Assembly: GCA_019638625.1 (NCBI GenBank)
Contig: JAHBTK010000007.1
Coordinates: 248,001-312,000, forward strand
Length of the DNA stretch: 64,000 nt
DNA from: Chitinophagaceae bacterium
Lineage (GTDB): Bacteria > Bacteroidota > Bacteroidia > Chitinophagales > Chitinophagaceae
Direction of reading: 5' to 3'
Below, one piece after another: positions 1 through 64,000 of the stretch (positions are counted from its first letter, which is position 1; every line of letters begins with the position of its first letter). Both the position numbers and the translations under genes were made by a program. Under the pieces are notes generated by a model, which did not search any database, was not told the origin of the DNA, and saw only the letters and a list, made by a program, of their open reading frames with translations.

Positions 1-27
1 GATGAAGGATCGAGTGACGGTCAGATG

Positions 28-1374
28 CTATTTCTTCATCCTGTATTTTTTATTCACTTTGGGGTTATTGAAATACTTGTCCAGATCGGCTTCAGAGTCT
101 TCAATATCCACAAGCGGTACTTCAATCATCTGTGTTTGGATCTCCTTTATCGAATCGCGCATTTTTTGTGTTTTAATTATTATTTCAGGATCTCTCTCTC
201 CTACCAATGCGTTATTCTGCAGGGAATATTCTAGCCTCTTAATGCTGTTTCTTATCAGTGTGGCAGAATTTTGTCTTTGCTCCGCAGTTTTTGTAGGCGC
301 CACACTTTCTTTAACAGGCACCATCGCCACGCCGGCGCTGGGTAATATTTTCCCGGCGGTTTTCTGTCCGTCTGTTGGCAAAGAGGAGAATACCGTTCCG
401 CCCAGCGCTGTAGCCGCAGAGCTCAGTTCAAGGGAGGTTCTTGTATTTTTTGTACGTTTTACCTGTTTATCCAGGTGCATAAAAGTAGCCTTCAACTGAC
501 TGATATATTTGGATATTGATCTTTTAACCTCGTTAAACTCCAGCACCTTTTGCGGATAATTGATGTTTTCTTTAACGATAATATTTACAACCGCCGTGTC
601 TCTTACATTAAACTTGGTTACCCCAATAAAATTTACCACTACCTTTTTCTCTTTACCTGCATCCGTACTTTTTACAAAACCAAAAGGAGGGCTCCATACA
701 AAGTCATCGCCGCAATGTGTTACTACGCCAATTGTCTTTAACGGGTAGTTACTGGTCATTGTAATTTTTTCAATGGGGAAGCTGCCGTCTTCACACTGCA
801 CCTTAAAGGAGATGCTGTCGCCTTCATCAACATATAATATGTTGTTGACCGCTGGTTTAACCTTGGAAGGGATAATTTCTGTATTGTAGAATAATAAAAT
901 AAAAGATGTGTCAAGTTTGTCGTGTGGGTTATCCAGGTTCTGTATCCCCAGGTTTACTTTATATTCTTTATCATATTTCAGCCTGCCGGAAAGAAAAAAG
1001 CCTTTATCAGCTTTAAAGCTGAGCAAACCGGTATTGCGGTTGACACGAAGTCCGACAGGGGCGTTCATCAGGTACCAAAAATAATTCGACTGGTCTTTGT
1101 TGATTTCCAGCTCATATTCGAGAGTGGAATCTACATGAAGCGTAATGTAGGGATTCAGGTTTCTTATTCTCAGTGTGCTATCTTCCTGGTGTAAAGGTTT
1201 GAAGACAGTATCAACCTGGCCAGGCTCTTCCATAGGAACCTTCAGCGTATCAGTCGTCTGAGAGGATGCCGGGAGGGAGAAACCTAGCGATATTATAAAT
1301 ATCCCGATCAAAAATTTATTGATCAATTTTCCAGTCTTTAAAGGGTTATATAATTGGTTGCAAAAGTAGCACAT
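28..1374 (-). CDS. Exported protein of unknown function with Ig/cadherin-like region
   Basis: I do not recognise a named family. The 448-residue frame carries a hydrophobic export signal at about residues 17-40 ending in PASSQ. Residues 65-160 have the look of a putative-Ig/cadherin-like fold (a YELEINKDQ stretch, then a GLLSFKADKG turn typical of 'nature of the polypeptide' repeats), and residues 180-285 look like a second beta domain. The last 150 residues are helical, charged and contain a coiled-coil-like stretch. The first sixteen residues (MCYFCNQLYN...) look unlike a leader; a TTG at 1324-1326 would start the protein as (M)INKFLIGIF and is a better fit. It is probably periplasmic or surface exposed. 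It is transcribed away from the window edge, with no partner visible downstream. Confidence 0.7.
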   Translation of the reverse strand: MCYFCNQLYNPLKTGKLINKFLIGIFIISLGFSLPASSQTTDTLKVPMEEPGQVDTVFKPLHQEDSTLRIRNLNPYITLHVDSTLEYELEINKDQSNYFWYLMNAPVGLRVNRNTGLLSFKADKGFFLSGRLKYDKEYKVNLGIQNLDNPHDKLDTSFILLFYNTEIIPSKVKPAVNNILYVDEGDSISFKVQCEDGSFPIEKITMTSNYPLKTIGVVTHCGDDFVWSPPFGFVKSTDAGKEKKVVVNFIGVTKFNVRDTAVVNIIVKENINYPQKVLEFNEVKRSISKYISQLKATFMHLDKQVKRTKNTRTSLELSSAATALGGTVFSSLPTDGQKTAGKILPSAGVAMVPVKESVAPTKTAEQRQNSATLIRNSIKRLEYSLQNNALVGERDPEIIIKTQKMRDSIKEIQTQMIEVPLVDIEDSEADLDKYFNNPKVNKKYRMKK

Positions 1375-1432
1375 ATGCGGTAATTAAACTTGTAAAGGGT
1401 TCGAATATTGTTTACAATTATGCTAAAATTAA

Positions 1433-1456
1433 AGGCATGCTGCTTGCAGCATGCCT
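1433..1456 (-). terminator. Hairpin terminator of the hsp20 gene
   Basis: Arms AGGCATGCTGC (1433-1443) and GCAGCATGCCT (1446-1456) are perfect inverted repeats. Read on the minus strand the stem lies about 40 bp after the hsp20 stop and is followed by a T-rich stretch (TTAATTTTAG), as expected for an intrinsic terminator separating hsp20 from the downstream exported-protein gene. Confidence 0.7.
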
Positions 1457-1493
1457 ATCTTACTCACCCAACCGGTTTTTCATCACCCAAGAG

Positions 1494-1931
1494 TTACCCA
1501 ACAGAAATTTGTTTGGCGGAAACCTGTACTTCTTCTTTTTTGGGTACATGAACCTTCAAAATGCCATCTTCATATTTTGCCTGAATGGCATCTGCATTAA
1601 TTTTATCGCTCAAAGAGAAGCTGCGTGTAAATCCTTCGTAGCTGAATTCCCTGCGAATGGTTTTATAATCTTCATTGTTGGTTTCTTCTTTTTTCTCATA
1701 TGAGATGGTCAACAGATCCTTATCAACAGATATTTTAATATCTTCTTTCTTCAGCCCGGGAACATTTACCTCCAGGTGATACGCGTCTTTGGTTTCGTGT
1801 ATGTTCACAGGAACCTTGCTGAAAGGCTGCCAAAAGTTATCATTTCCTTTTACCGGAAAATCGTTGAACCAACTATCCAGCAATGAGTCCCAGGTTTTAG
1901 GGGCAGCGCCCTTTAATTTTACAAGTGTCAT
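1494..1931 (-). CDS. Small heat shock protein, Hsp20/alpha-crystallin family
   Basis: Cytoplasmic ATP-independent holdase chaperone that binds unfolding proteins. The 145 residues give a short variable N-terminus, an alpha-crystallin domain at about 40-135 (VNVPGLKKEDIKISVD, then the signature GILKVHVPK at 123-131) and an ISV tripeptide near the C-terminus that fits the I-x-I/V anchoring motif used in sHsp oligomers. Length is normal for the family. It stands alone with its own terminator at 1433-1456. Between it and the divergent bacilliredoxin gene are two GACA-N3-TGTC palindromes spaced 30 bp apart that could control it. Family assignment is secure; regulation is inference. Confidence 0.95.
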   Translation of the reverse strand: MTLVKLKGAAPKTWDSLLDSWFNDFPVKGNDNFWQPFSKVPVNIHETKDAYHLEVNVPGLKKEDIKISVDKDLLTISYEKKEETNNEDYKTIRREFSYEGFTRSFSLSDKINADAIQAKYEDGILKVHVPKKEEVQVSAKQISVG

Positions 1932-2020
1932 AGTTTTATGGTTTTAATTGTTTAAAAATCCTGTTTGTTTTGATACCTGCCCAAATCTTGTTCCAGTACC
2001 GGAATTAAGCACAAAAAGGG

Positions 2021-2091
2021 TCAGACTGTCTAAATTGAAATAATCTTACAGACAGAATGTCTTTATTTTATTTTTTTAAAGACAAAATGTC
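2021..2091. promoter_or_regulatory. Candidate operator: paired GACA-N3-TGTC palindromes
   Basis: GACAGAATGTC (2051-2061) and GACAAAATGTC (2081-2091) are near-identical 11-bp dyads with centres exactly 30 bp apart, separated by an AT-only spacer; a weaker AGACTGTCT dyad lies at about 2023-2031. They lie between divergent hsp20 (start 1931) and the bacilliredoxin gene (start 2156). A repressor or activator dimer pair on one DNA face is the simplest reading. It is not the CIRCE/HrcA element. Confidence 0.5.
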
Positions 2092-2130
2092 GCTTTCTCC
2101 TCTTCTGATCTTCATAAACAGGGATTTGCT

Positions 2131-2138
2131 TAACTTTG
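2131..2138 (+). promoter_or_regulatory. Bacteroidota -7 promoter box TAACTTTG
   Basis: TAACTTTG matches the Bacteroidota sigma-ABfr -7 consensus TAnnTTTG and lies 17 bp before the bacilliredoxin ATG at 2156. A good -33 TTTG is not obvious, so the call is moderate. Confidence 0.5.
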
Positions 2139-2155
2139 CACTTAAATTTTAGAAC

Positions 2156-2572
2156 ATGTATCCAGCAGAAATAGTAATTCCCATGAAAGAGGAGTTGACC
2201 GATTACGGTTTTGAAGAACTGGTAACTCCCGAGCAGGTTGATAAAGCGATTGAACAAAAAGGCACCACACTGGTAATGATCAACTCGGTATGCGGTTGTT
2301 CCGCAGGAAGTGCCAGACCCGGTGTTTTGATGGCAGTACACAATGCCGCAAAAAAGCCGGATCATCTCACTACCAGTTTTGCAGGCTTTGACATCGATGC
2401 CGTGAAGAAATTGAGAGAACATTTGCTGCCTTATCCTCCTTCTTCACCCGCTATAGCTCTTTTTAAGGATGGACAACTGGTGCATTTTATAGAGCGGCAC
2501 CAGATAGAGGGAAGACCCGCACAATTGATCGCCGGCAACCTGATTGCGGCTTTTGATGAGTACTGTAATTAA
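2156..2572 (+). CDS. BrxA/BrxB family bacilliredoxin
   Basis: Thioredoxin-fold protein of the YphP/YqiW (BrxA/BrxB) family, which removes bacillithiol from mixed disulfides on oxidised proteins. The 138 residues match the family length. The characteristic CGC redox motif is at residues 46-48 in the context NSVCGCSAGSARPG, followed by PYPPSSPAIALFKDG, the conserved segment carrying the thioredoxin-like proline. It starts MYPAEIV, the usual family N-terminus. It is divergent from hsp20, from which it is separated by the candidate stress operator, consistent with a joint protein-stress response. Many Bacteroidota use bacillithiol, but no bacillithiol synthesis gene is visible in this window. Confidence 0.95.
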   Translation: MYPAEIVIPMKEELTDYGFEELVTPEQVDKAIEQKGTTLVMINSVCGCSAGSARPGVLMAVHNAAKKPDHLTTSFAGFDIDAVKKLREHLLPYPPSSPAIALFKDGQLVHFIERHQIEGRPAQLIAGNLIAAFDEYCN

Positions 2573-2575
2573 AAT

Positions 2576-2645
2576 GGTAAAATAGTAAGACTGTAAGATG
2601 GTAAGATGGCTGTACGTTTCTTACGGTCTTACCATCTTACAATTT
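2576..2645. repeat. Intergenic inverted repeat built from GTAAGATG units
   Basis: GTAAGATGGTAAGA (2593-2606) is perfectly inverted as TCTTACCATCTTAC (2627-2640) around a 20-nt loop. The left arm continues as degenerate iterations of GTAARA(T/C) from about 2576. It sits directly after the bacilliredoxin stop and could act as a transcriptional end, but its iterated make-up suggests a dispersed intergenic repeat. Confidence 0.6.
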
Positions 2646-2733
2646 TACGGTCTCATTATCCGTATCCTGCAACTCGCCTCCTGTCATTCCATTATTTTAC
2701 AGTAACATTGCGATTCATTTCAATTAAAAATTC

Positions 2734-4014
2734 ATGTATCCCAATTTATACTTTTTTCTGAAAGATACATTTGGTGTAGAGCCCTGGATCTGGACAAAAT
2801 ATATCAACTCATTCGGCTTTTTTGTAGCCATCAGTTTTATAATCGCCGCGATTGTGCTGACCCGGGAGTTAAAAAGAAAAGAGAGAGACGGACTTTTGTT
2901 CCCTGTAGAAGAAACGGTAACCGTAGGTAAGGCTGCCACTACCGGCGAGTTGATATCCAACGCCCTTATAGGCTTTTTGATAGGGTATAAATTATTGGGT
3001 ATATTCTTCAGCAGCGAAGGGATCTCTCCGCAGGAGTACATTTTTTCTTCAAAAGGAAACCTGCTGTTGGGCGTGTTGCTGGCTGGCGTATTTGCCTGGC
3101 TGAAATACAGGGAAAAGAACAAGCATAAACTTGCCAAACCGGAAGAACGAAAAGTACGGGTATGGCCGCACGAACGGGTGGGAGACGTTGTGGTGCTGGC
3201 AGCCATATTCGGGTTTGCAGGAGCAAAGTTGTTCGATAACCTGGAAAACTGGGACCGTTTTATCCAGAACCCGATAGAGAACCTGCTGTCGCCCAGCGGA
3301 CTTACTTTCTATGGCGGATTGATATGTGCCACCATCGCAATATTGTGGTATGCAAGAAAGAAAAAGATCTCCATCCGGCATCTGGTAGATGCCGCGGCGC
3401 CGGCGTTGATGCTGGCTTATGCCTTGGGCAGAATTGGTTGCCAGGTGAGCGGTGACGGCGACTGGGGTATTCCCAACAGCGCCTATGTAACCAATAGCAG
3501 CGGGAAGGTAATAGAAGCAAAACCGGGGGATTTTGAAAAAGCGGTGCAGCAACATAAAGCGATATTTGAAGGAGAGTTTGGCACTACTGACAATGTCCCT
3601 CATAAGGCAACCAAAGCGCCTGCATTTCTGCCGGTTTGGATGGTAGCCTATGCATATCCTCACAATGTGAATGAAGAAGGATTCAGGATAGCGGGCTGCG
3701 AAGGAGACTACTGTATGGCCCTGCCAGTGCCTGCCTATCCCACCCCTTTTTATGAAACAATCATGTGCCTGATATTATTCGGGGTGCTGCTTTTCCTGCG
3801 AAAGAAAATACCGGTTCCCGGGCAGATATTCTCTGTATACCTCGTCTTTAACGGGATAGAAAGATTTTTTATAGAAAAAATAAGGGTGAATACCCAATAC
3901 AACCTGTTTGGTTTTCACCCCACCCAGGCGGAACTGATCTCCACCTGCCTGGTGATAATCGGGGTAGCCCTGTTCTTTTGGGTCAGGAAAATGCCTGCCC
4001 CGGTGAAAAAATAG
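2734..4014 (+). CDS. lgt: Prolipoprotein diacylglyceryl transferase
   Basis: Inner-membrane enzyme that moves diacylglycerol from phosphatidylglycerol onto the lipobox cysteine of prelipoproteins, the first step in maturing the several lipoproteins seen in this window. Multiple membrane segments are evident (about 28-44, 72-92, 108-122, 150-165, 190-206, 345-358, 395-416). The signatures are FYGGLI at 192-197, the catalytic-loop block GRIGCQVSGDGDWG at 232-245 (the Bacteroidota version of GRIGNFINGE) and YPTPFYE at 335-341. At 426 residues it is much longer than the E. coli enzyme of about 290; the extra length is in an early loop (45-75, 125-150) and in a soluble insertion at about 250-335. 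It stands alone. Confidence 0.93.
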   Translation: MYPNLYFFLKDTFGVEPWIWTKYINSFGFFVAISFIIAAIVLTRELKRKERDGLLFPVEETVTVGKAATTGELISNALIGFLIGYKLLGIFFSSEGISPQEYIFSSKGNLLLGVLLAGVFAWLKYREKNKHKLAKPEERKVRVWPHERVGDVVVLAAIFGFAGAKLFDNLENWDRFIQNPIENLLSPSGLTFYGGLICATIAILWYARKKKISIRHLVDAAAPALMLAYALGRIGCQVSGDGDWGIPNSAYVTNSSGKVIEAKPGDFEKAVQQHKAIFEGEFGTTDNVPHKATKAPAFLPVWMVAYAYPHNVNEEGFRIAGCEGDYCMALPVPAYPTPFYETIMCLILFGVLLFLRKKIPVPGQIFSVYLVFNGIERFFIEKIRVNTQYNLFGFHPTQAELISTCLVIIGVALFFWVRKMPAPVKK

Positions 4015-4144
4015 CCTCTCTATACTTATCTAGTACTAGGTAATACCAAATATCACTGATATAGACCGTCTGTGTCAAAACAATGTTCTATGCATTGCAA
4101 AGTACCTACTTTTGTAAGGTATTTGAAATCTAAAATGAACTGCA

Positions 4145-6589
4145 ATGAAAAATATTGGTATTTTATTGACAATCATGATGTTGTCCATAGCCTCGGTAGG
4201 GCAGAATAAAATTACGGGATTGGTACAGGCTGAAGCTCCCCTGGAAGCGGTTACCGTTTCTTTGCTAAGGAGCAAAGACTCCGGCCTGGTAAAAACCGAA
4301 CTGACCAACCGGCAGGGAAGATTTGAATTCCTGAATATAAAAAATGGCGATTTCCTGTTGCATTTCAGCGCCACCGGATTTAAGGCTTCCTACAGCGGTA
4401 TCCTAACGGTTGAGAACAATGATGTTGTGGCGCCTGCTGTGCGTTTGTTGCCGCAGGCAAAGGAAATGGCCGCGGTAACGGTGACAGCCAAACGCCCACC
4501 TATTGAGCAGAAAATTGATAAGCTGGTCATTAATGTAGATGCTTCGCCTTCCAATGCCGGCGCTACAGCTATGGAAGTGCTGGAAAAATCTCCCGGGATC
4601 ATTGTGAACAACGATGGCGTAATTAGCTTAAAGGGTAAGCCCGGCGTCATCATTATGATGGATGGGAAGCCCACTTATTTATCGGAGGCCGACCTGGCAA
4701 ATCTGCTGAAAAATACACCTGCTTCAGCTATCGATCAGATTGAGATCATGAGTAATCCTTCCTCCAGGTTTGATGCGTCGGGCAATTCAGGCGTGATCAA
4801 TATCAAAACAAAAAAAGGACTTAAGACGGGTTGGAACGGCAGCATAATGTTGGGAGCAAGTGCAGGATTTTTAAAAAGGGGAGATGCCCTCTATGTGAAC
4901 CCGCGTTCTCAAAATTCCGTGAATTTTAACTATCGTAAGGATAAGATCAACTTCTTTGGAAACTACAATCCCAATTTTAATAAAGGGCAAAATGAGATGC
5001 GCCTGGTGAGGAGGTTTTATAACGAAGACGGAAGCCTGAATTCATATGCCGACCAGGTGACCAACTTTTTAGGAAGAAACAATAACCATACAGCTAAGCT
5101 GGGAGTCGATTATTTCATTGATAATAAAAATGTAGTAGGGGTAGTATTTACAGGGTTTGGCTTTTGGGGGCAGCCGGAACCTGAAACCAGTTCTCTGATA
5201 AAGGATGCGGATGGCGGGGTATTGTCCGGACTGAACTCTGCTACCAGGAACAGGATTGCCTTCCGGAACTATACCTCCAATATCAATTATAAACACAGTT
5301 TCGACAGCGCCGGCAGGGAAGTATCCGTTGACCTGGATTATGTAAGGTATGACAACAGCGTGGATATGATGCTTACCACAAAGGTGCTTGATAAATTTGG
5401 TGAGCAAACTGAACAGACGCAGCTCAAAGGAAATCTTCCCTCCGGAATTGATATATATTCCATAAAGGCGGATTATGTACACCCGCTGAATAAAAATACA
5501 AAAATTGAGACCGGTATTAAGTCGAACTTTATCAGGAATAATAACCTGGTAAACTATTTCAGAAGCGAGGGCGCCGGATGGGTAACGGATGCCCGCTCCA
5601 ATCATTTCATATATGAAGAGAACATCAATGCCGCTTATGTAAACCTTGGAACAAAGCTGAGCGAAAAATGGACCGCCCAGGCAGGGCTCCGGGCAGAAAA
5701 TACCAATACCAGCGGGCACCAGGTAATTTCCGACTCCACTTTTAAAAGAAACTATACCAATTTGTTTCCATCGGCATTTGTCAGTTATGCTGCCGATAAA
5801 AACAATCAGCTTACGTTGTCGTATAGCCGCAGGGTAACCCGTCCCAACTACCAGCACCTGAATCCTTTTATATATTTCCTGGATTCCCTCACTTACCAGA
5901 AAGGTAATCCTTTCCTGTTGCCGCAGTTTTCCAATAATATAGAACTGGGGCATACTTTCAAAAACAAGTTTATAACCAGCGTTAACTATAGCCGGACGAC
6001 TGATGTAATATCGGAACTGCTGGTGCAGAATACGGAGGAAAAAACAACCTATCTCACCCGGGAGAATATTGCCGCTTTCCGTAATATCGGCCTATCGGTG
6101 ACCGCTCCGGTGAAATGGTCGCCCTGGTGGAGCACCAGCTTTTTTGGCAACGTATTTAACAACCATTACAAGGGAAAATACAATGCATTTGATATCGATT
6201 TGTCCAACACGGCATTCCTGGTAAACATCACCAATAGTTTTACGCTTCCGCGGGGGTTCGGAGCTGAATTGAGTGGTTTTTACCGTTCCAGGACCGTAGA
6301 TCAGATGTTGATAATGGATCCGATGTACCAGATGAATATAGCATTTCAGAAAACACTGATGAAGGGTAAGTCTACGGTACGGTTAAATATCAGGGACCCC
6401 TTCGGATGGCAACGCTTTGGAGCGGTATCCCGCTATGGAAACGTGAATGTCAGCCTGAACAACCGTTGGGATTCCAGGCAGGTTTCAGCAAGTTTTACCT
6501 ACCGGTTTGGTAAAAACACCATAACACCTTCGCGTAAACGTGCTACCGGCGTGTCAGAAGAACTAAACAGGGCGGGACAGGGAAGTTAG
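4145..6589 (+). CDS. TonB-dependent-receptor-like outer-membrane beta-barrel protein
   Basis: An 814-residue outer-membrane protein. Signal peptide at about 1-19 ending SVGQ; a carboxypeptidase-regulatory-like beta domain at about 22-100; a short plug-like domain at 105-230 with the landmarks KIDKLVINVD, MEVLEKSPGI and GVINIKTKKG; then a long barrel of aromatic-alternating strands ending in YRFGKN. This matches the outer-membrane beta-barrel family 3 (OMP_b-brl_3) architecture widespread in Chitinophagaceae. The substrate is unknown and no SusD partner is adjacent. Start ATG at 4145 follows directly after an AT-rich leader. The C-terminus is not the usual final aromatic residue but a polar tail of about 25 residues, which is mildly unusual. 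Confidence 0.88.
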   Translation: MKNIGILLTIMMLSIASVGQNKITGLVQAEAPLEAVTVSLLRSKDSGLVKTELTNRQGRFEFLNIKNGDFLLHFSATGFKASYSGILTVENNDVVAPAVRLLPQAKEMAAVTVTAKRPPIEQKIDKLVINVDASPSNAGATAMEVLEKSPGIIVNNDGVISLKGKPGVIIMMDGKPTYLSEADLANLLKNTPASAIDQIEIMSNPSSRFDASGNSGVINIKTKKGLKTGWNGSIMLGASAGFLKRGDALYVNPRSQNSVNFNYRKDKINFFGNYNPNFNKGQNEMRLVRRFYNEDGSLNSYADQVTNFLGRNNNHTAKLGVDYFIDNKNVVGVVFTGFGFWGQPEPETSSLIKDADGGVLSGLNSATRNRIAFRNYTSNINYKHSFDSAGREVSVDLDYVRYDNSVDMMLTTKVLDKFGEQTEQTQLKGNLPSGIDIYSIKADYVHPLNKNTKIETGIKSNFIRNNNLVNYFRSEGAGWVTDARSNHFIYEENINAAYVNLGTKLSEKWTAQAGLRAENTNTSGHQVISDSTFKRNYTNLFPSAFVSYAADKNNQLTLSYSRRVTRPNYQHLNPFIYFLDSLTYQKGNPFLLPQFSNNIELGHTFKNKFITSVNYSRTTDVISELLVQNTEEKTTYLTRENIAAFRNIGLSVTAPVKWSPWWSTSFFGNVFNNHYKGKYNAFDIDLSNTAFLVNITNSFTLPRGFGAELSGFYRSRTVDQMLIMDPMYQMNIAFQKTLMKGKSTVRLNIRDPFGWQRFGAVSRYGNVNVSLNNRWDSRQVSASFTYRFGKNTITPSRKRATGVSEELNRAGQGS

Positions 6590-6629
6590 GCATTGAGTAA
6601 CTACCGGGGCTGATTAGCGCAGGGAAGCC

Positions 6630-7130
6630 AAACGGTTGGGGAGTTTTTTTAAACTCCTGCTGTTCAGCAAGCGTTCTTTTGGGATGCCGGGGACGAGGCA
6701 TCTTCTTCTTCCACCCATTACATTTGAGTAAGTCCCATAAATAATCATCCGACACTTTCCTGCCAACTTTATGCTCTACCATGCTTCTTATATCATTGGC
6801 TGTTTTTATTAATCCTTTCGACGCTTTTTGCTCAATGGCTTGTAGTAGCTCAGCCTCTTCATCGGTGCTTAATAAAAAACGATGTCAACCACCTCGAGGA
6901 CTATATCTTATACCCTGAACGCCTGATTTGTTGTAACCCTCAACTATCTTATAAATACTTGGTTTGGACAAATTAACCAAAGGGGCAATCGTATCAGCCG
7001 ATTGTATCTTAGCTACCTGGATCAGGTATAGGATCTGCCACCTGCTAAACTCTGGCTTGCCGGCTGAAACAGATAGCTTCTCCTTTAATTCAACATCACT
7101 CAAGTGATTAGCTAATTTCAAAGTGTGCAT
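6630..7130 (-). pseudogene. IS630-type transposase remnant, N-terminal helix-turn-helix part only
   Basis: Reading the minus strand from 7130, the first 81 codons give a helix-turn-helix domain (APLVNLSKPSIYKIVEGYN). An in-frame TGA at 6885-6887 stops it, after which the same frame resumes as HRFLLSTDEEAELLQAIEQ and KVSDDYLWDLLKCNGWKKK, the second winged-helix of IS630 transposases. After EFKK at a run of seven A (minus strand, 6644-6650) homology moves to the neighbouring frame (LPNRLASLR) and then stops. The DDE catalytic domain is absent. The element is therefore inactive: a nonsense mutation (probably CGA to TGA), a possible frameshift and a 3-prime truncation. No terminal inverted repeats were recognised. 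Confidence 0.8.
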
Positions 7131-7356
7131 AGCATTTACTTTGATGACAAAGAATAATAAACCTTTATAATTAATACTTTTGATAGCGGCTTATTATTTT
7201 CCAATGCATGTGGCAGCTTGTAATTTATTGAATATTGACCAATTGAATTGTGTGCGTATTGATAGAGTGTACAATAGTGAATACCAAGTATACGATAAAC
7301 AGCTATCAACTATCAGTTTTTAGCTTTCAGCTATTAGCAAAAATTAAAATCTCCTA
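7131..7356. other. Intergenic stretch with a degenerate iterated repeat
   Basis: No gene is visible. At 7301-7338 the sequence iterates AGCTATCAACTATCAG and TTTAGCTTTCAGCTATTAGC, i.e. four imperfect copies of (A)GCTATCA-like units, immediately before the anmK stop codon. Similar degenerate iterations occur at 2576-2645 and 30386-30423. Confidence 0.55.
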
Positions 7357-8559
7357 CTATTTCGGAAAGCTAATCTTACCCATGGATACATTGGGGATAC
7401 CGTTTCTTCCCTGTCCAAAATGAATATTGCCACCGCATACTGTTTCATTTGCCAATACAGCAAATAGCACAGCCTCTTTTGCGTCTGGATTGATAGCAAG
7501 TTCCCTGGTGCTTTTGAATATTACGCCGGACAATTGTTCTGAAATATTTTTCATCAATAAAGGATTGTGCATTCCCCCACCACTCACATAAAAAGTGCAT
7601 GCTTCGTTGTTGCTGCTGATTTTTTTGATAGCAGTTGCTATTGTATCAGCAGAAAAACGATTAAGCGTAGCCATTGTGTCGTGCAGGTCTAAATTTTGAG
7701 TGCCGGATAACTGTTTCGCTTTTGCCAGGTAACCCAGATTAAATAATTCCGGCCCGGTCGTTTTTGGAAAAGGCTGATCAAAAAAAATATGAGTTTTGAG
7801 CGCTGATAATAACTTTTGATTAACCACTCCTTTTTCAGCTACTACCGCATTTTCATCAAAATATTTTCCCGGAAAATGTTTCTGCATAAAAGCATCCATC
7901 ATGGTATTTCCAGTACCGGTATCTGTACAAAAAACAGTATCCGCATCTAGACTGCCAGGCAGGTATGTGAAATTAGCGATACCGCCGATATTCAGCATGA
8001 TCCTGTTTTCATCCTTTTTCGAGAAAAGAAGGAAATCGCCATAAGCCGCGAGGGGTGCGCCCTCTCCACCTGCTGCTATATGTTTTTGCCTGAAATCACT
8101 TACCGTAATAATGCCCGTGGCTACTGCCATATGATCGCCATCGCCTATCTGCAAAGTAGCATTTGGAAACTTTTGGTGGCCATGCAAAGTTTTCGGCGTA
8201 TGAAAAATAGTTTGTCCATGACTTGCAATTAAATCAACCTCACGTTTATCTATACCCCATTCTTCGAAACATTGCAGGATCATACCCGCATGTTGCTGCG
8301 CCACCCAGCCATTCAGCAGGCATAACTTTTCCAGGTCAACTTGCTGTTTGGAAAACACCAAGGCTATCTCCTGTTTGTAATCGCTGTTGTAACCGATCGT
8401 TTCAAATTGCAATAACTCAATCCTGCTGTCCATGCCATTTCCGGAAAAACGGCATAAAGCAATATCCAGCCCATCTACCGAAGTGCCCGACATCAGCCCT
8501 ATAATATGACGGACAGGCTTCTTACCTATCGCGTAGAGGGTTTCAATATTAGGATTCAT
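7357..8559 (-). CDS. anmK: Anhydro-N-acetylmuramic acid kinase
   Basis: Phosphorylates 1,6-anhydro-MurNAc with ring opening to MurNAc-6-phosphate, a cytoplasmic step of peptidoglycan recycling. The 400-residue protein has the ATPase-superfamily phosphate-1 block IIGLMSGTSVDGLDIAL at 19-35, the GQTIFH and GEGAPLA stretches and the central DTGTGNTMMDAF motif; length is close to the family norm of 370-400. No murQ etherase is next to it. Its start codon lies 28 bp from a 10-bp-periodic TGC element that recurs upstream of the deoR gene at 18685-19431, so control by that DeoR-family protein is likely. Across that element lie remnants of DUF4838 genes. Assignment is secure; the regulatory link is inference. 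Confidence 0.95.
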   Translation of the reverse strand: MNPNIETLYAIGKKPVRHIIGLMSGTSVDGLDIALCRFSGNGMDSRIELLQFETIGYNSDYKQEIALVFSKQQVDLEKLCLLNGWVAQQHAGMILQCFEEWGIDKREVDLIASHGQTIFHTPKTLHGHQKFPNATLQIGDGDHMAVATGIITVSDFRQKHIAAGGEGAPLAAYGDFLLFSKKDENRIMLNIGGIANFTYLPGSLDADTVFCTDTGTGNTMMDAFMQKHFPGKYFDENAVVAEKGVVNQKLLSALKTHIFFDQPFPKTTGPELFNLGYLAKAKQLSGTQNLDLHDTMATLNRFSADTIATAIKKISSNNEACTFYVSGGGMHNPLLMKNISEQLSGVIFKSTRELAINPDAKEAVLFAVLANETVCGGNIHFGQGRNGIPNVSMGKISFPK

Positions 8560-8586
8560 ATTAAGAAATTAAAATGTGCATGATCT

Positions 8587-8641
8587 TGCATAAATATATG
8601 CACATATTTGCGTTTTTGTGCACATGTTTGCGTTTTTATGC
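8587..8641. promoter_or_regulatory. Candidate DeoR-type operator with TGC every 10 bp (anmK side)
   Basis: TGC occurs at 8599, 8609, 8619, 8629 and 8639, exactly one helical turn apart, with one more at 8587. The 20-bp units TGCACATATTTGCGTTTTTG (8599-8618) and TGCACATGTTTGCGTTTTTA (8619-8638) form a direct repeat with two mismatches. The element ends 28 bp upstream of the anmK start at 8559 on its plus-strand side and matches 20 of 25 bases of the core of the element before deoR (19450-19491). Confidence 0.65.
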
Positions 8642-8734
8642 AGAAATTAAGTAAATTGTTCCTGTTCTCAGCTTGTCCAAATTAAGTCAGCAGTTCAAGT
8701 TTTTGAAGAATTTTGATAGTTTCAGGGTTTAGGT

Positions 8735-8938
8735 CGGCTGGTCTGCGTTGAGTTGGGCCAGTTCCGTTTTATATCTCAAATGCAGGCGTACACTTGTGTT
8801 GGCACACACCGATGGTACTTATGAAAAACTGTTGCGCATCGTATAGAAAGAAACGTTATCCATTTTGCCGAATACCGGGAAACCAAAGAAAGTTTCATGA
8901 AGCTTATAGAAAGCGCCCAATTGTACTCAACATTGTAA
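8735..8938 (+). pseudogene. C-terminal remnant of a DUF4838 paralogue
   Basis: Translated fragments match the last 65 residues of the intact gene that follows. ALS...VLYLKC (frame of 8811) aligns with the intact ELSALPVYYLKC; then DGTYEKLLRIV aligns with SGLYAKAMSII; after a stop and frame change, ERNVIHFAEYRETKESF aligns with NKEGVTHLAEAEYLQSL, ending LIESAQ and a stop at 8936. At least two frame disruptions and a TAG are present. The 5-prime part of this gene is gone. The rest of the 8560-8992 gap (8642-8734) holds nothing I recognise. Confidence 0.7.
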
Positions 8939-8972
8939 CACTATCATAACGTAGGCCGTAAGAATAATCTGT

Positions 8973-9020
8973 GTAATAAAACCATTTCAATCATGAGTAA
9001 TAAAATCATTTCAATCATGA
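8973..9020 (+). repeat. 24-bp tandem duplication spanning the start codon
   Basis: Units 8973-8996 and 8997-9020 are adjacent and differ at one base (GTAATAAAACCATTTC versus GTAATAAAATCATTTC, each followed by AATCATGA). Each ends in an ATG (8993 and 9017) in the same frame, giving two start codons eight codons apart. Confidence 0.85.
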
Positions 9021-10807
9021 ATCGACCCGTTTTCCTTTTTACATTGATTGCCATTCAATTTTTTTGTATTCCGTTACAGGCTCGTCCGGATCATGGGCAT
9101 CTGCACTCTCAGAAAGATACTCTAAAGTCACCGGCCAACTACCGGATTGTTTTAAATGCAGACGCATCTGAGTCGGAGAAGTGGGCTGCCGGAGAATTAC
9201 AACATTGGTTATACGAAATCAGTGGTGAATTTTTACCGCTGCACAGGGGCGATATGAACGCTCCGGGTGCCCGCATTGTGATTGGATTTAGCGAAGAAGT
9301 AAAAACGAAAACGGGTGCTTCCGCACCTGCAGAAAAAGATGAATCCTTTCATTATTTCAGTTCCGGTAAAGATGTTTTTATATATGGCGGCAAACAGCGT
9401 GGCACCATGTACGGCGTGTTTGCCTTTCTCGAAAATGAATTTGGTTGCCGCTGGTACACACCAAAGGTAGCCGTAATTCCAAAAAAACGAAAACTGGTTT
9501 TTGAAAACTATGATCATAAAAGTGCGCCGGGTATCCGTGTACGTGACTTTGTTTATTTTGAAACTTTTGATCCTACATGGGCAGCCCGCAATAAAAGGAA
9601 TGGCAGGATGGAATATGTGCAGCAGCCTGGCGGAATAGAAGCCTATTGGGCTGTGCATACCTTTTACCTGCTCATGCCGCCTTCTGAATTTTTTGCCAAA
9701 CACCCGGAATATTTTAGTCTTATCAATGGCAAAAGGGTGTTTGAGGTAGAAAAAAATCCGCGTAAACAACTGGCGCAATTATGCCTTAGCAATAAGGATG
9801 TGCTAAAGATCATGACGGAACGCATCAAACAAAAAATACGTCAGAATCCGGAATACATGATCTACGATGTATCACAGAACGATTATTACAACCAGTGTGA
9901 GTGCGATAAATGCCAGGCCATTGTAAAAAAAGAAGGTGCTGAATCTGGGCTGATGATCTGGTTCGTGAACCAGGTAGCAGAGTCTGTAGAAAAAGAATTT
10001 CCCGATAAATATATCGGCACCCTGGCATATCAGTACACCCGTACACCGCCTAAAAATATCAAACCAGGGAAAAATGTGGTGATTCGGTTATGTCCCATCG
10101 AAGCTTGTGTGGCCCACGATTTAAAATCCTGCGAACGCAACAAGTCTTTCCTAGACGATTTGCAGACATGGGCTGCAATCTCTCCCCAACTGTATATATG
10201 GGATTACGTCGTAAACTTTGCGCACTATGTAATGCCTTATCCCAACTTTGCTGTATTACAATCCAATATCAAAACATTTAAGGAGAACAAGTCAATTGGT
10301 ATTATGGAGCAGGCCGCTTATCAAAGTAGGGGTGGCGAATTCTCGGAGCTAAAAGCTTATCTTATATCCAAACTTTTGTGGAATTCTGAAGTCAATACCA
10401 ACGAAGTAATTGATGATTTCATGTATGGTTATTATGGTCGTTCGGGTAAATATATCCGTGAGTATTTCAACCTGGCTCAAAGCCTTATTACGCCTGCCAC
10501 TCATATGAAGATTGGTGTTCAGCCGGGAGATGAAATGTTTACGGATGAATTTGTAAATCAATCCCTGCAATTGTTCAGCGAGGCGCTGAAGGTAGCCGAT
10601 AACGAAACGATTGCAGATAGAGTAGAATTGAGCGCTTTGCCTGTATATTATCTTAAGTGTATGCGCAATCCTGCAGAAGCACGTAATTCAGGATTGTATG
10701 CTAAAGCTATGAGCATTATCAATAAAGAAGGCGTTACACACCTGGCTGAGGCTGAATACCTACAAAGCCTGGAACGGTTTAAAAAAAAGATAGAGAATGC
10801 TAAATAG
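8993..10807 (+). CDS. Secreted DUF4838 protein, probable carbohydrate-active enzyme
   Basis: A 604-residue exported protein. Signal peptide of FLFTLIAIQFFCIPLQA type, then a GH67/GH20-like small beta domain at about 45-175 (YRIVLNADASESEKWAAGEL; YGGKQRGTMYGVFAFLE; FGCRWYTP) and the DUF4838 TIM-barrel-like domain at about 185-470, including QLCLSNKDV, VSQNDYYNQCECDKC (paired cysteines) and RLCPIEACVAHD. The C-terminal third is helical. The small-domain-plus-barrel plan is shared with hexosaminidases and alpha-glucuronidases, but no activity is established for the family as far as I know. ATG 9017 may be the real start, because 8993 lies in a tandem duplication. Flanked on both sides by decayed paralogues. 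Its promoter region may include the TGC-periodic operator 350 bp upstream. Confidence 0.85.
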   Translation: MSNKIISIMNRPVFLFTLIAIQFFCIPLQARPDHGHLHSQKDTLKSPANYRIVLNADASESEKWAAGELQHWLYEISGEFLPLHRGDMNAPGARIVIGFSEEVKTKTGASAPAEKDESFHYFSSGKDVFIYGGKQRGTMYGVFAFLENEFGCRWYTPKVAVIPKKRKLVFENYDHKSAPGIRVRDFVYFETFDPTWAARNKRNGRMEYVQQPGGIEAYWAVHTFYLLMPPSEFFAKHPEYFSLINGKRVFEVEKNPRKQLAQLCLSNKDVLKIMTERIKQKIRQNPEYMIYDVSQNDYYNQCECDKCQAIVKKEGAESGLMIWFVNQVAESVEKEFPDKYIGTLAYQYTRTPPKNIKPGKNVVIRLCPIEACVAHDLKSCERNKSFLDDLQTWAAISPQLYIWDYVVNFAHYVMPYPNFAVLQSNIKTFKENKSIGIMEQAAYQSRGGEFSELKAYLISKLLWNSEVNTNEVIDDFMYGYYGRSGKYIREYFNLAQSLITPATHMKIGVQPGDEMFTDEFVNQSLQLFSEALKVADNETIADRVELSALPVYYLKCMRNPAEARNSGLYAKAMSIINKEGVTHLAEAEYLQSLERFKKKIENAK

Positions 10808-11162
10808 GTTCCATATGCTTTTTATGGTACGGTTGTTAGCGATTGGTATCTTTTGCCTTGTTTTTTTTCTACGATCAGAAGCATTGCCAGAGCCACGCTA
10901 CCGTATAACTATAAATGCAAATGCATCGGAACTACAACATTGCTTGTTTGAGATCACCAGGGTGTTTTTCCAATCCGAGATAGTGCGATGGTGTTTGAAG
11001 GCAAAAGCATCATGCTGAGATATGGTGAAGATGTAAAAGATAAGAGAGGATGGTACTTATGATAAGCTTGTAGATATTGCTGAACGCGAAGGCATAGTAT
11101 TTTTGGGAGAGCACCTGGAGATGGCGGACTATACGAAGAAATTTCTAAGAAGCTCCAACTAA
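10797..11162 (+). pseudogene. Internally deleted DUF4838 paralogue remnant
   Basis: Overlaps the last codons of the intact gene. A signal-peptide-like start (RLLAIGIFCLVFFLRSEA) is followed by RYRITINANASELQHCLFEI, clearly related to YRIVLNADASESEKWAAGELQ... of the intact neighbour but with a deletion and a stop at 11016-11018. After a disrupted stretch, DGTYDKLVDIAEREGIVFL at 11050 onward aligns with the intact C-terminus (SGLYAKAMSIINKEGVTHL) and runs to a stop at 11160-11162. Almost the whole catalytic domain is missing. The 14-base string GATGGTACTTATGA is shared exactly with the remnant at 8811. Confidence 0.72.
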
Positions 11163-11198
11163 AAAAGGATTATTCACCTGTTTGAAAAAATATTTATA

Positions 11199-13880
11199 AT
11201 GAGAAGAAAAATAATTATTGCATCGGTTTTTTGTTGCATTGGGCTGGGTGCTTGTAAAATGCAACCGACCCTTAAGGATTTTACCACAGGCAGCGGTAAT
11301 GATGTTAGTGCCAACACAGTGTCAGGAGTATTCAGGTTTAATGGGTTTACCGAGCATTGGCAGAGTATGTATCAAAACAGGGTACGGTATGGCAACCTGT
11401 TCCGGTTAAATCTTCCCGATGTAGAAGCCAGCATTCTGCAGAGTAAAATAAATATTGCTGAAGACCTTGGCTTGCCGGGTTTACATATGCAGGAGGGCTT
11501 CTTAAACGGACTACTTTCCAATGCTTTTGTGGCGCTAAACAATCCAACGCGGGAGGATCTCGAAAATGCCGTTAAAACCAACCAGAATGTTTTGGCTTTT
11601 CTGAATGCCGGAGCTGAATCCGCTAAGGAATTACTGGCCAAAGCTAAGGATAGCGTATATGCATTGCCCGCATATCAATACAATTCACAGGACTTTGTGA
11701 AAATAAGTGCCTTTGTTTTAAGAAGTGGAGAGCACTCTTTATATACAGTGGTTTCCAGCGATGAAGGGGCTTTGGAGAAATTTAAAACACTTTGGACGAA
11801 TACCGAAAATCTATTGAAAGAGTATGATTTACATAAGGGCTGGTTTGGTGCGCAAACCTTGCTTAAGAGTGTAACCTGTTCTCCGGGAACTCCTATTGAA
11901 CTGATGGGGATAGGTATGAATGAGGGTTGCTCCTGGTTTGTGTTTGATGGGTACATGGAATTTCTTGCTAAAAAGGAAATTGAAAACTGGGTTACAGAAG
12001 CGGGGTTGCCCGTTGTTACAGATGTGGGTTTTGCACCCATATATGGACTGGAAAACTACGATGGGCTTCAGGTGCAGAGTATGTTTACGCCTGAATCTTG
12101 GATAGACTATGCGCATAAAAAGAAGGGCTACGTTTTTCGCTCTGTATATGATACCACTGCGGAAAAGTTGAAACTGCCTTATGATGGGTATGTTGCTATT
12201 GAAGGAAATCTTGACCAGATCAATGCCGGAAACAAACCCTTTATTGCATCAACGGGTTTTTTGAAGGATGGTGTTACCACCAGCATGGTTTTATTCAATA
12301 AAAAGGGGGAGGATTTTACACAAAAAGCTTTGTGGAAGGCTATTATGAATGGGAGAGAAGTAGCGGTGTTGGAGCAGGGAAAAATGATGGGTCCAGCCTT
12401 ATATCGTAATGCATTGCAACTGTTATTGCTGGACAGGCTGTTCCTGGAAAACTATTTTGGCGACAGACTGAATATCGAAACCAATACCACCGGTTCGGAA
12501 TTACAGGTAACAGTTAGTAACAGCCATCCTTACCCTGTAAAAGGATCATTAAAACTTTCGCTGCCGGAGCACCTTAAATATGGCAGTGATTCAGTTGTCG
12601 CAATAAATCTTGCGGCTAACAGCACGTTACAGGTGATGTTTGATTTGATCGCCAGCCCGGAGGCAATGGGACGTCCGAATGCGGTGGGCGTGCAACTGGA
12701 TTGGGGTAGTTCTCATAAAACCACGGCAGCATTGGTTGATCTGCCACCTGCTATTACGGCGCATGAATTGTTATATGGCAATGCAGCAGGCATAGCCTTT
12801 CCTGTTTCTGTATATAATTTTACCGGCAAAGCTAATTTTCCCGTAAAACTTACAGTAGCAGATAAGAACGACTCTTCCAAAATAGCATTCATCCAGGAAG
12901 TGCCGGTTTCTGTAGCACAGGCTTCCGCAAAAACCGTTGACTTTGATATCAAGGTTCCGGCGGGTGCATATACGGTTACGATAGATGCGATGGGGCTTAA
13001 AAAACAAACGCAACTGGGCGTTGAGTCAGGTGCGGATGTTGCTTCCCTCAAAGAGGTCGACCTGGACAAGGATGGTATAAATGAATACAACCTTGAGAAT
13101 GATCATGTGCAGGTAACCTTGTTAACGGCTGGGGCAAGAGTGATCGAATACATTGTAAAATCTAAAAAAGACAATATTTTATTTAAACTGTGGCCTGAAA
13201 AACCGGTGGATGACAGGCGCCCCTTCAGAAACCGCGAGTTTTATCCTTACGGTGGTTTTGAAGATTTTTTAGGACAGCCCAGTATTGAAACCCACAAGGT
13301 ATATAGTGCTGAAGTAGTGAAGGCCGAAGGTGAGTACGTACAGGTAAAAATGAAGGCGGACTATTTCGGTAACACTATCGAAAAAATATTTACCTTATAT
13401 GGAAATTCTCCCTTGCTTGAAATTCGTTTTGCATTGAATATGAAAAATGCTGAGTTAAGTATGTTAGGGCCACAGCCTATTCTTGAAATTGGTAAAGCAC
13501 ATGGGCCGGAAGATGCTTTCATCATTCCTGAAATGGATGGCCTGCATGAGTACCGGATGAAACCTGAAAAATCTTTTGGTCGTGCCTTTTTTGTGAAAGA
13601 AGGTTGGAATGCGGGTTATGATACCAGGGAAGATATTTCGTTCGCAGGAGCTTTCCCTGTGAACCAGCCTATTTTCCTGCATATGTGGATGAACCATCCG
13701 TCTAACCCAGGCTCGCATTATTATTATTCTGAATTTCAACCCTGGACACCACTTTCTATCAATACCACTACCTATTTTTCCTATTATATATGGGCCGCCG
13801 CTGGTGGTTGGCAACAAAGTGTGAAAGCATTGCGGGACCGAAACCTGATTTCCGAACGAACGGTGAAATATAACTATTAA
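11199..13880 (+). CDS. Large surface or periplasmic lipoprotein of unknown function
   Basis: I do not recognise a named family. The 893-residue product has a lipoprotein signal with lipobox LGAC (Cys19). Residues 40-380 form a mixed alpha/beta region with motifs such as MGIGMNEGCSWFVFDGY and PVVTDVGFAPIYGLENY; 400-620 looks like two beta-sandwich (bacterial Ig/CBM-like) modules (VTVSNSHPYPVKGSLKL; FDIKVPAGAYTVTID); 630-870 begins with an acidic DLDKDGINEYNLEND segment, resembles a supersandwich/mutarotase-like domain (REFYPYGGFEDFLGQ; FLHMWMNHPSNPG) and ends in YFSYYIWAA. The overall plan suggests a polysaccharide-active or binding protein. It follows the DUF4838 array in the same direction and converges on susD, with a shared hairpin at 14110-14147. 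Confidence 0.7.
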   Translation: MRRKIIIASVFCCIGLGACKMQPTLKDFTTGSGNDVSANTVSGVFRFNGFTEHWQSMYQNRVRYGNLFRLNLPDVEASILQSKINIAEDLGLPGLHMQEGFLNGLLSNAFVALNNPTREDLENAVKTNQNVLAFLNAGAESAKELLAKAKDSVYALPAYQYNSQDFVKISAFVLRSGEHSLYTVVSSDEGALEKFKTLWTNTENLLKEYDLHKGWFGAQTLLKSVTCSPGTPIELMGIGMNEGCSWFVFDGYMEFLAKKEIENWVTEAGLPVVTDVGFAPIYGLENYDGLQVQSMFTPESWIDYAHKKKGYVFRSVYDTTAEKLKLPYDGYVAIEGNLDQINAGNKPFIASTGFLKDGVTTSMVLFNKKGEDFTQKALWKAIMNGREVAVLEQGKMMGPALYRNALQLLLLDRLFLENYFGDRLNIETNTTGSELQVTVSNSHPYPVKGSLKLSLPEHLKYGSDSVVAINLAANSTLQVMFDLIASPEAMGRPNAVGVQLDWGSSHKTTAALVDLPPAITAHELLYGNAAGIAFPVSVYNFTGKANFPVKLTVADKNDSSKIAFIQEVPVSVAQASAKTVDFDIKVPAGAYTVTIDAMGLKKQTQLGVESGADVASLKEVDLDKDGINEYNLENDHVQVTLLTAGARVIEYIVKSKKDNILFKLWPEKPVDDRRPFRNREFYPYGGFEDFLGQPSIETHKVYSAEVVKAEGEYVQVKMKADYFGNTIEKIFTLYGNSPLLEIRFALNMKNAELSMLGPQPILEIGKAHGPEDAFIIPEMDGLHEYRMKPEKSFGRAFFVKEGWNAGYDTREDISFAGAFPVNQPIFLHMWMNHPSNPGSHYYYSEFQPWTPLSINTTTYFSYYIWAAAGGWQQSVKALRDRNLISERTVKYNY

Positions 13881-14198
13881 GCATAAGCGTAGAAATGAAT
13901 AACTGTTGTAAAATGAAACAAACGCGGGTAAATAAAATGAAATGGCTAAGCAAAATCAGCTTATCAAAGTACATAGTGGTGCGCTTTCCAAGTCTTTTCA
14001 CTTATTAATCGTTACCTAATTTAAAACGAAAATAGCCCTTAAAATTTAACTTCTCTATACTATAGAATCTCCTGCGGCTGGTATCCGCTTAAAATTATCA
14101 TGCTCCTTTAAAAATATATAGCCCGCCTGGGCGAGCCATATATTTTTCATTTTTTGAGGTTCCTACCTTTTCGATCAGCTTCAAGTAGCCATTGTATC
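13881..14198. other. Convergent intergenic region, no gene seen
   Basis: An AT-rich 318-bp stretch between the unknown lipoprotein gene and the converging susD gene. Apart from the terminator hairpin at 14110-14147 I see no coding or repeat structure. Confidence 0.6.
14110..14147. terminator. Bidirectional terminator hairpin
   Basis: AAAAATATAT (14110-14119) pairs with ATATATTTTT (14138-14147), with GCCC (14121-14124) and GGGC (14129-14132) inside. The A-run and T-run flanks allow it to terminate both the plus-strand lipoprotein gene and the minus-strand susD operon. Confidence 0.7.
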
Positions 14199-15506
14199 TT
14201 AAAAAGCGGGGTCTGCCGGTGTATTGGAATTATTATCTCTCTCCCTGAAAGGATAAGGAAAGAGGCTTCTTCTCTTTTCTTCATTGGGGCGTGAAAAACG
14301 GCGCATGTCTTCCGTTTTAAGCCCCGACATATACAGCTCAATGCAACGTTGCCGGTATATTTCTGTAAGTAAGGCATCTGCAGATTCGACCCCGGTGTAC
14401 ACTCCTTCGTCAGCGCCTATACCAAAAGGATCTGTGGCCGCGGTTTTGGTTCTTATTTTATTTATTTCAACTATTGCATCGGGTAGTGATGGAGAACTCT
14501 GGCGTACATAACACTCTGCCTTAATAAGAGTGATCTCCCCCGGCAGGTAAACCGGCCATGGGGTAGCAAGGGTTTCTCCGAAGCCTTTAATCCTCCATTT
14601 GGGGGCTACTGTTTCATTGATGGACATATAGAAAGCGGTGCGTTTATCAGATGCCGTAGGCGCCAGCACTTCCGGTAACCCAAAGGAAGAGTCAACCACC
14701 TGGAAAACATTATTGGTGGCTGTAGCTACATTGAATATTGGGTTAGGGCTGACAGCATCAAAATTCATGGTGCTTTTCACGCTCAGGTTCACATTGTTGG
14801 CCGCTGCCAGCGCTCCGCTGAAATCATTTGTAAACAGCAGGTACCGGGCTTTCAGCGCCTGCAGGGTATTCGGTATTTCTATTCCGGCGGGCAGGTTATT
14901 GGTAAAAGCCGTACTAATAGGATTGGCGGAAATTACAGCCAGGGCGTTATTAATGGTTGCTATGGCTTTTGCAAAGCCCTGCGAACGTGCTACGAATCCC
15001 ACATTGGCTCCTATGGTATCCGGTACCTGCTCCCAGAACATAGCAAGATTTCCGTAAGCAAGTGCTTTGAAAACAGACGCATAGCCGATCAGCCCGGCAG
15101 CATATCCTCTGTCTCCCAGGTTGACCGCATTGTTGATTACATTATTGGCATCATAGATCACTTTCAGGTTTAACGCCCAAAGGTTTCCTACTACGCCGTT
15201 GTTGCCATCTACATTGGTACCGCCAACCGATAAGTTAAATTCATCGGTATTCCCGGCATTCATCAGCCGCAACTCTTTAGTGGAGAATCCATTGGCTGTA
15301 ACCAGCGTGTATAAAGCGGAGGCCCGTCCCACACTGTATTGTTTTTGTACGCCAACGGCTACCCCTGTCAGGCCGACAGAAGAATTAAGCGCCTCATCAA
15401 ATTGGGTGGCGCCCGGGTTGGTGAAATTCTTTTTGCATGAACTTATACCCAGTCCGGCAATCGCCAGGATGAATACAGTATATCTTATGTTGTTCATATC
15501 GTTCAA
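14199..15506 (-). CDS. SusD/RagB-family nutrient-binding lipoprotein
   Basis: Outer-membrane lipoprotein that forms the lid of the SusC transporter and binds substrate. 435 residues with lipobox GISSC (Cys24) and the SusD features: an N-terminal helical repeat region (LWALNLKVIYDANNVINNA; YASVFKALAYGNLAMFWEQVP) and the conserved C-terminal block with TEIYRQRCIELYMSGLKTED around 395-412, which is the classical RQRxxELxxEGxRxxDMRR signature. It is shorter than the usual 500-600 residues. It lies 15 bp after susC in a deoR-susC-susD operon and shares a convergent terminator. Confidence 0.92.
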   Translation of the reverse strand: MNDMNNIRYTVFILAIAGLGISSCKKNFTNPGATQFDEALNSSVGLTGVAVGVQKQYSVGRASALYTLVTANGFSTKELRLMNAGNTDEFNLSVGGTNVDGNNGVVGNLWALNLKVIYDANNVINNAVNLGDRGYAAGLIGYASVFKALAYGNLAMFWEQVPDTIGANVGFVARSQGFAKAIATINNALAVISANPISTAFTNNLPAGIEIPNTLQALKARYLLFTNDFSGALAAANNVNLSVKSTMNFDAVSPNPIFNVATATNNVFQVVDSSFGLPEVLAPTASDKRTAFYMSINETVAPKWRIKGFGETLATPWPVYLPGEITLIKAECYVRQSSPSLPDAIVEINKIRTKTAATDPFGIGADEGVYTGVESADALLTEIYRQRCIELYMSGLKTEDMRRFSRPNEEKRRSLFPYPFRERDNNSNTPADPAF

Positions 15507-15521
15507 TTAAATTGATTAAAA

Positions 15522-18500
15522 CTAAAATTTGGTACTGAGCGTTAAAGCAAAGGTCCTGGGGATAGGCACATTACCGAAGTCGATACCACGTGCCAGCGTG
15601 CTGCCCCCGCCTGCATTGGTTTCAGGATCAAAGCCGTTGTATTTGTCCCAACTGATCAGATTGCGGCCGGACAGGCTTAGAGACAGGTCGCTGATCGCTT
15701 TGTTCAGTCTTCCGAAATTATACGTAAAAGATACTTCCCTCAGTTTTACGAAACTACCATTGTCCATGCGCCATTCTTCGATGGCATATATGCCACTCAC
15801 ATAACCACGGGGCAGTTCACCCAAATGCTCTTTCTGCGCAAATTCACTTCCGTTTCCGACTCCCTGCCGTGTACGAAAATCAGCGTTCCATACTTCCAGC
15901 CCCTGCACAGCGTCCAGTTGTACCCGCAGAGAGAGCTTTTTGTAGTTAAAAGTGTTTACCAGGGTGCCTGTCCAGTCAGGATTCGGGTTCCCTATGACCT
16001 TTCTTAAAGCTGTACCCGTTGGAAGGCCGTTGGCATCCCGCTGAGCAGTATAGGTAGAAACGCTGTTTTGCACGCCTCTTTCCTGTACAGGAATGCCATT
16101 GGCATTTTTTACTTCGGCACCATTGTCATCCCTGGCAAAAAAGAAACCGTAGAACACGCCTACGCTATAGCCGGGTATGAGAGAGGAAGAGCCTGCAGGA
16201 TTATTGTATTGAATAAGTCCCTGGGGAATTTCTTCTACCTTGTTTTTATTCCGGTTGTAGATCACATCAATATCCCAACTGAAGTTTTTGTTTTTAACAG
16301 GAGAACCGCCTATCATGATCTCAATTCCTTTGTTGCTGATAGTGCCCACATTACCCAATAAGCTGCTGAAGCCATTGCTGGGAGCAATAAACCTCGAAAG
16401 CAACAGGTCGGTTACCCGTTTGTTGTACCAGTTGAACGTGAGGTTGGCGCGGCCCCCGAGAAACGACATATCGGTACCTATTTCAATTTCTTTTTGTTTC
16501 TCGGGTTTCATCAGTTCGTTAGCCAGTGTGGAAGAGGACATTAAAGCAGTTCTGCCAACCAGGGGACTTGACCCATATACATTAAACCGGTCGTAGGCTC
16601 CGATACCCGTAAGGTTGCCGCTTTCGCCATAAGCTGCCCGTATTTTCATGTAATCCCAAAACCGGTTCAATCCTGCTTTTTCCCAAAAGGCTTCATCGCT
16701 GATGATATAGCTGCCGCTTAATTTGGCATAAAACTGGTTGCGCTCTTCTTCCCCAAAAACCGAAGAGCCGTCCACACGTCCGGCGGCTGTTAAAAAGTAG
16801 CGGTTCCTGAACTTGAAATTCTGTTGCAGGTACCCTCCGTTAATGGATATCTCTGATCTTTGATCCGTACCGGGAAGTACAGTGCTGGCGCCGGTTACTG
16901 TTTGCACAAAGGGCGCCAGTCCGCGTCCCTGCAATATGGTAAAGTTCGATTTTTCATACTGCATGGAATATCCCACCTGTGTAGTAGAGATCAAATCCGG
17001 AGTGATGTTTTTATTGAGCGTGGCGTTCAGTTCGTGGTTGATCAGGAACTGCTGGTTATTACCGGCGCTTGCATAACCATTCAGGGTTGGATCCATACTG
17101 ATTCCACCGCCCCAGAAATCGGGGCTGGCATTGTAGGTATAAGGAGGTATATAGGTTGTACCCATCTGGCTGATATTATCGACACCTACCGTATAATCAA
17201 CGGTCACATCTTTTATTGGTCTTAGCTTCAGGGCTAAGGAAGAAATCACCCTGTTGGTTTGATTACGTTGTTTGATGTCTTCAATAATGCTCACCGGGTT
17301 AATACGGCCTCTTTCTCCCACTGCCAGCAAATTGCCGTTATCATCCCTTTTCCAGATATCATGAAAATTACCGATGATGGTAATACTGTTAATGGGAGAG
17401 AAAAAGGAGTTTCCGTCCGGCTTCTCATTGGCCATACTGTTGGTATAACTTATACCGGCTGCCACGCTGGCCCAGCTTGACAGTTCCTGGTCGAGGTTCA
17501 GGCGAAATGCGAATCGTTGAAAGTCGGTATTTTTAATAATGCCCTGGTTGTGAAAGTACGAGGCAGAGGCGAAATATTTGGTCTTATCTTTTCCACCCCT
17601 CACCGAAAGGTTGTTATCTGTCCCCAATCCGTCTCTGAAGATATAATCCCAGTAATTATAACGGGTAACCGGCGTGGTGTTGGTATAATCCAGCAGCAGG
17701 ATATCCTGCGTAATGGCACCTGGTCCGTCCGGCGCGGGGCCGAATTTAACCGGTGCGGTATTGTACCCGGGATCTTTTCGCAACTGGTTTACATTCACAC
17801 TGGTGCTGAAGCTTACTGCCGGTGCGCCGGTGCTTCCTCTTTTGGTAAAGATCTGCACTACTCCCGCGTTGGCACGGCTGCCATAGATGGCCGCTGCTGC
17901 CGCGCCGTTTAGTACCTCTATTCGTTCAATATCGTTGGGGTTAATATCTACCATACGGTTAGGGGCAGGTGAAATGATGCCGTCATAGCCCGCTTGTGTA
18001 TTGGTTACCCTGCGTGCACTGTTGCTTACAATTACCCCGTCAATTATATACAGGGGCTCGCTGGAGGAATTAATAGTGCTGGTCCCCCTCAGTCTTACCG
18101 ACATACTGCCCCCGGGGTCGCCGGAATTCTGACTGATCTGGGCGCCGGGGGTTTTTCCCTGCAATGCCGCTAAAACATTTCCGGTAGTGGCTTTGGCAAG
18201 CTGGTCGCCTTTTACCGTACTGATGAAGCTGCCCAACTGGCGCCGGGTAGTTCCCTGCGAAGTGCCGGTTACTACCACTTCGTCCATGCCCAGCGGATCT
18301 GTTTCCAGTTCTGCATTCGCCTGGTAGGAGTCGGCATTACCTATTGTAATTGCCTGTTCCCGGATTTTGAATCCTATACCTGAAAATACCAGCACATGAT
18401 TGCCGGGGCTGATATTGGCAGAAATGACGTAACTGCCATCGGCATCACTAATGGCGCCGGTATTGCTGTTGCGCAATGATACCGAAATGCCGGGAAGCCC

Positions 18501-18632
18501 TTCCCCGTTTTTGTCAGTGATTTTCCCCGAAATGCGTACCTGCGCCGAAGCTGCTATACACAGCAGTTGCAGGATTAATACAAAAGGAACCAAACGGTAT
18601 TTCTTTTGTAGGCGTGAAAGTCTTTTTTTCAT
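15522..18632 (-). CDS. SusC/RagA-family TonB-linked outer-membrane transporter
   Basis: A 1036-residue TonB-dependent importer. Signal peptide to about residue 30 (LCIAASAQ), carboxypeptidase-regulatory-like domain at 32-110, TonB-box region DEVVVTG near 115-121, plug at about 125-240 with the SusC markers LRGTSTINSSSEPLYIIDGV and NDIERIEVLNGAAAAAIYG, then the beta barrel ending in TLSTKF with a terminal aromatic residue. There is no STN signalling domain, so it should be a plain transporter without anti-sigma signalling, in contrast with the SusC at 20737. It lies 52 bp after deoR and 15 bp before susD, so the three form one operon. The substrate is not readable from sequence; the operator shared with anmK points to amino sugars. 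Confidence 0.95.
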   Translation of the reverse strand: MKKRLSRLQKKYRLVPFVLILQLLCIAASAQVRISGKITDKNGEGLPGISVSLRNSNTGAISDADGSYVISANISPGNHVLVFSGIGFKIREQAITIGNADSYQANAELETDPLGMDEVVVTGTSQGTTRRQLGSFISTVKGDQLAKATTGNVLAALQGKTPGAQISQNSGDPGGSMSVRLRGTSTINSSSEPLYIIDGVIVSNSARRVTNTQAGYDGIISPAPNRMVDINPNDIERIEVLNGAAAAAIYGSRANAGVVQIFTKRGSTGAPAVSFSTSVNVNQLRKDPGYNTAPVKFGPAPDGPGAITQDILLLDYTNTTPVTRYNYWDYIFRDGLGTDNNLSVRGGKDKTKYFASASYFHNQGIIKNTDFQRFAFRLNLDQELSSWASVAAGISYTNSMANEKPDGNSFFSPINSITIIGNFHDIWKRDDNGNLLAVGERGRINPVSIIEDIKQRNQTNRVISSLALKLRPIKDVTVDYTVGVDNISQMGTTYIPPYTYNASPDFWGGGISMDPTLNGYASAGNNQQFLINHELNATLNKNITPDLISTTQVGYSMQYEKSNFTILQGRGLAPFVQTVTGASTVLPGTDQRSEISINGGYLQQNFKFRNRYFLTAAGRVDGSSVFGEEERNQFYAKLSGSYIISDEAFWEKAGLNRFWDYMKIRAAYGESGNLTGIGAYDRFNVYGSSPLVGRTALMSSSTLANELMKPEKQKEIEIGTDMSFLGGRANLTFNWYNKRVTDLLLSRFIAPSNGFSSLLGNVGTISNKGIEIMIGGSPVKNKNFSWDIDVIYNRNKNKVEEIPQGLIQYNNPAGSSSLIPGYSVGVFYGFFFARDDNGAEVKNANGIPVQERGVQNSVSTYTAQRDANGLPTGTALRKVIGNPNPDWTGTLVNTFNYKKLSLRVQLDAVQGLEVWNADFRTRQGVGNGSEFAQKEHLGELPRGYVSGIYAIEEWRMDNGSFVKLREVSFTYNFGRLNKAISDLSLSLSGRNLISWDKYNGFDPETNAGGGSTLARGIDFGNVPIPRTFALTLSTKF

Positions 18633-18684
18633 GATGCAGTTTTTGTTTGAAATAAATAGGTAATACTATATGGTTGTTCAAGGA

Positions 18685-19431
18685 TTATAAGACAGTCATC
18701 CCTGTCTTTCTGTAAGGTTCTAGTTGAGTATCTCCGGGATCAAGCTCTGTTATCAACACATTTACTTTGTCCAGCCCGCACACCCTGATCTTTTGAGACG
18801 AATTCAGCTTTTCAGATATCGTTAATGCTACTACCTGTCTGGCAGACCCGATCATGGCTTTTTTTACCTGTACCACTTCCCAGTCGTTATCGGTGATGCC
18901 AACATCCGCGTCGATGGCATTGATGCCTAAAAAGCAGAGGTCTGCCCTGATGTCTTTTATTTTTGCGACAGTTTCTGCACCGATGGCTATTTTGGAACTT
19001 TTTGAAATTCTGTCACCTGTAAATATGACGTCGATATAGGGGTGATGTATGTATTCATAGGCTGCAGGCAAACTTGGGGTAATAAATGTAGCATTTAGCT
19101 CCGGAGGTAAGGATTTGGCCAATTCGATAATAGTGGTGCCCCCGGTTGTTAAAATAAACATTCCGTTCTTTATTAAACTCAGCGCTTTGTGGGCAATCGT
19201 TTTTTTGCCTGAAGAGGCATAAACAAGATTTTCGCTATCGGAAAGGTGAAAAGATTTGGATAAGGCTCCACCGTGAACTTTTATCAGTTGGTGGTTTTTG
19301 GCCATTTCATTGAGATCGCGCCGGATCGTGTCTTCCGAAACGCCCATTTTCTGGCTGAGGTCAACAGATAACACCCTGTTGTGCAGGTTTACCTCCCGGA
19401 GAATGAAAGACTGACGCTCCCGTTTAAGCAT
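18685..19431 (-). CDS. DeoR/GlpR-family transcriptional repressor
   Basis: A 248-residue sugar-phosphate-responsive repressor. The N-terminal winged helix at about 1-57 has the DeoR signature (RVLSVDLSQKMGVSEDTIRRD, then LIKVHGGAL), followed by the DeoRC effector domain, with FILTTGGTTIIELAK and the ITDNDWEVVQVKKAMI stretch typical of sugar-phosphate binding. It is the first gene of an operon with susC and susD. A TGC-periodic element at 19450-19491 covers its own upstream region (19-60 bp from the ATG), and a close copy lies before anmK. This is the basis for proposing autoregulation and control of anmK. The inducer is presumably a phosphorylated sugar, possibly an amino-sugar phosphate (inference). 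Confidence 0.94.
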   Translation of the reverse strand: MLKRERQSFILREVNLHNRVLSVDLSQKMGVSEDTIRRDLNEMAKNHQLIKVHGGALSKSFHLSDSENLVYASSGKKTIAHKALSLIKNGMFILTTGGTTIIELAKSLPPELNATFITPSLPAAYEYIHHPYIDVIFTGDRISKSSKIAIGAETVAKIKDIRADLCFLGINAIDADVGITDNDWEVVQVKKAMIGSARQVVALTISEKLNSSQKIRVCGLDKVNVLITELDPGDTQLEPYRKTGMTVL

Positions 19432-19449
19432 AGCATGTTAGTTTCAATG

Positions 19450-19491
19450 GCAAATTAAGCAAAATCATGCACAAAAATGCAAAAACTTGCA
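19450..19491. promoter_or_regulatory. Candidate DeoR-type operator with TGC every 10 bp (deoR side)
   Basis: On the minus strand TGC recurs with starts one turn apart (GCA on the plus strand at 19459, 19469, 19479 and 19489, and at 19450 with a 9-bp step). The 10-mers read TGCAAGTTTT, TGCATTTTTG, TGCATGATTT and TGCTTAATTT. The core TTTGCATTTTTGTGCA matches TTTGCGTTTTTGTGCA of the anmK-side element in 15 of 16 positions. Confidence 0.65.
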
Positions 19492-19641
19492 ATAGTTTCA
19501 ATATTTTTTGCAGGTTTAAGCTGATACTATGCTTTAATTTGTTTGTTTTCTTGCTTTGTTGAGTATTATGGAATTGTGAAGTGAGTAAAAAAAAATGCGG
19601 ATTTGAGTATATATAATCCTTTTTCTCTCCTTTTATAACAG

Positions 19642-20700
19642 ATGCGTAATCAGGATCATTATAAAGGTTATACCGAGGAGCAGTTTGCAGCAGATGAGTT
19701 TTTTCAAAAGTGGGTATTAATGCCTGATGACGAAAATGAGAAGTTTTGGTGGGATTTTATAGAGAAAACCCCTTCCAGGAAAATAGCTATTGAAAACGCC
19801 CGTAAACTTGTAGAGCACTTGACTGAAAATGGTTTTCATATTCCCTTTTTGTCCGCTGTAGAAAAGCAGGAGCTAAAATCGAGCATCTTCGGGGTGATCG
19901 GTCAGTCGGTGGGGGTTACCCTGACAGACAAACCCGCTTTTTCCGGAAGATCTGCAAAGGGGATTTGGTGGTCCCTGGTGGCAGGAGTACTTGCCATTGT
20001 TACCGGTTTTGTTTTTTTCAAGAACGGCAAAAAGGAAGAAGGGGTGCCGGGAAGGCTGGTAAAGACTAATACTGTTTCCCGCCAGGTAAAAGAGATTTTA
20101 TTGCCGGATAATTCGATTGTCATTTTGAATGGAAACTCCTCAGTAAGTTACCCGGAGCAGTTCAATACTGCTTTGGGAAGAGATGTTTTTTTAGAAGGCA
20201 ATGCGTATTTCAAGATTAAAAATTACCAGGGAAAACCATTTGTTGTACATACAAAGCAGATGGAAATTACCGTTACGGGTACGGAATTTAATGTAAATAG
20301 CCGGCTTACTACTACCAATGTGGTGCTGACACAAGGAAGTATCCGTGTGAGTTTACCCGGAGAAGATCATTTTCAAAAAGCATATATGCTGCAGCCTGGA
20401 GAAACCCTGCAATACAATTCGGACAACGGGGAACTGGTGACGGGTACCACGAGAACGGAGCTGTACACCAATGCCTGGGGTGACAATGAATGGCATTTTG
20501 ACAATACGTCGCTCGCAACGGTGTCCGGCTTGATAGACCAGTTTTACGGTACAGAAGTAGTTTTTGGAAATGAACAATTAAAAACATTAACAATATCTGC
20601 GGTCGTTTCAGTAAAGGATTTTTCAACCCTTATTCGTGTCATCGAAAAAACGTTGAATATTGCCATTACGGAAGAACCCGGAAAAATTTTTATTAATTAA
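19642..20700 (+). CDS. FecR-family anti-sigma factor without adjacent sigma gene
   Basis: Inner-membrane protein that passes a signal from an STN-bearing SusC to an ECF sigma factor. The 352 residues comprise a cytoplasmic N-terminus (1-105), one membrane segment (about 108-126, WSLVAGVLAIVTGFVFF), the periplasmic FecR domain at about 145-245 (DNSIVILNGNSSVSYPEQF; VTGTEFNVNS; LTQGSIRVSLPG) and the DUF4974 C-terminal domain, ending in the usual STN-like beta module. It lies 36 bp before an STN-containing susC, as expected. Normally an ECF sigma gene precedes fecR; here the preceding 210 bp are non-coding and the next gene is deoR on the other strand, so the sigma partner must be elsewhere. Confidence 0.94.
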   Translation: MRNQDHYKGYTEEQFAADEFFQKWVLMPDDENEKFWWDFIEKTPSRKIAIENARKLVEHLTENGFHIPFLSAVEKQELKSSIFGVIGQSVGVTLTDKPAFSGRSAKGIWWSLVAGVLAIVTGFVFFKNGKKEEGVPGRLVKTNTVSRQVKEILLPDNSIVILNGNSSVSYPEQFNTALGRDVFLEGNAYFKIKNYQGKPFVVHTKQMEITVTGTEFNVNSRLTTTNVVLTQGSIRVSLPGEDHFQKAYMLQPGETLQYNSDNGELVTGTTRTELYTNAWGDNEWHFDNTSLATVSGLIDQFYGTEVVFGNEQLKTLTISAVVSVKDFSTLIRVIEKTLNIAITEEPGKIFIN

Positions 20701-20736
20701 GCAATCATTAATTATTAACCATCAATCAAAACAGTT

Positions 20737-23700
20737 ATGATGAAAAGCCGTTTTTTCTCAAAACGCTGCTTAGGGACAATCTCAGCGACTTTATTGTTGC
20801 TCACGGTTGTAGTGGGTACAATGGCACAGGATGCGCTGTTGTCTCTTCCCGGCGATCAACCAGTTAAATCAGTTTCAGAGGCTGGCGCAAAAAGGGCCTC
20901 TCTGGAAACTTTTATGAAAGAGTTCAAAAAAGTCTATAGTAATATTTACTATAGCTATCAATCAAGTACCTTAAAAGAGGTGCCTGTTTCCTATGCGGAA
21001 TTGAATGCGGCAAAGGAAAGCAATCCGGATATTGTATTGCAGGGTGTTTTAGTACCTGCCGGACTAAGCTTTGAAAAGATCAAAGAAGTGTATGTGATCA
21101 GGAGGGAAGGCAATATCAGCAGGACAGAAGACAATTACATGGTGGAAGCGGTGCAACGCACTGTTCTTGCCGATTTTTCGGTTCGTGGAACTGTAACTGA
21201 TGCAAATGGCGGTGTACCAGGGGTTACCGTTTCCGAAAGGGGAACCACCAATGCTACAACTACTGACGGAGATGGCAACTTTTCCTTAAATGTGGCCAAC
21301 TCCTCCGCAGTATTGGTATTTTCTTCCATCGGCTACAAAACACAGGAAGTAGCGATAGGCGGCAGAAATTCAGTGAGTGTATTTCTGGAAGCCGATGCGC
21401 AGGAACTGGAAAGCGTAGTGGTAACGGCGCTGGGTCTCACTCGCGATAAGAAATCACTGGGATATTCGATCGGAACCGTAAAAGGGGATGATATGACCCA
21501 TGTGGCCAATGAAAATATGTTGACCTCTATGGCCGGTCGTGTTTCGGGTGTTACCATCAACCAAACCAGCGGTGTGGGTTCTTCTATCAGTGTAATTATC
21601 AGGGGGGCAAGCTCTTTGATCAATAATCAGCCGCTGTATGTTATTGATGGTGTACCCATGGGTAGCTCGTTAAGAAATGTATCGGAGAAAGGAAGCAATA
21701 ACAGGGTCGATTACGGGAACGCAATTTCAGACATCAATCCGGATGACATCGAGAGTATTTCCGTGTTAAAGGGACCCAGTGCTGCTGCATTGTATGGTTC
21801 TAGGGCAGGTAATGGAGTAATTCTGATCACTACTAAATCTGGTAAAAAAGGAAAAGGATTTGGTGTTTCTTTCTCTACTTCCAATGTTTTTGAAACCCCT
21901 TACCGTTACCTGGATCTTCACTACAAATATGCCAACGGCGTTCGCCCAAATCAACTGGACCCGACATCTGCATATTGGGGCGGTTATCCGCTGGATCAGG
22001 GAAATAAAGCGGTACAATGGGATAGCCCGCTGGATGCCAATGGAATGCCCGTTGCGTCAGACCTTGTTTCTTACAAGGATAATATGAAAAATTTTCTCAA
22101 TACTGGTATCACCTCCACAAATAATATTTCTGTTGGGGGCTCCACTGAGAAAATGAGCTATAGGTTGTCGTATAACAACATGAACAATAAGGGCTTGATT
22201 CCCGGACAAGATTTATACAGGAACAACATCTCTCTTGCAGGCTCTTACGAGATTACCAAGAATCTGTCAGTTAATACAAATATCAACTGGGTTCGTTCCA
22301 ACTCCAATAGCCGACCGCTTACTTCCGAAAGAAATGCTAATCCGTTGGAGGCGATCTACGATGCGCCCTATGTGGATATGACCAAGTTCAAATCTATCTG
22401 GAAGCCGGGACTGGAAGGAATAGAGCAATTAAAGCACGCAACTAATAAGAATAACGCTTACTTTCTGGCCCAGGGCATCCAGAATGCTTTTGTAAGGGAT
22501 CGTTTCTATGGAAATGTAAAATTTGACTGGAAAATATCTGATGCTTTTTCTGCGTTTGTAAGGGGAACTTTTAATACTACAAATGAGTATCGAGATACCA
22601 AAATACCCTGGAGCTATACTTCGCTGCCAAGAGGAGGCTATTATGTAGAAAACCTTTTCGGGCAGGAAGTGAATACAGACTTCCTTATTTCCTATAAGAA
22701 AAAGGTGAGCGACCTGGATATTAGTGTTTCTGCCGGCGGTAACTACATGCAGGCAAACTGGCAAAACCAGAATATGGGGGGCAGGGACCTCGCGGTGCCT
22801 AACCTGTACAGGATGAACAATGTAGCAAGAGCAACGTTGGCATATGACAACACCAGAGCACGAAAAAATATCTATAGCCTATATGCTATGGCTTCTGTTG
22901 GGTTCAAAGACCAGGTGTATTTAGATTTGACAGGAAGAAACGACTGGTCCAGTACGTTACCTGCTAGCAGCCGCTCTTATTTCTACCCGTCAGCATCTCT
23001 AAGCTGGCTGGCGCATACCACGCTGAACCTGCCGAGTAATGTTTCTCTCCTGAAACTCAGAGGTGGATGGGCGCAAACCGGTAACGATACCGATCCTTAT
23101 TCATTATATCCTGCGTTGTCAATGGGCAGTTGGGGATCATTGATCACCAGTGGTATGCCTGGCGGACTGAGTAACCCTAACCTTAAACCGGAAATAGCTA
23201 CTTCCATTGAAGGAGGGATCGACTTTGCGATGTACAACAATCGCCTGAGATTTGATATCACTTACTATGACCTCAACAACAGAAACCAGATATTTAGTGT
23301 TGCAATGCCTGCATCAGCCGGTTATACAAGCAAGATCGTGAACGCAGGACGTTTAAACAGTAAGGGCTGGGAAGTGGGCATTGGCGGTACGCCGATAAAG
23401 AACAAAGACTGGAGTTGGGATTTACACGCTAACTTTACGCGCAATCGTGTGTATATAAAGGAATTGATTGACGGAATGGAATTTTTCTCTTTCTGGGGTG
23501 AGGCAAGCGCCGGCGCCTATACATTTGTTGGGGAGGAAGTGGGAGACCTGTACAGCAGGGGGTATCTCCAGGTTACAGATCCCAACTCTCCTTACTACCG
23601 TTGGCCTATTATTGAGTGGGATGGAGCGTCAGGTGGTATGCAGTGGCAGGAACTTCCGGGGGGTAACGGTAACCCTAATAATGAAAAGGTGGGTAATTAT

Positions 23701-24411
23701 AACCCGCGCTTCTTAATGGGATTACAATCAACCCTTACCTGGAAGCGCTGGGCCCTGGGCTTGAGCTTTGACTGGAGAAATGGCGGTAACTTTATGTCAT
23801 TCACCTATCGCTACGGTGAATCTGACTGGAAGTCACAAAGGCAGTTGGACAATTTGATCCCTGGTGGATCGTACACCAAGGCCGAATTGGTTGCTTTGTT
23901 AAAATCAAATCCTGAAAAGTATATCATTCCGCAAAATGGAAACTTCCCGAGGGTGGGAGGGCATACGCAGCAAACAGGTGGTTTTGCTCTTACCGATGGT
24001 GGAACTACATTGTATGACGGTGTGTTTATCCCCGGTGTTTGGCAGGATGCAGCCGGAAACTATCACGAATGGTTAGGCGGAGATGGCACTCAATACATCC
24101 CCATCACAGATGCTTATCCATGGAGCTTTAATAAGCAGGTTACCTTTGATGCATCGTTTATTAAACTCAGGGAAATAACTTTGAGTTACAGGATCCCGAA
24201 CCTGTTTGGCGTAACGCGTAATGCTACTTTCTCTGTGTACAGCAGAAACCTGATGTTGTGGAACGCTGCGAAGATTGGTATCGATCCGGAAAGGGCTTAC
24301 TGGGCTGATCCGGGCGCTGCCGGCGGTGGTGGATTCCGCCAGGGTATTGAAAGGCAGAACGTGATGCCCTGGACCATACCATTCGGATTCAAACTGAATG
24401 TTGACTTTTAA
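20737..24411 (+). CDS. SusC/RagA-family TonB transporter with STN signalling domain
   Basis: A 1224-residue outer-membrane transporter that also signals. Signal peptide to about 31 (TMAQ), an STN (secretin/TonB N-terminus) domain at about 45-120 (SLETFMKEFKKVYSNIYYSY; GLSFEKIKEVYVIRR), a carboxypeptidase-regulatory-like domain at 147-220, TonB box ELESVVVTALG, plug with VIIRGASSLINNQPLYVIDGV and DIESISVLKGPSAAALYGSR, and a barrel ending in FKLNVDF. The STN domain is the part that contacts FecR, and the fecR gene is directly upstream. susD follows 23 bp downstream. The substrate is unknown. Confidence 0.95.
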   Translation: MMKSRFFSKRCLGTISATLLLLTVVVGTMAQDALLSLPGDQPVKSVSEAGAKRASLETFMKEFKKVYSNIYYSYQSSTLKEVPVSYAELNAAKESNPDIVLQGVLVPAGLSFEKIKEVYVIRREGNISRTEDNYMVEAVQRTVLADFSVRGTVTDANGGVPGVTVSERGTTNATTTDGDGNFSLNVANSSAVLVFSSIGYKTQEVAIGGRNSVSVFLEADAQELESVVVTALGLTRDKKSLGYSIGTVKGDDMTHVANENMLTSMAGRVSGVTINQTSGVGSSISVIIRGASSLINNQPLYVIDGVPMGSSLRNVSEKGSNNRVDYGNAISDINPDDIESISVLKGPSAAALYGSRAGNGVILITTKSGKKGKGFGVSFSTSNVFETPYRYLDLHYKYANGVRPNQLDPTSAYWGGYPLDQGNKAVQWDSPLDANGMPVASDLVSYKDNMKNFLNTGITSTNNISVGGSTEKMSYRLSYNNMNNKGLIPGQDLYRNNISLAGSYEITKNLSVNTNINWVRSNSNSRPLTSERNANPLEAIYDAPYVDMTKFKSIWKPGLEGIEQLKHATNKNNAYFLAQGIQNAFVRDRFYGNVKFDWKISDAFSAFVRGTFNTTNEYRDTKIPWSYTSLPRGGYYVENLFGQEVNTDFLISYKKKVSDLDISVSAGGNYMQANWQNQNMGGRDLAVPNLYRMNNVARATLAYDNTRARKNIYSLYAMASVGFKDQVYLDLTGRNDWSSTLPASSRSYFYPSASLSWLAHTTLNLPSNVSLLKLRGGWAQTGNDTDPYSLYPALSMGSWGSLITSGMPGGLSNPNLKPEIATSIEGGIDFAMYNNRLRFDITYYDLNNRNQIFSVAMPASAGYTSKIVNAGRLNSKGWEVGIGGTPIKNKDWSWDLHANFTRNRVYIKELIDGMEFFSFWGEASAGAYTFVGEEVGDLYSRGYLQVTDPNSPYYRWPIIEWDGASGGMQWQELPGGNGNPNNEKVGNYNPRFLMGLQSTLTWKRWALGLSFDWRNGGNFMSFTYRYGESDWKSQRQLDNLIPGGSYTKAELVALLKSNPEKYIIPQNGNFPRVGGHTQQTGGFALTDGGTTLYDGVFIPGVWQDAAGNYHEWLGGDGTQYIPITDAYPWSFNKQVTFDASFIKLREITLSYRIPNLFGVTRNATFSVYSRNLMLWNAAKIGIDPERAYWADPGAAGGGGFRQGIERQNVMPWTIPFGFKLNVDF

Positions 24412-24434
24412 TGTAATATAATAAACTATCAACA

Positions 24435-26150
24435 ATGAAAATAGTAAAAACATTATTGAAAGGCGTTCTCGTTTGCTCCCTGTTTCTGGTGGCATCCTGT
24501 GCCAAAAAACTGGATGAGTTTAACGAAAACCCCAATGCGGTAGACCCGGCGACTGCCAATCCCAACCTTATTTTACCGACGGTGCTTAGTGCAGCAGGCA
24601 ATAGTTACTTAGGTCTGGGTTATGGAAAAATCGGCGGCACCATGCAGCACATGCAGGAAGATGGCTGGTTCTCCGGTTACAATGCGTATGACTGGAGCGA
24701 AGAAGACTGGAGTGGGTGGTATGGTATTTTAAGGAACAACCAGTTCTTACTGGATCGTGCTACAGAGTTGAACTATCCCCTTCATTTGGGAATAGCACAA
24801 ACAATGCGTGCATTTATCTTCGGTACGATTACGGATCTTTGGGGAGATGCACCTTATTCTGAGGCTTTGAGAGGAGCTTCTGATATCACTTTTCCTGCTT
24901 ACGACACACAGGAAGCCATTTATAAAGGTATCATTGAGGAACTCAAGACTGCCGTAGCTACATTGGGCAGCGTGGGAGATGCTTCCAGCTACTACGCATC
25001 CGGGTATGATATTTATTATAATGGTGATGCTGCCAAATGGAAAAAGTTTGCAAACACGTTGTTGCTGCGTTATGCCATGCGGTTGTCAACCAAATTACCG
25101 GATCTTGCAAAGTCAACACTGGAAGCTGTTTATTCATCAGGCGACTATATAAAAGCTACCAGTGAAGACGCCGTTATGAATTATGCAGGTATTGATCCTG
25201 GCTCAGCTTGGCCGGCAAATACAGTTGCTGACCCCAGTGAGTCTAACTGGAGAAGAAGGAAGGCATGTGCTACTTTATTGGATAAACTTGGCGACCTGGA
25301 TGATCCCAGGAGAGGGGTGTGGTTCCAGCCTGTTCATGTAAGGTGGGTATCAGATGCAACGCTTGGCACAGCCCTCGATCCCTATATAAGGGAGAATGGC
25401 GTGCTTACAGACAAAGTGTCGATCACTGATATGGAATACAAGGCCAATTCTGGTAAAGTGTATACACGGCATTTTAACCCCAGCCTGTTTGTGCCGAGCT
25501 TGTTCAACCCCGCTCCGCCTAAAACAACTGCCTATGTGGGTGTACCGCCCGCCTTGTTATATCCGGATTACCATAACAGTAACCCGACTCCCGGGCAGAG
25601 CGTGGAAAACCAGCATGTATCCCAGTTGTCATATAACTTCCAGAAAAAGGATGATGGTGCAAACGGCATTCTAAAAGCCCGGCTGGCTACTGCTTCAGAA
25701 GCGGCTTTCATCCTTGCTGAAGCTGCTCAAAAAGGCTGGTCCGCCGGTACAGCAGAAGCTAACTACAATAACGGGGTGAAGTTCTCGCTTGAGTCCTGGG
25801 GAGTAGGTAGCGAATACGCCGGTTATATTGACAATGCCGGTGTGGCTTACAACGGAACACAGGAGCAAATATTAGAGCAGAAGTGGATTGCCGGTTTCGC
25901 CAATGCCCTGGAAGCATGGTTTGACTGGAGAAGGACCGGATTGCCTGTTTTAACAGCGCCCGGTAATGGATCGGTGCAGCCTGTACCGCCCGTAAGACTT
26001 ATCTATGGTAATAATGAGATCAATGTAAATAAAACCAATGCTGAAGCTGCCATAAGCAGGATGGCGACAACGCCTTACAGTACGTTAAGGGGCAAGAACA
26101 GCCAGTGGGCAAAACCCTGGTTAATTGAAGGAACCGGTAAACCCTGGTAA
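24435..26150 (+). CDS. SusD-like outer-membrane lipoprotein (SusD-like_2 type)
   Basis: 571-residue lipoprotein partner of the preceding SusC. Lipobox VASC (Cys22), followed by KKLDEFNENPNAVDPATANP, the N-terminal signature of the SusD/RagB 'SusD-like_2' subgroup, then TITDLWGDAPYSEAL, the conserved aromatic/acidic block of that subgroup, and a C-terminal stretch WIAGFANALEAWFDWRRTGLP. This subgroup is found with transporters for varied substrates, not only glycans. It is followed within 62 bp by an intrinsic terminator, so transcription of downstream genes is likely reduced. Confidence 0.93.
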   Translation: MKIVKTLLKGVLVCSLFLVASCAKKLDEFNENPNAVDPATANPNLILPTVLSAAGNSYLGLGYGKIGGTMQHMQEDGWFSGYNAYDWSEEDWSGWYGILRNNQFLLDRATELNYPLHLGIAQTMRAFIFGTITDLWGDAPYSEALRGASDITFPAYDTQEAIYKGIIEELKTAVATLGSVGDASSYYASGYDIYYNGDAAKWKKFANTLLLRYAMRLSTKLPDLAKSTLEAVYSSGDYIKATSEDAVMNYAGIDPGSAWPANTVADPSESNWRRRKACATLLDKLGDLDDPRRGVWFQPVHVRWVSDATLGTALDPYIRENGVLTDKVSITDMEYKANSGKVYTRHFNPSLFVPSLFNPAPPKTTAYVGVPPALLYPDYHNSNPTPGQSVENQHVSQLSYNFQKKDDGANGILKARLATASEAAFILAEAAQKGWSAGTAEANYNNGVKFSLESWGVGSEYAGYIDNAGVAYNGTQEQILEQKWIAGFANALEAWFDWRRTGLPVLTAPGNGSVQPVPPVRLIYGNNEINVNKTNAEAAISRMATTPYSTLRGKNSQWAKPWLIEGTGKPW

Positions 26151-26170
26151 CCTTTCTTTTGAATTTGATT

Positions 26171-26212
26171 CAGAAAAACCTGTAGGATGTATTCCTGCAG
26201 GTTTTCTGTTTT
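26171..26212 (+). terminator. Intrinsic terminator/attenuator between susD and the phosphatase gene
   Basis: CAGAAAAACCTGTAGGA (26171-26187) pairs with TCCTGCAGGTTTTCTG (26193-26208) with one bulged A, and is followed by a T-rich end (TTTTAC). It lies 12 bp before the ATG at 26225, leaving no room for a normal promoter. Confidence 0.75.
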
Positions 26213-26224
26213 ACAATCTGCATT

Positions 26225-28114
26225 ATGAAAAAAACGTTAGCAGTTTTTCTTTCAATAATCCTTGTTGATATTGTTATTGCTCAGCAGGGCAATTCAGGGT
26301 TTGAAGTGCAACCCTATCTTCAATATGCTACGCAGAACAGTATCAGGATACATTGGGAAACTACAATGCCCGCAAATGGTTATGTATGGTATGGTCCGGC
26401 AATGCTACATTCCGGCAAAGCCGTTTTACCCAATAAAGCGGTAGCAGGCAGTGCCGGTAATATGCAATATGCCGTTCTCGGTAACCTGCAGCCGGAGACC
26501 GTTTATTTTTACCAGGCAGTGTCCGTATTGCCTGGCGGTGATACCCTGAAGTCTGCCGTTAATACTTTTCAGACAGCGATGAAAGACAGTTCCGCTTTCG
26601 CCTTTGCTGTGTTCAGCGATTCACAGAATGACTGGAAAGACCCGGAAGTATGGAAACGCGTCAGTGAGCAGGCGTATAAGGAGCGTCCGAACTTTGCCGT
26701 GCATGCCGGCGACCTGGTGGACCTCGGGTACATGAAAGATGACTGGGTGAATGAATTTTTGGGGCAGGGAAATTTATTTATGAAAACGATTCCCATCTTC
26801 TCTATTCCCGGAAACCATGAACACGATGCCGGTTACTATTACCAATATATGTATGTTCCGCAACCTTATTTCTATAGTTTCAGGTATGGCAATGCGGAGT
26901 TTTTTATGATAGATACCGACCAGTACCAGGAAGAGGGCACTGATATGTTTAACGCGGTAGAATTGGCCCTGGCCAAATCGAATGCTTACTGGAAGTTTGT
27001 AATACACCATCACCCTCCTTTTTCATCAGACGACGATGATTTCGGCAATACCTACCATGAAGCTTCTGCATTGGGCGATGACGAAGTACAACAACTGGTG
27101 CCACTATATGAAAAGTATGGAGTGGATATCGTTTTCTACGGGCATATACATACCTATGAACGTACCTGGCCGATACGGGAGAATAAAACCGTTGCTGAAA
27201 ACGGGGTTATATACATCAATGTCGGCGGTGCCGGTGGCAGCCTGGAAAACCCCGCGCCTACCCGTTCCTGGTTTACCGAAAAATTGAGGACCATCCATCA
27301 TTTCGGGTATGTAGCCATTAATGGACAACAACTGCGCTTTCAGGCAATTGACGAAAATGGTAACCTGTTTGATGCTTTCTCTCTCAGCAAAAGCAGGAAA
27401 GATTTAATTAAAGATATTACACCGGCTGCCCCGCTTGCTCAAACAGCCAGGCGATTACTCACAGATACCCTGCACTTAAAACTGCTGACAGCCCGGGCGG
27501 GTGACAAGGTTTACTATACAACAGACGGTTCGGAGCCTACGCAAGGCAGTCAGCCCTATTCCGGAAATATCGTGTTGGATAAAACAGCAGGCGTGAAGGC
27601 GGCAGCTTTTAACGATGCCGGACGAAGCCGCATAACCAGCTACCGGTTTACCAAAGAAATGACGCATAAGGCGGTAAAAGGTAAAAGGTTTGTACAAGGG
27701 TTACGCTATGGATATTTTACCGGTCAGATACCTGATAGTGATGACGTTTATTTTTCTACAGTAAAATTTTCGAAAACAGGTATTCTTCCGGGGTTAATCC
27801 CCGACAGTATTGCTCATGCGGAACAATACTGGGGCGCTGTATTCTCCGGGTTTTTCTATGCACCTGAAACAGGATATTACCGGTTTGACGGGCATGCCGA
27901 TCATAGATTACGATTACATATACACGACAAATTGTTGTTTGATGAGAAAAACCGTGAAATAAATTATGTAGGAGAGATCTACCTGGAAAGAGGGCATCAT
28001 CCGGTAAAAGTGGAATATTACAACAGCCGGAAAAACAGGGCGTTTATCGAATTATATTATACGCCACCCGGAATGGAACGGCAGGCAGTTCCGCTTTCGG
28101 CCTGGTGGCGTTAA
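26225..28114 (+). CDS. Secreted purple-acid-phosphatase-like metallophosphoesterase with PA14 domain
   Basis: A 629-residue exported phosphoesterase. Signal peptide 1-19; a fibronectin-like purple-acid-phosphatase N domain at about 25-115 (VQPYLQYATQNSIRIHWET); a calcineurin-like catalytic domain at 120-335 with all metal-ligand motifs: D132, HAGD 160-163, GNHEH 196-200, HHHPP 261-265 and GHIHTYER 306-313; a chitobiase-C-like beta module at about 405-480 (VYYTTDGSEPTQGSQPYSG); and a C-terminal PA14 glycan-binding domain at about 495-629 (GFFYAPETGYYRFDGHADH). The two carbohydrate-associated modules suggest that the phosphate is removed from a polysaccharide or glycoconjugate. Immediately preceded by a terminator. 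Confidence 0.9.
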   Translation: MKKTLAVFLSIILVDIVIAQQGNSGFEVQPYLQYATQNSIRIHWETTMPANGYVWYGPAMLHSGKAVLPNKAVAGSAGNMQYAVLGNLQPETVYFYQAVSVLPGGDTLKSAVNTFQTAMKDSSAFAFAVFSDSQNDWKDPEVWKRVSEQAYKERPNFAVHAGDLVDLGYMKDDWVNEFLGQGNLFMKTIPIFSIPGNHEHDAGYYYQYMYVPQPYFYSFRYGNAEFFMIDTDQYQEEGTDMFNAVELALAKSNAYWKFVIHHHPPFSSDDDDFGNTYHEASALGDDEVQQLVPLYEKYGVDIVFYGHIHTYERTWPIRENKTVAENGVIYINVGGAGGSLENPAPTRSWFTEKLRTIHHFGYVAINGQQLRFQAIDENGNLFDAFSLSKSRKDLIKDITPAAPLAQTARRLLTDTLHLKLLTARAGDKVYYTTDGSEPTQGSQPYSGNIVLDKTAGVKAAAFNDAGRSRITSYRFTKEMTHKAVKGKRFVQGLRYGYFTGQIPDSDDVYFSTVKFSKTGILPGLIPDSIAHAEQYWGAVFSGFFYAPETGYYRFDGHADHRLRLHIHDKLLFDEKNREINYVGEIYLERGHHPVKVEYYNSRKNRAFIELYYTPPGMERQAVPLSAWWR

Positions 28115-28158
28115 ACAGTAGGATTTAGAGCACCTGCATTCAACCTAAACTTAAGACC

Positions 28159-30384
28159 ATGATACGTTTTGTATGGATCGTATTTCTATTGTCGCTGTCA
28201 ACCCCTGCTTTTAACCAGTTATCGCATTATCCGGTGGCAATTTCCGATACGCCTTTCCGGCAGGAATACCATGTGCCGCATTTTCCCGGAAACCTTCCTG
28301 CTGCAGACATTCGAAGCGTTGCAGTAGATACGGAAAGGAATATATGGGTTGCGACTGCTGGCGGTATTTTCAGGAAAAAGGAAGAGGAAAAGAACTGGCA
28401 AAAGGTAACTGAAGGCTTGGAGGACGGACCTGCATATCATATTCTGTTTCACCCGGAGTCGGGGATATGGGCGGCCACCTGGAAAGGCGTGTTCCTGCAT
28501 AGTGGTACCGGGTTCAAAAAAATAACCGGTACGGAAGGCCCGGTTGCTGTTTTATGCAGAGCCGGGAAAGGGGTGTATGCTTTTGGTCCAAAAGGTTTTT
28601 GGCTTTGCAACGGGGTGACGGCTACCGTGGTAGATGCTAAAATTGCCAGGTCGGTAAGGTCTGCTGTTTCCAATGAGAAAGGAGAAGTCTGGATAGGCAC
28701 CGATGTGGGGTTGTACCACTATACCGGCGGTTCCGTCAACTACTATTTTGATTCTACCTCTCTCGTAAGCGCCTATGTGAGGGGTGTTGCGCTAAAAGGC
28801 GGGGAACTGTGGGCTGGAGGATTGGGAGGAGTTACTGTGCTTAACGAAGGAGTTAAACAGAAGACATTACAAACATCAGATGGACTGCCTTCTCAATATG
28901 TAAACTGTATGGCGGTGGCGCCCGATGGCTCCGTATGGGTGGGCACAGACGTTGGTATTATACGTTTTTATACAGATGGCAGCCACTCACTCCGGTTCAG
29001 CCGGCGATGGCTGTTGAATGACAGGGTCAACCAGATCGTTTTTGATATGGCAGGTACCGCCTGGGTGGCTACTCAGGGTGGTGTAAGCGCTATATATAGC
29101 AAGGAAATGACCCTTTCGGATAAAGAAAAATATTTTTACGATGTTACCATGCAGCGGCATGTGCGGGAGCCATGGATCGTGGGGCAGTGCAGGCTGCCGG
29201 ATCCGAATGATTTGACGAGATGGGAACCGGAGGATGATGATAACGATGGAGAATACGGGGGCGTTTACCTTGCTATGGAAAGCTTTCGATATGCCGTCAC
29301 TAAAAGCAATGACGCAAAAGAAAAGGCGAAAAAGATGTTTGACTTCCTGAAACTCCTCCGGGAAATAACCGGAACGGATGGTTTTTTTGCCAGAACGATA
29401 GTACCGGCATCATGGGGCGATCATGTACATGATAAAAACAGGACTTACAGTGAAAGGGAGCTGGCAGAAGAACTGGTGAAAGAGCCACGGTTCAAACCGG
29501 TAGAAACCCGGTGGCATACCTCCAAAGATGGTAAATGGTTGTGGAAGGGAGATACGAGTAGCGATGAATGGTGCGGGCATATGATGGGTTATTTTTTCTA
29601 TTATGAATTGGTAGCGGATAAAAAAGAGAAGCAGATAGTGGCGAAACATGTGGCCAGGCTGGTTGACCACCTCATCAAAAATAATTTCAATATGGTGGAT
29701 GTTGATGGAGCACATACCCGTTGGAGCGTGTGGAGCCCGGATAAGTTAAACCGCGATCCGGAATGGATGCCCGACAGGAACCAGAATTCCATGGAAGTAC
29801 TTGGTTTTTTAAAACTGGCCTATTATATGTCGGGAGACAACAAGTATCAGCAGCATTATCTTCGTTTGATTCGTGAAGAAGACTACCTGGAAAACATGAA
29901 AAAGATACAGCAGCAAAACCCGGCCTGGTTTATCTATTTTGATGTTATATTGCAGTTATACGTTTATCCCATACTGTTACATTGTGAAAAAGACCCGGAA
30001 TTGTTGCGATTTTACGAATCTCATTTTGACAACTGGATGCTTGCAAGAAAAGGAGATAAAAATCCGTTGGTCAATTTCTTTTACAGCTATGCGAGAAAAA
30101 AGAAGGTAGAGCTGGAGGCTTCTGTAGAATTTCTGAGAGATACACCGCTGGACCTGGTAAACTGGGGGTTTGATCATAGTAAGCGGGAGGATGTGCAAAT
30201 GGTTCGTGTGCCTGTAATGGACGATCTCCAGGTAAGCGAGTTGCCCCCCGCGAGTATCAGGGCAACCGTAAGATGGGATAAAAACCCATGGGCCGCTATC
30301 AACGGACAAACCCATACGGAAAGAGAACCGGTTTTCTGGTTGTTACCCTATTGGATGGGAAGGTACCTGAAGATGATAGAGTAA
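28159..30384 (+). CDS. Secreted beta-propeller plus helical-toroid protein of unknown function
   Basis: 741 residues. Signal peptide at about 1-19. Residues 50-330 contain six Reg_prop-type propeller blades, each with a W(V/I)(A/G)T..G(I/V) core (NIWVATAGGIF, GIWAATWKGVF, EVWIGTDVGLY, ELWAGGLGGVT, SVWVGTDVGII, TAWVATQGGVS). Residues 335-741 are helix-rich with conserved-looking aromatic/acidic patches (PDPNDLTRWEPEDDDNDG; DEWCGHMMGYFFYYEL; DPEWMPDRNQNSMEVLGFL; VFWLLPYWMGRYL), consistent with an (alpha/alpha) toroid such as in lyases or GH families. There is no membrane segment, kinase or HTH domain, so it is not a hybrid two-component sensor although the propeller is of that type. It is 44 bp after the phosphatase gene, so probably co-transcribed. 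Catalytic role is inference. Confidence 0.75.
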   Translation: MIRFVWIVFLLSLSTPAFNQLSHYPVAISDTPFRQEYHVPHFPGNLPAADIRSVAVDTERNIWVATAGGIFRKKEEEKNWQKVTEGLEDGPAYHILFHPESGIWAATWKGVFLHSGTGFKKITGTEGPVAVLCRAGKGVYAFGPKGFWLCNGVTATVVDAKIARSVRSAVSNEKGEVWIGTDVGLYHYTGGSVNYYFDSTSLVSAYVRGVALKGGELWAGGLGGVTVLNEGVKQKTLQTSDGLPSQYVNCMAVAPDGSVWVGTDVGIIRFYTDGSHSLRFSRRWLLNDRVNQIVFDMAGTAWVATQGGVSAIYSKEMTLSDKEKYFYDVTMQRHVREPWIVGQCRLPDPNDLTRWEPEDDDNDGEYGGVYLAMESFRYAVTKSNDAKEKAKKMFDFLKLLREITGTDGFFARTIVPASWGDHVHDKNRTYSERELAEELVKEPRFKPVETRWHTSKDGKWLWKGDTSSDEWCGHMMGYFFYYELVADKKEKQIVAKHVARLVDHLIKNNFNMVDVDGAHTRWSVWSPDKLNRDPEWMPDRNQNSMEVLGFLKLAYYMSGDNKYQQHYLRLIREEDYLENMKKIQQQNPAWFIYFDVILQLYVYPILLHCEKDPELLRFYESHFDNWMLARKGDKNPLVNFFYSYARKKKVELEASVEFLRDTPLDLVNWGFDHSKREDVQMVRVPVMDDLQVSELPPASIRATVRWDKNPWAAINGQTHTEREPVFWLLPYWMGRYLKMIE

Positions 30385-30385
30385 C

Positions 30386-30423
30386 GGGAGTAGTAAGTGG
30401 AGAGTAGTTAGTGGTAAGTGGAG
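30386..30423. repeat. Degenerate intergenic iteration of AGTGGTAAGTGG type
   Basis: GGGAGTAGTAAGTGGAGAG and TAGTTAGTGGTAAGTGGAG are imperfect copies of one unit just after the stop codon at 30384. The style resembles the iterations at 2576-2645 and 7301-7338. Confidence 0.45.
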
Positions 30424-30500
30424 AAGTCGCAAGTTGGAGGGCAGGGTTGCCGGACCGTATAGCCGGTTATTGACATCCGGAAACTATTAAATATTTACAT

Positions 30501-31388
30501 ATGCATATTGTAAAACTAATATTGTGCTGCTTTTTCATCTGCAGGTTCGATCCGGTTGTTTTATCGGGGCCGGTAGTTGCCGGGTCCGGATTGTTTGACA
30601 ATGAGTTGCAGAACGAATATGATTCGATACTGGATGTGGCATACGGAGATGCGGGAAGGGATAACCTGCTGGATATACACCTGCCTAAAGGCAGGGATGG
30701 TAGTACTAAACTGGTTGTTTACATACATGGCGGCAGTTGGGTGCGTGGAGATAAAAAAGAGTTTCCCGCCGCTTTATTGCAGGAAATGGTAGGTAAAAGA
30801 AAATACGGACTGGTGTCTATGAACTACCGCCTGGTAAAGGAAGGGAAAAATATTTTTCCGGCGCAAATAGAAGATGTGCAAAAAGCAATTGCCTACCTCC
30901 GTACACGGGCAAAAGACCTGCAATATGATCCTGATAATTACGCCCTGATGGGAGCCAGCGCCGGGGCCCACCTGGCTTTGTTGTACGCCTATGGTTATGA
31001 TTCATTGAAACAGGTAAAAGCAGTGGTAGATATTTTCGGACCATCCGATCTGACGGACGAAATTGTTCGCCGGAAGGGTTCGGAGAGCAACGATATCATT
31101 GAAAACTTCCTGGCAACAGGCGATACGGCTGCGCAGATAGCCAAAACCGCCAGCCCGATCTATCATCTTAATAGCGGTACGGCCGTACCGACACTCATTT
31201 TTCATGGTACGGCAGACAGCCTGGTACATGTAAGTCAGTCGGAAATGCTGTATGCAAAGCTGCAGGAGATCGGCGCTCCTTCCGAACTTGAGTTATTCCC
31301 CGGCGAAAAACATGAATTGCGTCCGCAAATTGCATTCAGCTTGTTTGGAAAAATGTTGCAATGGTTGCAGGAGTATTATAAGCCATAA
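30501..31388 (+). CDS. Alpha/beta-hydrolase, acetyl-esterase/lipase type
   Basis: 295-residue hydrolase of the esterase/lipase (BD-FAE-like) group. An N-terminal hydrophobic stretch (VKLILCCFFICRF) suggests export. Catalytic landmarks: the oxyanion motif HGGSW at 76-80, the nucleophile elbow GASAG at 151-155 (Ser153), the Asp in FHGTADSLVH around 233, and the His in GEKHELR near 269. Family members deacetylate or deferuloylate sugars or cleave small esters. It is the last gene in the same direction after the SusC/SusD locus, 116 bp from its neighbour, and could supply an esterase to that pathway. Confidence 0.88.
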   Translation: MHIVKLILCCFFICRFDPVVLSGPVVAGSGLFDNELQNEYDSILDVAYGDAGRDNLLDIHLPKGRDGSTKLVVYIHGGSWVRGDKKEFPAALLQEMVGKRKYGLVSMNYRLVKEGKNIFPAQIEDVQKAIAYLRTRAKDLQYDPDNYALMGASAGAHLALLYAYGYDSLKQVKAVVDIFGPSDLTDEIVRRKGSESNDIIENFLATGDTAAQIAKTASPIYHLNSGTAVPTLIFHGTADSLVHVSQSEMLYAKLQEIGAPSELELFPGEKHELRPQIAFSLFGKMLQWLQEYYKP

Positions 31389-31460
31389 TAAGCGAAAACA
31401 TTTTCAGGCTTCTCCGGTTTTTACCTGCTTTCTATTGTCATTTGACCAGAAGGATGGTTT

Positions 31461-31580
31461 TATCTTGATCATAAGACAGGCACGGTTATTATTCTTTTGG
31501 GCATTGCTGATGCGGGTTTACCTCAGCATGGTACGTACGACCGGCTGTTTCGATTCGGCGGCATTTATAACCACCTGTAA
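31461..31580 (+). pseudogene. Possible fragment of an ABC-exporter C-terminus
   Basis: In one plus-strand frame the non-coding gap after the esterase translates to LPQHGTYDRLFRFGGIYNHL followed by a stop at 31578-31580. This resembles the common ABC exporter ending (V)EQGTHDELLARGGIYARL. Nothing upstream in that frame is recognisable as a nucleotide-binding domain, so the match is short and may be chance. Confidence 0.25.
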
Positions 31581-31599
31581 TAAACCGTTGTAAGGTTTA

Positions 31600-32301
31600 T
31601 CAGAAGTTGCCTACATTTCCATAGGCATGCACTTTTTCGCATATCAGTCGCAGGGAGCTTTCCAGGTCGCCATCGGCGGTTTTGAAAGCATCTGCGTCAA
31701 TAGTGAGCGGGGCGCCCAGTACTACTAACGGTGCTCCATATTCGGGGCATTTTACCGCCTGCTCCAGGGTTAAACCACCAACCGCCTGTACGGGAATACT
31801 TACTGCCTGTACCACTTCCCTCAGTTGGTCCAGCGGGCTGGGCATGCGCTCGCCTCTTGCGACTATTCCTCTTCTTTCGTCGTATCCTATATGATGGATC
31901 ACATAATCACAGCCGAGATCTTCCAGCCATTTGGCTCCGGCTACCATGTCCGGGCAGCCGAGGTTATCGCCCATTACTTTTGCGCCGAAATCTTTTCCGG
32001 CCTGCACCACACATTTTATCGTTTCTTCATGTGCTCTTGCCATTACTACTACGTGTGTAGCACCTGCTTTGGCCATCATTTCGGCTTCCAAGTATCCGCC
32101 ATCCATCGTTTTCAGGTCGGCCACAATCGGCACACCGGGAAAGGCCTCTCTCAGCTTTTTTACACCATGCAGCCCTTCTGCCAGTATCAGAGGCGTTCCG
32201 GCTTCCAGCCAGTCTACCCCGGCACGCATAGCCAGTGCGGCGGTTTCCAAAGCCTCATCAATATTAGTAAGATCGAGTGATATCTGGACGATCGGTTTCA
32301 T
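31600..32301 (-). CDS. Orotidine-phosphate-decarboxylase-superfamily aldolase, 3-hexulose-6-phosphate-synthase-like
   Basis: 233-residue (beta/alpha)8 enzyme of the HPS/KGPDC group. It starts with QISLDLTNIDEAL, has WLEAGTPLILAEG (HPS: E-L-G-T-P-L-I) and the metal/catalytic motif DLKTMDGG at 62-69 (HPS: DxKTMDAG), and ends with the phosphate-binding loop AVGGLT and LVVLGAPLT. HPS condenses formaldehyde with ribulose-5-phosphate or the reverse; KGPDC decarboxylates 3-keto-L-gulonate-6-phosphate. Sequence is nearer HPS, but a central segment (GDNLGCPDM..., GYDERRGIVARGERM) is longer than in methylotroph enzymes. No phosphohexuloisomerase gene is adjacent. The exact substrate is unsure. Confidence 0.85.
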   Translation of the reverse strand: MKPIVQISLDLTNIDEALETAALAMRAGVDWLEAGTPLILAEGLHGVKKLREAFPGVPIVADLKTMDGGYLEAEMMAKAGATHVVVMARAHEETIKCVVQAGKDFGAKVMGDNLGCPDMVAGAKWLEDLGCDYVIHHIGYDERRGIVARGERMPSPLDQLREVVQAVSIPVQAVGGLTLEQAVKCPEYGAPLVVLGAPLTIDADAFKTADGDLESSLRLICEKVHAYGNVGNF

Positions 32302-32462
32302 ACTGTTATATTATTGTGGTTCTGACAAATTACCTGCTTTCAATGTTATAATGATATATAAAAAAACAGGGCTGAAAGTTAACGCTTATTGATGTCATCT
32401 TGTAGAGCAGGTAGAAAAATATTTATACTCAATAACAAATTGATTTCTGCCGGAATATAAGA

Positions 32463-32510
32463 AACCTATGAGATTGCTGTGCAGCCTCCTGTTCTGCAAT
32501 CTCATAGGTT
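32463..32510 (-). terminator. Long hairpin after the GH25 gene
   Basis: AACCTATGAGATTGC (32463-32477) and GCAATCTCATAGGTT (32496-32510) form a perfect 15-bp stem with an 18-nt loop, 7 bp after the GH25 stop. There is no strong U-tract on the minus strand, so it may stabilise mRNA rather than terminate. Confidence 0.55.
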
Positions 32511-32517
32511 CAGAACC

Positions 32518-33291
32518 TCACTGCAATAGCAGGTTTTTGAAGGTTAACGAATCGCCGTTGAATACATTAAAATCCACCTTTTGTTTGATGCCATTCACCC
32601 TGCCGGTTTCACTGTGTTGCCAGAAAGTCCAGGGCCTTTCTATCCTGGGTTTGTTAGGTTGCAGGTAATGCGCCACCCATAAAGGGTATTCATTAAATTC
32701 CGCTCCCAGGTTTTTTTCGTAAAAATCCACGTTGGTATAGATGATCGGTTTCACCTTATAGTATTGCTCAATTACGTTCAGCCATTCTTTTACCCTCGGA
32801 CGAAAATCTTTGGGTTTTACACCATACAGTTGTTCCACATCCAGCACCGGGGGCAGGTCGCCCGGCTCCATGATCACCTGCGAAATGAAGTTCTCCGCCT
32901 GTTTCCTACCGCTCTTCGTGGCAATAAAAAAATGATAGGCGCCCCTGACAACCCCCTCTTCCCTTGCTTTGTACCAGTTGCGTTTAAACAGCCGGTCAAC
33001 ATTGCTCAACCCTTCCGTAGCCTTGATGAAAGAGAACTCCAGTTGCAGCCCCCTGATATTCATTTTTTTTACTTCCTGCCAGTCGATCACATCCTGGTGA
33101 TGGGATACGTCGATGCCATGGATCTCATACCCTGCGGGAATTTCAATGCCGAAAGCGTTGTGTCGTATAAAGTTTACCCGGTATTCCGTCCACTTAAGGT
33201 ATCCATACATGCCGGCCAGCAATGCGAGTAACAGGCAGGAAAAAACCAGCATCTTTTTGAAGCCGGATCTCCTGTTCTTTTTTCGTGGCAT
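32518..33291 (-). CDS. Glycoside hydrolase family 25 lysozyme, membrane anchored
   Basis: 257-residue muramidase that cleaves the MurNAc-GlcNAc bond of peptidoglycan. A basic N-terminus and one membrane segment at about 12-32 (MLVFSCLLLALLAGMYGYL) place the enzyme in the periplasm, anchored or cleaved. GH25 motifs: GIDVSHHQ at 59-66 (Asp61), SFIKATEG at 87-94, GAYHFF near 113-118 and the catalytic acidic pair PVLDVEQ near 145-150, then PIIYTNVDFY and WVAHY. Family and length (about 210-residue domain) fit well. It is a single gene 27 bp downstream of the ABC-F gene, possibly co-transcribed, and has a strong hairpin after its stop. Confidence 0.93.
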   Translation of the reverse strand: MPRKKNRRSGFKKMLVFSCLLLALLAGMYGYLKWTEYRVNFIRHNAFGIEIPAGYEIHGIDVSHHQDVIDWQEVKKMNIRGLQLEFSFIKATEGLSNVDRLFKRNWYKAREEGVVRGAYHFFIATKSGRKQAENFISQVIMEPGDLPPVLDVEQLYGVKPKDFRPRVKEWLNVIEQYYKVKPIIYTNVDFYEKNLGAEFNEYPLWVAHYLQPNKPRIERPWTFWQHSETGRVNGIKQKVDFNVFNGDSLTFKNLLLQ

Positions 33292-33318
33292 GCTGGTATA
33301 GGTAATTGAAAGTAGTTT

Positions 33319-35334
<2,016 letters not shown>

Positions 35335-36129
35335 CTACTTCTCCGCTATATAAAAAAGGTCGAAGCAGGTATCATCCGCTTCTTTTATAAAATAGTCCTC
35401 ATGACTGATGCCGGTGACAAGTCCCTGGTTGTCATTGAGCAATTTTTTCCGGTTCAGCCGGTTTAAAATATCATATGGGATCTGGAGCATTTGGCGCGGA
35501 AGACGATATTGCAGGTTAAATATATCAAAACGGGTGATTTTTCTAACGGAGGCCTTATTTTTTTCATAATAGTCCATGATACTTTCATTGCCGAAGACCC
35601 CCAATGCTTCTACATTTTTAAAATAACGCAGCATTAGTTGTTTCAGTTCATCCACGGTATATTCCCTTACATGCCAGGGGTTACGGGTGATGGACATTTT
35701 TTTATTAGGCGTAGTCACGATCAGTTTGCCGCCGTCTTTCAGCACCCTGTGTATTTCCTGCAGGAAGACATCATCTTTCTGAATATGTTCAATTACCTGG
35801 AAGGTGATCACATAATCGAATGAGTTGGAAGGGATATCCTTTAACGGAGGGACGTTCATTTGAAGGAACCGGACTTTTGCCGGTGCGTTTTCCAGGGCTT
35901 CGGTCTGGTATTTGTCAATCGTTACGAACCTGTCGGTATGCGGAGCAATAATATCCACGCCATAGCCGCTTCCCGTACCAATTTCCAGCACATCACCCGA
36001 AACAATTTTGGCTGCTTCCAGGTAAGCCAGCAATGAACGCTGGTATACATAATTGTCTGATTGGTCTTTCTGCGATACTCTTTCTGCCGTTTGTAAAACT
36101 TTCATATTGCCGGAGGCTGCATTTTTCAA
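35335..36129 (-). CDS. Class I SAM-dependent methyltransferase
   Basis: 264 residues with the Rossmann-type methyltransferase core: motif I VLEIGTGSGYG at 47-57, an acidic motif II (VTIDKYQ), motif III-like DYVITFQVIEHIQ and post-motif VLKDGGKLIVTTPN. This belongs to the broad Methyltransf_11/25 group; the C-terminal 80 residues are specific and unrecognised. Such genes often methylate small molecules, lipids or sugars. It is divergent from rlmI with 133 bp between starts, and the two starts share the promoter region. The substrate is unknown. Confidence 0.85.
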   Translation of the reverse strand: MKNAASGNMKVLQTAERVSQKDQSDNYVYQRSLLAYLEAAKIVSGDVLEIGTGSGYGVDIIAPHTDRFVTIDKYQTEALENAPAKVRFLQMNVPPLKDIPSNSFDYVITFQVIEHIQKDDVFLQEIHRVLKDGGKLIVTTPNKKMSITRNPWHVREYTVDELKQLMLRYFKNVEALGVFGNESIMDYYEKNKASVRKITRFDIFNLQYRLPRQMLQIPYDILNRLNRKKLLNDNQGLVTGISHEDYFIKEADDTCFDLFYIAEK

Positions 36130-36250
36130 CTGCGAAGGTAAAGAACTCTTCTTTATCCGGAAACCAGCCTCCGGTGAAGAGGTTTCCTTTCAGACAGTTG
36201 GGCGGTACTGCTTGTCATACGCTCTGTTTTTCACATTTTCTTCCGAACCT

Positions 36251-36258
36251 TACCTTTG
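36251..36258 (+). promoter_or_regulatory. Promoter box TACCTTTG immediately before rlmI
   Basis: TACCTTTG (TAnnTTTG consensus) ends 4 bp before the ATG at 36263. Given the usual distance from this box to the transcription start, the mRNA should be leaderless or nearly so. Confidence 0.5.
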
Positions 36259-36262
36259 CGGC

Positions 36263-37435
36263 ATGATAAAAGTGTATCTCCGGCAGAAAATAAGCAACAG
36301 GGTGATTAACGGGCACCCATGGATATTTGCTAATGAAGTAAAAGAAATAGAAGGGAACCCTGAAGGCGGTGAAACTGCTGAAGTATTTACGCATGACAAA
36401 AAGTTCATAGGGAAAGGTTACATTAATCCGAAGTCGCAGATATTGGTCCGGTTACTGACCAGGAACCGGCAGGACGAAATAAACGAAACCTTCTTTTATG
36501 ACCGGTTAGCGGAGGCCTGGAACTATCGCAAACGGCTGGGATATGCGGAGAACTGCCGCCTGATATTTGGGGAAGCAGACCAGTTGCCGCAGTTGATCAT
36601 CGATAAGTTCAATGATTATTTTGTAATTCAGACGCTGGCATTGGGGATAGACAGATGGAAGCCTGCTATAGTGAAAGCCATCGAAAAAATATTTTCACCC
36701 AAAGGGATATACGAAAGAAATGATGTGCCCGTAAGGGAACTCGAGGGCTTGCCACAGCAAAAAGGATTTCTTTCCGCGCCGTTTGATACCAATATTGTAA
36801 TAAATGAAAATGGACTGAAGTTTAATGTGGATATTGCCAATGGGCAAAAAACCGGCTATTTCCTGGATCAGCAGGATAACCGCAGGGCCATACAACACAT
36901 TGTGAAAGGAGCAGATGTATTGGGTGCGTTTTGTTATACCGGCACTTTTGAGATCCATGCTGCATACTACGGAGCCAAATCGGTATTGGGGCTTGATATA
37001 TCCGAAAATGCCTGTGCGCAGGCTACTGCCAATGCGGCGCTGAACGGATATGATGGCGTGTGCCGGTTCAGTTGTGTAAACGCGTTTGATGTGTTGAAGG
37101 CCTGGACAAAGGAAGGGAGGCAATACGATGTGGTTATGCTGGACCCGCCTTCGTTTACCAAAACCCGTGAGAACATACAAAAAGCGATCACCGGGTATAA
37201 GGAGATCAACCTGCGGGGAATGAAGCTGGTGAAGCCCGGCGGCTTCCTGGTCACCTCCAGTTGTACCAACCTGGTGCAGCCGGATCTATTCATGGAAATT
37301 ATCGGGATGGCGGCGAAAGACGCCCGCAGGAAACTCCGGCAGGTTACTTTCCAGGCACAATCTTCTGATCATCCTATCATACCGGGCATGGAGAATACCA
37401 ATTACCTGAAATTTTTAATTGTCCAGGTACTTTAA
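36263..37435 (+). CDS. rlmI: 23S rRNA (cytosine-C5)-methyltransferase, RlmI type
   Basis: 390 residues starting MIKVYLRQKIS. A PUA-like RNA-binding domain covers about 1-75 (RVINGHPWIFANEVKEIEG; FIGKGYINPKSQILVRLL), followed by an EEHEE linker and the methyltransferase domain with NGQKTGYFLDQQDNR, DVLGAFCYTGTFEIHA (SAM motif I), and VVMLDPPSFTKTR near 290-300 followed by VTSSCTNLVQPDLF. In RlmI the C-terminal TSSC contains the catalytic cysteine. It acts on the large-subunit rRNA (m5C1962 in E. coli). ATG 36263 was chosen because it begins the PUA domain; upstream in-frame codons to 36053 overlap the divergent methyltransferase and have no family similarity. Confidence 0.92.
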   Translation: MIKVYLRQKISNRVINGHPWIFANEVKEIEGNPEGGETAEVFTHDKKFIGKGYINPKSQILVRLLTRNRQDEINETFFYDRLAEAWNYRKRLGYAENCRLIFGEADQLPQLIIDKFNDYFVIQTLALGIDRWKPAIVKAIEKIFSPKGIYERNDVPVRELEGLPQQKGFLSAPFDTNIVINENGLKFNVDIANGQKTGYFLDQQDNRRAIQHIVKGADVLGAFCYTGTFEIHAAYYGAKSVLGLDISENACAQATANAALNGYDGVCRFSCVNAFDVLKAWTKEGRQYDVVMLDPPSFTKTRENIQKAITGYKEINLRGMKLVKPGGFLVTSSCTNLVQPDLFMEIIGMAAKDARRKLRQVTFQAQSSDHPIIPGMENTNYLKFLIVQVL

Positions 37436-37491
37436 ATAAACCGGATATATTTTTGAAGAACGTTGCGGGATGCAGGTAAAACCCAAAGACA

Positions 37492-38262
37492 ATGATCGTT
37501 AATAACAAAATCGGGGTCACTTTATCAGGAGGCGGCTTCAGAGGAATAGCGCATCTTGGCGTGCTGCAATATCTGTGCGAACTGAAAATTTTTCCGGACG
37601 AGATATCCGGGACAAGTGCGGGCGCTTTGCTGGGTGCTTTTATAGCGGCTGGGTATAAACCGCAGGAAATACTGGAGTTCTGTAAGAAGGAAAAGTTTTT
37701 CAGTTACTCCGATATCTCTGTAAAAAGCGGCGGACTTTTCAGTACGGTCACATTCGAAAAGCTGGTAAAGAAGTATATACCGCATGACAGTTTTGAGGGT
37801 TTGAACATACCCCTGTATGTGGCGGCAACCGATCTGACGCATGCCCGTTCCCTGGTATTTAACCAGGGCAATTTATCTTTTGCTGTAAAAGCCTCCTGTT
37901 GTTTTCCGCTGGTATTTCAACCTGTTTTACACAATGATGGCTCCTACCTCTGCGATGGAGGCATTCTCAATAATTTTCCCCTGGAGCAGGTAAGGGCCAA
38001 CTGTAACAAAGTGATCGGCATTAACGTGGATACGATCGGTAAAATGGAAGGAGCTCCCGGATACCGGGAGATAATTTCCCGCCTTATCAGGATCGTTACC
38101 TCGTCCATGACCAAAGTATCAGAAGAAACATGCGACGTATACCTGCAATTGGATGAACTCAGTCACTATGGCACTTTTGAAACGAAAAGGATCGACGAAT
38201 TGTTCCAACTCGGGTATGTACATGCAAAACGATATCGAAAAGAGATGCTGGCCTTAAAATAA
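37492..38262 (+). CDS. Patatin-like phospholipase
   Basis: 256-residue lipid acyl hydrolase. Oxyanion-hole glycine run LSGGGFRGIAHLGVL at 11-25, nucleophile elbow GTSAG at 40-44 (Ser42), a KASCCFPLVFQPV loop and the Asp of the dyad in LCDGGILNNFP. No signal peptide or transmembrane segment, so it is the cytoplasmic RssA/YjjU-like type rather than a secreted PlpD type. It follows rlmI by 56 bp and is tail to tail with dinB (11-bp gap). Confidence 0.92.
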   Translation: MIVNNKIGVTLSGGGFRGIAHLGVLQYLCELKIFPDEISGTSAGALLGAFIAAGYKPQEILEFCKKEKFFSYSDISVKSGGLFSTVTFEKLVKKYIPHDSFEGLNIPLYVAATDLTHARSLVFNQGNLSFAVKASCCFPLVFQPVLHNDGSYLCDGGILNNFPLEQVRANCNKVIGINVDTIGKMEGAPGYREIISRLIRIVTSSMTKVSEETCDVYLQLDELSHYGTFETKRIDELFQLGYVHAKRYRKEMLALK

Positions 38263-38273
38263 CCCGGGATGAT

Positions 38274-38834
38274 TTAGGCTGCGGCTTTTTCCAGGTTTCT
38301 CAGCGCCTGCTGCACATGCCGTTCATTGTGGGCGATCACAAACTGCAACACATCTCCCAGCTTCAGTTTTATCCACCGCGCTATGGAAACCGGTATACGT
38401 TGCCCGTCAAGATCAACGTCCGACGAAAGTTTCAGGTATTCCAGCAGTACTTCCTGTTGCTGGATGAATGTGGCAACAACGGCATACGCGTCCAGGGTTG
38501 ATGGGGGGATATACGCTTTAAAGGCTTTTATTTTCTTTTTTCCTGTTTCGGGCTCCATCATCCGGGTAAAATAGCTGCCCAGCCAACTGCCTTTGAATAT
38601 ATCTGAATTTTTTCCCGGAGTTCCCCGTTGCAGTGCCGCTTCAATCTGCGGCAGGTAATAGTTGCCATACCGGTTCAGGTGATCCAGGCATTGGGCTATG
38701 CCCCAGCCGCCGCCGGCAGAAGGACGTAATAAGTCTGTTTCCGGCAGATTCTGAAATGTCTGAATGGCTGTTTGCAGATGTTTTTCCACACGCTCTTCAA
38801 GTCTTTTTATCAATTGTGTTTTGTCTTGTTTCAT
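38274..38834 (-). CDS. DinB-like / DfsB-family four-helix protein
   Basis: 186-residue DinB superfamily protein (DUF664/DinB_2 type): four helices with histidines that bind a divalent metal, seen here as QCLDHLNRYG near 47-56 and VIAHNERHVQQALR near 165-178. These are often thiol-dependent metal enzymes in low-GC and bacillithiol-using bacteria. The function of this member is unknown. Convergent with the patatin gene; divergent from rlmN. Confidence 0.88.
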   Translation of the reverse strand: MKQDKTQLIKRLEERVEKHLQTAIQTFQNLPETDLLRPSAGGGWGIAQCLDHLNRYGNYYLPQIEAALQRGTPGKNSDIFKGSWLGSYFTRMMEPETGKKKIKAFKAYIPPSTLDAYAVVATFIQQQEVLLEYLKLSSDVDLDGQRIPVSIARWIKLKLGDVLQFVIAHNERHVQQALRNLEKAAA

Positions 38835-38952
38835 AAAATGCTTTTTTTCTGCTGCAAAAATGATACGGACGGCAGGATTAAAACTTGGTATTTACCAATA
38901 TTTCTGCGCTTTACTCCTTTTAAGTTTTCAGATACCAGTTACCTGCTTTATG

Positions 38953-38960
38953 TATCTTTG
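38953..38960 (+). promoter_or_regulatory. Promoter box TATCTTTG immediately before rlmN
   Basis: TATCTTTG followed by CGGGTT and then the ATG at 38967. It fits TAnnTTTG and again predicts almost no 5-prime leader. Confidence 0.5.
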
Positions 38961-38966
38961 CGGGTT

Positions 38967-40031
38967 ATGCAGGGAGTAAATAAACAAAATATCCGTCATC
39001 TCAGCCTGGCTGAACTGGAGGATTATTTTGTACAGTCGGGAGATAAAAAGTTCAGGGCCAAACAGGTATATGAATGGCTGTGGCAAAAACATGCCCACAG
39101 TTTTGATGCTATGACCAATCTGAGCAAAGAGTGGAGGACTAAGTTGAGCGATGTTTTTGAACTACCGGCGCTTACGGTAGAGGCATCGCAGTATTCTGCG
39201 GATGGAACGGTTAAAAGTCGCTTTAAAACGGTTGACAGTCACCTGGTGGAAGGAGTGCTTATCCCTACCGATACCCGGCAAACGGCTTGTGTATCCTCGC
39301 AGATTGGCTGTAGCCTCACCTGTAAATTTTGTGCGACCGGCTATATGGGGAGAAAACGAAATCTCGATTTCGATGAAATATATGATGAGGTAGTGCTGAT
39401 CAACCAGCAGGCGGAACGCATCTACCAGAAAAAACTCAGCAATATCGTGTTCATGGGCATGGGGGAACCACTGCTGAACTACAAAAATGTATTGAAGGCA
39501 ATAGAACGTATTGCTTCTCCGGACGGGCTGGGTATGAGCCCGAGAAGAATTACCGTATCTACCGCAGGAGTGGCGAAAATGATCCTGCAGCTCGGTGATG
39601 ATGAAGTGCGGTTTAAGCTGGCTTTGTCCCTGCACGCTGCCAACGATACCAAGCGGCATGAAATAATGCCCATCAATGATACTAATAATATCAGGTCGCT
39701 GGTAGAAGCTTTGAATTATTTCTATCGCAAAACCGGCAACGAGATCACGCTGGAATATATCCTCTTTAAGGACTTCAACGATTCCCCGGAGGATGCGGCG
39801 GAACTGGTGAAAGTTTTCCGGCAGATACCGGCAGACCTTGTAAACATTATTGAATATAATCCTATTGATATGGCCTCTTTCCGGAAGCCGGATGAACAGG
39901 TGACCAACAACTTTATGCAGTACCTGGAGAAAAACCGGGTAAACGCAAGATTGAGACGCAGCCGTGGCAAGGATATTGACGCAGCCTGCGGGCAACTGGC
40001 AAATAAGGAGGGTATTCAGCAACTTCAATAA
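38967..40031 (+). CDS. rlmN: 23S rRNA A2503 methyltransferase, dual-specificity RlmN
   Basis: Radical-SAM enzyme forming 2-methyladenosine at 23S A2503 and in some tRNAs. From ATG 38967 it has 354 residues. The N-terminal accessory domain (LAELEDYFVQSG; RAKQVYEWLWQK) is followed by the radical-SAM cluster motif C115-x3-C119-x2-C122 (IGCSLTCKFCATG), the GMGEPLLN block, TVSTAGV and the EYILFKDFND stretch. The catalytic C-terminal cysteine is in DAACGQL. The start was chosen at MQGVNKQ because upstream in-frame residues have no family similarity and overlap the opposite dinB gene; a promoter box lies 7 bp before it. It begins a run of three closely spaced RNA-modification genes. Confidence 0.95.
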   Translation: MQGVNKQNIRHLSLAELEDYFVQSGDKKFRAKQVYEWLWQKHAHSFDAMTNLSKEWRTKLSDVFELPALTVEASQYSADGTVKSRFKTVDSHLVEGVLIPTDTRQTACVSSQIGCSLTCKFCATGYMGRKRNLDFDEIYDEVVLINQQAERIYQKKLSNIVFMGMGEPLLNYKNVLKAIERIASPDGLGMSPRRITVSTAGVAKMILQLGDDEVRFKLALSLHAANDTKRHEIMPINDTNNIRSLVEALNYFYRKTGNEITLEYILFKDFNDSPEDAAELVKVFRQIPADLVNIIEYNPIDMASFRKPDEQVTNNFMQYLEKNRVNARLRRSRGKDIDAACGQLANKEGIQQLQ

Positions 40032-40049
40032 TTGATCAATACATTTCAG

Positions 40050-41192
40050 ATGAGCAGGAAAGCTTTTGATAAGTTTATTAATAAACCTGAGGGTGGGGCC
40101 AAAAAGAAAGAAAAGATAAGGCAGGAAAAAAAGAAAGCCCGCGAAGAAAAGAATGCCTGGTTTGAGGAGCAGAAAAGGCTTGCCAGGGAGCGAAAGAAGA
40201 ACGGGGGAAGGCAGGAGGAAAATAGTTCTTTCAAAAGCCGGAGCGGGGCGGAAAGGAAACAGGAACGCCTGACCATAGAGAAAAAAAACGATCAAAAGAA
40301 GAAACGATTTTCTCCTGAAGGGTTCCGTAAAGCCCCGCCTTCAAAGGTTGCGGGGAGTAAGTATAGAACAAAAGATAATTTCAAGCCTGTAAAAGATAAA
40401 AATGATCCCAGTCCGTCTGTTGCAACGGACTCCGGAGAAATGCCGCTGAACAAATTTATTGCCTGGTGCGGCGTTTGTGGAAGACGGGAGGCAGCAGACC
40501 TGATCAAACAGGGAAAAGTAACGGTAAACGGTGCTGTTATCACCAACCCGCCGCATCGCGTTAGTAGAAATGATACGGTAAAAGTGAACGGTAAAAAAAT
40601 ATCCGTTCAGAAGAACCTGGTGTATATTCTATTGAACAAACCCAAGGATTATATTACTACCACTGATGATCCTGAAGGCAGGAAAACAGTAATGGACCTG
40701 GTGAAAAGTGCCACAGAAGAACGGGTGTTCCCGGTGGGCAGGCTGGACAGGAATACCACCGGGGTGTTATTACTGACAAACGACGGAGAAGTAGCCCAAA
40801 GGCTGACGCACCCGAAATACGAAGTGAAGAAGATATACGAAGTAAAGCTTGACAAGCCGGTTACCAAACAACACCTGGATACTATAGCTAACGGCATTAC
40901 CCTGGACGATGGCTTTATACAACCCGATGCCGTGGCGTATGCTGATGCAAAAGACAAAACGGTGATCGGTATAGAGATCCATAGCGGCCGGAACCGTATT
41001 GTCCGCCGGATTTTTGAAAAACTGGGTTTTAAGGTAAAAAACCTGGACAGGGTGATGTATGGCATTTTTACCAAGAAAAATGTGGACCGGGGAAAATGGA
41101 GGCTGCTCTCGGAAAAAGAGATCAGGCTGCTGAAGCACCTGAACACTTCCTTTGCTCCTAAAAAAAGACGTGCTGATCGTGAACAGAGTTAA
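40050..41192 (+). CDS. RsuA/RluB-family pseudouridine synthase with S4 domain
   Basis: Isomerises a uridine in rRNA. 380 residues. The first about 130 residues are a lysine/arginine/glutamate-rich low-complexity extension (EKIRQEKKKAREEK), absent from E. coli homologues and common in Bacteroidota. Then an S4 RNA-binding domain at about 140-185 (LNKFIAWCGVCGRREAADLI) and the catalytic domain, with GRLDRNTTGVLLLTNDG carrying the catalytic aspartate, and RNRIVRRIFEKLGFKV. ATG 40050 is 18 bp after the rlmN stop; a TTG at 40032 is less likely. Whether it corresponds to RluB, RluE or RluF cannot be told. Confidence 0.9.
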   Translation: MSRKAFDKFINKPEGGAKKKEKIRQEKKKAREEKNAWFEEQKRLARERKKNGGRQEENSSFKSRSGAERKQERLTIEKKNDQKKKRFSPEGFRKAPPSKVAGSKYRTKDNFKPVKDKNDPSPSVATDSGEMPLNKFIAWCGVCGRREAADLIKQGKVTVNGAVITNPPHRVSRNDTVKVNGKKISVQKNLVYILLNKPKDYITTTDDPEGRKTVMDLVKSATEERVFPVGRLDRNTTGVLLLTNDGEVAQRLTHPKYEVKKIYEVKLDKPVTKQHLDTIANGITLDDGFIQPDAVAYADAKDKTVIGIEIHSGRNRIVRRIFEKLGFKVKNLDRVMYGIFTKKNVDRGKWRLLSEKEIRLLKHLNTSFAPKKRRADREQS

Positions 41193-41901
41193 ACCGGACC
41201 TGCTTTTCGAGAACGATCGTTTCGTGGTGTTAAACAAACCTGCGGGTATGCTGTCGGTACCGGACCGCGAAGGAAAAGAAATCTCGTTGAAAAACATACT
41301 GAAGCAGGCATATGGAAATATACTGACGGTGCACCGGCTTGATAAAGATACCAGCGGAGTGATCGTATATGCAAAAAATGAAGCGGCGCATAAATATCTT
41401 TCCGGGCTGTTTGAGGGAAGGGAAGTGGAAAAATATTATATCGGGTTGGTACATGGAGTACCGGTTCATCCAGCAGGTACCGTAGATGCCGCGATAATGG
41501 AACATCCTGTTAAAAAAGGCATGATGGTAGTCAACAAAAAAGGGAAAAAAGCAATAACGGACTACCAGGTGCTGGAAACCTTTGGCAGCTATTCACTGCT
41601 GCGCTTCCGTATTCACACCGGCAGAACACACCAGATCAGGGTCCATATGAAAAACCTCGGGCATCCCATTCTTTGTGATGAATTGTATGGCGATGGCAAA
41701 CCGGTATTGCTCTCTTCTTTTAAAAGAAAATTTAACCTGGCAAGGGATGTGGAAGAAGAGAAGCCTTTGCTGAGCCGTTTGGCGCTGCATGCGGAAAGGC
41801 TGGTGTTTATGGACGCTGATGGTACAGCGTACGAAATAGAAGCTCCCCCGTTAAAAGATATGAAGGCGCTGCTGCAACAGTTACGTAAATGGAAAAACTA
41901 A
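41152..41901 (+). CDS. RluA-family pseudouridine synthase
   Basis: 249-residue RNA pseudouridine synthase. Signatures: LFENDRFVVLNKPAGMLSV, the catalytic HRLDKDTSGVIVYAKN (Asp in RLD) and RFRIHTGRTHQIRVHMKNLGHPI. No S4 domain, so it resembles RluA/TruC-type enzymes. The frame begins with a TTG at 41152 inside the preceding gene (41-bp overlap); GTG codons at 41170 and 41179 are equally plausible starts. It overlaps the following GNAT gene by 13 bp, so the four genes from rlmN to GNAT look like one transcription unit. Confidence 0.9.
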   Translation: MLLKKDVLIVNRVKPDLLFENDRFVVLNKPAGMLSVPDREGKEISLKNILKQAYGNILTVHRLDKDTSGVIVYAKNEAAHKYLSGLFEGREVEKYYIGLVHGVPVHPAGTVDAAIMEHPVKKGMMVVNKKGKKAITDYQVLETFGSYSLLRFRIHTGRTHQIRVHMKNLGHPILCDELYGDGKPVLLSSFKRKFNLARDVEEEKPLLSRLALHAERLVFMDADGTAYEIEAPPLKDMKALLQQLRKWKN

Positions 41902-42521
41902 ATAAAAGCGAAAACGGCTTCAGCTTTTCAGCCAGCTATGTGCTGGAGAATGAACGGGCATTGTTGCGCCCGATGGAAGCAGATGATTATGAAAGGCTCC
42001 TCCCGTTTGCCCTGAACGAGCCGGAAATATGGACCTACTCCATGATACCTGCCTCGGGAGAGGAGGGCTTAAAAAACTATATCCGGGCGGCCCTGGATGC
42101 CAGGGCCGGCGGCCGCGAATACGCATTTGTAGTCTACGATAAGCTGTATAAAGCATTTGCCGGGTCCACCCGCTTTTATGATATCCAAACCGGTAACCAG
42201 GCATTGCAATTGGGTTATACCTGGTATGGAAAGGCTTTTCAGCGAACAGGACTGAACAGGAATTGTAAGCTTTTAATGCTGGATTTCGCATTTGGTGTAA
42301 TGAAGATGGAAAGGGTAGAGTTCAGGGCAGATAATGATAATGCCCGGAGTATTGAAGCGATGAAAGCCATCGGGTGTACGGTGGAGGGGATATTGCGCAG
42401 TAATGGCCTGAAAGCGGATGGAACCCGCCGCGACAGTATTGTACTGAGCATATTAAAACCGGAATGGGAAGGAGGTTTGAGAACGGAGTTGGCAAAAAAA
42501 GCCGGTATTCATTTAGGGTAG
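41889..42521 (+). CDS. GNAT-family N-acetyltransferase, RimJ/RimL-like
   Basis: 210-residue acetyltransferase (Acetyltransf_3 type), using acetyl-CoA. LRPMEADDYERLLPFALNEP begins the fold; QLGYTWYGKAFQRTGLNRNC contains the beta4/beta-bulge and pyrophosphate-binding region (QRTGLNR in place of the classical Q/RxxGxG/A); VEFRADNDNARSIEAMKAIG is the conserved RimJ/RimL ending. Substrate unknown: protein N-termini or small amines are typical. Overlaps the RluA gene by 13 bp. Confidence 0.88.
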   Translation: MEKLNKSENGFSFSASYVLENERALLRPMEADDYERLLPFALNEPEIWTYSMIPASGEEGLKNYIRAALDARAGGREYAFVVYDKLYKAFAGSTRFYDIQTGNQALQLGYTWYGKAFQRTGLNRNCKLLMLDFAFGVMKMERVEFRADNDNARSIEAMKAIGCTVEGILRSNGLKADGTRRDSIVLSILKPEWEGGLRTELAKKAGIHLG

Positions 42522-42588
42522 CCTGCAATTTTCTACGCCTCAGAAAAATTGTAACATTGCAGCCTGAGTCTAATTGTAAATCGTATTC

Positions 42589-42990
42589 ATGAAATATTCT
42601 CAATGGATAGGCGCCGCCGCTGCGGTAATAATAGCCATAGGTTGTTATCTTCCCTGGGTCAGCATTCCTTCTGTTACCAATGTAATAACGGGCATGGACG
42701 CTACCGGTACCAGTTTTGGCAAACCCGGAAAGCTCCACCTGGTTATTGGCGGCATTGCTATCATACTGTTTGCTATTCCGAAATTATGGGCAAAGCGAAC
42801 CAATTGGATTTTTTGTATCATTGGTTTTGCCTGGGCTTTGCGTAACACGCTTTTGTTTACCCGCTGCGAGCTGGGTGTCTGCCCGGAAATTAAGATTGGC
42901 TTATTATTGGTTCTGATTTTTTCCGTAATAATGCTGGCAGCCTCTTTGTTACCGGATTTAAAAGTGAAGCTAAAAGAAAAGACGTCCTGA
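42589..42990 (+). CDS. Small integral membrane protein of unknown function
   Basis: 133 residues with three or four hydrophobic segments (about 7-27, 48-64, 70-85, 98-119). I do not recognise the family. The pattern GCYLPWVSIPSV at 18-29 followed by a short extracytoplasmic loop is typical of small DUF-type membrane proteins. The C-terminus is basic (KVKLKEKTS). The stop is 1 bp before the epimerase start, so co-transcription is likely. Confidence 0.75.
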   Translation: MKYSQWIGAAAAVIIAIGCYLPWVSIPSVTNVITGMDATGTSFGKPGKLHLVIGGIAIILFAIPKLWAKRTNWIFCIIGFAWALRNTLLFTRCELGVCPEIKIGLLLVLIFSVIMLAASLLPDLKVKLKEKTS

Positions 42991-42991
42991 T

Positions 42992-44014
42992 ATGGCCTTT
43001 AAGCTTCAGTACAGTACTCATCACCTGCCTTTCCGCTATCCCTTTACTATTTCAAAGGGTACAAAAACTCATCAGCCCACTTTGCTGGTGGCGTTGACGT
43101 TTAACGGTATTACCGGCTATGGTGAAGCGCCGGCTATTTCCTATTACAATATTCCACTGGAAAAAATGGTGGCGGATATAGAAGCCAAAAAGAAAATGAT
43201 TGAAGGCTTTTCGTTTACGCATCCGGACAGGTACTGGCATTACCTGCATCACCTGTTCCCGCAAAATGCTTTTCTGGTGGCCGCCCTGGACATCGCCGCC
43301 TGGGATATATTCGGCAAGCTGAAACGGCAACCCCTGCATCGCTTATGGAACACCGATATGTCGGCAGCGCCGGTAACGGATTATACCATCGGATTGGACA
43401 ACGTTGACAAAATGATCGCCAAGATGGAAGAGAAACCATGGCCGGTCTATAAGATCAAATTGGGCAGCAGGGAAGACCTTACCATTATAGAGTCCTTACG
43501 CAAAAGATCAGACGCGGTTTTCCGCGTGGACGCGAATGCCGGATGGACATTGACGGAGGCGATGGAACTATTGCCCGTGTTGGAAAAACTGGGTGTGGAA
43601 CTGATTGAGCAACCATTGGCAAAGGATGACCGGGACGGCATGAAAGCCTTATATGAACAATCCCCGATGCCCCTGTTTGCCGACGAAAGTTGCGTGACGG
43701 AAGCCGATGTAAAAAAATGCGCCGGATTTTTTCATGGCATCAATATCAAGCTTACGAAGTGCAGTGGTATTACGCCTGCCTTACGTATGATAGCTGAAGC
43801 AAAAGCCCTGGGACTGAAAACAATGCTGGGCTGCATGAATGAAAGTACCGTAGGTACTTCGGCGCTCGTGCATATGTCTCCAAAGGTAGAATACCTTGAT
43901 GCCGATGGCCCGTTATTGTTGAGCGAAGACCTGGCTACGGGGCTGGAATATAATTTCGGAAAAATCAGGGTCTCAGATACCGACGGGTTGGGCGTCCGAC
44001 TGAAAAACGGATAA
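42992..44014 (+). CDS. L-Ala-D/L-Glu dipeptide epimerase, enolase superfamily
   Basis: 340-residue mandelate-racemase/enolase-superfamily enzyme of the dipeptide epimerase (YcjG/YkfB) type, which converts L-Ala-D-Glu released from murein peptides into L-Ala-L-Glu. The catalytic lysine pair is in YKIKLG (K154, K156); metal ligands D180 (VDANAG), E206 (LIEQPL) and D231 (FADESC); and the second lysine K253 (NIKLTKCSGI). Length fits. It may serve murein recycling together with anmK and the lysozyme, although they are far apart in the window. Other dipeptides are possible substrates. Confidence 0.92.
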   Translation: MAFKLQYSTHHLPFRYPFTISKGTKTHQPTLLVALTFNGITGYGEAPAISYYNIPLEKMVADIEAKKKMIEGFSFTHPDRYWHYLHHLFPQNAFLVAALDIAAWDIFGKLKRQPLHRLWNTDMSAAPVTDYTIGLDNVDKMIAKMEEKPWPVYKIKLGSREDLTIIESLRKRSDAVFRVDANAGWTLTEAMELLPVLEKLGVELIEQPLAKDDRDGMKALYEQSPMPLFADESCVTEADVKKCAGFFHGINIKLTKCSGITPALRMIAEAKALGLKTMLGCMNESTVGTSALVHMSPKVEYLDADGPLLLSEDLATGLEYNFGKIRVSDTDGLGVRLKNG

Positions 44015-44174
44015 CGGCCGGACCGCTAAAGCCTGTATTGTTATCTCAATCTTCAAAAATTACCAATTGATAAATAGCCCCTGTCCATAGACAATATGGC
44101 AGCATTTTTGAACGGTTTTGCCTAATAAAAATATAACGGTATCGTTGTATCTGCAATTCTTTATCCTATATCCT

Positions 44175-45836
44175 ATGGACAGACGGTCATTTCTTTCCCT
44201 GAAAAGGGAAAAGTTATCTAAGAAATTTGTTACAGGCAGAACCCAGTCGGGCATTACACCCTACACAGGTCCCTGGACCCGGAATGAAGTGATCCATTTA
44301 CTAAAGAGGACCATGTTCGGGGCTTCGTTACAGGATATCAAATACTTTGAGCAACGGACAATGGAGGCCTCGGTAAACGAATTGCTGACGATCACCGCCC
44401 CACTACCCACTCCCCCTTTAAAAGATTATGATGCATCGGATGCTGAAGCACAGCCGGACAATAATATAGCGCCGGGTGCCACCTGGGTAAACGATTATAA
44501 TACTGATGGAGGCATCGGGCAGGCAAGAAACTTTTCTTTCCAGCGTTGGTGGATCAGCCGGGTTCTTCACCAGGACAGAAATATCCGGGAGAAGATGACA
44601 TTGTTCTGGCACAACCATTTTGCCACGCAAATGTCTTCTTCAAACAATGGCAGACTGACGTATAAACATCACCAGATGCTGCGGCAGCATGCTTTGGGAA
44701 ACCTGAAATGGCTGGTGAAGGCTGTTACGCTGGACCCCTTGATGCTGGTGTTTCAAAATGGTGAGCACAACCGTAAAGAATCGCCCGATGAAAATTATGC
44801 CAGGGAACTCCAGGAACTTTTTTCCATAGGAAAGGAAAATAACCCGAACTATACCGAAGACGATGTGAAAGCCGCGGCCCGTGTATTAACAGGGTGGCGG
44901 ATCAATTATGAGACGGTGGAACCTTTTTTCACTCCCGAAAGACACGACACCGGCAACAAGTCCTTTTCTTCCTTTTACAACAACCGGGTAATAACAGGCA
45001 GGGCAGGCGCTGCGGGCGCCCAGGAGGTGGATGACCTGATTGATATGATTTTTTCGAAGTCGCGGGAAGCTTCCGTGTATGTTGTAAAAGAGCTATATAA
45101 ATGGTTCGTGTATTACGAAATTGATGCGGCCGCGCAGGCAAACGTTATTGATCCCCTGGCTCAAATGCTGGTAAATTACAACTGGGATATAAAACCTGTG
45201 GTAGAGACCCTGCTGAAGAGCGAACACTTTTTTGATGTACTCAACCAGGGCTGTTTAATCAAAGGGCCGGCTGACTTTATATTTGGATTGTGTCGTGAGT
45301 TTGATGTTCAGTTGCCCTCCGGCGCCGACTGGCAAACGGAATATGCCGTTAATAATTTACTGAGCTGGATCATGAAAAACCTTGACCAGGACCTGGGCGA
45401 GCCTCCCAGTGTGTCAGGGTGGCCGGCCTATTACCAGATGCCCGTTTTTCATGAAATATGGATCACGAACAATACCTATCCCAAAAGAACGGAGTTCACT
45501 GATATGATGACCATGAGCAATTTTACCGTCAACAACTTTGAGTTGAAGATCGATGTAGTTGCTTTTGCAAAAACATTGAGTAACCCCGGAGACCCGAACA
45601 GCCTGTTGAACGATTCCCTGGAGATATTATATCGGATTGATTTGTCAGAGGGGGTAAGAGAGCAGTTGAAAAGGGATATTTTGCTCACGGGGCAAACCAA
45701 TGATTATTACTGGACCAATGCCTGGAATGCGCATATTGCGAATCCCTCCAACATGATGGCTTATCAAACAGTGTTTACGCGGTTGAGCGAGTTATACCAG
45801 TATTTGCTCGCATTGCCCGAATATCATTTATCCTGA
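44175..45836 (+). CDS. DUF1800 exported protein
   Basis: 553-residue DUF1800 family protein: LLKRTMFGASLQDIKYFEQR, REKMTLFWHNHFATQMSS, ALGNLKWLVKAVTLDPLML, ARELQELFSIGKENNPNYTE and DVKAAARVLTGWR are the hallmark blocks of this family. It is nearly always paired with a DUF1501 gene, as here. The short RRSF-containing N-terminus lacks a clear hydrophobic core. A possible role in exporting or assembling surface material has been suggested in the literature only loosely; no activity is established. ATG 44175 starts MDRRSFLSLKREK; the codons upstream lack similarity. The next gene follows by 18 bp. Confidence 0.9.
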   Translation: MDRRSFLSLKREKLSKKFVTGRTQSGITPYTGPWTRNEVIHLLKRTMFGASLQDIKYFEQRTMEASVNELLTITAPLPTPPLKDYDASDAEAQPDNNIAPGATWVNDYNTDGGIGQARNFSFQRWWISRVLHQDRNIREKMTLFWHNHFATQMSSSNNGRLTYKHHQMLRQHALGNLKWLVKAVTLDPLMLVFQNGEHNRKESPDENYARELQELFSIGKENNPNYTEDDVKAAARVLTGWRINYETVEPFFTPERHDTGNKSFSSFYNNRVITGRAGAAGAQEVDDLIDMIFSKSREASVYVVKELYKWFVYYEIDAAAQANVIDPLAQMLVNYNWDIKPVVETLLKSEHFFDVLNQGCLIKGPADFIFGLCREFDVQLPSGADWQTEYAVNNLLSWIMKNLDQDLGEPPSVSGWPAYYQMPVFHEIWITNNTYPKRTEFTDMMTMSNFTVNNFELKIDVVAFAKTLSNPGDPNSLLNDSLEILYRIDLSEGVREQLKRDILLTGQTNDYYWTNAWNAHIANPSNMMAYQTVFTRLSELYQYLLALPEYHLS

Positions 45837-45854
45837 TAATAAAAAAATAAAAAG

Positions 45855-47429
45855 ATGCTTATGAAAAGGCGTGACTTTTTACGGAATACCGTTCCTGCTG
45901 CGATTCTTCCTTCGTTTATAAATGGGGAATCGATAACGGCGCTGGCGCCCAATTCGTTCCTGAATGCCATTACCAACTATGCGGAAGAAACAGACCATGT
46001 GCTGGTGATCATTGAAATGAACGGTGGCAATGATGGATTGAATATGGTGATACCAAGGGATACTTATTCAGCTTATTATAATATACGCGCCAATATAGCC
46101 ATACCCGAAGCAAACGTTCTGCGGCTGCAGGGAAATGATAAAACGGGGCTTCACCCCGCGATGACGGGAGTACAACAGTTATTCAATGACGGGAAAGTGG
46201 CCATTGTACAATCGGCTGGTTATCCCGATCCCAACCTTTCTCATTTCCGGTCTACTGATATATGGATGAGCGCTTCGGATAGTAATGAAGTGGTCAATAC
46301 GGGATGGATCGGCCGCTACCTGGCCAGTGAGTATCCGGGGTATCCTATGGGTTATCCCAATGCTGCCATGCCCGACCCGCCGGCCATTCAAATAGGTTCT
46401 TTATCGTCGCTGACTTTTCATGGACCCAACATTGGAATGGCCATGAGTATTACCAACCCCACATCGTTTTACCGGATCGTTGATGATGTGCAGGACCCTG
46501 CACCGGCAACCAGGGCAGGAAAAGAATTGACATATATTCGTGAAATAGCCCGTCAGACCGAAAAGTTTGGGGACTCAATAAAAAGAGCAGCCACCAATTC
46601 AACCCAGCAATTGCCTTACCCGGATAACAACGGACTGGCAAACCAGTTGAAAATTGTTGCCCGGCTGATTAAAGGCGGTTTGAAAACCCGGGTCTACAAG
46701 GTTTCGATAGGTGGTTTTGACACCCATTCCATGCAAACGGAAATGAGCAACCCAATGACGGGAAAACATGCGGAGTTACTTAAAGAGCTTTCGGATGCGG
46801 TAAAAGCTTTCCAGGATGATCTCGCTTTCCTGGGACTGGAAGACAGGGTGCTTGCGTTTACTTTTTCAGAATTCGGAAGACGCATCAATTCCAACTTCAG
46901 TGTAGGAACCGACCATGGAGCGGCCGCGCCGATGCTGGTGTTTGGATCAAAAGTGCAACCGGGTATAATAGGCAATAACCCGCATATTCCGGGCGCCGGT
47001 ACCCAAAGTAATATCCCGCATCAATATGACTATCGCAGCGTTTATGCTTCTATCCTGGAGAAATGGTTCTGTGCCGATAACCTGGGTTTACAGACGGTCC
47101 TGCTGAAAAATTTTCAATCGCTCCCCATTATACAGGACAATGCCTGCAACACGAACATTAAACCCAAAGATGACACCAGCCTGATCTCAAATTACCCTAA
47201 CCCTTTTACTACCACCACTACCGTCAGGTATATTACCCAGGGCGGGCATACGCTGGTGCAGGTAATCGATTGTATGGGGCGGGTAGTAAAGCGTCTGGTG
47301 GATGGCAACCAGACAGGTAACACCTATACGATAACGTTCGACAGTACAGGTCTTGCTGCAGGTATATATTATCTCCGGTTGCAAAACGGTCCCCTGCAAC
47401 AGGTAAGAGCCATACTTAAAGTGAAGTAA
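45855..47429 (+). CDS. DUF1501 exported protein with T9SS C-terminal sorting domain
   Basis: 524-residue DUF1501 protein (alkaline-phosphatase-like fold). N-terminal twin-arginine-like leader MLMKRRDFLRNTVPAAILP; core motifs VLVIIEMNGGNDGLNMV, GLHPAM, FRSTDIW, LTFHGP, GFDTHSMQ, FSEFGRRINSN and GTDHGAAAPMLVFG (the conserved metal-site-like ending). Residues about 443-524 are a T9SS type-A sorting domain (ISNYPNPF ... IDCMGRVVKRLVDG ... GIYYLRLQNG), so after periplasmic passage it should be secreted or surface-bound by the type IX system. An in-frame ATG two codons downstream (45861) may be the true start. Downstream of its DUF1800 partner. Confidence 0.92.
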   Translation: MLMKRRDFLRNTVPAAILPSFINGESITALAPNSFLNAITNYAEETDHVLVIIEMNGGNDGLNMVIPRDTYSAYYNIRANIAIPEANVLRLQGNDKTGLHPAMTGVQQLFNDGKVAIVQSAGYPDPNLSHFRSTDIWMSASDSNEVVNTGWIGRYLASEYPGYPMGYPNAAMPDPPAIQIGSLSSLTFHGPNIGMAMSITNPTSFYRIVDDVQDPAPATRAGKELTYIREIARQTEKFGDSIKRAATNSTQQLPYPDNNGLANQLKIVARLIKGGLKTRVYKVSIGGFDTHSMQTEMSNPMTGKHAELLKELSDAVKAFQDDLAFLGLEDRVLAFTFSEFGRRINSNFSVGTDHGAAAPMLVFGSKVQPGIIGNNPHIPGAGTQSNIPHQYDYRSVYASILEKWFCADNLGLQTVLLKNFQSLPIIQDNACNTNIKPKDDTSLISNYPNPFTTTTTVRYITQGGHTLVQVIDCMGRVVKRLVDGNQTGNTYTITFDSTGLAAGIYYLRLQNGPLQQVRAILKVK

Positions 47430-47619
47430 ATAACCCTGCTGAATACTTGGATTTTTAGCTGATTGACTTATTTTTACGTGATTCAATGGAGTCCATTGAT
47501 CTGTTTAGGTATCGCCTGCCTGTAAATACACCAGCTTTTGTTACGCCTATTGCCGGGCTTTTGTCTCCGGAGTTGCTGCGGTAATAGCCCTTTTTTATGC
47601 TATATTTACAGGTGTCAGA

Positions 47620-49461
47620 ATGCCCATAAAAAAAATCATAATCACTATACCGGGAATATTTCTCTTCCTTTTTTCATTTTCCCAGGTAGACAGCAATTAC
47701 CTGAAGCATTTGTATGACAGGGTGCTGGATTTTGACGTCTTCAAAAAAGACTCTATACTCTATTACGCTGACTATATTGAAAAAACTGCAAAAAAAATAC
47801 ATTTTGACAGCGGCAGGGTATTGGCGCTTCGCCTGAAAGGAATATATGAAGAGCTGGACGAGGATTATTATGACGCTGCCGATTATTATTATCAGTCGCT
47901 GGAGGAAGCCAGGGAGCTGAAAAACCTGAGTTACGAAGTGGCAGCGCTGGGGGATCTGGCAATCATTTATAACCATCTTAACCAACCTTACAAAGCCAAA
48001 GAGCTATACAAAGAAGCCCTTGACCTGTCCCGGGTACGAAAACAAGTTTACTCCATTTTTACGAATGCCGCTAATCTTGGGTCTATCTACAACAGATTGA
48101 GTATGCCGGACAGTGCCTTACACTACCTCGCAGAAGCAGATAGCATAGCTAACCAGTATAAAGGAGAGCTGGATATAGGCTTTGTACATAACAATATAGG
48201 CAACGCGTGGTTTCATAAAAAAGAGTGGGACAGTGCCCGCTATTTTTTTAAAGCCAATTACGAATCACATTTGTTATCTGACGATAAAGAAGGGTTGTGG
48301 CACGACTGCCTTAATCTGGGAGATGTGTACGTGGAGAAGGCAAAATTTGATTCGGCAAAAATTTACCTGGATAAAGCTTTTGAGTTATCTGAATTGCTTG
48401 AATCCAAAAGAAAACAGGCTGATGTTTTCTCGATGTATGCGAAATACTATTCCAGGAAAGGGGAATATAAGCCCGCTTTCCTGTATTTTGAGAAATGGTA
48501 CCAGTTGGATACGGCCCTAGTAAATGGACAAACCCTGCGTTCCGTGGCGGAACTGCAGGAGAAATACCAGTTCAAACAGAAAGACTTTAAAAATAAGGAA
48601 CTGGAACTGGAGATAAAGCAACAGAAGTTTCATAAAAACAGTTTCGCCCTGCTGACCGTTATCGTGGGTTTCCTGGCTTTATCCGCCATTGTCATCATGC
48701 TCCTGGTCCGGAAGAACAATCTACAGTTACGCAGGAAAAGAGACCTGATCCAGCAGCAGAATGATAAACTGGCCGCACTTAATGAGGAAAAAAATTCCCT
48801 TATCAGTGTGGTGTCTCATGATTTGTCAGGACCCTTTACCAGCATCAAACTCTGGGCCCAGATACTGCAGTCGGATACATCCAATCTTACCGGTAACCAA
48901 CGGAAGGCGCTGCATAGAATTTTGAGTTCTGCGCACAACGGGGAGACGCTTATCAAACGTATCCTGTTTATTGATAAGGAAGAACTGGGTGACCACAGGA
49001 TATCCCTGGAGCACCTGGATATTAAGGCATTCTTGGAAGATATCATCCAGGCATACCAGGAACAGGCAAAACAAAAGGAAATTCAGATTATTTATGAAAC
49101 CTCACTGCCCTCATTGGTTATCATTACCGACCGGTATATTGTAAACCGGATCATCGAAAACCTGTTGAGCAACGCTATTAAATTTTCCGAGAAGCAAAAA
49201 AGTGTTTGGGTGAACCTTACAGACAGGAACCATTATTTTGAGATCACTATAAGAGACGAAGGAGTAGGTATAAAAGCTGAGGAGGTGGATTATATATTTG
49301 CAAAACACCAGAAAACATCTTCTGTCCCTACCGGTGGGGAGTTTTCAACCGGTTTAGGCTTATTTATTGTACGGCGTCTGGCGGAAGAGTTGAATGGCAG
49401 CGTTATTTGTGAAAGTGAAGAAGGAATAGGCAGTATTTTTACCGTAAAACTGCCCAAATAG
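47620..49461 (+). CDS. TPR-containing membrane sensor histidine kinase
   Basis: 613 residues. Signal/anchor at 8-22, a periplasmic tetratricopeptide-repeat region at about 70-305 (repeats such as ALGDLAIIYNHLNQPYKAKELY; NNIGNAWFHKKEWDSARYFF; LNLGDVYVEKAKFDSAKIYL), a coiled coil at 310-338, a membrane helix at 341-363, a second coiled coil and the HisKA-type box SVVSHDLSGPFTSIK with phospho-acceptor His400. The HATPase domain follows with N-box ENLLSNAIKFSEK, RDEGVGIKAE and GLGLFIVRRLAEE. No response regulator gene is next to it, so it is an orphan kinase by position. Confidence 0.93.
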   Translation: MPIKKIIITIPGIFLFLFSFSQVDSNYLKHLYDRVLDFDVFKKDSILYYADYIEKTAKKIHFDSGRVLALRLKGIYEELDEDYYDAADYYYQSLEEARELKNLSYEVAALGDLAIIYNHLNQPYKAKELYKEALDLSRVRKQVYSIFTNAANLGSIYNRLSMPDSALHYLAEADSIANQYKGELDIGFVHNNIGNAWFHKKEWDSARYFFKANYESHLLSDDKEGLWHDCLNLGDVYVEKAKFDSAKIYLDKAFELSELLESKRKQADVFSMYAKYYSRKGEYKPAFLYFEKWYQLDTALVNGQTLRSVAELQEKYQFKQKDFKNKELELEIKQQKFHKNSFALLTVIVGFLALSAIVIMLLVRKNNLQLRRKRDLIQQQNDKLAALNEEKNSLISVVSHDLSGPFTSIKLWAQILQSDTSNLTGNQRKALHRILSSAHNGETLIKRILFIDKEELGDHRISLEHLDIKAFLEDIIQAYQEQAKQKEIQIIYETSLPSLVIITDRYIVNRIIENLLSNAIKFSEKQKSVWVNLTDRNHYFEITIRDEGVGIKAEEVDYIFAKHQKTSSVPTGGEFSTGLGLFIVRRLAEELNGSVICESEEGIGSIFTVKLPK

Positions 49462-49625
49462 CGCCCGTTGCTGACATTTGAACATATATTTCACAATACA
49501 AATATCAAATACCCGTTACAGTAGCCCCCTGCTTTAACAAAATACCGGCTATGGCGATTTTTTGTTTGGCAGGCTTTTAGTAGTATTGCAACCGAAAACA
49601 CTAAAAAATCAACCCTTTTAAGACA

Positions 49626-51335
49626 ATGCGTTTTTTTTTGAACTGGTTAGAAGCGAAGGCCTGTTTTAACACCGTATTGATATGTGCCGTTATAGCGGGT
49701 TTGTATGCCTGCTCCGCCAAACCGCCGGAACCCAGGGAGGTTGAGATTGTAAAACAACCGGAAGACCTGGGTAAGGTAGTAAATGAAAACATTTTGTCGA
49801 TAATGGCTTATGTAGAGCAAAATGCCGGCAAACTCAATGACTCGATCACACTCCGCCTGAACTCCCCGTTAAAAAAATGGTACGATGAAAAGCAGCCCCA
49901 GCGTACCTGGAGCAGCGAAAAGGAATGGGATGGGCTGGCAGACTCTCTGTATAATTTTATAAGTCAATGTGAATACTACGGGCTTTTCCCTGAAGATTAT
50001 CACTGGCGGGAATTGCGATATAGCTTTCAGCGGTTGAAAACTGATTCAGCTTCGATGATGGATGCGGCCCTGTGGGCCAGGACCGATGTAATGCTGACGG
50101 ACGCGTTCATGCAATTAATAAAAGACCTGCGGCTGGGAAGGCTGGAAAAAGACAGCATAACAACCCGCAAAGACCTTACTATTTCTGACTCTGTTTATAA
50201 TGTATTGTTGCAGCAGGCATTTAACGAGAGGCTGATTACCCCCGTTTTTGAAGCGCAGGAACCGACGCTGAAGAGTTACCGGGAGCTTCGGAATGCGTTG
50301 CGGGGTTTTGTAGATTCAATGGACAGAACGGTGTACACTTATATTTCCTATTTCCCCATAGAGATTCCGGAGGATTCCGCAAGATACCGGCAGGAATTGC
50401 AGGCGAGGCTGTTTGAGGGCGGTTATATTTCCTTTAACAACCGGGTGGCGGATACCGCTGAACTGGCGGAAGCCGTAAGAAAATACCAGGAAGAAAAAGA
50501 TCTGAAGGTGGATGGAAAGGCGGGTCCCATGGTTGTGCAAAGTTTAAATAATAACGACCGGGAGAAATTTATTCGTATTGCGATTAACCTTGACCGTTAT
50601 AAATTAATGGCAGATAGCCTGCCTGCAAGTTATGCCTGGGTGAATATCCCTGCTTTCCGGTTGAAAGTATGGGAGGAAGACACCCTCCGGCTGGAATCGA
50701 AGGTAATTGTCGGCCGGCCGGCTACCCGTACGCCGGTATTGACCAGCACCCTTTCTAATTTTGTGGTTTTCCCCCAATGGACGGTGCCCTATAGCATTGT
50801 ATTCAACGAAATGTTGCCCAAGATCCAGAAAAATATAGCTTACCTGGAGAAGGAAAACCTGATGGTGGTGGACAAAAATGACAGTATTATCGACCCCAGT
50901 GAGATTAACTGGTTCAAACTGCATAAGAATAACTTTCCCTACCTGCTGAAGCAGCGGCAGGGTGATGATAATTCTCTTGGAGTAATTAAATTTAATTTTA
51001 ATAACAAATACAGTGTATATTTACACGACACGAATGCCCGGGGGTTGTTTTCCAGAACAGACAGGGCGTTGAGCCATGGATGTGTGCGTGTGCAGCAATG
51101 GAAGCCCCTTTCAGAATTTCTCGTACAAAAAGATACTATAAAATACAGACCCGATACCCTGGCGGCGTGGATGCACAGAAAGGAAAAACACACTGTTTAT
51201 TTTTCGAAGAAAACACCCTTATTCATTCGTTACTTCACCTGCGAGGCAAAAGATAGCGCAGTGGTGTTTTATAATGATATCTATGCGGAAGACAAAATAG
51301 CCCGGCAGAAGTTTTTTGTACAGAGGTGGCAGTAA
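49626..51335 (+). CDS. L,D-transpeptidase, YcbB-like lipoprotein
   Basis: 569 residues. Possible lipobox GLYACSAKP near Cys29, so probably an anchored periplasmic enzyme that forms 3-3 peptidoglycan cross-links or links proteins to murein. After a helical N-terminal domain there is a peptidoglycan-binding-like segment (VRKYQEEKDLKVDGKAGPMVVQSL), then the YkuD catalytic domain with ALSHGCVRVQQW where C486 is the active-site cysteine (SHGCVR 483-488). The scaffolding order (helical, PGB, YkuD) matches E. coli YcbB/LdtD. A 163-bp gap separates it from the kinase gene. Confidence 0.92.
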   Translation: MRFFLNWLEAKACFNTVLICAVIAGLYACSAKPPEPREVEIVKQPEDLGKVVNENILSIMAYVEQNAGKLNDSITLRLNSPLKKWYDEKQPQRTWSSEKEWDGLADSLYNFISQCEYYGLFPEDYHWRELRYSFQRLKTDSASMMDAALWARTDVMLTDAFMQLIKDLRLGRLEKDSITTRKDLTISDSVYNVLLQQAFNERLITPVFEAQEPTLKSYRELRNALRGFVDSMDRTVYTYISYFPIEIPEDSARYRQELQARLFEGGYISFNNRVADTAELAEAVRKYQEEKDLKVDGKAGPMVVQSLNNNDREKFIRIAINLDRYKLMADSLPASYAWVNIPAFRLKVWEEDTLRLESKVIVGRPATRTPVLTSTLSNFVVFPQWTVPYSIVFNEMLPKIQKNIAYLEKENLMVVDKNDSIIDPSEINWFKLHKNNFPYLLKQRQGDDNSLGVIKFNFNNKYSVYLHDTNARGLFSRTDRALSHGCVRVQQWKPLSEFLVQKDTIKYRPDTLAAWMHRKEKHTVYFSKKTPLFIRYFTCEAKDSAVVFYNDIYAEDKIARQKFFVQRWQ

Positions 51336-51427
51336 GCGTGTTATACAGCAGCGGATTGTATCTTGTTGATAATTAAATTATTATCATACCCTTACCAATA
51401 TATTATTCAGTCATCAGTTAATACCGG

Positions 51428-51826
51428 ATGAACCTACTTGCTTACATATGTTTTTTTTCAATAATGTTTTTCAGCCCGGCTTTTTCTCCCACCGGAGTAT
51501 ATAACCAGGTAAAGAAAACAGAAACCGGAACTGCCAGCTATTACGGTGCCAAATTTCAGGGCAGGCTGATGGCAAACGGAAAAAAATTTGATCAAAACAG
51601 GTTAACCGCCGCTCATAATAAACTTCCTTTAGGAACTTTCGTCAGGGTACGCAACCTTCGCAACAATAAAACCGTCATTGTGGAGATTACCGACAGGATG
51701 CACCACAAAAACAAGAGGTTGATAGACCTCTCAAAAGCTGCTGCCCTTGAACTTAACTTTGTGCGCCAGGGGTTGACCAAAGTGCAGGTGGATGTAGTTG
51801 GAAAGCCTGATAATAATCAGCAATAA
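51428..51826 (+). CDS. RlpA-like septal ring protein, double-psi beta barrel
   Basis: 132-residue secreted protein. Signal peptide to about 22 (FFSPAFS), then a double-psi beta-barrel domain at about 38-125: GTASYYGAKFQGRLMANG, FDQNRLTAAHNKLPLGTFVRV, VEITDRMHHKNKRLIDLSKAAA. This is the RlpA family. Some RlpA proteins are lytic transglycosylases acting on naked glycan strands; there is no SPOR domain here and no lipobox, so the activity is unsure. It lies after the L,D-transpeptidase in the same direction, an envelope-related neighbourhood. Confidence 0.9.
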   Translation: MNLLAYICFFSIMFFSPAFSPTGVYNQVKKTETGTASYYGAKFQGRLMANGKKFDQNRLTAAHNKLPLGTFVRVRNLRNNKTVIVEITDRMHHKNKRLIDLSKAAALELNFVRQGLTKVQVDVVGKPDNNQQ

Positions 51827-51897
51827 AAAAATATAAATTTTCTTTTTTAATAAACCATCAATTTAAATTTGCAACAATTTAATCAAATCGATCATTT

Positions 51898-53238
51898 ATG
51901 AGAAAACCATTATTATTACTTCTGGCAGTAAGCGCCTTCCAGTTCGTTTTTGCCCAGGAGAATGGAGTTAAGTACGAATACAAAAAGAAACCGGCCGTTG
52001 GCTTTGCATTTACGTTCCACGATTTTCAAACTGCTGCTGATTTAAAAAGCACATCTCTCAACCAGGTATTAAAAGACAAACAATGGTACAAAACCGGCCG
52101 CATGAGCCCTGGTTTGGCTTTGTCTTATTTCCAGGGATTGACCAATCACCTCGATTTCATGGCCCGCCTGGGTGGTACTTTTATCAGCTATCCTGTTCCG
52201 GATAAGCCTCAGACCGGCAGCGACAAATTACTGGCAGAACTGGATGCCAACATCAACGCAAAACTGCTGAGCGACAAATACTGGGTATCTCCCTACCTGA
52301 CTGCGGGTATCGGCGGTTCTCAGTGGAATGGTTACTGGGGCGCTTATGTTCCCCTGGGAGTAGGTCTCCAGATAAACCTGCTTGATCAGGCTTACATTAA
52401 TATCAATGCCCAGTACAGGGCAGCCGTTACCAGCTCTACTGCTGCCAATCACCTGTTCTACAGTTTTGGTGTAGCCGGTTCTTTATTCGAAAAGAAAGAG
52501 CCTAAAGTGATCCCTCCTCCTCCGCCACCACCGGATACCGACAACGATGGTATTGTAGATTCCCTGGATGCCTGTCCTACTGTTGCCGGTCTGGCTCAGT
52601 TCAACGGATGTCCTGACAGCGATGGCGATGGTATTCCCGACAAAGACGATAAATGCCCTGATGTAAAAGGACTGCAAAAATACAACGGTTGCCCGATTCC
52701 TGACACCGATGGAGACGGCATTAACGATGAAGAGGATAAATGTCCTAATCAGCCTGGTGTAGCTAAATACAATGGTTGCCCGATTCCTGATACCGATGGC
52801 GATGGCGTAAACGATGAAGAAGACAGATGTCCTGCATTGCCTGGTCCTGTCAGCAACCAGGGTTGTCCGGAAATTAAGGAAGAAGTAATGAAACGGATTG
52901 ATGTAGCTGCTAAGAATGTATTCTTTGCTACCGGTAGCTCTAAACTGTTGGCCAAATCAAATGCGTCCTTAAATGAAGTAGTGAAGATACTGCAGGAAGA
53001 TGCTAACCTGAAACTGGATATTGAAGGACATACTGATAATACAGGTAACGCGGATAAAAACCAGGTACTGAGTGAGCAGAGAGCCAAATCAGTATTGGAT
53101 TACCTGATCTCTAAAGGTGTTGACCCGTCCAGGCTGGTGTCAGCCGGTTTCGGACAGGACCAGCCAGTTGCTGATAACAAAACCGCCGCCGGCCGTGCAC
53201 AAAACCGCCGTGTGGATCTGAAACTGCACTATCACTAA
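51898..53238 (+). CDS. OmpA-family outer-membrane protein with thrombospondin type-3 repeats
   Basis: 446 residues. Signal peptide to about 20 (FVFAQ), an N-terminal beta-barrel region at about 25-200 rich in GLALSYFQG-type strands, a proline run (PPPPPPD), then four calcium-binding thrombospondin type-3 repeats at about 213-310 (DTDNDGIVDS, DSDGDGIPDK, DTDGDGINDE, DTDGDGVNDE), and the C-terminal OmpA peptidoglycan-associating domain (NVFFATGSSKL; DIEGHTDNTGNADKN; QNRRVDLKLHYH). Expected to bridge outer membrane and murein. Followed by a strong terminator. Confidence 0.95.
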   Translation: MRKPLLLLLAVSAFQFVFAQENGVKYEYKKKPAVGFAFTFHDFQTAADLKSTSLNQVLKDKQWYKTGRMSPGLALSYFQGLTNHLDFMARLGGTFISYPVPDKPQTGSDKLLAELDANINAKLLSDKYWVSPYLTAGIGGSQWNGYWGAYVPLGVGLQINLLDQAYININAQYRAAVTSSTAANHLFYSFGVAGSLFEKKEPKVIPPPPPPPDTDNDGIVDSLDACPTVAGLAQFNGCPDSDGDGIPDKDDKCPDVKGLQKYNGCPIPDTDGDGINDEEDKCPNQPGVAKYNGCPIPDTDGDGVNDEEDRCPALPGPVSNQGCPEIKEEVMKRIDVAAKNVFFATGSSKLLAKSNASLNEVVKILQEDANLKLDIEGHTDNTGNADKNQVLSEQRAKSVLDYLISKGVDPSRLVSAGFGQDQPVADNKTAAGRAQNRRVDLKLHYH

Positions 53239-53261
53239 AAGTATAATAGACTATTATTATC

Positions 53262-53292
53262 AGGAGGCTGTCAATGACAGCCTCCTTTTTTT
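53262..53292 (+). terminator. Strong intrinsic terminator of the ompA-type gene
   Basis: AGGAGGCTGTC (53262-53272) and GACAGCCTCCT (53276-53286) form a perfect 11-bp stem with a 3-nt loop, followed by T7. It lies 24 bp after the stop codon. Confidence 0.9.
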
Positions 53293-53309
53293 GCCCGTCC
53301 AGGAGTTTT

Positions 53310-53801
53310 CTACCTGCTTTTTATAAGTGTGTTCTGATTGAACTTGTTCCAGGCGCCATCTTTTTTCATAATAAAATCCGTAACCTCTATCTCCTGTGTA
53401 TTGATGATTTTATAGGTCGTTTTACCCTGTTGGGTTTCCGGTGTACCCCATAGTGAAGTGAGGGTTGTAGTATCATTGCTCGCAATGATCGGGTGTATGG
53501 ATCCCTGTGTGTCAAACCAGGTGGCGGCAAACCGGTTCTCGCCTAAAGGTTTATAGTAGGCAATGCCTTCAAATATCATTTGAGTACTGTCCTTGCCAAT
53601 CGTTATTATCTTATATTGTAACCGGTAGAACCTGGTTTCCAGCACAGGAGTCCAATTCATCGTTATATTCGCCGGCATTCCGAAGGCTGCCCCATTTGCA
53701 TGCCAGTTTCCGACGAATATGTCAAGTATATTATTCGGAGTATGCTGTGCCAGTGAGCAACAGGAAATCAAAAGCAATGGCAGGAATATCAGTTTTTTCA
53801 T
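53310..53801 (-). CDS. Exported protein of DUF6265-like type
   Basis: 163 residues. Signal peptide MKKLIFLPLLLISCCSLA; a lipobox-like ISCC within it is possible. The body (DIFVGNWHANGAAFGMP; FEGIAYYKPLGENRFAATWFD; TTTLTSLWGTPETQQGKTTY) is a lipocalin-like beta fold resembling DUF6265/DUF1579-type proteins. The function is unknown. The longer frame to 53930 is not used because residues 1-43 lack a leader and the ATG at 53801 starts a clear one. It converges with the ompA gene and lies 22 bp after the VOC gene in the same direction. Confidence 0.7.
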   Translation of the reverse strand: MKKLIFLPLLLISCCSLAQHTPNNILDIFVGNWHANGAAFGMPANITMNWTPVLETRFYRLQYKIITIGKDSTQMIFEGIAYYKPLGENRFAATWFDTQGSIHPIIASNDTTTLTSLWGTPETQQGKTTYKIINTQEIEVTDFIMKKDGAWNKFNQNTLIKSR

Positions 53802-53823
53802 GTTGTTCCTTTGATTGATACTA

Positions 53824-54213
53824 CTATTGCAAAACCTCAAACCACAGCTCCACTTCGTAGTTATCAGGGTCGTTAAAAAAGATATATGGTGAGCCGGGGA
53901 TAAATTCGCCTTTGTCAATGATCTTTCCACCTCCTGCCAGAATTTTTTCTTCCATTATTGAAATGCTTTCGGGGTTACGAAGCCTGAAGCCAAAATGAGC
54001 AATACCACCAGAATTCCCGTCTGCGTTTTGACTTTTTTCAAAAACAAGAACATCATGAGTTCCGGGAGTAGTAAGTTGAATAAATTCCGCTTCTTCATAC
54101 ATGACTTCCATGTCAAATACTGTTTGGTAGAAAAGTTTTGTAACGGAAAGGTCTTTCACTGCAATAGCAATGTGGGTCAGGCCGAAAGTGAGTGTCTTTT
54201 TGATTGCTGCCAT
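53824..54213 (-). CDS. VOC-superfamily (glyoxalase-like) protein
   Basis: 129 residues with the vicinal-oxygen-chelate fold: LTHIAIAVKDLSVTKLFYQTV opens the first beta-alpha-beta-beta-beta unit, and FIPGSPYIFFNDPDNYEVELWFE closes the second with the metal-ligand glutamate (EVELWFE). Glyoxalase I, extradiol dioxygenase and resistance proteins share this fold; the actual substrate cannot be told. First gene of a probable two-gene unit with the exported protein that follows. Confidence 0.88.
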   Translation of the reverse strand: MAAIKKTLTFGLTHIAIAVKDLSVTKLFYQTVFDMEVMYEEAEFIQLTTPGTHDVLVFEKSQNADGNSGGIAHFGFRLRNPESISIMEEKILAGGGKIIDKGEFIPGSPYIFFNDPDNYEVELWFEVLQ

Positions 54214-54737
54214 AGCTGCTGAATATATTTACAATGCCTGTTGTCAGCCTGTTTGCTCAATGCTCACATAGCCATCACGGTATAAGCGCCAGTGTTCATG
54301 TTTATACTAATATACGCGATTAAATGTATTTCAGCAATACAGGCAAGGTCTGGTTCGAGGGATCAGTAACCAACTTACGGATGATCAGGGTTTTTAGTTT
54401 GCCACGCTGAGGCACGAAGCGTCTGTATTTATTACCCGGGAACACTATTAGTTCTTATAAGAACCATTAAGAGATTAAGTAAGTTAAGTAAAAAAACTTA
54501 ATGCCCGCCCGGAGGACCAGTAGGACGGGCCCGCCTGCGTTGTTCAGGGGTTGCAACAGCAGATATTATTTTTTTGTGCGAAATAAATGCGGTTCCTGTT
54601 AATAAGCGCAAACAGGCTCTTCCTTTGTACCAATGACAGACCATACTCCTGCAGGAAAAACACTTCCGCTTAATCATGGGCACTAAAGAGTAGTAAGATA
54701 AGCTATATAAATATAGTTGTACAGGTTAAAGACCAGG
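54214..54737. other. Non-coding gap with a 14-bp palindrome
   Basis: No supported gene in 524 bp. GTTCTTATAAGAAC at 54451-54464 is a perfect palindrome. A phrase at 54400-54421 (GCCACGCTGAGGCACGAAG) resembles dispersed intergenic repeats with GCCACxxAGGCACxAAG wording. Otherwise nothing recognised. Confidence 0.55.
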
Positions 54738-55082
54738 CTACCCCACTCTCAACCCATTCATCACCGGTTTGTCTATGCTCAGCAGGGTTACTTCATCATT
54801 GTCCACGGCGCCCAGCACCAGGCATTCGCTTTGTATATTGGCGATTTGCTTCGGCGGAAAATTGATCACCGCGATCACTTGTTTGCCAATGAGTTCTTCG
54901 GGATTGTACAATTTGGTTATCTGTGCAGAGCTTTTGCGGATACCAGACTCACCAAAATTGATCACCAGTTTATAGGCCGGCTTTCGGGCTTCCGCGAATA
55001 CTTCGGCACTAACGATTGTGCCTACCCGCATTTCTACTTTCATAAAATCCTGCCAGCTAAGTATGTTTGTTGTTTTTTCCAT
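54738..55082 (-). CDS. csaA: tRNA-binding chaperone-like protein, CsaA family
   Basis: 114-residue protein with the tRNA-binding (OB-fold) domain of CsaA: FMKVEMRVGTIVSAEVFAEARKPAYKL, ITKLYNPEELIGKQVIAVIN and the ending SIDKPVMNGLRVG. CsaA is a dimeric cytoplasmic protein with export-related chaperone activity and tRNA-binding ability in Bacillus. Length and ends are normal. A terminator T-run ends 11 bp before its start, so it has little room for its own promoter. Confidence 0.94.
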   Translation of the reverse strand: MEKTTNILSWQDFMKVEMRVGTIVSAEVFAEARKPAYKLVINFGESGIRKSSAQITKLYNPEELIGKQVIAVINFPPKQIANIQSECLVLGAVDNDEVTLLSIDKPVMNGLRVG

Positions 55083-55093
55083 AGTGGATTATT

Positions 55094-55130
55094 AAAAAAA
55101 CAGGCATAAAAGTAAAACTCTTATGCCTGT
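55094..55130 (-). terminator. Intrinsic terminator of the sugar-isomerase gene
   Basis: ACAGGCATAA (55100-55109) and TTATGCCTGT (55121-55130) form a 10-bp stem; on the minus strand it is followed by a run of T (55094-55099). It lies 22 bp after the stop of the gene at 55153-56052. Confidence 0.85.
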
Positions 55131-55152
55131 CAGGAATAGTTTTGATATGCTG

Positions 55153-56052
55153 TTATCCGAATATTTTGTTCATCCTGTCTATAATGACCTTTAGTCTTTC
55201 TTTGTTGCCGCCGGGTACTTCGGCCGAAGCCCAGCCGTTGTAGCTGATTTTTTCCAGCGCCTCAATGATCACCGGCCAGTTATTGTCACCGTCCATCAGT
55301 TCCACGTCAAAACCTTTCCAGAGACCTTCATCATTCTGCTTTTTCCGGCTGTATTCTTTCACGTCCAGCTTCATGATCCTTTTGCCCAGTATTTCTATCC
55401 ATTGCTCGGGCCAGCCATAGCGCAGGATATTGCCGATATCGAAATACCAGCCTACCAGCGGATGGTTGATCTCGTCCACAAAACGTGCGGCTTCCAGCGG
55501 GCTTACCAGGAAATTATTCCACACATTTTCGATGGCTATTTTAATGCCTGTTTTTTCCGCGTGAGGGATCAGTCTTTTTATTTCTGTGATACCCCTGGTA
55601 TAAGCGTCGGCATAGCTGATCTTATCGTTTACAATACCCGCCACCAGCAACATGGTAGTGCCGCCGTAAAGCTTGCAGTCGTTCATGGCTTGTACAGAAG
55701 CATTGTAGCATTTATCCCTAACGGCAGCATCGGGAGAAGAAATGGGTGATTTCCAGTGCTCGGAATTTACCACACCGGGGATCTCCAGGCCTGTTTTGGC
55801 TTTGGCCTCCAGTATTTCTTTATTGTTGAAATTATGAGGGGAACTGAATTCCACACCATCATACCCCAGTTCTTTCAGCAGCTTAAACTTGTCCAGGATG
55901 CTGTCCCCTTCTTTCACCATTTCAATTTTCAGGCACTTTTTAATCTTTGGTTTGGCGGATGGTTTGATCGGTTGACCTATAATGCTGCCGGCGCCGATCG
56001 CAGAAGCAGCCAAAGCCAGGGAACTGTTTTTAAGGAACGTTCTTCTCTCCAT
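55153..56052 (-). CDS. Exported sugar-phosphate isomerase/epimerase-like TIM-barrel protein
   Basis: 299 residues with a twin-arginine-like leader ERRTFLKNSSLALAASAIG. The xylose-isomerase-like TIM barrel (AP-endonuclease 2 family) shows GYDGVEFSSPHNF, KTGIKIAIENVWNNF with a metal-binding glutamate, VGWYFDIGNILRYGWPEQW and ASAEVPGG. Such secreted members are common in Bacteroidota and Planctomycetota next to Gfo/Idh/MocA oxidoreductases, as here (31 bp downstream of it in the operon). The substrate is unknown; keto-sugars or inositols are likely. The operon ends in a terminator. Confidence 0.9.
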   Translation of the reverse strand: MERRTFLKNSSLALAASAIGAGSIIGQPIKPSAKPKIKKCLKIEMVKEGDSILDKFKLLKELGYDGVEFSSPHNFNNKEILEAKAKTGLEIPGVVNSEHWKSPISSPDAAVRDKCYNASVQAMNDCKLYGGTTMLLVAGIVNDKISYADAYTRGITEIKRLIPHAEKTGIKIAIENVWNNFLVSPLEAARFVDEINHPLVGWYFDIGNILRYGWPEQWIEILGKRIMKLDVKEYSRKKQNDEGLWKGFDVELMDGDNNWPVIIEALEKISYNGWASAEVPGGNKERLKVIIDRMNKIFG

Positions 56053-56083
56053 AAGTAGTATCGTTATGCTCTTGGTTATAATT

Positions 56084-57388
56084 TTATTTAAATGAAGTTA
56101 CACCGGGCTGCGGTACGGGCGTCACTGCCAGGGTTTGACTCATGTCGTAGGATGATGGGTCCGGACCCAACTGCTCGGTGGAGTTGAGTGCCTCTTCCCA
56201 ACTGATCCTTTTACCGGTATAGGCTGCCATCCTCCCCAGTATCGCGATCATGGAACTGTTGGCTACCTCAATACCCTGGTTAACAGACTTACCCTTACGG
56301 ATAGCCGCAAACAGTTCATCATGTTCTGCCTGGTACATATCATTCTGCTTGCCATTGTAGGCCCACAGTTTGCCATTACTGTTGATCTGGTGGATATTTC
56401 TGGAGCAATCCACGATGGCATGCCCTTTGGTTCCCCAGGACTCCACCGCGTAGCTGTTTTCACAACCGGGTTGTTGCCGGCTGACATGGAATCCTTTGGC
56501 TCCGTCGGGGTATTCGTAGGTCACGGCAAAGTGATCATATATATTTCCGTTCTGGGGACCCACTCTTACCTGTCTGCCGCCGGATGCTACTGCGCTGAGG
56601 GGAAGTTTGTCGCCAAAAGCCCAACTCATCATATCTATACTATGTACAGCCTGCTCCACGATATGATCACCCGATAACCAGGTAAAGAACGGCCAGTTGC
56701 GCATTTGCCATTCTACGGACTCCGGACGGGGTGTTTCGGGCTGCCAGGTTCTGTAAGTGGCTCCTGTATTATAGGTATTGTACACCGTGAGAACATTGCC
56801 AATAGCTCCGGAGTTGATCCGGCCGAAGCTGGCTCTTTTGGGCTCGTGAAAACGCCAGCAGAACCCGGAAATGATGTTCAGGTTTTTTGCCCTGGCTTTT
56901 TTGGCGGCTTCCAGCACTTTTCGGATGCCCGGCGCGTCTACAGCTACCGGTTTTTCACAGAATATGTGCTTGCCGGCTTCTACGGCTGCTTCCATGTGCA
57001 GCGGGCGGAAAGCGGGTGAGGTGGCCAGCAATACAACATCTACACCGGACGCCAGCACTTTTTTGTAGGCGTCGAAGCCTACATACCGGTGTTCGGGGCT
57101 CACGGCAACTTTGTCACCATGTAGTTCCTCCAGGTTTTCCAGCGACTTTTTCAGTTTGTCCTCAAAGAGGTCTGCCATGGCGTGCAGTACCACATTGGGG
57201 TCAGCATTCAGCGCCTGGTTGGCGGCTCCGCTGCCTCTTCCGCCACACCCTATGAGCCCGACTTTTATGGTGTCCGCATTGATGGTTTTCCGGGAAGGGG
57301 TCGCCCGGACGATATTAAAAGGCACTACTCCGGCAGTGGCCGCCAGTCCGGATAACTTTAAAAGCGTTCTCCTTTTTTTGCTGTGCAT
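56084..57388 (-). CDS. Exported Gfo/Idh/MocA-family oxidoreductase
   Basis: 434 residues with a twin-arginine-like leader (KKRRTLLKLSGLAATAGVVP). The Rossmann NAD(P) domain has IKVGLIGCGGRGSGAANQA; the catalytic EKPVAVD motif (Lys-Pro pair) follows, with EAAVEAGKHIFCEKP. The C-terminal alpha/beta substrate domain includes GDHIVEQAVHSIDMMSWAFG. Family members oxidise or reduce sugar-related alcohols; enzymes with a Tat leader are periplasmic with bound cofactor. First gene of a two-gene operon with the TIM-barrel protein. Confidence 0.93.
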   Translation of the reverse strand: MHSKKRRTLLKLSGLAATAGVVPFNIVRATPSRKTINADTIKVGLIGCGGRGSGAANQALNADPNVVLHAMADLFEDKLKKSLENLEELHGDKVAVSPEHRYVGFDAYKKVLASGVDVVLLATSPAFRPLHMEAAVEAGKHIFCEKPVAVDAPGIRKVLEAAKKARAKNLNIISGFCWRFHEPKRASFGRINSGAIGNVLTVYNTYNTGATYRTWQPETPRPESVEWQMRNWPFFTWLSGDHIVEQAVHSIDMMSWAFGDKLPLSAVASGGRQVRVGPQNGNIYDHFAVTYEYPDGAKGFHVSRQQPGCENSYAVESWGTKGHAIVDCSRNIHQINSNGKLWAYNGKQNDMYQAEHDELFAAIRKGKSVNQGIEVANSSMIAILGRMAAYTGKRISWEEALNSTEQLGPDPSSYDMSQTLAVTPVPQPGVTSFK

Positions 57389-57600
57389 GGAAATCAGTCT
57401 TTTATGGTTGAATAATAGTAGTTTTTGTCAGTAAAGAACTGGTTTCGCAATTTATGCATTTATTCTAAATGTTAGATGCCAATCCTTTGCTAATACTATA
57501 TTCGTGCAAACGGTTGAGCAAATTGATGTCTTGCCTGAATGCCGGAGACAAAATCTTATATCCTTACGTTACTGCAATCCCGCCAACAGGTTGTATTGAA

Positions 57601-58401
57601 TTAAATGAAAGTGGAGGAGGGAGCAGTAGTGCTGCAGAAATATCGATAGCTCAATGTTGAAAATACAATGAAATATATCATACTGAAAATTTCGTGTAGA
57701 GGAAAAATGCCGATTTTTTTGGAGGTTACCCAATCCGGGGGACTTACTGTTGAGTAATTATAGGCATATGGAAAATAGGTTATTTCCCCGGCTCTTCCCT
57801 GATGCAACGCTACCCAGATAATCCCTCCCAAAACGGCTATTCCAATAGGTATGATCATGTTTTTAAAACGTATGCTTAACCAAAAATGAATAGCAAATAC
57901 TCCAAGTGATGCAATAAAAGAATGAAAGCATAAACTTAGCAACGAGATATAGTCCGGGCTGTGATCCGTTAACTGCAGCGCAGGCTTTATAAGGCCAACC
58001 GCATAACCGCAGCTTATCCAAATCGGAATATACAGAATGTAAAACAGTAAAATAAAGATAAGTAGCGTGAATAGCTTATTAAAGTAAATGGTACTTTTTG
58101 AAACAGGAAGTGTGAAAATAAGCTTCCAGGTATTATTCTTATGCTCAATGTTAAAAAAAAGGCAGGTCAGTAACACAACGAAAAATGGTGTGTACAAAAA
58201 TCCCATTCCTTTCCATGACATTTCTGCAAATTCATCCCATGGGTTTTGCCCCTGTTGCGGAACCAAATGTTCCCACTTGCTGAGAAATACGAAAGAAACG
58301 AACAGGGGCATAAAGACTGCGCCAAAAATAACCAGCCACCAGGCAAATGTCTTCTTCGATTTTATGAATTCGGTACTTATTGATAGCATTGTGCGCTGCA
58401 T
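57601..58401 (-). CDS. ABC-2-type permease, bacteriocin-immunity-like
   Basis: 266 residues with six hydrophobic segments (about 18-40, 68-85, 107-127, 150-172, 180-200, 237-252). The opening EFIKSKKTFAWWLVIFGA and FNIEHKNNTWKLIFTLPVSKSTIY are typical of ABC-2 permeases in the lantibiotic/bacitracin immunity group. Adjacent and end to end with the ATPase gene (stop/start juncture at 58401/58402). The pair should expel a peptide or toxin or act in lipid trafficking. This stretch looks AT-richer than its neighbours, which may reflect horizontal acquisition. Confidence 0.85.
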   Translation of the reverse strand: MQRTMLSISTEFIKSKKTFAWWLVIFGAVFMPLFVSFVFLSKWEHLVPQQGQNPWDEFAEMSWKGMGFLYTPFFVVLLTCLFFNIEHKNNTWKLIFTLPVSKSTIYFNKLFTLLIFILLFYILYIPIWISCGYAVGLIKPALQLTDHSPDYISLLSLCFHSFIASLGVFAIHFWLSIRFKNMIIPIGIAVLGGIIWVALHQGRAGEITYFPYAYNYSTVSPPDWVTSKKIGIFPLHEIFSMIYFIVFSTLSYRYFCSTTAPSSTFI

Positions 58402-59307
58402 TTAGTTGCTGGTGATGTCTAAAAAAATATTCTCAAGGTCATTGTTTTCCAATTGCACTTTATATATGTCAATATTCATTTCCACAAGTAATTTGCATAT
58501 AGCTGCTACTTGTTCTCTGTTTTGATATGATAGCTGTATATGGGAATTTCCTGCATCAATGATTTTATATTTTTTTTCAATGAGGTCAGCGGATTTTCGA
58601 TTGTCGCTCGTTTCGATATAGATCATCGCGGATTTATTTTGTAACGCTGTGAGTTCGTCATACCTGCCTTGAAAGACCAATTGACCTTTGCTTAAAATAC
58701 CCAGATGAGTTACGATTTTTTCAATTTCAGACAGCAAATGACTTGATAGAAATATGGTGATGCCGTTTTCCCTGTTGAGGTTTAAGAGCAACTCCCTGAT
58801 CTCAATAATTCCGTTGGGATCTAAGCCATTTACCGGCTCGTCTAATACCAGTAGCTCAGGCTCAGAAATCAATGCAATAGCAAGGCCTAAACGCTGCTTC
58901 ATTCCCAGCGAGTAATTCACTACTTTTTTTTGAGACGCGGACTTTAAATCAACTAACTGAAGAACTTTGTCAATTCTGTTTTTACTGACATTTCTAATTC
59001 TCCTGATAATTTCTAAGTTTTCATACCCTGACAAATGTTCGTATAGTGAAGGTTGTTCAATAAGCGAACCAATTTTGGAAAGGATATTAATTCTATTGTC
59101 CGAAAGGTTCTGACCGAATAGTCTGATATTGTTTTTTGCATTTGGCAGAAGTCCCAGAATTAGTCGAATAGTTGTTGTTTTGCCGGAGCCATTTGGTCCA
59201 AGAAAGCCATAGATCGCGCCCTGTTCAACATTGAGATTGATGCTTTTTAAAACAGCATCGCCTTTCTCAAAAGCAAAGTCAAGGTTTTGAGTTTCAATTA
59301 GAATCAC
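58402..59307 (-). CDS. ABC-transporter ATP-binding protein, bacteriocin-immunity-like
   Basis: 301-residue ATPase that powers the permease downstream. Walker A GPNGSGKTTT at about 37-46, signature YSLGMKQRLGLAIAL, Walker B LLVLDEPVNGLDPNG and the H-loop SSHLLSE. The C-terminal 80 residues resemble the DUF4162-type tail of CcmA/bacitracin-type ATPases. The start appears to be GTG at 59307 (MILIETQNLDFAF). No sensor kinase or regulator is next to it. Confidence 0.93.
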   Translation of the reverse strand: MILIETQNLDFAFEKGDAVLKSINLNVEQGAIYGFLGPNGSGKTTTIRLILGLLPNAKNNIRLFGQNLSDNRINILSKIGSLIEQPSLYEHLSGYENLEIIRRIRNVSKNRIDKVLQLVDLKSASQKKVVNYSLGMKQRLGLAIALISEPELLVLDEPVNGLDPNGIIEIRELLLNLNRENGITIFLSSHLLSEIEKIVTHLGILSKGQLVFQGRYDELTALQNKSAMIYIETSDNRKSADLIEKKYKIIDAGNSHIQLSYQNREQVAAICKLLVEMNIDIYKVQLENNDLENIFLDITSN

Positions 59308-59398
59308 ATTAATCGTTTGTTATGATATGGACTTATCGTTGGAATAACCATCCATAAATGTATGACATCGCATCCCAAAAAACTGAAACCCGGCGGAA

Positions 59399-59935
59399 TC
59401 AAAACTGGTTCTTCCACATCATGCTCTCAACGGGCTTGTCCGGTTGACCGCTGTATTTGGCATTTTTTTTCTGGTTGTAAGCCACTTCTATTTCCCCTTC
59501 CACCGGAAAGTAGATCAATTGTCCTACCGGCATGCCTTTATACACTCTTACCGGTTGTTTTACGGAAATTTCCAGGGTCCAGTGGCCGCAGAAGCCTACA
59601 TCTCCCTTGCCGGCGGTGGCATGAATGTCTATCCCCAACCTGCCTGTGGAAGACTTGCCTTCCAGGAACGGAACATGCGCATGGGTTTCCGTGTACTCCA
59701 GTGTGACGCCGAGATAAAAAACATGGGGATATAATACGAACCCTTCATCCGGAATTTCAAAGTACTCTATCTCGTTATGTTTCCGGGCATCCAGGATATG
59801 ATCGCGGTAGGTAGCCAGCCACTTGCCCAGGTGTACATCGTAAGAGTTGCTGCCAAGACAATCCCGGTGGTAGGGTTGTAGTACGATGGTCCTCTTCTCT
59901 ATTTCCTCCAGTATTCTTTTGTCAGACAATATCAT
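59399..59935 (-). CDS. dcd: dCTP deaminase
   Basis: 178 residues. Deaminates dCTP to dUTP for dTTP synthesis. Family signatures: YDVHLGKWLA, FLEGKSSTGRLGIDIHATAG (SSxGR substrate loop) and GFCGHWTLEISVKQPVRVYKGMPVGQLIYF. Length is normal for a monofunctional Dcd; whether it also has dUTPase activity cannot be judged. Divergent from the phosphopantetheinyl transferase gene. Confidence 0.95.
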   Translation of the reverse strand: MILSDKRILEEIEKRTIVLQPYHRDCLGSNSYDVHLGKWLATYRDHILDARKHNEIEYFEIPDEGFVLYPHVFYLGVTLEYTETHAHVPFLEGKSSTGRLGIDIHATAGKGDVGFCGHWTLEISVKQPVRVYKGMPVGQLIYFPVEGEIEVAYNQKKNAKYSGQPDKPVESMMWKNQF

Positions 59936-60012
59936 TCCGGATATAATTTGTTTATTTGCCTGCAGAATCCGCCTGTAACCGGTTCCCGCCGGGCAGCGAA
60001 TATCGTATTTCT

Positions 60013-60016
60013 TTTG
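60013..60016 (+). promoter_or_regulatory. TTTG promoter-box end directly before the PPTase start
   Basis: TTTG followed by CGA and then ATG at 60020, the same TTTGCG-to-ATG arrangement as before rlmI and rlmN, although the TA half of the box is weak here. Confidence 0.35.
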
Positions 60017-60019
60017 CGA

Positions 60020-60673
60020 ATGGCTTTATTTTATCAACATAATATCAGTGATACGACCCGCTTGGGGATATGGCATATAGCGGAGCCCGAAACTTTTTTC
60101 AATGACAGGGTACCGTTGCAGCGCAGTATTACTCATCCTCATAAGCGGCTGCAACACCTTGCAGGGAGACATCTGCTCAAAACCCTCTTCCCGGATTTTC
60201 CGTATGACCTGATAGCGATCGCCGATACTAAAAAACCATACCTGCCCAACGAGGCGTACCATTTTTCTATTTCCCATTGCGGGGATTATGCAGCCGCCAT
60301 TGTAAGCAGCACCGAAAGGGTAGGGATCGATATTGAAATACCCACCTGCAAGGTGGAAAAGGTAAAGCATAAGTTCCTGCACGCAGATGAACTGGAAGCT
60401 GTAGAAGGGGTGTACGCAAAAGACAATATGCTGCCCGCTGACTCTCCTTATTACCGGTCGCTTACAACACTATGGAGCGCCAAGGAAGCGGTATTTAAAT
60501 GGTATGGTGAAGGGGAGGTTGATTTCAGTGAACATATCCGGCTGAGTATCAGTGCTGATCTTCACCAGGAAAACGGGGAAATAAACGGGGCGTTTCACAA
60601 GAATACCGATATCCCCTTCGTTTTACCATATATTAACTTCCCGGAAATTACCCTGGTCTGGCTCCGGTCATGA
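60020..60673 (+). CDS. 4-prime-phosphopantetheinyl transferase
   Basis: 217-residue Sfp/AcpT-superfamily enzyme that transfers phosphopantetheine from CoA to a carrier-protein serine. Motif GIDIEI at 102-107 (metal ligands D104 and E106) and WSAKEAVFK at 152-160 (K155, E156) are the family fingerprints; the N-terminal half has HPHKRLQHLAGRHLLKTLF and FSISHCGDYAA. ATG 60020 was chosen; a TTG at 59948 would add 24 residues without family similarity. Divergent from dcd. Confidence 0.93.
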   Translation: MALFYQHNISDTTRLGIWHIAEPETFFNDRVPLQRSITHPHKRLQHLAGRHLLKTLFPDFPYDLIAIADTKKPYLPNEAYHFSISHCGDYAAAIVSSTERVGIDIEIPTCKVEKVKHKFLHADELEAVEGVYAKDNMLPADSPYYRSLTTLWSAKEAVFKWYGEGEVDFSEHIRLSISADLHQENGEINGAFHKNTDIPFVLPYINFPEITLVWLRS

Positions 60674-60830
60674 GTGGTGTTCCCGGCAATTGTTACACCC
60701 TGCGAAAGGTATTTAACCCACACCGGCATTTATCTTAAATTTAACAATGCCAGCCGTTTTTGTGGTATCCCTGAAAACAGTACCTTGTTCTATATTCGTT
60801 TATGATAAAAAGCGTCTAAACACCATCAAC

Positions 60831-63800
60831 ATGAATTCATCTACACCCGTTTCTTTCTTCTCCGTTTACAGAAGGTTGGTTTTTGCTCTTTGCTGCTTCC
60901 TGTTTTTTGCGGCCTGTAAAACCGGTAGCAAGATCAACCCGGTAGACCCGGTGTACAGTAAATATGTGGAAGCATATACCTCGGGAGTGGTTTCCAAAAC
61001 ATCGGCTATACGGGTGCGGTTGTCGTCAGAAATATCAACAGCAGCCACACTGAATGAACCCGTGAAAGACGAACTGTTTTCTTTTTCTCCTTCGGTAAAA
61101 GGAAAGACCTATTGGGTAGATGCCCGTACCATAGAATTCAGGCCGGATGAGAACCTGAAACCCGACCAACTGTATACCGTTCACTTCCGGTTGAATAAAG
61201 TAGCAGATGTTCCTGATGAATTAAAAACGTTCACCTTCAATGTGCAGGCGGTGAAACCCGCCTTTCAGTTACAGGAATATGGTTTGAAGGTGGTGGGCAA
61301 CTCAAAGGAAGCAATGCTGTTTTCCGGCGCTATTGAAACGGCAGACGTGGAAGACGGTGCGGCGGTGGAAAAAATACTGGACGCCGGTTTCCGGGGAAAA
61401 GCGTTGACAGTTAGATGGGAGCATGATGAAATGGCCCGCCTGCATAAGTTTACTGTTGATGGTATCAATCGTGGGTCAGAGGCTTCCATGCTGGTGCTGA
61501 ACTGGGACGGGGCGCCGCTGAATGTGAATGAAAAAAGCCGGAAGGAAATAGAGGTGCCGGCCGTGGGCGACTTTAAGGTGTTATCGGCTCGTGCGGTACA
61601 GGATGCGGAAAACTATGTGTTGATACAGTTCTCCGATGCCGTGGCAACCAACCAGCAACTGAGCGGATTGATCAACCTCAGCAACAAGCCGGATATCAGC
61701 TATAGCATAGATGGCAATGAGGTGAAGCTGTATGCGGCGGATAATATGGACGGCGACTATACGGTATCGGTAGTGGAAGGTGTTTTAAACGTGTGGGCGG
61801 CAAAGCTGGACAAAGTATTCAGCGGCAATGTCTTTTTCGAGAACAGGCTGCCTTCGGTACGGATGCAGGGCAGGGGAGTGATACTGCCGGACGCGGGAAA
61901 GCTGGTCCTGCCTTTTGAAGCGGTGAACCTGAATGCTGTGGATGTAAGTATCATTAAAATTTATGAAAACAATATTCCGCAGTTTTTACAGTACAATGCA
62001 CTGGGCGGCGAATACGATCTGCGGCGGGTAGCCAGCCCGGTGGTGAAACAAACCATTCGTCTGGACAATGACAAGACACTTGATTTGCACCGGAGACAGA
62101 AATTTTCACTGGATATTGATAAATACCTGAAGGCGGAGCCGGGTGCTATTTACCATGTACTCATTGGTTTTCGCCCTGAGTACTCCCTGTATAAATGTAT
62201 TACCTCGGATAAAACGGACGAGGAGGATGAAGATTACTACTATTACAATGCCTGGTATTATGATGAAAGCGAAGGCAGCAATTCTTTAGATTCAGACGAT
62301 GAGTTTTGGAAAGCGTATGACAGTTACTACCCTTATGGATATAACTGGCGGCAGCGAAACAATCCCTGTTCACCTTCCTACTACAGTAAGGACAAATGGG
62401 CGAGCCGTAATATAATGGCTTCCAATATAGGACTTACCGCGAAAAGAGGAACAGATAACAGTATGATGGTGGCGGTAACCAATATTTTAACGGCGGCGCC
62501 GATGAGTGATGTGGAACTGGAGGTGCTCGACTACCAGCAGCAGGTACTGCATAAAGTAAAAAGCGACAGTAAAGGCTGGGCAGTGTTTGAGCTGAAGAAG
62601 AAACCTCACCTGCTGGTGGCAAAAAAGGGTAACGAGAAGGGTTACCTGAAACTGGATGATGGCAGTTCTTTGCTGCTCAGCCGTTTCGATGTTTCGGGTG
62701 CACAGGTAAAGAATGGGTTAAAAGGATTTATATACGGGGAAAGAGGCGTATGGCGTCCCGGTGATACCATGTACCTGAACTTTATTGTGGAAGATAAAGC
62801 CGGGAAACTGCCCAAAGATCATCCCGTGGAGTTTAACCTGCTTACGCCCCAGGGGCAGATGTATAAAAAGGATATACAAAAGGGTAATGAGCAGGGTTTC
62901 TACCTGTTCACCACCTCCACAGATATGAGCTCGGTTACAGGCAACTGGCTGGCCCGTGTAAAGGTGGGCGGCGCCGTTTTTGAAAAAAGAGTGAAGGTGG
63001 AGACCGTTATGCCTAACCGTCTGAAAATAGACCTGGATTTTGGAAAAAATGCGATGTTGGGAACCGGTGGTGCCGGCAGTGGTACCCTTCGCTCTCAATG
63101 GTTATTTGGAGCGCCGGCGAAAAACCTGAAGGCAAAAGTGGATGCGGTACTGGTGAGCAGAAAAACAGCATTTAAAAAATACCCGCAGTTTCATTTTGAC
63201 AACCCCGCTACACAGTTTTCATCGGAAAACAAAACCCTTTTTGACGGCACATTAAACGAAAACGGCGTTTCTCCCGTAAATGCCAGGTTTGATGTACACG
63301 GAGCGCCGGGGATGTTAAACGCCAGTATGCTGGTAAAAGTATTTGAGCCGGGTGGTGCGTTTAGTGTGGGTAATGTAGTGTTGCCCTATAGTCCTTATAA
63401 AAGTTATGTAGGGATCAATATGCCGGAAGGCCCCAAGCCCTGGAAGTTCCTGATGACCGACAAAAGCTATGAACTGCCCATAGTGAATGTGGATGCCTCC
63501 GGCGACCCGCTAAGTGGCAAACAATCTATAGCCATTGAAATGTACCGGATCAGTTGGAGTTGGTGGTGGGACAATACCGGCGAAGGATTGAGCAATTTCT
63601 CACGAGACAGGTACAGCAGGTTGACGGCAAAGGATACCGTAAGTCTGAACAATGGAACCGGCAAATGGAATTTAAAAGCGCCCGGTGGCGAATGGGGACG
63701 TTACCTGGTACTGGCAAAAGATATGCAAAGCGGCCATACTACCGGACAGGTAGTGTATTTTGACGATCCCTGGTGGCAAACCCGAGGCAACAACGATCCT

Positions 63801-64000
63801 TCCGCCGCCGCGATGTTGTCTTTCACGGCAAACAAGGAGAAATTTGATGTTGGTGAAGAAATCTCCCTGAACATACCCAGTGGTGAAGGTGGAAGGGCCT
63901 TGATCAGCATCGAGTCCGGAAGCAGGGTATTAAAAACTGATTGGGTGGAAACAAAGCAGGGGCAGACCATCTATACATTCAAAGCGGAGCCGGGCATGGC
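60831..64000 (+). CDS. Alpha-2-macroglobulin-family lipoprotein, N-terminal part (runs off the window)
   Basis: The first 1056 codons of a very large protein; no stop occurs before the end. Lipoprotein signal with lipobox FAAC (Cys29). Successive MG/beta-sandwich domains include DPVYSKYVEAYTSGVV, VHFRLNKVADVPDEL and the characteristic A2M block KGFIYGERGVWRPGDTMYLN, then NMPEGPKPWKF and GGEWGRYLVLAKD. This is the bacterial A2M (YfhM-like) plan, a periplasmic protease trap that may cooperate with a penicillin-binding protein (PbpC). The thioester or bait region lies beyond the window. Some bacterial forms lack the thioester, so that cannot be judged here. There is an Asp/Tyr-rich insertion near residue 465-500. 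Confidence 0.9.
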   Translation, partial: MNSSTPVSFFSVYRRLVFALCCFLFFAACKTGSKINPVDPVYSKYVEAYTSGVVSKTSAIRVRLSSEISTAATLNEPVKDELFSFSPSVKGKTYWVDARTIEFRPDENLKPDQLYTVHFRLNKVADVPDELKTFTFNVQAVKPAFQLQEYGLKVVGNSKEAMLFSGAIETADVEDGAAVEKILDAGFRGKALTVRWEHDEMARLHKFTVDGINRGSEASMLVLNWDGAPLNVNEKSRKEIEVPAVGDFKVLSARAVQDAENYVLIQFSDAVATNQQLSGLINLSNKPDISYSIDGNEVKLYAADNMDGDYTVSVVEGVLNVWAAKLDKVFSGNVFFENRLPSVRMQGRGVILPDAGKLVLPFEAVNLNAVDVSIIKIYENNIPQFLQYNALGGEYDLRRVASPVVKQTIRLDNDKTLDLHRRQKFSLDIDKYLKAEPGAIYHVLIGFRPEYSLYKCITSDKTDEEDEDYYYYNAWYYDESEGSNSLDSDDEFWKAYDSYYPYGYNWRQRNNPCSPSYYSKDKWASRNIMASNIGLTAKRGTDNSMMVAVTNILTAAPMSDVELEVLDYQQQVLHKVKSDSKGWAVFELKKKPHLLVAKKGNEKGYLKLDDGSSLLLSRFDVSGAQVKNGLKGFIYGERGVWRPGDTMYLNFIVEDKAGKLPKDHPVEFNLLTPQGQMYKKDIQKGNEQGFYLFTTSTDMSSVTGNWLARVKVGGAVFEKRVKVETVMPNRLKIDLDFGKNAMLGTGGAGSGTLRSQWLFGAPAKNLKAKVDAVLVSRKTAFKKYPQFHFDNPATQFSSENKTLFDGTLNENGVSPVNARFDVHGAPGMLNASMLVKVFEPGGAFSVGNVVLPYSPYKSYVGINMPEGPKPWKFLMTDKSYELPIVNVDASGDPLSGKQSIAIEMYRISWSWWWDNTGEGLSNFSRDRYSRLTAKDTVSLNNGTGKWNLKAPGGEWGRYLVLAKDMQSGHTTGQVVYFDDPWWQTRGNNDPSAAAMLSFTANKEKFDVGEEISLNIPSGEGGRALISIESGSRVLKTDWVETKQGQTIYTFKAEPGM

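Follow-up and report, generated by a model that had tools for sequence, protein, structure and literature searches.

Several families of (alpha/alpha) toroid proteins are lyases, AGE enzymes use a catalytic His, and the GH127 and GH146 families, which carry beta-sandwich domains, work with a Cys nucleophile and zinc-binding Cys/Glu residues. Propellers with Reg_prop repeats are found in hybrid two-component sensors such as BT4663, BT3049 and BT4673, and both the propeller fold and the repeats are common to these sensors and to the protein described here. This protein is encoded in a window of 64,000 nucleotides (the whole stretch of DNA analysed) from a Chitinophagaceae bacterium (contig JAHBTK010000007.1, positions 248,001 to 312,000). 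We consider it likely that this protein is a secreted enzyme that degrades glycans, most probably as a glycoside hydrolase (GH) of an undescribed family, with a catalytic toroid on which a propeller is packed.

The intact open reading frame (28159-30384, + strand) has an ATG start and encodes 741 amino acids. It begins with a signal-peptide-like N-terminus (residues 1-20, 28159..28218), read from the sequence and forming a low-confidence tail in the model, which is the sole hydrophobic stretch noticed by eye, in agreement with the original prediction that the protein has no membrane segment. A Pfam scan of all 741 residues detected Reg_prop (PF07494, 53.1 bits, E 1.1e-14) in the N-terminal half and no other family above cut-off; by Pfam, the protein thus has no kinase, receiver or DNA-binding domain, the first and last of which had already been predicted to be missing. 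A two-component sensor was ruled out on the same grounds. On the + strand, the signal-like N-terminus is followed by a seven-bladed beta-propeller (residues 33-317, 28255..29109), recognised by Pfam Reg_prop, model strands and VIA-align, and by an (alpha/alpha) toroid (residues 319-741, 29113..30381), recognised by AlphaFold2 and VIA-align and belonging to no Pfam family. The predicted fusion of a Reg_prop propeller with a helical toroid therefore stood as regards both halves, but had to be corrected in the number of blades, which had been given as six, and in the boundary, since the helical half had been placed from residue 335 and the model puts its start at about 319.

In the whole-protein AlphaFold model, built with 38 sequences (pLDDT 93.4, pTM 0.91), the strands, grouped by hand, form seven blades at residues 53-74, 92-121, 131-157, 166-196, 207-237, 247-279 and 290-317; these strands rule out a six-bladed propeller. 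The N-terminal strand at residues 33-41 is likely the closing strand of the modelled propeller. The model matches propellers over residues 33-321, the best match being the hybrid two-component sensor BT4663 (4a2l; VIA-align Z 30.6 over 279 aligned residues, rmsd 2.8). The pTM value indicates that propeller and toroid are confidently packed in the model, an arrangement that is compatible with a role of the propeller in substrate binding but is no proof of it, and the propeller residues Q35, R283 and W284, invariant in 38 sequences, would fit a domain interface. No propeller-toroid enzyme was seen among the 50 matches listed per whole-protein structure search. The repurposing of a sensor propeller in the original prediction is conjectural: Reg_prop is a broad label for propellers, only 25 of the 38 family members match it at E 0.01, and the protein also has a weak match to PorZ. 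A streptogramin-lyase-like propeller as the active part was set aside; the likeness, to 2qc5 and 2z2n, is structural.

The toroid was modelled separately with AlphaFold2 (residues 317-741, 47-sequence alignment), giving a mean pLDDT of 94.5 and a pTM of 0.94, and both models bear out the helix-rich second half originally predicted. Foldseek returned three PDB chains at E <0.001, each a cellobiose 2-epimerase (best E 2.3e-4), and lower matches to mannose isomerase, GH76, GH146, GlcNAc 2-epimerase, GH88 and GH9. With VIA-align the best match was YPO2471 (Z 18.1, rmsd 3.6, 298 residues aligned), ahead of the GH76 enzyme BT2949 (Z 17.9), an epimerase (16.4), GH116 (15.7) and GH105 (14.8), rows no more than 1 Z apart counting as tied; drimenyl diphosphate synthases, which are terpene cyclases, reached Z 14-15. 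In all, 538 of 999 chains reached Z >=8. As the best structure matches are nearly all toroid proteins, the fold of the C-terminal half is a toroid, with no single family ahead among those present in the Foldseek and VIA-align match lists, which is the range that this comparison covers. The occurrence of the same fold in epimerases, lyases and terpene cyclases counts against reading the toroid as a glycoside hydrolase.

On its own, the C-terminal half has no Pfam match at E up to 1, a search of Pfam with 16 homologous C-terminal halves gave only three stray matches (E 0.06 or worse), and profiles of 16 and 47 sequences compared with PDB chains returned a single chance row (E 2). In profile comparison using 47 rows, GH127 was found at E 1.6e-6 (probability 90%, 202 columns), in an alignment that opens with the DGEY...YLAMESFRYAVTK pair of helices and extends beyond it. 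The other values were E 0.0034 for AGE (64 columns), 0.023 for GH88 (probability 2%), 0.039 for GH76 (87 columns, a weak test with four GH76 sequences) and 0.25 for DUF2264 (likewise a weak test, with five sequences), and six non-toroid controls gave E 0.095-0.87. Kinship with GH88, GH76, AGE and DUF2264 thus receives no support from this comparison, which is a weak test for GH76 and DUF2264. Pfam GH127_cat is matched by one of the 38 family members (E 0.0077), and the window protein matches none of GH127_cat, GH76 and GH88. At best, judging from these profiles, the C-terminal half would be remote kin of the GH127 clan, outside its membership. The family is set apart by comparison with Pfam and the PDB, and may already have a CAZy or dbCAN number; no description of the propeller-toroid architecture was recognised in the open-access literature, in a search too narrow to prove its absence.

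Conservation was analysed in the 47-sequence toroid alignment and in a second set of 38 sequences. Eighteen ORFs lacking the start pattern used for cutting out the toroid were left out, four of these loci being restored by hand in alignment A3, and alignment A4 omits 3 of 26 picked full-length ORFs and includes others. Being conserved across 47 aligned homologues, the C-terminal half is no chance feature. Among the 58 columns conserved at >=90% in the 47 sequences, nine are acidic (D361, D363, D469, E470, D516, D595, D665, D678 and E721), and the window protein has every one of them. They are all located on a single face, which is made up of the long loops together with the first turn of each inner helix. 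This face comprises 242 of 425 positions, and the bias of the acids towards it (p 0.006; p 0.008 when all consensus D/E serve as background) is to be read as a guide only, since the face was chosen from the helix pattern after the model was in view; no such bias is seen for conserved residues that are small or hydrophobic (16/26, p 0.39). By analogy, the face so defined in the model corresponds to the active-site face of toroid enzymes, and its topology suggests a putative pocket there.

The conserved acids are found, in order along the + strand, in a D361-N-D363-G motif before an inner helix (29239..29250; both Asp invariant in 47 and 38 sequences), in a TSSDE motif at an inner-helix N-terminus (29554..29568; D469 invariant, E470 >=90%), in a D-x-D516-G-x-x-T-x-W-x-x-W-x-P loop (29698..29739; G517, W522, W525 and P527 invariant, D516 >=90%), at D595 on another inner-helix N-terminus (29941..29943; >=90%), in a P-x-D665 ... 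R676-x-D678 loop (30145..30192; all three invariant in 38 sequences, R676 and D678 also in 47), and at E721, which together with an LLPYWMGRY tail motif occupies 30319..30366 (E721, Y731, R735 and Y736 invariant). The original prediction of conserved aromatic and acidic patches in the C-terminal half is thus recovered in the 47-sequence alignment. It had also proposed structure prediction, fold comparison and conservation mapping, which returned a toroid and conserved acids on a face of the active-site type; neither a different fold nor a lack of conserved pocket residues was found.

These acids bear on whether the protein is instead a non-catalytic glycan binder or sensor, with the propeller as working part and the toroid as scaffold. 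Its propeller does resemble those of the sensors BT4663, BT3049 and BT4673, but a scaffold would have no need of conserved acids that all lie in the loops of one face, and toroids alone with a signal-like start exist (in L028 and L080), so that we regard such a role as quite improbable. Neither His nor Cys occurs among the 58 columns conserved at 90% in the 47 sequences. Since no Cys is conserved, the zinc-Cys nucleophile site of GH127/GH146 is missing. An AGE-like enzyme that epimerises or isomerises free sugars or oligosaccharides would agree with the top Foldseek E-values (2.3e-4), those of cellobiose 2-epimerases; however, the AGE profile is matched weakly (E 0.0034 over 64 columns), no His is conserved at 90%, as opposed to the His of AGE enzymes, and the protein has a signal-like start and a propeller, all of which makes this activity very unlikely.

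The propeller-toroid architecture is that of a large unnamed family and no one-off. Five matched places in the genome of origin correspond to four genes, and, in a sample of 296 genomes from the phylum, matches to the C-terminal half occur in 7, the genome of origin counted. In the GTDB species collection, at least 591 stretches contain the motif and at least 554 encode a relative. The loci that we examined, the best 80 of these at least 554, belong, as labelled in the records, to Bacteroidota and seven further phyla (Nitrospiraceae, KSB1, Phycisphaerae, Calditrichota, Hydrogenedentota, Omnitrophota and a Chthonomonas-like Armatimonadota bin), although single phylum placements may err because the non-Bacteroidota records are metagenome bins. 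A tree of 47 toroids contains a 30-row group (100/100) with the window protein and all phylum-named non-Bacteroidota rows, and a 13-row group (100/100) of tandem paralogues of Bacteroidota. Copies often occur two or three in tandem. Two of the target's paralogues in the genome of origin, L003 and L005, stand in tandem on contig 7 (~88-93 kb) and fall into the second subfamily of the tree; another, on contig 1, is ~1.8 kb away from a GH127-like gene. A search that reached close relatives only found none in viruses or plasmids.

Among the matches listed, the 81 neighbourhoods contain 135 ORFs with a toroid, of which 125 have 650-830 residues, the exceptions being edge-cut or split ORFs, two tandem doubles, a GH20 fusion of 1408 residues and one 407-residue ORF. 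Two toroid copies occupy one ORF in L039:9282-13823 (1514 aa) and L077:9247-13698 (1484 aa). Propeller-less toroids of 407 residues with a signal-like start are encoded in L028:1243-2463 (-), an ORF from a separate search of sampled genomes, and L080:2371-3591. The fusion is a single in-frame ORF, L077:5007-9230, in which a GH20 beta-hexosaminidase (168-478) precedes a whole propeller-toroid (692-1404), and it is known from a single metagenome bin.

Gene context, in which neighbours were named from one representative per cluster, points to a glycan-enzyme role through GH20, GH92, GH38, GH31, GH141, GH127, BNR and YdjC. Among the matches listed, a BNR sialidase-like gene is near 19 of 81 loci, a YdjC deacetylase near 16, a phosphoesterase and NagX near 10 each, a GH141-like gene near 5 and a GH92 cluster near 4, and there are single neighbours with GH38, GH31, GH127, GxGYxYP, DUF2961 and UxuA domains. 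SusC is near 26 and SusD near 19 of the 81 loci among the matches listed, which may be the chance level in Bacteroidota. GH20 is near 11 of 81 loci (matches listed), against about 1.2 expected in 80 windows. This chance control, covering GH20 alone among the partner genes, used 34 genomes picked by hand from the 80 loci; because every one of the 11 loci that have GH20 nearby was included, the expected value is, if anything, raised. Nine of the 11 belong to Chitinophagaceae, its genera or unplaced Bacteroidota, one to Chryseolinea and one to KSB1, and since the loci are phylogenetically related, the cases are non-independent and independent events are few. Partner genes differ between lineages. 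DUF3748 proteins also recur beside toroid genes, with a cluster in 21 of 81 loci among the matches listed (e.g. L102:4355-5725).

Another neighbour, the mannonate dehydratase UxuA, would suit a polysaccharide lyase, i.e. a toroid acting by beta-elimination on uronic-acid glycans with a Tyr/Arg-type site and no carboxylate pair. UxuA is near 11 of 81 loci among the matches listed, is in the same putative operon in three and, as a UxuA-like gene, adjoins the target homologue in L093; lyases are known from several toroid families, and R412, R676, Y731 and Y736 are invariant in 38 sequences. However, all 11 members of the UxuA cluster come from one genus, Dyadobacter, none of the 58 columns at 90% is a conserved His, and the GH20, GH92 and GH38 partners suggest neutral and amino sugars; we therefore find a lyase unlikely.

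In the window, the target gene stands among genes that are all on the + strand and separated by gaps of 23 to 116 bases: a FecR-like anti-sigma gene named by eye (19642..20700), a SusC-like TonB-dependent transporter (20737..24411; Pfam Plug and TonB_dep_Rec_b-barrel), a SusD-like lipoprotein (24435..26150; Pfam SusD-like_2, E 1.8e-78), a metallophosphoesterase resembling purple acid phosphatases, in which Pfam also recognises CHB_HEX_C and PA14 domains (26225..28114), the target itself, and an alpha/beta hydrolase of the BD-FAE esterase type (30501..31388; Pfam BD-FAE, E 4.7e-51). The 74-base gap between the SusD and phosphoesterase genes contains a 13-pair hairpin whose tail is rich in T (26175-26205); the genes after it may be expressed at a lower level as a result, and a single transcript for the locus is thus only putative. 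Promoter and terminator scans gave the same counts as in shuffles. Beside the locus, the opposite strand carries a second SusC/SusD-like pair and a DeoR-type regulator, named by eye (14199-19431, -), as well as a gene resembling 3-hexulose-6-phosphate synthase or 3-keto-gulonate-6-phosphate decarboxylase (31600-32301, -), which is below all curated NCBIfam cut-offs.

From the conserved carboxylates and the partner genes, we infer that a glycoside hydrolase is to be favoured over a lyase or an epimerase; the same partner genes allow the guess that the substrate is a branched GlcNAc- or mannose-containing glycan. Family members probably break down complex sugars. The enzyme nature originally proposed is supported by the toroid, by the acids on an active-site-type face and by the glycan-type gene context, the activity itself being predicted. 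The glycoside hydrolase would reside in the periplasm or on the cell surface, with the C-terminal toroid as its catalytic module. A glycan end would go into a funnel on the long-loop face (D361/D363, D469/E470, D516, D595, D665/D678, E721), conserved Trp residues of this face could stack on sugars, and two of the conserved carboxylates would act as acid/base and as nucleophile or base. The seven-bladed propeller, rigid on the toroid, would shape or extend the binding site, and the enzyme would serve a SusC/SusD glycan-uptake locus together with the phosphoesterase and the esterase. More tentatively, we suggest that the family as a whole might consist of glycan-degrading enzymes from at least eight phyla, the Reg_prop-type propeller being a constant element in the build of the toroid active site; genome annotation would then label members by their propeller only, or not at all. 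Pfam has no family for the seemingly catalytic half, and the genes occur in hundreds of species genomes. If they are enzymes, this is a new carbohydrate-active family to be named and assayed, and annotations based on the propeller only (two-component regulator) mislead.

Compared with known systems, the target differs from the Reg_prop hybrid two-component sensors in having, by Pfam, no kinase, receiver or DNA-binding domain, and one propeller followed by a toroid. Its likeness to PorZ, a type IX secretion protein with a propeller, is weak, as its score of 39.8 bits is far under the PorZ cut-off of 260. AGE epimerases rely on a catalytic His, whereas the target toroid has none among its 58 columns at 90%. 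The GH76 alpha-mannanases share the toroid (Z about 15-18), and their adjacent Asp pair (titles of 6shm and 6y8f) might find a counterpart in the conserved D469-E470 of the target, although the latter has no Pfam match to GH76 and no profile similarity in a comparison with only four GH76 sequences. The GH127/GH146 beta-L-arabinofuranosidases, finally, have an (alpha/alpha) toroid as in the target, GH146 being among the Foldseek matches, and provide the closest profile of the five toroid families compared; they differ from the target, which has no conserved Cys and carries an N-terminal propeller in place of their beta-sandwich domains.
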